16,949 nucleotides of DNA. It comes from an uncultured Sphingobacteriales bacterium (lineage in GTDB: Bacteria > Bacteroidota > Bacteroidia > Chitinophagales > Chitinophagaceae). The stretch covers positions 1-16,949 of the forward strand of contig CAMLFX010000074.1 of assembly GCA_946479435.1 (NCBI GenBank), written 5' to 3'. Positions 1-16,949 of this stretch are shown here, one piece after another. The notes under the pieces were generated by a model. It saw only the letters and a list, made by a program, of their open reading frames with translations, searched no databases and had not been told where the DNA came from. A program made the position numbers and the translations under genes. The first letter of the stretch is position 1, and the number at the start of each line of letters is the position of its first letter.

Positions 1-68
1 GCAGCTACATCATTCGTTTAATAGACAAGAACGGAGGGAATGTGATCAGGAAGATCGTAAAGGACTAA
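1..68 (+). CDS. C-terminal end of a probable T9SS-secreted protein (partial)
   Basis: Only the last 21 codons are inside the window, read from base 3 and ending at TAA (66-68). The tail reads SYIIRLIDKNGG then NVIRKIVKD. This matches the pattern of the type A C-terminal sorting domain of the Bacteroidota type IX secretion system, which ends in a strand like G-x-Y-x-[VI]-R-[LI]-x-[DN], a turn, then a basic strand with K[IL]V. Proteins with this tail are exported through T9SS and anchored or released at the cell surface. The rest of the gene lies to the left, so its function cannot be named. A short C-terminal beta-hairpin of another family could look similar. Confidence 0.5.
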   Translation, partial: SYIIRLIDKNGGNVIRKIVKD

Positions 69-103
69 TCATTTTTCCATATTAGGATTTCCAATCGAAC
101 TAT

Positions 104-125
104 AAGCCATCTGAAAAGATGGCTT
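104..125 (+). terminator. Stem-loop terminator after the left-edge gene
   Basis: A perfect 9-bp stem (AAGCCATCT / AGATGGCTT) closes a GAAA tetraloop 35 bases after the preceding stop codon. Only a short T-rich stretch follows, so it may be a moderate terminator or a 3'-end stabilising hairpin. It separates the left-edge gene from the sigma-factor gene. Confidence 0.65.
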
Positions 126-207
126 TATTGCGTATGAAGGATAGCAATTTTACATTGTTTTAAATTTTATTTAACTTTATATTATAGAACAAGATAGGAT
201 ATAGCAA

Positions 208-777
208 ATGGATGTTCCGGTAGATATTTCATTAAATATGAGAGATCGGGCGGTTTTTAATGACCTGTTCCGGGCTTACTATGCGCCGCTTTGTTTTTTT
301 GCCGGGCGAATAATTGAAAACCCCGATGACGCCGGTGATATTGTCGAAGACCTATTTGTTAAGCTATGGGAGCGGCAACAGACCTTTACTGATGCGCTGC
401 ACGCGCAATCATTTTTTTATCGATCCATACGGAATGCCTGCCTGAACTATATCAAGCACGGCAGAGTTGTCAGGATCACCCATGACATGCTACTTCATAC
501 CACGGAAGTGATTGAGCAGGACCATATGAGTGATATGATACGCGCCGAGGTTTGGGGAGAGTTGTACAGGGCCATTGAAAACCTTCCGCTACAATGCAAA
601 AAAGTAATCAGCATGAGTTTCCTTGAAGGCATGACCACCGATGAAATAGCCACCAAGTTAGACCTATCCCCACAAACCGTCCGAAATACTAAAATGAGAG
701 GTTTAAGGGCCTTAAAAGATTCTTTGCCTGAACACCTGCTTTCCCTTCTGATCTTTTATTCTTTCCTTGATAAATAA
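208..777 (+). CDS. ECF RNA polymerase sigma factor, FecI-like
   Basis: A 189-residue sigma-70 factor of the extracytoplasmic-function class, of the kind much expanded in Bacteroidota. Region 2 is visible at about residues 15-80 (VFNDLFRAYYAPLCFFAGRI, then DDAGDIVEDLFVKLWE and SFFYRSIRNACLNYIK), covering core binding and -10 recognition. Region 4 is at about 120-170, with a helix-turn-helix around MTTDEIATKLDLSPQTVRNTK for -35 recognition. The length is normal for the family. These factors usually sit upstream of a FecR anti-sigma gene and a TonB-dependent SusC/SusD pair. Here the FecR gene follows after 61 bp but is truncated, and no SusC/D genes are present, so the sigma factor may be orphaned. 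I see no frameshift, so it could still be active. Confidence 0.93.
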   Translation: MDVPVDISLNMRDRAVFNDLFRAYYAPLCFFAGRIIENPDDAGDIVEDLFVKLWERQQTFTDALHAQSFFYRSIRNACLNYIKHGRVVRITHDMLLHTTEVIEQDHMSDMIRAEVWGELYRAIENLPLQCKKVISMSFLEGMTTDEIATKLDLSPQTVRNTKMRGLRALKDSLPEHLLSLLIFYSFLDK

Positions 778-809
778 ATTGTTGAACCAATAGGTTATAT
801 CTGACTTTC

Positions 810-834
810 AGTTGTATTGATGGTAAATACAACT
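810..834 (+). promoter_or_regulatory. Hairpin just before the fecR-like start codon
   Basis: A perfect 9-bp inverted repeat (AGTTGTATT / AATACAACT) with a 7-base loop ends 4 bases before the ATG at 839. It covers the place where a ribosome would load, so it could limit translation of the anti-sigma gene or end the sigma-gene transcript. No T-run follows, which argues against a standard terminator. Its role is inferred from position only. Confidence 0.45.
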
Positions 835-1339
835 AAATATGGCATCTCCAGCATCCATAACAGAAGGACAAAGGATCATTTATCTGACCCTGCAGTATAT
901 TCACGGAACGATCAGTTTAGCAGAGTCGCAGGAACTGGACGCATGGAAGAGCGCAAGGAATGAAAACCTTTTGCTTTTTGAAGAACTGATCAATGAATCC
1001 AAGAGAACGAGTGCCATTGAGCACATGCAGCAAGTGGATGTCGCATCCGCCCTTGAAAGGGTCAATCATAGAATTGACATTGACGCGGGGCCAAAGCATT
1101 CACGCATTTCAGGTTATATGCGTATCGCTGCAGCGATCGCAGCCATATTGGTTTTGACCACCGGGATCTTATTCTATACCAATACAGGTAAAGACAAGTC
1201 ACTCAGCAGACAAGCTGTAACACTAAGGGACGGGCTACTAGGTCAGCAAATGACCACAAAAACAAAAAGGTTGCGTCATTCGTGGCACTTCCGATTTGAA
1301 AGAACTAAAAAGCGCACCAGGCGCAGGGAAACGAATAAA

Positions 1340-1363
1340 GTTCGATTCCTGTTCTGGGCACAC
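1340..1363 (+). other. 3' end of a tRNA-Leu-like gene (fragment, possible att site)
   Basis: The bases fit the last part of a tRNA in order: G53, T-loop TTCGATT, T-stem 3' strand CCTGT, acceptor 3' strand TCTGGGC, discriminator A, then CAC. An acceptor ending TCTGGGC needs GCCCAGA at the 5' end, which fits bacterial tRNA-Leu genes starting GCCCAG. Neither that 5' strand nor a matching 5' T-stem (ACAGG) is found upstream, so this is not a complete tRNA gene. Duplicated tRNA 3' ends are the usual core of integrase attachment sites. The fragment lies where the fecR-like gene breaks off. The identity is from recall of tRNA layout, and no second copy is seen in the window. Confidence 0.45.
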
Positions 1364-1368
1364 GTAAT

Positions 1369-1400
1369 AAAAGCCGCTATAGTAGCGGCTTTTATTTTTT
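1369..1400 (+). terminator. Strong intrinsic terminator
   Basis: A perfect 11-bp stem (AAAAGCCGCTA / TAGCGGCTTTT) with a 3-base loop is followed by TTTTATTTTTT. It begins 6 bases after the tRNA-like fragment, where a tRNA gene's own terminator would be. It also works for the broken fecR frame. The stem's 5' A-run makes it potentially bidirectional. Confidence 0.9.
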
Positions 1401-1483
1401 AACCTATCAGTAATGTCAAACCCTTTAGGTTTATCACATTCAAAGTACGCAACAGATGAGTGCGAAATAAGCAAAAAGAAAAG

Positions 1484-1600
1484 CTATGAATGAGGCATTG
1501 ATGCAGTAATCCTCATGAAGTCATCTCGACACTCCCACAACTTCTGCTTAAATTCTTCGGAGATAATTAATCCCCAAAATACCTTCGCATATGCATCTAA
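1484..1600 (-). pseudogene. Possible decayed coding fragment, minus strand
   Basis: Read on the minus strand there is a 38-codon open stretch without a start codon. It has a protein-like composition (LDAYAKVFWGLIISEEF then KQKLWECRDDFMR) and ends at a TAG. An in-frame stop immediately precedes it. No family is recognised. It may be chance; the case rests only on amino-acid pattern and on its position in a 500-bp gene-free stretch beside an apparent integration scar. Confidence 0.2.
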
Positions 1601-1762
1601 TCAGCGGCAATCGGGGTTGATATTCTTGGTGAACCAAGCGAGAAAGTTGCACTTCCAGATCATTATGCCTGCCTCTTCTCAACTGCGGTATTTGGTAACA
1701 AGGCGATCGGCCTGACGTGGCTTTCATATAGATCGCTTAAGGGAAATTACGCTTGTACTTAA
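1601..1762 (+). pseudogene. Possible decayed coding fragment, plus strand
   Basis: A 53-codon open stretch without a start codon follows an in-frame TAA (1598-1600) and ends with TAA at 1760-1762. It reads like a genuine C-terminal region (VDILGEPSEKVALPDHYACL, then FSTAVFGNKAIGLTWLSYRS). A different frame over the same bases (1515-1715) has an ATG but an unconvincing composition. I do not recognise the family. It is best seen as the tail of a gene whose front was lost, perhaps in the same event that truncated the fecR-like gene. Confidence 0.3.
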
Positions 1763-1777
1763 CTTCCCATTCAATAT

Positions 1778-1801
1778 CACTATAGGTCTGCCACTATAGT
1801 G
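1778..1801. repeat. CACTATAG direct repeat including a palindrome
   Basis: CACTATAG occurs at 1778-1785 and 1792-1799, spaced 14 bases apart. The second copy extends to the perfect 10-base palindrome CACTATAGTG (1792-1801). It lies about 110-135 bases before the exporter operon and may be a further regulatory site. No protein is assigned. Confidence 0.35.
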
Positions 1802-1850
1802 AACATTGGCCAATCTATAACAATAATAGATAGTAGCATTTAACACTTCT

Positions 1851-1868
1851 ATAATAGTATTACTATCC
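1851..1868. promoter_or_regulatory. Probable TetR operator upstream of the exporter operon
   Basis: The block ATAATAGTATTACTATCC contains the 13-base palindrome ATAGTA-T-TACTAT (1854-1866). Fifteen of its first 16 bases recur at 7284-7299 upstream of purK. Its centre lies 31 bases before the -7 TTTGC, over the -33 region, where a repressor would block RNA polymerase. An extra half-site AATAATAG is at 1822-1829. The TetR-family gene at 6316-7008 is the obvious candidate binder. Confidence 0.6.
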
Positions 1869-1886
1869 AAAATAGAACATTTACTT

Positions 1887-1895
1887 TAATTTTGC
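1887..1895 (+). promoter_or_regulatory. Bacteroidota -7 promoter box for the exporter operon
   Basis: TAATTTTGC is a perfect match to TAnnTTTGC. It ends 16 bases before the ATG at 1912. A purine-rich AAGGA lies directly against the start codon. No clear -33 TTG is seen. Confidence 0.6.
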
Positions 1896-1911
1896 TGCAA
1901 TCTTCTAAGGA

Positions 1912-3573
1912 ATGGTAAAGATCACACCTTTTAAAAAGTTTCTGGAACTGCTCAAATATGAAAAGTCAGAGATATCGGCTATCTACTTTTATGCTATTCT
2001 GAATGGTCTCGTACAGCTTTCTGTTCCATTGGGCATACAGTCGATCATAAGCTTCGTACTAGGTGGGGCTGTATCCACTTCTCTTGTCCTACTGATCATT
2101 TTTGTGATTGCTGGTGTATTCGTTGGAGGACTGTTACAGATCAACCAAATGAAACTTATTGAAAAAATACAACAGCAGCTTTTTGTCAGGTATTCTTTTC
2201 AATACGCCCATATCATACCGAACTTTAATCTTAAAGGTGTTGACGGCTACTACCTCCCTGAATTGGTAAACCGATTTTTTGACACAATACCATTACAAAA
2301 AAGTATTTCCAAATTGCTGCTGGACATACCTGCGGCTAGCATACAGATCTTGTTTGGACTGATATTGCTTTCTTTTTACCACCCGGTATTTATCGTTTTC
2401 GGCATCTCCCTTTTATTCATTTTGTACCTCATTCTCCGCTCTACTGCAAGTAAGGGTATGGAAACAAGCCTGCTGGAAAGCGATTACAAATATAAAGTGC
2501 TGGGATACCTGGAAGAATTGGCCCGCGTTGTAACATCCTTTAAGTTTTCAAAAAACAAATCGCATCACCTGGTTAAAACGGACGAATATGTTGCAGGGTA
2601 TCTAAATGCTCGCACCGCACATTTTAAAATATTGCTCTTCCAGTATTGGACGCTCGTTGCTTTTAAGATACTGATCACTTCAGCTATGCTGATTGTTGGT
2701 GCTTACCTGCTGATAACACAGCAACTGAATATTGGCCAGTTTATAGCTGCTGAAATCGTGATCCTGCTGATCATAAGTTCCATCGAAAAGCTGATTATGA
2801 ACCTCGATAAAATATACGACGTAATGACCTCGATAGAGAAGATCACTAAGGTTACTGACAAACCAACAGAGAAACAAGGTGGTATAGATCTGGATACCGG
2901 GGCCAACGGTGTATCGATCGATGCGCAAAACCTTTCATTTGGGTACGAGGGCGAAGAAAACCTGCTGACAGATATTTCTTTCAGCGTCAGAAAAGGAGAG
3001 AAAGTATGTCTTCAGGGAGCATATGGCGTTGGAAAATCTACATTGCTTCGTCTGCTCAGCGGAACCTATACTGATTTTGGTGGCAACCTGCTAATTGACG
3101 GAATTCCAATTTATACCTACAATCTCTATTCTTTGCGTAGCCAAACAGGTATCATGCTGCACCACCAAGAACTCTTTCATGGAACTATCCAGGAAAATAT
3201 CTGCATGGGTAATGAACAGGTGAACTATCGTGAATTAGATTTTCTGGCAGATCTTGTCGGGCTAAAAACTTTTATCCATTCGAAAAAAGAAGGCTACGAA
3301 TTTCTGATACAACCAGCAGGGCAACACCTGTCGGGCCGGATCATCAAAAAAATACTTCTGATGCGGGCACTCGTACAACACCCTAAACTGTTGCTGCTTG
3401 AAGAGCCCTGGCAAGGTATGGAGCTGATATACCAGCAAAGGCTACAACAATATTTATTGAAAGACCTGCCTGGTACCACCGTCATGGTAGTTACCAACGA
3501 TCAGCAGTTCAGCAGCCAATGCGACAAAATCTTTATGCTGGATAAAGGAACCATCACACAGATAATGCAATAA
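1912..3573 (+). CDS. ABC exporter: membrane and ATPase fusion with degenerate NBD motifs
   Basis: A 553-residue half-transporter. Residues 20-300 form the membrane domain, with hydrophobic helices at about 21-50, 57-78, 140-176 and 245-292, and no N-terminal peptidase domain. Residues 335-553 form the ATPase domain. Walker A is intact (GAYGVGKST, 369-377) and a Q-loop Gln is at about 419. The signature is LSGRI (473-477) rather than LSGGQ, Walker B reads LLLLEE (Glu at 497 in place of Asp), and the H-loop position is Asn (VTND, 529) rather than His. It begins a tightly packed operon with an HlyD-type adaptor and a TolC-type channel, so it should power export across both membranes. The substrate is unknown; type I systems carry peptides, proteins or small toxic compounds. 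The start is supported by AAGGA before the ATG and a -7 box 16 bases upstream. Confidence 0.9.
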   Translation: MVKITPFKKFLELLKYEKSEISAIYFYAILNGLVQLSVPLGIQSIISFVLGGAVSTSLVLLIIFVIAGVFVGGLLQINQMKLIEKIQQQLFVRYSFQYAHIIPNFNLKGVDGYYLPELVNRFFDTIPLQKSISKLLLDIPAASIQILFGLILLSFYHPVFIVFGISLLFILYLILRSTASKGMETSLLESDYKYKVLGYLEELARVVTSFKFSKNKSHHLVKTDEYVAGYLNARTAHFKILLFQYWTLVAFKILITSAMLIVGAYLLITQQLNIGQFIAAEIVILLIISSIEKLIMNLDKIYDVMTSIEKITKVTDKPTEKQGGIDLDTGANGVSIDAQNLSFGYEGEENLLTDISFSVRKGEKVCLQGAYGVGKSTLLRLLSGTYTDFGGNLLIDGIPIYTYNLYSLRSQTGIMLHHQELFHGTIQENICMGNEQVNYRELDFLADLVGLKTFIHSKKEGYEFLIQPAGQHLSGRIIKKILLMRALVQHPKLLLLEEPWQGMELIYQQRLQQYLLKDLPGTTVMVVTNDQQFSSQCDKIFMLDKGTITQIMQ

Positions 3574-3578
3574 TAAAC

Positions 3579-4928
3579 ATGCAAGAAGTTAGAAAAATAG
3601 TGGAAGCGGAGGTGGCTGGGAAACCGGTGAGATCATTTGCAACTGTGTACCGTTCAAATGTGAAAAGTAACATCAGGATTTGGGTATATGGTATTTTGCT
3701 GGCCCTTTTGATTGTACTGTTCCTGCCCTGGACACAAAACATTCGCGCAAGGGGCTCTGTAACGACGCTCAGCCAGGAGTATCGGCCGCAGGAACTCAAT
3801 ACGATCATCGCGGGACGCATCGTTAAATGGTATATAAAGGAAGGTGATTTTGTAAAGGAAGGTGATACCATTGCCCAGTTGGCGGAGATAAAAGATAATT
3901 ACCTCGACCCTGAATTGCTAACCCGGACTCAGGAGCAGATAAATGCTAAATCTGCATCTATAACATCTTACAGCAGGAAGGCAGCTGCTAATACAGCGCA
4001 GATGACTGCCATCGAAAAAGCGCGGGTGCTCAAGCAGGAACAACTGGAAAATAAACTGAAGCAGCTGGATCTGAAGATAACCAGCGATAGCATGGAAATG
4101 ATAGCTGCAAGGAATGACTTCCGAATAGCCGAAGAACAATACAGACGTCAGCAGATCATGCGGGATAGCGGACTTGCATCACTCGTACAGGTTGAGCAGC
4201 GTATGGCGGGATATCAGAATGCAATGGCAAAAAAAATAAGTGCTGAGATAAAATTTACAAATACAAAAACAGACCTCACCAATACCAGGCTGGAACTTAA
4301 TCAGGTAGCCCAGGAATATGCAGAGAAAATATATAAAGCTGAGGCGGACCGGGCAGCTGCACAGAGTGAGATCGCATCAGGCCAGGGAGAGTTGTCTAAA
4401 CTTTCAAATCAGTATGCCAACTATACAATACGGGCCGGCCAATACTACCTGCTGGCGCCCCAGAGTGGGCAGATCGTAAAGGCTACAAAGGCTGGTATAA
4501 ACGAGATCGTAAAGGAAGGTGAAAAACTAGTGGAGATCGTGCCATCAAAACCCGACTATGCTGTAGAGATGTTCGTTCGCCCGCTCGACTTGCCTTTATT
4601 ATCAAAAGGGCAGCAGGTAAGGTTTATGTTTGACGGCTTTCCTGCTATCGTATTCAGTGGTTGGCCCGAGGCTTCGTATGGTACGTTTGGTGGTCGTATA
4701 GTCGCTATTGAGAGTTCTGTAAGCAGCAATGGAAAATTCAGGGTACTCGTAGGTGAAGACCCCTCTGACCGGCCATGGCCTAAAGCGTTGAAAATGGGCA
4801 CCGGTGCATCTTCCATAGCCTTGCTCAGGGATGTTCCCATATGGTACGAACTGTGGCGCAACATCAATGGGTTTCCGCCGGACTACTACCAGGATAAAGA
4901 AAAGAAAGATGAAAAAAATAAGCAATAG
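3579..4928 (+). CDS. HlyD-family periplasmic adaptor
   Basis: A 449-residue membrane-fusion protein that would bridge the inner-membrane ABC transporter and the outer-membrane channel. It has a short cytoplasmic N-terminus, one membrane helix at about 33-51 (IWVYGILLALLIVLFLPW), a first lipoyl half at about 70-103 (IIAGRIVKWYIKEGDFVKEG), a long coiled coil at about 110-285, a second lipoyl half (APQSGQIVKATKAG, about 293-325), and a beta-barrel region (VRFMFDGFPAI). The C-terminus is Lys- and Glu-rich. The start lies 5 bases after the ABC stop codon and the end overlaps the TolC gene by 20 bases, so the three are translated as a unit. The long hairpin resembles HlyD-type adaptors more than RND-pump adaptors. 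Confidence 0.92.
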   Translation: MQEVRKIVEAEVAGKPVRSFATVYRSNVKSNIRIWVYGILLALLIVLFLPWTQNIRARGSVTTLSQEYRPQELNTIIAGRIVKWYIKEGDFVKEGDTIAQLAEIKDNYLDPELLTRTQEQINAKSASITSYSRKAAANTAQMTAIEKARVLKQEQLENKLKQLDLKITSDSMEMIAARNDFRIAEEQYRRQQIMRDSGLASLVQVEQRMAGYQNAMAKKISAEIKFTNTKTDLTNTRLELNQVAQEYAEKIYKAEADRAAAQSEIASGQGELSKLSNQYANYTIRAGQYYLLAPQSGQIVKATKAGINEIVKEGEKLVEIVPSKPDYAVEMFVRPLDLPLLSKGQQVRFMFDGFPAIVFSGWPEASYGTFGGRIVAIESSVSSNGKFRVLVGEDPSDRPWPKALKMGTGASSIALLRDVPIWYELWRNINGFPPDYYQDKEKKDEKNKQ

Positions 4929-6312
4929 GTCCTGTTTGCTTGCATGCCTGCTGTTATGCTGTATCTTCTGCCAGGCACAGGATACTACTGCAATATTGGG
5001 CAGAGATGAGTTTATAAGCATTTTACGCAAATACCACCCGGTTCTCAGGCAGGCTGACTTGCAGGTAGAACGTGCTGCAGCAGGAATTCTGGAGGCACGC
5101 GGAGCTTTCGATCCGAGAATCGATGCGGGGCTGGACCGAAAAACTTTTGATGATAAGCTTTACTATAGTTATTTCAACCCCCAGATAACTATCCCGACCT
5201 GGTATGGTATAGACATCAAGGCGGGTGCTGAAGAGGTGCTTGGTGAGCGCGTAACAACTGAAGCTACACTTGGTAGAACCAGCTATCTCGGTGTAAAGAT
5301 ACCAGCTAACAACCTGTTCTTCGACAGCAGGAGGGCTACATTGAGACAGGCACAGAGCCTCCGGCAGCTTAGTGAAGCGGAACGTTCGCTTATAATCAAC
5401 GATCTGGTTTTTGATGCACTCAGTGCCTATTGGAATTGGGTGCGGGAATACCAGTTGTATAAAATAATTGCTACTGCTGTACTGGTAAACGAAGAGCGTA
5501 TGAGGTTTGTAGTAACGGAATATGAGCAGGGCAACAGGCCAGCTATAGATACTACCGAAGCTATGACGCAACTTCAGGGTTTTTACCTTCAGCAGAACAA
5601 CGCTTGGCTGTCTTTCCAGAACGCAGGGCTTGAACTGTCGAATTATTTGTGGCTGGACCGCAACATGCCTTTTGAGTGGAGTGCTAATATACGCCCTCCG
5701 GAAGCCGAGCTTATAAGCCGGCCTGAAGTGCCCGCGTTGGAAAACCTCTTAACAGAAACGCTTGACAGCCATCCCAAATTGCAGTCGCTCCGGTATAAAA
5801 CGGACGTTCTGGAAACAGAAAGGCGTCTTAAGGCACAATACTTGCTGCCCAAACTGAATCTCAATGCAAACCTGCTTAGCAAAGGGTACGGTTTGCCAGA
5901 TCAAGTATCGGTACCCTTGCTTGAAAACAACTACAAACTGGGGGTTGATTTCAGCATACCGCTATTTCTTCGCGAAGCGAGAGGCTCATTTCAAGCAGCC
6001 GGAATCAAACTTCAGGAGAACACTACAGAGCAGGAGCGTATGACCCTTCAGTTGCAAAACAAGGTAAAAGCCTACTATAACGATGTTTTACTATTGCAAC
6101 AGCAGTTGGAGCTATATGAGCAGAACCTTCAAAATAATATCAGGCTTTTTCAGGGCGAAAAAATCCGTTTTGAAGGAGGTGAAAGCACATTGTTTGTGCT
6201 CAATACAAGAGAGAATAAGGTGCTGGAAGTGACTCAAAAGCTGACAGAACTCAGGGCAAAATGGCAAAAAAGCTATGCAGGTCTCCTATGGGCAGCCGGA
6301 GTACTGCAGTAA
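4909..6312 (+). CDS. TolC-family outer-membrane efflux protein
   Basis: A 467-residue outer-membrane factor that would form the exit duct of the exporter. I place the start at ATG 4909, overlapping the adaptor gene by 20 bases, because it gives a clean signal peptide (MKKISNRSCLLACLLLCC, then IFCQAQ with cleavage near residue 24). An upstream in-frame ATG at 4831 would prepend a basic non-signal stretch. The mature part shows the long helices of the TolC fold, with two repeated halves (VLRQADLQVERAAAGILEAR near the front; LNLNANL and LGVDFSIPLF in the second half), and ends in a helical region with LTELRAKWQKSYAGLLWAAG. It is the third gene of the exporter operon. Its stop codon is only 3 bases from that of the convergent TetR gene, leaving no room for a separate terminator. 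Confidence 0.92.
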   Translation: MKKISNRSCLLACLLLCCIFCQAQDTTAILGRDEFISILRKYHPVLRQADLQVERAAAGILEARGAFDPRIDAGLDRKTFDDKLYYSYFNPQITIPTWYGIDIKAGAEEVLGERVTTEATLGRTSYLGVKIPANNLFFDSRRATLRQAQSLRQLSEAERSLIINDLVFDALSAYWNWVREYQLYKIIATAVLVNEERMRFVVTEYEQGNRPAIDTTEAMTQLQGFYLQQNNAWLSFQNAGLELSNYLWLDRNMPFEWSANIRPPEAELISRPEVPALENLLTETLDSHPKLQSLRYKTDVLETERRLKAQYLLPKLNLNANLLSKGYGLPDQVSVPLLENNYKLGVDFSIPLFLREARGSFQAAGIKLQENTTEQERMTLQLQNKVKAYYNDVLLLQQQLELYEQNLQNNIRLFQGEKIRFEGGESTLFVLNTRENKVLEVTQKLTELRAKWQKSYAGLLWAAGVLQ

Positions 6313-6315
6313 CAT

Positions 6316-7008
6316 CTATTTTCGGGTTTTGCTGAAGCTATCAAGCGTGCTGAACACAAGGTGATGCAGAAAGTCAACAAGCGGGCCAGCTGTCTTAGCA
6401 TGACCGAAGTCTGTAAGCCTGGGGAGGTTTTCTTGGAAATACATCTGATGATGCGCCGTCTCTATCAAGGTGCTTGCCAGCGAATGAGGGAAAGTAAACC
6501 CCCGCTTATATTCCAGAAAAACTTCAGCAATACGGTGACACAGGTCTTTATAAGGCTTGAATAGCATAGCCTTGTTATCTTCTGTTACATGTTTTGTAAG
6601 GTATGATTTGTCACCTTCCGCTATCACGATCCTGTGCAGTACGCTTTTATCAATATGCTCCAGTATAAATTGATCGGTTTCCTGGAAGGTTAACAGGCGA
6701 ATGATCGTTTTTATCTTCTGCTGTGCATCCTTTACATTATTGGTATGGAAGATGAGTTGATATTCCATCCATGTCCAGAACCAGGTTGTTATATAGGTAA
6801 GCAAACGGTGCTTATTCTCAAAATACCGGTAAATACTCGCTTCTGTTGTGCCCACTTGAATGGCAAGTTTCTTGAACGTAAACTCTTCGAAACCCAGTTC
6901 ATCTATCATCCTGATGCCATTGCTTACAATATTCCGCCCCAGCTCCGAAGTCTCCGGGTCCCTTACATATAGCTTAGGATTCATTTTAATCTGAAGCTGT
7001 AATTCCAT
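6316..7008 (-). CDS. TetR/AcrR-family transcriptional regulator
   Basis: A one-domain regulator with a TetR helix-turn-helix near the N-terminus (FTFKKLAIQVGTTEASIYRY, then FENKHRLL) and an all-helical ligand or dimer domain behind it. The longest frame starts at 7053, but a perfect -7 box TAACTTTGC lies at 7033-7025 inside that extension. I therefore choose the ATG at 7008-7006 (MELQLQIKMN), giving 230 residues. This puts TTTGC 16 bases before the start, as in the exporter and purK promoters. An ATG at 6984 is a further option. It is transcribed towards the exporter operon and away from purK. The motif shared by both promoters suggests that it represses both and perhaps itself. Its ligand is unknown. 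Confidence 0.9.
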   Translation of the reverse strand: MELQLQIKMNPKLYVRDPETSELGRNIVSNGIRMIDELGFEEFTFKKLAIQVGTTEASIYRYFENKHRLLTYITTWFWTWMEYQLIFHTNNVKDAQQKIKTIIRLLTFQETDQFILEHIDKSVLHRIVIAEGDKSYLTKHVTEDNKAMLFKPYKDLCHRIAEVFLEYKRGFTFPHSLASTLIETAHHQMYFQENLPRLTDFGHAKTAGPLVDFLHHLVFSTLDSFSKTRK

Positions 7009-7024
7009 CTCTGAGTATTTGAAA

Positions 7025-7033
7025 GCAAAGTTA
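7025..7033 (-). promoter_or_regulatory. -7 promoter box for the TetR gene
   Basis: On the minus strand this reads TAACTTTGC, a perfect TAnnTTTGC match, 16 bases before the preferred ATG at 7008. It decides the start choice, because transcription would begin downstream of the longest possible start at 7053. Confidence 0.55.
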
Positions 7034-7054
7034 ACCATCATAGATGAATACACT

Positions 7055-7133
7055 GATAAATAATATCTACACTACTATGTAAGGTAGTTTTACTATAATA
7101 ATACAAGCGATCCATTTCTATCTGGATAGTAAT
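7055..7133. promoter_or_regulatory. AT-rich region with operator-like half-sites upstream of the TetR gene
   Basis: Three pieces resemble the operators at 1851 and 7280. ATAAATAATA (7056-7065) is identical to 10 bases at 7280-7289 and lies within GATAAATAATATC, whose centre is 32 bases from the TetR -7 box. CTATAATA is at 7093-7100 and is also found at 1849-1856. GGATAGTAAT (7124-7133) is the exact reverse complement of 1859-1868. No single perfect palindrome is present, so autoregulation is an inference. The rest of the 7054-7279 gap shows no coding signal. Confidence 0.35.
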
Positions 7134-7279
7134 CAACAGTATGGAGTTTAGCAATGTAAAGACTACTACGTCTATATAAAAATCACTGGGTATCATGACG
7201 CCCGACAACTCATTTTGATAGAACAGCATAAAAATATGTGACATGAGATATAACTACCATAAACTATATTTATAATATC

Positions 7280-7304
7280 ATAAATAATAGTATTGCTATT
7301 ATTT
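7280..7304. promoter_or_regulatory. Probable TetR operator upstream of purK
   Basis: A perfect 9-bp inverted repeat, AAATAATAG (7282-7290) and CTATTATTT (7296-7304), surrounds a 5-base centre TATTG. Bases 7284-7299 match 1851-1866 before the exporter operon at 15 of 16 positions. The palindrome overlaps the -33 region of the purK promoter, which fits repression. Confidence 0.65.
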
Positions 7305-7316
7305 GGAATAGATTTA

Positions 7317-7325
7317 TTTCTTTGC
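7317..7325 (+). promoter_or_regulatory. -7-like promoter box for purK-purE
   Basis: TTTCTTTGC differs from TAnnTTTGC at one base and ends 16 bases before the purK ATG, the same spacing as for the exporter and TetR genes. A candidate -33 TTG (7293-7295) lies 21 bases upstream, inside the operator. Confidence 0.5.
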
Positions 7326-7341
7326 CGGAAATTAAGAAACG

Positions 7342-8475
7342 ATGTTACCAAGCGCTAGAGTTGGAATTTTAGGTGGCGGCCAGTTAGGTTCAATGCTGAT
7401 ACGCTATGCGATAGATTATGGTATTGATGTTTCCGTAATGGACAAAGATCCGGATGCTCCGTGTTCCCGATACACAAAATCATTTATGTGTGGTGATCAT
7501 GCCGCCTATGAAGATGTGATGTCATTTGGAGCAGGTCTTGATATTATAACCATAGAAAAAGAACAGGTAAATGTTGAGGCCCTAAAAGCCCTCGAGAGGT
7601 CGGGAGTCAAAATCCACCCTTCAGCAGCTGTTATTGAGGTCATACAGGATAAAGCCAAACAGAAAGAATTTCTTCTCTCAAAAGCGATTCCAGTGGTGCC
7701 GGGCATACTGGTTGAAGACCAGGCAGCACTGTACCGGTTTACTGACAAACTACCCGGATGTCTGAAGAAATGTAAAAGCGGGTATGACGGCTACGGTGTC
7801 ATGATGCTCAAAAAGCCTGAAGATATATCCAATGCTTTTGATGAACCATCTGTACTCGAAGAGTTAGTTTCCATAAAACATGAGATATCTGTGATTGTCT
7901 CCAGAAATGAAGCGGGAGCCATTCAATGCTACGACCCTGTAATGATGATCTTTAACAAAGAGCGGTTCGTACTAGATTTCCAGTTGTGCCCCGCCAATAT
8001 CAGTAACGAACAAGCGATCGAAGCATGTAGTCTCGCTATACGAATTGCAGAAGCGCTTGGCCTGGTGGGCATACTTGCAGTGGAAATGTTCATAACAGAG
8101 GATGGCAAACTGTTGGTAAACGAGCTAGCCCCACGACCACACAACAGTGGCCATCATACTATAGAGGGTTGCACCACATCTCAGTATGAGCAACATTTAC
8201 GGGCCATACTCGGATTGCCGCTGGGGGATACAAAACTTACAGGCAGCACGGTAATGATCAATATATTGGAACCAGCTGCTATGCGTAGAGAATCTATGCA
8301 GCAGGCGCTCAAGACCTTGCTGGGGGTAGGATCCTTGCACTTGCACTGGTATGGCAAGCGGGAAGGACGCACGGGGAGAAAGATCGGGCACATCACGATT
8401 ACAGAACATACAATGGAAAATGCCTTAACCAAGGCGGTAATAGTACGTAACATCCTAAAGAATATAAATGAATAA
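7342..8475 (+). CDS. purK: PurK-like N5-carboxyaminoimidazole ribonucleotide synthase
   Basis: A 377-residue ATP-grasp enzyme of purine synthesis, which normally uses ATP and bicarbonate to carboxylate AIR to N5-CAIR in the cytoplasm. Visible family landmarks are the N-terminal GILGGGQLG (8-16), ITIEKEQVN (69-77), the metal and ATP site LAVEMF...[19 protein letters not shown] (245-275), [17 protein letters not shown], and C-terminal [17 protein letters not shown]. The length is normal. The usual [GA]YDGRG motif reads GYDGYG (147-152), so a strongly conserved Arg is Tyr; the preceding segment KKCKS is also unlike the common K-x-R-x-G. It overlaps purE by 8 bases. A palindromic operator lies upstream. 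It may be the organism's only PurK or a diverged second copy; the window cannot tell. Confidence 0.9.
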
Positions 8476-8977
8476 GCTACAGGTAGGGATCATCATGGGG
8501 AGCAGCTCCGATGCACCGATAATGGAAAAAGCTGCTGCAGTACTAAAGCAATTTGGTATTAGCTATGAATTTTTAGTGGTATCAGCGCACCGCAGCCCAA
8601 CGCGTATGTTCGAATACGCTGAAACGGCAGATGAACGCGGGCTCAGCGTTATCATTGCAGGAGCAGGTGGCTCTGCACACCTTCCGGGCATGATCGCTGC
8701 TATTACAACTATCCCGGTAATAGGGGTGCCGATAAAATCGACTAATTCGCTCGATGGATGGGACAGCCTACTCTCTATTGTACAGATGCCAAATGATATC
8801 CCGGTTGCAACAGTAGCAGTCAACGGAGCACATAATGCCGGCCTGTTGGCGGTACAGATGCTCTCAATCGCTGATGAGAATCTCCGGAATAAACTGGCTA
8901 CTCTGAAGGCAGACAATCATAAAAAAGTACTGCAGCAAAACGATACATTAAACCATAAAGACAAGGGCGAAGCATAG
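8468..8977 (+). CDS. purE: PurE class I N5-CAIR mutase
   Basis: A 169-residue mutase that moves the carboxyl group of N5-CAIR to give CAIR, the step after PurK. The class I signatures are intact: GSSSD (11-15) for phosphate binding, SAHRSP (39-44) with the catalytic His41, [12 protein letters not shown] (64-75), and [14 protein letters not shown]. The C-terminus carries a short Lys- and Asn-rich tail. Its ATG lies inside the end of purK (ATGAATAA overlap), so translation is coupled and one transcript serves both. No substituted key residue is visible, in contrast to its PurK partner. Confidence 0.95.
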
Positions 8978-8986
8978 AGCTTCGCC
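8966..8986 (+). terminator. Hairpin spanning the purE stop codon
   Basis: A perfect 8-bp stem (GGCGAAGC / GCTTCGCC) has a 5-base loop that contains the purE stop codon TAG. No T-run follows, so it is a weak terminator or an mRNA-stabilising structure. Confidence 0.45.
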
Positions 8987-9046
8987 GCTCAGGTAAATAA
9001 TGCAAACCGAATTTACAGGAAAACCTTCTTCCTCCAGTAAATATGA

Positions 9047-9880
9047 CTACAATATATCCATGTCTCTCGCTACATAATAGCTGGGTACCAGGGGCCTGAA
9101 TCCAATCTTACGAATCTTAGCGCTATCCATAATGCCTTCGAAGGGATCGGGCAGTGCTCCTTGCTCATTGTCAAATATTTCGTTGGCCTTCCCAACAGAA
9201 TCGGCTAACTCATATAAGGTGATGGGCGCATCATCCACAATGTTAAAGATCTGGCCATTCAAATTATCCTGCTGCAATAGTAAAAATAATCCTTGGGCTA
9301 CATCTAGGTGATGCACCATATGCATCCTTGAACCCGGATGACGTTTCCAGTTTTTAAGTATTGGCATGATCTCTTCGATATGCGGGTCATTTTCACCATA
9401 CACAAAACCCAAACGCAGTACGCGTACATCCAGCGTCATTTTCAGCAATTCTTGTTCTGCGGCAATCTTGCTGGAAGAATAAGCCCTGGGGTCATTAATG
9501 TCGACGATATCATCTTCTTTGGCTGGGTGGCCATAACCTGAGCCATAGACATTGCCGGTGCTCACAAAAATAAATTGCTTAACACCAGCGGCTACTGCAG
9601 CCTGAGCCAACGCTACCGTGCCTGTATGATTGGTTCTAGTGATGCCGTCATTATCGGTGAAGGTCCGGAATAGTGCTGCCAGGTGGATGATGGCGTCCAT
9701 ACCCGCTACCGCAGGTGGCAAAGTGTTGGGCTCATAGAGATCGCCAACAACCACTTTGACGCCCGGTAACGCTTTAGCCGCATCCCGGACTAATATTGTA
9801 ACATCATAGCCTTTGGCTACTAGGCGAGGCACAAACCTGCTCCCTACCTTTCCTGTTGCTCCTGTAACTAAAATTTTCAT
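9047..9880 (-). CDS. NAD(P)-dependent epimerase/dehydratase, extended SDR family
   Basis: A 277-residue Rossmann-fold oxidoreductase. The nucleotide-binding motif GATGKVG is at residues 7-13, the structural DLY...[16 protein letters not shown] segment follows, and the catalytic Tyr and Lys are in YSSSK (134-138) with Ser/Thr in FVSTGNVYG (105-113). The length is typical of extended SDRs acting on sugar nucleotides or similar carbonyl or hydroxyl substrates; the substrate cannot be named. It lies 63 bp downstream of an AraC-family gene on the same strand, so the regulator probably controls it. GAACTTTGC, one base from the -7 consensus, ends 3 bases before its ATG, so it may also have its own promoter and a leaderless message. 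Confidence 0.9.
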
Positions 9881-9943
9881 AAGGCAAAGTTCTCAGGAAA
9901 AAACTCGGCAGACGAACGATAATCAAACCAATAATTATGATTT

Positions 9944-10795
9944 TCAAACCTTGCGGAAAGCATTGGGAGTGGTTCCCGTGACGCGCTTAAAGTAGTTATT
10001 GAAATAAGAAGGATAATCAAACCCTAAAGCATAGGCTATATCCGCTATGCTCCAGTCGGTATGTTGTAACAGGGCTTTCGCTTCAGCTGTAATACGCGCA
10101 GCGATATGCGCGGAGATCGGTTTACCGGTTACTTCCTTGACAGCACGGTTAAGGTAATTAATATGGACGGCGAGGCTCGCCGCAAAATCCTTCGGGCTAC
10201 GCAAACGGAGCGGGTCATTGCTGCGCTCGATTGGGAATTGCCTTTCCAACAGGTCCATAAACAAATGGGTCATCCGGCTCGCGCCATTTTTGAAAGGCGC
10301 TGTTTGCTTTGAGGGTTGGATGTTCAGGGCTTCGTGGATGACCAATGCAATACAGCTTTTGATCAGGTCAGCTTTGTGCGGATAATCACCATTATAGGCT
10401 GCCATCATCTTCTGAAAGATGCCGCTAATAAATAATGCCTGTTGGTCATTTAAAGGTACAACAGGATTTTCCCCAACACGGAACAGCGGCGAGTCCTGCA
10501 ATTCCCGGTTATTCATAAAAGTTTCGGTAAAGATGCAGGCATAGCCGCCGGTGCGGTTCACCCGCCTTACTACGGAATGCTGCACTTTCGGATTGACAAA
10601 GAATAGCACGTTTCCCTTAATCTCTACTACCTGGTCACCATGTTCTATCGTCATATCTCCATGCACCAGCCCCATTTTATAAAAGTCACGCCTTCCTGTC
10701 CTCACAGGTATATCCATCGATGCCGATAATTCATGCACCTTAAAACCCTTCAGTTTTAACTCATCCCAGCTCAATCCTGGAATTCCTGTTTCCAT
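9944..10795 (-). CDS. AraC-family transcriptional regulator
   Basis: A 283-residue regulator. The N-terminal 170 residues resemble the cupin-like ligand domain of AraC proteins (DFYKMGLVHGDMTIEHGDQV, then VEIKGNVLFFVNPKVQHS). The C-terminal 100 residues carry two helix-turn-helix motifs, with the strong signature DIAYALGFDYPSYFNNYFKR followed by VTGTTPNAFRK. In Bacteroidota this arrangement is common next to an SDR or aldo-keto reductase gene whose expression it activates. The downstream SDR gene on the same strand is the likely target. The -7 box TAATTTTGC ends 3 bases before the ATG. The effector is unknown. Confidence 0.93.
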   Translation of the reverse strand: METGIPGLSWDELKLKGFKVHELSASMDIPVRTGRRDFYKMGLVHGDMTIEHGDQVVEIKGNVLFFVNPKVQHSVVRRVNRTGGYACIFTETFMNNRELQDSPLFRVGENPVVPLNDQQALFISGIFQKMMAAYNGDYPHKADLIKSCIALVIHEALNIQPSKQTAPFKNGASRMTHLFMDLLERQFPIERSNDPLRLRSPKDFAASLAVHINYLNRAVKEVTGKPISAHIAARITAEAKALLQHTDWSIADIAYALGFDYPSYFNNYFKRVTGTTPNAFRKV

Positions 10796-10798
10796 CCC

Positions 10799-10807
10799 GC
10801 AAAATTA
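10799..10807 (-). promoter_or_regulatory. -7 promoter box directly before the AraC gene
   Basis: On the minus strand this reads TAATTTTGC, a perfect TAnnTTTGC match, with only GGG between it and the ATG. If the transcript starts at the usual distance, it begins at or next to the A of the ATG, giving a leaderless mRNA. Confidence 0.5.
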
Positions 10808-10939
10808 ACATAATCAAACTATCATTTTCTTTTAAGACTTAAACCTGCTTTCTAAAAGTGTTATCTAATTTGAGTGCTTCTTATAGAATAATGGTTTTAG
10901 GAATGATGTTTGTGTGTTGCCTTATAATACTATTTATAT

Positions 10940-11239
10940 ATGGCACTTTCTTTTTCGGAATTAATAAAGCAACCGCAACCGGTTTTAGTTGATTTCTTTG
11001 CTGAATGGTGCGGTCCATGCAAAATGATGAAGCCAATACTGGAAGACTTAAAGTCAAAAATTGGCGATAAAGCAACCATTGTAAAAATAGATATTGATAA
11101 AAATCCTGCTATTGCTTCACAATTTCAAATTCAGGGAGTTCCTACACTTATACTTTTCAAAAATGGGGTTGTGCAGTGGCGGCAAAGTGGTGTTGTACCA
11201 GCTAACCAGTTAGTGCAGATAATAGACAAGTATAAATAA
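10940..11239 (+). CDS. trxA: Thioredoxin
   Basis: A 99-residue cytoplasmic thioredoxin. The redox site WCGPCK is at residues 23-28 (Cys24 and Cys27), preceded by VLVDFFAEW, and the cis-proline loop [11 protein letters not shown] follows at about 66-76. The protein has no signal peptide or extra domain, so it should reduce protein disulfides using thioredoxin reductase. It is slightly shorter than E. coli thioredoxin. It stands alone: AraC is divergent on the left and the next gene starts 205 bp downstream. Bacteria often have several thioredoxins, and whether this is the main one cannot be judged here. Confidence 0.95.
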
Positions 11240-11395
11240 TTGAATATTTAATCCACGTTATCCTACGAGGCATTTTTGTTTTTAAAAATATCTATTTCAT
11301 TCCCCAAGGGAAAGTAGCATACATCTAAGGTTATATCTTATTATCTGATCTCCTGATTTTTTTTGAAACTGAACCACTGCGGTAAATATTTAATA

Positions 11396-11423
11396 TTTGC
11401 ATTGTCAGTATTCAGGATATTTG
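11396..11423 (+). promoter_or_regulatory. Putative promoter for the methyltransferase gene
   Basis: TTTG (11396-11399) and GATATTTG (11416-11423), one base from TAnnTTTG, are spaced 16 bases apart and end 21 bases before the ATG at 11445. This is a fair but not perfect match to the Bacteroidota -33/-7 pattern. The remainder of the 205-bp gap after the thioredoxin gene shows only AT-rich sequence and a weak TTCCC/GGGAA inverted repeat near 11300. Confidence 0.35.
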
Positions 11424-11444
11424 TAAGAGAAAACAATTACATCC

Positions 11445-12311
11445 ATGTCGCAAACAGAAAAAGACTTTACAAGTGTAAGCCCATCGGCAAAATCTTTATT
11501 GCTTATGAAAGGATATACAAACATTCCTTATGCAAAGCAGACTGCCGCGTTGATGCAAGGGCCTGAAGTATTCGATCTTAGTTTCGATGATAAAGATTTT
11601 TGGTTCTGGATACGTGTAATGCATTTCGAAAATCGCTACTGGACAATTGATCAGTTATTGAAAGAAACCGATAGTAAAAATATACTTGAGCTATCATCAG
11701 GCTATTCGCTGCGCAGCCTCGATATGTGCGTTAAAAATGATGTGCATTATATAGATACAGATTTGCCCAAAGTAATTGCCACAAAGCAAAAAATGATAAA
11801 CGAGCTTAAGCTGAATGAACATTTAAAAGGTAAACTAGATCTGTTGCCGCTTAATGTAATGGATATTGTTGCGTTTAATGAGATAGCAGGTATGTTTGAA
11901 GACGGCCCGCTTACAATTGTAAATGAAGGGCTGCTGATGTATTTGAATATTGAAGAGAAAGTGCAGTTGTGTAAAACAATACATGGCCTACTAAAAAGAA
12001 AAAGTGGATGCTGGATAACTGCTGATATATATGTGAAGCGTAGCGAAGAAATGCAGGCTGCTTTACCACAAAGCAAAAGTGAGGCTGCTTTTTTTGAACA
12101 ACACAATATTGAAGAAAATAAGTTTGATAGCTATGAGGCTGCGGAAACTTTTTTTAAACAGCAAGGTTTTCAATTAGTAAAAGAGGCAACCCCCAATTAC
12201 CCGGCATTAAGTGTAATGCCTCATTTGCAAAAAACATTGCCTGAAGAGATGCGTAATAGTAAAACCCCGCCACCCAAAATACAGGCTACCTGGATGTTGA
12301 AAGCTATTTGA
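11445..12311 (+). CDS. LCM-family SAM-dependent methyltransferase
   Basis: A 288-residue methyltransferase of the leucine carboxyl methyltransferase-like (PPM/LCM) type. SAM-binding motif I is seen as NILELSSGYSLRSLDMC (79-95) and the acidic strand-2 motif as YIDTDLPKVI (102-111). The LCM-type segment LTIVNEGLLMYLNIEE is at about 156-171. The N-terminus (SPSAKSLLLMKGYTNIPYAK) is also typical. In bacteria many members methylate carboxyl or hydroxyl groups of small molecules or polyketides; the substrate here is unknown. It is a single-gene unit that converges on the histidine-kinase gene with a 31-bp gap. There is no signal peptide, so it is cytoplasmic. A frame starting at 11363 overlaps its front but gives no sensible protein. 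Confidence 0.85.
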   Translation: MSQTEKDFTSVSPSAKSLLLMKGYTNIPYAKQTAALMQGPEVFDLSFDDKDFWFWIRVMHFENRYWTIDQLLKETDSKNILELSSGYSLRSLDMCVKNDVHYIDTDLPKVIATKQKMINELKLNEHLKGKLDLLPLNVMDIVAFNEIAGMFEDGPLTIVNEGLLMYLNIEEKVQLCKTIHGLLKRKSGCWITADIYVKRSEEMQAALPQSKSEAAFFEQHNIEENKFDSYEAAETFFKQQGFQLVKEATPNYPALSVMPHLQKTLPEEMRNSKTPPPKIQATWMLKAI

Positions 12312-12314
12312 TGT

Positions 12315-12330
12315 AGTTAATTGTAACTAA
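12315..12330. terminator. Small inverted repeat between convergent genes
   Basis: TAGTTA and TAACTA form a perfect 6-bp AT-rich stem around ATTG in the 31-bp gap between the convergent methyltransferase and histidine-kinase genes. It may act as a weak bidirectional terminator. The stem is too AT-rich to be sure. Confidence 0.3.
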
Positions 12331-12342
12331 GAAATACTTAAA

Positions 12343-14337
12343 TTAACCAACAGATGCCTGCGACGTCACGCTTGCAGATACTGCTGTAATATTTCCGGTA
12401 AGCGAAAAGTAAAAAATTGTACCTTTTCCTTCAACGCTTTCAAACCAAAGCCTGCCACCGTTGGCTACAACATATTCTTTTATCATCAGCAGGCCAATGC
12501 CTGTGCCTTTCTCGCCCTTGGTACCGTATGTTACCTCTAGGTTGGTGTGTATGAAATCTTGTTGGGCAGCAGGGCTGATACCAATACCCTGATCGCTGAC
12601 TGAAAAAACTACTTTATCGTTTGTAGCGCGTGCGCCTATTTCTATTGTGCTCGATTCATAACTGAATTTTATAGCGTTTGAAATTAAGTTTCGTAGTATA
12701 AAATCGAAATGATCTGCATCGGCATTCAATGTTAACTCACCTTGAATCGTATTACGTATGTCAATGTTTTTGTCTTGCGCTTGTTTGGTTAAAGATTGAA
12801 TCGTTTTTTCAATATGCGACTTAGGGTCGAAACTAACCATTGTAATGTTTGTACCTTGCAGTTGTGCTTTACCCCATAACAGCATCGAGTTAAGTATTTC
12901 ATAGGCACCTTCACCTCTGCTTTTTAGTTCTTTTATCACTTCCTGGCTTTCTTCTTTAGTCAGCATATTGCTATCTAATAGCTCTAGTGTTTGTACAATT
13001 CCCCCTATTGGCGATCGAAGATCGTGCCCTATTACAGAGAACAATTTGTCTTTAACATGGTTCGATGCGCGTAGTTCTTTATTCAGTTTGTTTACTCTTG
13101 TGTAGGAAAAAAACAAGATGCAAATGATAATGCAAATAGCAGCTATGGCAACAATTACCATATTTCGCTGCATAGTTGTTTTTTGGTTGGTAATCTCAAG
13201 TTGTTGAATCTTATTTTCTGATATTCCCAGATCAAATTTTGCTTGCATCTCAGCTATCTCACTCGACCGTTGCACACTCATTATAGAGTCGGACATATTG
13301 TGATAAATAACCGCATTGCCATAAGCCTCTTTAAACATTCCCCCCACTGCATATACTTCCGATATTGCATGGTACACATCGGTTAATAGGCCATCCTGCT
13401 TAATGTTCTTGGCAATTTCCATGGCTCTTTTCAGGTAGGGTATGCCCTGGGCCCAATGTGCACTGTCAAGGTTTGAAGCCATGTTTACAAGAGCATGTGC
13501 CTCTTCTTCCGGCAAATTGTATTTTACAGCATTTTTGTACGATTCCTGGTAATTTTTTAGTGCACGTTTTTTGTCGCCAAGGCGGCTATACGCATTACCG
13601 GCATCGGTAGTAAGCCCTATGTGCACCGTACTAAATTCTATATTTTTACTCAGCTTTATCCCTTCTTCAAAATACTCCAGGGCTTTATGGTAATCACCTT
13701 TTTTGCCATACAAAATACCCAAATTGTTGAGCAGTGTTATGGTCATTTTCGATGGAGGGTATTTATCGCATATTGCTTTTGCCTGGGTGTAGTATTTCAG
13801 GGCTTCGTTTACATTTTTGCTTAGTTCATTGGCCAGACCTAGTTTTATATAAGTCTCCATTTCGCCCTGCTCATCTTTATCCTCCTTAAATATTTTCAAG
13901 GCGGACAGAAAATCTTTAACAGCCAAAGTGTAATTGCCGCGTTGCCCTTGTATAACCCCCATACTATTATAACAAAGAGCTATTCCTTTACGGTAACTGT
14001 TTTTCTGGAAAATGGCCATAGCCTGCTTAAAGTACATCTCGGCTGTATCCAGCTCGCCGTGCCTGAAATAAAAAATACCCGTCTGTTGCAGCAACCGCCC
14101 TTCTCCAACCTCAGATTTGATTTTCCTTGCCAGCTCAAGGCCTTTATGAATATAAAACATAGCTGAATCGGCATTTTTAAATTCATAGGCAGTAGCCACA
14201 CGGCCATAGAGGATTACTTTACCAGTGTCAGCAGGTTTACTTTTTAGTTCATTAAGTAATGATGGTATTTCCGGCTGGGCTGTAGCCGGGGCTATTGCAA
14301 TCAGCAATAGTATAACAACAGTAATAAGTTTCTTCAA
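12343..14337 (-). CDS. TPR-containing membrane sensor histidine kinase
   Basis: A 664-residue sensor kinase. It has a signal peptide (residues 1-20, ending PATAQ), then tetratricopeptide repeats over about residues 40-345 in the periplasm, a short coiled segment, one membrane helix (393-411), and a cytoplasmic kinase. The HisKA region carries the phospho-accepting His438 in VIGHDLRSP, and the ATPase region has the N-box LRNLISNAIKF (548-558), G1 DQGIGI (582-587) and G2 GTGIGL (611-616). I see no receiver domain, so phosphate must pass to a separate partner; none is encoded here. The first codon is TTG (14337-14335). No in-frame ATG precedes it, and the next Met lies at residue 60, past the signal peptide, so TTG is the best start. 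It is divergent from the surface-protein gene at 14536. Confidence 0.92.
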   Translation of the reverse strand: MKKLITVVILLLIAIAPATAQPEIPSLLNELKSKPADTGKVILYGRVATAYEFKNADSAMFYIHKGLELARKIKSEVGEGRLLQQTGIFYFRHGELDTAEMYFKQAMAIFQKNSYRKGIALCYNSMGVIQGQRGNYTLAVKDFLSALKIFKEDKDEQGEMETYIKLGLANELSKNVNEALKYYTQAKAICDKYPPSKMTITLLNNLGILYGKKGDYHKALEYFEEGIKLSKNIEFSTVHIGLTTDAGNAYSRLGDKKRALKNYQESYKNAVKYNLPEEEAHALVNMASNLDSAHWAQGIPYLKRAMEIAKNIKQDGLLTDVYHAISEVYAVGGMFKEAYGNAVIYHNMSDSIMSVQRSSEIAEMQAKFDLGISENKIQQLEITNQKTTMQRNMVIVAIAAICIIICILFFSYTRVNKLNKELRASNHVKDKLFSVIGHDLRSPIGGIVQTLELLDSNMLTKEESQEVIKELKSRGEGAYEILNSMLLWGKAQLQGTNITMVSFDPKSHIEKTIQSLTKQAQDKNIDIRNTIQGELTLNADADHFDFILRNLISNAIKFSYESSTIEIGARATNDKVVFSVSDQGIGISPAAQQDFIHTNLEVTYGTKGEKGTGIGLLMIKEYVVANGGRLWFESVEGKGTIFYFSLTGNITAVSASVTSQASVG

Positions 14338-14535
14338 ATCAAGGTATTTGCTACCATAAATATATAGCTTGTTATCGCAATAAGCAACGTTATCAATTTG
14401 TAATTCATTAGTATATAGATATTAAGTGCTTTGATTTTAATGTTTTTTTTATATTCTTTGCGATGTGTTTCTTGTATACACATTGTACATACTTGCTACA
14501 TAGTAAGTCTATAATACTTTACACAAACTATACCT
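14338..14535. promoter_or_regulatory. Divergent intergenic region between the kinase and surface-protein genes
   Basis: This 198-bp AT-rich gap must hold both promoters. Near-matches to the -7 box are TAACGTTGC on the minus strand (about 14381-14389) and TATTCTTTGC on the plus strand (14453-14462). A perfect palindrome TGTATACA (14473-14480) and a TGTACA (14484-14489) lie on the plus-gene side and could be binding sites. None is strong enough to assign. Confidence 0.25.
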
Positions 14536-16949
14536 ATGACTAAAAGCATCTTTTTATCCACTCTCTTAGTGCTCAGTTTTTTTTCTGTTAAAGCACAGTA
14601 CTCCGGGAACGCATTAGATTTTGATGGCAATAACGATATGGTTGTTAGTAGCACTCTGCCTTCATTTTTTAGTAATCCCGGCTCAAATAACTTTACGGTC
14701 GAGGCGTGGGTGTACCCGCGTGGTTCAGCTTTCCAGCGTATTTTCTTTGCTCAGCCAAACACAAGCAATTTTGTTTCATTAGGTACTGGCATTGGTAATG
14801 TTATCTATTTTTATGTGATATCTGGTGGGGTTACTTATAGCGTAGCAACAACATCATCTATACCTATTAATACATGGTCTCATATTGCTGCCCGTTGGAC
14901 CTCGGCAACAAATACGCCTGAAGTCTTTTTTAATGGAACACTTCAGCCAACTGTAGGTGGTGGCAGTTCCTCAACCGGTACCGACGGGTTGATGACGGTA
15001 GGTAGCAGGCCGGGTGGTTTCCAATATTTTACCGGCGCTATAGATGAGCTACGGGTATGGGGCGCTGCCCGTACCGATTGTGAGATATTAAGTAATATGA
15101 ATAACAGCTTTACAGTTGCGCAGGCCAGCCTTGCTGTTAATTATCATTTCAATCACGGCACTGCTGCGGGTACAAATACTGGCATAACAACTTTATCTGA
15201 TATATCAGGCAATGCTTTCAATGGCACATTGAATAATTTCGCATTATCAGGTTCCACTTCCAACTGGATCGCTTCCGGCGCTACCATTACAGCTTCAGGA
15301 AATACACTTGGCGGACCTCTTTTGAACGAGGTAAGTAATCAAACAGTTTGTAATAATGAATCTGTAACAGCCATAACTTTTACAAGTTCTTCGCCTTCAG
15401 CTACCTATACCTGGACCAATAATAACACCGCTACGGGCCTTGCTGCAAGCGGCAGTGGTGATATTGCTTCATTTACAGGTACAAATAATACTACATCGCC
15501 TATTTCATCGCGTGTTATTGTTACGGCTTCGGCAGGTGGGTGTACTGGTGTGCCTGATACCTTTTTTATACAAGTAAATCCAACACCTACAATTGTGGCA
15601 ACAGGCGACCAGGTATTATGTAATAATACTTCAACAACTGCCATCAATTTTAGTGGCTCTGTTGGTAATGATTATAGCTGGGCAAATAATAATACATCAA
15701 TAGGTTTAGCGTCAAGTGGTACTGGCGATATCAGTGCTTTTACAGCAGTAAATGCAACTATAACTGATGCGGTTGCAACCGTTATAGTTACTCCGTCAAT
15801 TAATACATCCAATATTATTAAAGATAGTTTTGCTTATACTGGCTCATTACAAACTGCGACGGTTCCGGCCGGCTACACTACGGTAAAAATTACAGCGGCT
15901 GGTGCACAAGGTGGCGCAGGCTTCTCCGGAGTTACACCTGGCGGTAAAGGCGCAATCATGTCGGGTCTCTTTAGTGTAACCCCTGGCGATGTTTTACAAG
16001 TGGTTGTTGGGGGAAAAGGTAATGATAATTATCAAACCGGCGGCGGCGGCGGCGGTTCGGGTGTAGTAAGGAGCGGCACCTTGTTAATAGCAGCAGGAGC
16101 CGGTGGAGGCGGTTCACCGTATTCTTATGCGGGTTTTGATGGTGTTACCACTAATACTGCTATGCCTGGCGGGCCAGGTACCGGGTCATTTACTTCGGGT
16201 ACCGCAGGTATTAACGGTGCAAGTGGCGGGGATGTCTTTAATTCAGGTGTTAATGGTAGAGGAGGTAATGGAGTAGATGCCGGGCTATTAGGCTCTTTTG
16301 GTACAAATGGCAGTAGTGCAAACGGTTGCTGGGGTCTTGGTGGTGGTGGTGGTGCCAGTGGTATTTATGGTATATCTGGTGGTGGAGGAGGGTACTCTGG
16401 TGGCGGTGCGGGTGGCAATTTTGGTCCTGGTGGCGGAGGTGGCTCTTATAACATAGGTGCATCACAAACTAATATTGAAGGTACTAATACCGGTAATGGG
16501 TATGTTTTAATAGAATATGCAGCATCAATAGTTTGTACAGGCACACCCGATACCTTTATGATAGTCGTGAAGCCAACACCATCAGTCATTGCAACCAGCG
16601 ATCAATCAGTATGTAATGGAGACGCTGCAACAGCTATCAGTTTCAGCAGTGCAGTAGCAGGTACTACTTATAGCTGGACAAATAATACAACATCAATAGG
16701 CCTTGCTGCGAGCGGCAGTGGTGATATTGCCTCATTTACTGCGGCTAATGCAACATCGGCACCGGTTACAGCGCAAATTATTGTTACACCAACTGCTAAT
16801 GGTTGCCCCGGTACGCCAGATACATTTACTATAACAGTAAAGCCAACGCCAACAGTCAATGCGGTATCTAACCAATCGGTATGTAATGGTGCGGCAACAA
16901 CGGCGATTACCTTTGGTAGTTCGGTGACAGGAACTACTTATGCATGGAC
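14536..16949 (+). CDS. Secreted giant protein: LamG-like domain, PKD-like repeats, glycine-rich insert (partial)
   Basis: An open frame of 804 codons runs to the right edge. The first 21 residues form a signal peptide (MTKSIFLSTLLVLSFFSVKAQ). Residues 24-190 resemble a LamG/concanavalin-like jelly roll (NALDFDGNNDMVV, NFTVEAWVYPRG, IDELRVWGAAR), common in surface proteins that bind glycans or mediate adhesion. From residue 266 come roughly 90-residue PKD-like repeats, each with a conserved Cys in SVCN, Y-[ST]-W, GLAASGSGDIASF, a later C..G.PDTF and a closing PTP; four are started in the window. Between residues about 426 and 665 a glycine-rich domain interrupts repeat 2. Proteins of this type in Bacteroidota are usually T9SS cargo with a C-terminal sorting domain, which here would be beyond the edge. 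Its ligand and function are unknown. No stop or frameshift is seen. Confidence 0.88.
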   Translation, partial: MTKSIFLSTLLVLSFFSVKAQYSGNALDFDGNNDMVVSSTLPSFFSNPGSNNFTVEAWVYPRGSAFQRIFFAQPNTSNFVSLGTGIGNVIYFYVISGGVTYSVATTSSIPINTWSHIAARWTSATNTPEVFFNGTLQPTVGGGSSSTGTDGLMTVGSRPGGFQYFTGAIDELRVWGAARTDCEILSNMNNSFTVAQASLAVNYHFNHGTAAGTNTGITTLSDISGNAFNGTLNNFALSGSTSNWIASGATITASGNTLGGPLLNEVSNQTVCNNESVTAITFTSSSPSATYTWTNNNTATGLAASGSGDIASFTGTNNTTSPISSRVIVTASAGGCTGVPDTFFIQVNPTPTIVATGDQVLCNNTSTTAINFSGSVGNDYSWANNNTSIGLASSGTGDISAFTAVNATITDAVATVIVTPSINTSNIIKDSFAYTGSLQTATVPAGYTTVKITAAGAQGGAGFSGVTPGGKGAIMSGLFSVTPGDVLQVVVGGKGNDNYQTGGGGGGSGVVRSGTLLIAAGAGGGGSPYSYAGFDGVTTNTAMPGGPGTGSFTSGTAGINGASGGDVFNSGVNGRGGNGVDAGLLGSFGTNGSSANGCWGLGGGGGASGIYGISGGGGGYSGGGAGGNFGPGGGGGSYNIGASQTNIEGTNTGNGYVLIEYAASIVCTGTPDTFMIVVKPTPSVIATSDQSVCNGDAATAISFSSAVAGTTYSWTNNTTSIGLAASGSGDIASFTAANATSAPVTAQIIVTPTANGCPGTPDTFTITVKPTPTVNAVSNQSVCNGAATTAITFGSSVTGTTYAW
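15331..16949 (+). repeat. Array of about 90-residue PKD-like repeats
   Basis: Repeat starts are near codons 266, 352, 683 and 773 (bases 15331, 15589, 16582, 16852). The complete third repeat is 270 bp. The fourth is cut by the window edge. Repeats 1 and 3 share a 40-base segment (15436-15475 and 16699-16738) with only two silent differences, while repeat 2 is more diverged. Each repeat has a pair of Cys that could form a disulfide outside the cell. Confidence 0.85.
15811..16530 (+). other. Glycine-rich domain inserted within a PKD-like repeat
   Basis: About 240 residues begin DSFAYTGSLQTATVPAGYTT, continue with VKITAAGAQGGAG and VTPGDVLQVVVGGKG, include many GGGG runs, and end GNGYVLIEYA. 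This is the layout of the glycine-rich domain found in ALK/LTK receptors and in many bacterial surface proteins (Pfam ALK_LTK_GRD type, by recall). Repeat 2 is split around it: its front ends VIVTPSINTS and its end resumes IVCTGTPDTFMIVVKPTP, where repeat 3 runs straight through as IIVTPTANGCPGTPDTF. Confidence 0.7.

Follow-up and report, generated by a model that had tools for sequence, protein, structure and literature searches.

A TetR-type regulator with one operator before purK-purE and an ABC-HlyD-TolC trio, and its probable role in bicarbonate economy

Described systems and the genes of the window

CmpR, CcmR/NdhR (LysR type) and cyAbrB are the low-carbon regulators of autotrophs and control bicarbonate transporters and related genes. 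Control of such genes upon inorganic carbon is also what we propose for the TetR-type regulator described here. However, the autotroph regulators belong to other protein families and serve Rubisco-based carbon concentration, whereas this TetR is found mostly in loci of Bacteroidota and goes together with PurK, CarB and biotin carboxylases. On the supply side, SulP transporters with carbonic anhydrase form an inorganic-carbon supply module that provides HCO3- for carboxylation (PMC11423575), and MpsAB likewise supplies HCO3- for carboxylation, with purine synthesis among the named uses (PMC6689103); the excerpts of these two papers mention no such TetR regulator for either system. The present locus differs from both, as no SulP or carbonic anhydrase was found among the ten scanned proteins of the window and an ABC-HlyD-TolC trio stands there instead. 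The literature matches listed, mostly open papers represented by titles and the first lines of abstracts, included none on a regulator of the TetR type for carbonic anhydrase or for bicarbonate carriers and none describing this regulon.

The window, i.e. the whole analysed stretch of 16,949 bases, carries the following genes:

1912..3573, + strand, ABC-exporter-like protein with a degenerate nucleotide-binding domain (PF00664, PF00005)
3579..4928, + strand, HlyD-type periplasmic adaptor (PF13437; TIGR01843 below cut-off)
4909..6312, + strand, TolC-type outer-membrane channel (PF02321)
6316..7008, - strand, TetR-family regulator of 230 amino acids starting MELQLQIKMNP (PF00440 above cut-off)
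7342..8475, + strand, purK, N5-CAIR synthetase dependent on ATP and HCO3- (TIGR01161, 347.9 bits, cut-off 318.4)
8468..8977, + strand, purE, N5-CAIR mutase, overlapping purK (TIGR01162, 215.8 bits, cut-off 149.6)

PurK and PurE thus both score as equivalogs of the PurK-PurE pathway. The regulator shares with TetR/AcrR repressors the N-terminal helix-turn-helix domain (PF00440, 31.6 bits against a cut-off of 24), a palindrome at its own promoter and at neighbouring ones, and an all-helical structure model (pLDDT 91.9). It differs from them in three respects: the best-matched stretch of the 60 listed solved TetR sequences lies within about residues 14–140, all six NCBIfam matches remain below cut-off, and its effector domain contains residues that are invariant in 94 aligned sequences (E131, K134, N145, K154, C157, E183 and Q188). 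AibR, FadR and SlmA, structural neighbours of the model, were set aside as a guide to the ligand, being weak matches that name none.

The shared operator and its conservation

The preliminary description had proposed one TetR-type operator common to the trio and purK-purE on the basis of two similar 16-mers, ATAATAGTATTACTAT at 1851–1866 and ATAATAGTATTGCTAT at 7284–7299. Both were verified at these positions; they are the sole zero-mismatch matches of the pattern ATAATAGTATTNCTAT in the window, and their palindromes read as described, with 6-bp arms around one base and 9-bp arms around five. For an independent measure, closely related TetR sequences were aligned and used to scan one genome per species, and the best 80 of 470 confirmed loci were kept, many of them from Bacteroidota and others from Methylobacter and Nitrotoga. 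A site matching 10 or more of the 12 core bases lies no more than 200 bases before tetR in 63 of the 69 loci L012–L080, 32 of these sites being perfect, and the 63 sites yield the consensus TGATAGTAWTACTATCA. The matrix trained on them contains nothing from the window, and the TetR proteins of the training loci are at most 59% identical to that of the window. Applied to the window, it ranked the two proposed sites first and second, followed by a weak full site among the scattered half-sites that had been noted before tetR:

1852..1868, unstranded, predicted TetR operator A, TAATAGTATTACTATCC, before ABC-HlyD-TolC (21.1 bits, second in the window)
1887..1894, + strand, probable -7 promoter element TAATTTTG (TAnnTTTG) of the ABC operon, by sequence and spacing
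7082..7098, unstranded, weak third operator before tetR (12.9 bits, third in the window)
7285..7301, unstranded, predicted TetR operator B, TAATAGTATTGCTATTA, before purK-purE (21.9 bits, best in the window)

The site at 7082–7098 makes autoregulation possible.

The promoter geometry was in part as previously described. TTTGC lies 16 bases before the ATG of ABC, tetR and purK alike; the distance from the end of the 16-mer to TTTGC, given earlier as 28–31 bases, measures 24 bases for 1851–1866 and 21 bases for 7284–7299. TTTGC is probably part of the Bacteroidota -7 promoter element, whose consensus we take to be TAnnTTTG, and the constant 16-base spacing therefore looks like promoter geometry and was rejected as evidence for TetR binding. 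Operator A lies 18 bases upstream of TAATTTTG; an exact TAnnTTTG is not present at the purK promoter of the window. Among 17 inspected ABC and purK promoters of relatives, the site ends 15–19 bases before TAnnTTTG in 11 and 8 bases before it in one, and five have no exact box. A position just ahead of this box would suit blocking of the promoter.

Could the two sites be chance look-alikes in AT-rich promoters? The regions are indeed AT-rich, and when only the two upstream regions (842 bases) were simulated, 2000 times over, the single best site reached at least 15 bits 12 times, with a maximum of 21.6 bits. In addition, a 15-base core pattern matched in 70 of 117 genomes of the family of genome G006, and its reversed control also matched widely, including in genomes that lack the TetR. 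As the control matched too and the TetR was found in only 17 of the 117 genomes, pattern counts were not used as evidence and a whole-genome regulon was not derived from them; the extra exact sites inspected in G001, G002 and G007 gave none at a convincing promoter. Against chance, however, stand the ranks assigned by the independent matrix, the highest score in 300 simulated windows (18.7 bits, compared with the observed 21.9 and 21.1), and the conservation of the sites in relatives together with their absence from unlinked purK and TetR-less ABC promoters, so that we regard a coincidence as extremely improbable.

This conservation was followed at both target genes, and in relatives the motif is kept before ABC and purK and the genes remain neighbours, which supports the proposed common operator. 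Operator B is kept in L001, L005, L006 and L007, and linked purK promoters score 21.3 (L001), 26.0 (L005–L007) and 17.4 (L123, where the operator lies nearer to tetR than to purK). In other loci the site heads a gene run that contains purK (17.2 in L003, 24.6 in L046, 24.7 in L132 and L133). As a control, 50 purK loci unlinked to this TetR were taken from 99 PurK_C matches in the 117 genomes; 49 were scanned, L175 having no upstream sequence, and the operator was absent from all 49 (top score 5.1), 12 of which are in TetR-bearing genomes and 37 in genomes where no TetR match was obtained at E 1e-40. In L004, tetR and purK stand side by side, yet purK has no site (score -4.5). Because of this locus and of the unlinked, site-less purK genes of the 12 TetR-bearing genomes, we consider purK an optional target.

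At the ABC promoters, 22 of 36 TetR-linked loci score at least 15.6, whereas none of 19 loci from TetR-less genomes (L143–L161) has an operator (best score 4.2). The remaining 14 TetR-linked loci lack a site directly before ABC. Among them, tetR lies upstream on the same strand in L022, L071, L079 and L132–L136, and SulP and carbonic anhydrase genes sit between tetR and ABC in L034; these nine loci have their site either ahead of tetR or in the stretch between tetR and SulP. The count of 36 includes L047, although ABC matches below 34% identity such as this one were not labelled as a trio; the second copies L084, L087, L091, L100, L101, L105 and L115 were left out of it, and L162, whose 4-kb contig has an operator but no TetR, is not among the TetR-less loci counted.

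Genes that accompany the regulator

The preliminary description had suggested that the compound exported or sensed may be purine-like or linked to AIR/CAIR metabolism. The neighbourhoods of the regulator do not support this, as the same TetR and operator accompany genes for bestrophin, SulP and SbtA, for carbonic anhydrase, and for CarB and pyruvate carboxylase. Among 96 TetR loci, the window included, 56 are by label near beta-carbonic anhydrase, SulP, bestrophin, PurK, CarB or pyruvate carboxylase, 27 carry the trio only and 10 none of the genes sought; names were assigned by Pfam for examples and by similarity for the remainder. Carbonic anhydrase lies within 5 kb of tetR in 42 of the 96 loci, against a background, from 43 matches in the roughly 112 Mb of 24 genomes, of about 0.4% per 10 kb. 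It occurs with SulP, with bestrophin or alone. CarB stands beside the TetR in L012 and L017, followed in L012 by a biotin carboxylase and a DUF6671 gene, and pyruvate-carboxylase-type subunits do so in L019, L033 and L061. SbtA (PF05982) was found in L002, L003, L022 and L067, and Sua5 in L002, L003, L019, L022 and L067 by Pfam and in L033 by clustering. Neither served as a label, and L067, labelled as having none, carries both; L004 is labelled purK only, its contig ending inside HlyD. The purK-purE pair is joined by carbonic anhydrase in L005 and L006 (purK-purE-CA), by bestrophin and carbonic anhydrase in L046 (bestrophin-CA-purK-purE) and by the trio in L132 and L133 (tetR-ABC-HlyD-TolC-purK-purE). 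In relatives, operators lie between tetR and SulP, bestrophin, carbonic anhydrase or CarB genes, so that in this family they stand at HCO3- carriers, carbonic anhydrase or HCO3- enzymes; in the window this holds for purK.

The loci with the trio only and those with none of the genes sought count against a bicarbonate theme, and isocitrate dehydrogenase (L064, L071), POR (L050), DUF2490 and DUF6671 are further neighbours, which fit it less directly. Beta-carbonic anhydrase is present in all 24 genomes searched and the TetR-linked copy is one of three in G005 and G006, hence the enzyme must also be run in ways other than through this linkage.

On a quick tree of the 96 sequences, in which 40 of 92 inner branches are left open, the fewest changes amount to 11 for the trio, 13 for SulP, 8 for bestrophin, 4 for purK and 2 for CarB; modules thus seem to swap beside one regulator. 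As the operator and many effector-domain residues, including the invariant charged ones, are the same across these contexts, a single ligand is suggested. CarB, biotin carboxylases and Sua5 use HCO3-, and since bicarbonate is what PurK has in common with these enzymes, carbonic anhydrase and the carriers, the theme of the regulon is probably inorganic carbon: it would concern the supply of CO2 and not purines or the export of drugs.

Two other signals were weighed. Were AIR or CAIR sensed, the carbonic-anhydrase contexts would belong to unrelated paralogues. The operator at purK in the clade of the window speaks for such a signal, and there no PurK_C match other than the linked purK occurs in the analysed sequence of G001 and G003–G007 (in G002 the linked ATP-grasp protein is 30% identical and the PurK_C gene lies elsewhere, without a site). 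Most TetR loci, however, have no purK, most neighbourhoods with carbonic anhydrase, SulP, bestrophin, SbtA, CarB or pyruvate carboxylase have neither purK nor purE, and the constancy of operator and effector domain points to one ligand, which makes a purine intermediate highly improbable. Alternatively, the TetR might be a pH switch, with carbonic anhydrase, SulP and bestrophin serving cytoplasmic pH and the enzymes following. A role in pH balance is possible for anion carriers and carbonic anhydrase, and these families were found; what PurK, CarB, biotin carboxylases and Sua5 share, however, is HCO3- as a substrate and not a role in pH, and we judge this explanation rather unlikely.

The ABC-HlyD-TolC trio and the proposed mechanism

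The trio resembles type I secretion systems of the ABC-HlyD-TolC kind (HlyB, PCAT1, LssB) in possessing an adaptor and a channel, and the structure model of L070, a relative without a nucleotide-binding domain, matches ABC exporter folds (PCAT1, the HlyB/D complex and Sav1866). It departs from these exporters in its ATPase motifs, which are degenerate or absent along with the domain, and in its linkage to carbonic anhydrase in some loci; all 25 listed NCBIfam matches of the window ABC protein are below cut-off. Of the features of an ATP-driven tripartite exporter, the window retains Walker A, the HlyD adaptor and the TolC channel and lacks the Walker B aspartate (replaced by Glu), LSGGQ (LSGRI) and the H-loop histidine (Asn). 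In 121 close sequences (the window and 120 relatives), the Walker A GKS is kept in all, the Walker B position is Glu in 119, and neither LSGGQ nor the H-loop histidine occurs in any. The wider set comprises 45 sequences. Among the 35 that bear a nucleotide-binding domain, LSGGQ is absent, the Walker B Asp occurs in five and the H-loop His in one (L150); a few distant ABC sequences have lost Walker A. The ATPase domain is missing from the other 10, of which six consist of the membrane domain alone and four of the membrane domain joined to HlyD (Pfam check on L018, L070 and L074).

These sequences do not support an ordinary efflux operon, as the trio had been read at first. According to the efflux explanation, the TetR senses a toxic compound and derepresses the pump, with purKE as a side target that boosts purine supply. 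It draws on the adjacency of the TetR to the trio in the window and many relatives, and on the 117 genomes of the sampled family, 42 of which have ABC, 17 the TetR and 13 both, i.e. ABC accompanies the TetR in 13 of 17 genomes compared with 29 of 100 without it. Against this, the same TetR and operator stand beside SulP/CA, bestrophin/CA, CarB and purKE-CA in loci that lack the trio, and the trio shows the decay or loss of the ATPase described above. Moreover, carbonic anhydrase lies near the trio in 8 of 19 TetR-less loci, six of them with SulP too (19 of 29 such genomes, mostly top scorers; three carbonic anhydrases and one SulP checked by Pfam). Efflux of a toxic compound is thus decidedly unlikely.

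Because it occurs near the TetR and, without the TetR, near carbonic anhydrase, the trio is linked to inorganic-carbon genes by two routes; in the TetR-bearing locus L034 the order is SulP-CA-ABC-HlyD-TolC. An ABC-exporter fold with a decayed or lost ATPase, joined to an HlyD adaptor and a TolC channel, may form a conduit. We tentatively raise the possibility that the trio is an unrecognised inorganic-carbon (HCO3-/CO2) conduit spanning both membranes. Its TetR repressor would respond to bicarbonate and, in heterotrophic bacteria, would set the timing of PurK, CarB, carboxylases and carbonic anhydrase as well. Alternatively, the trio may serve secretion or have another role.

According to excerpts of PMC10880623, PurE receives HCO3- from PurK, can carboxylate AIR without PurK when inorganic carbon is very high, and cyanobacterial purK mutants require high CO2. 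From the operators and gene neighbourhoods we consider it likely that this TetR family is a repressor that controls bicarbonate economy and is released when inorganic carbon is scarce. The TetR (6316–7008) would bind TGATAGTAWTACTATCA-like operators that overlap its target promoters or lie directly upstream of them. Across the family these would be the promoters of carriers (SulP, bestrophin, SbtA), beta-carbonic anhydrase and HCO3- enzymes (PurK, CarB, biotin carboxylases, Sua5), and in the window those of purK-purE, the trio and probably tetR itself. With plentiful CO2/HCO3- the genes would be kept down, because PurE can then do without PurK; under scarcity the repressor would let go. The signal would be HCO3-/CO2 or a metabolite that reports them. 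Of the earlier interpretation, the shared TetR operator stands, while the purine link and ordinary efflux are not supported.

Heterotrophs depend on HCO3- to make purines, pyrimidines and fatty acids and for anaplerosis; to our knowledge it has been little studied how they sense its supply. One operator that ties HCO3- suppliers to HCO3- users makes this question directly testable. Regulators so far named just TetR/AcrR would gain a predicted role, and a tripartite system would gain a first guess at its function, its ABC gene being carried by 42 of the 117 genomes sampled from one family.

Predicted operators at loci of relatives

At locus L002 of a relative, positions 8743-9870 encode a diverged PurK-like protein of 30% identity, for which Pfam reports ATP-grasp only, and a predicted operator is present with this gene. 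The gene of the same genome which carries the PurK_C domain is located at a separate place (L138) and is without the operator. At L162, a locus of genome G054, an operator was predicted at 1362-1374, upstream of an ABC gene; the contig of this locus spans 4 kb, and TetR was not found in G054 at E 1e-40.

Further motif copy and ends of the window

208-1402: ECF-type sigma factor with an ORF (839-1402) after it
10924-10939: motif copy with two mismatches, immediately preceding a thioredoxin-like ORF that starts at 10940
14536-16947: open-ended ORF of 804 aa

In the scan of the window with the operator matrix, the copy at 10924-10939 fell outside the twelve top scores. The ORF at 839-1402, which has an odd C-terminus and no Pfam match at E 0.001, is possibly a truncated anti-sigma gene. 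The 804-aa ORF resembles a repetitive protein that is secreted or located at the surface.

DUF families near TetR

DUF2490-like proteins were repeated neighbours of SulP and carbonic anhydrase, and one cluster of them covers 11 loci. A second recurrent cluster, DUF6671-like, was found at nine TetR loci. The loci concerned include L015, L019, L033, L040 and L043-L045, among others.
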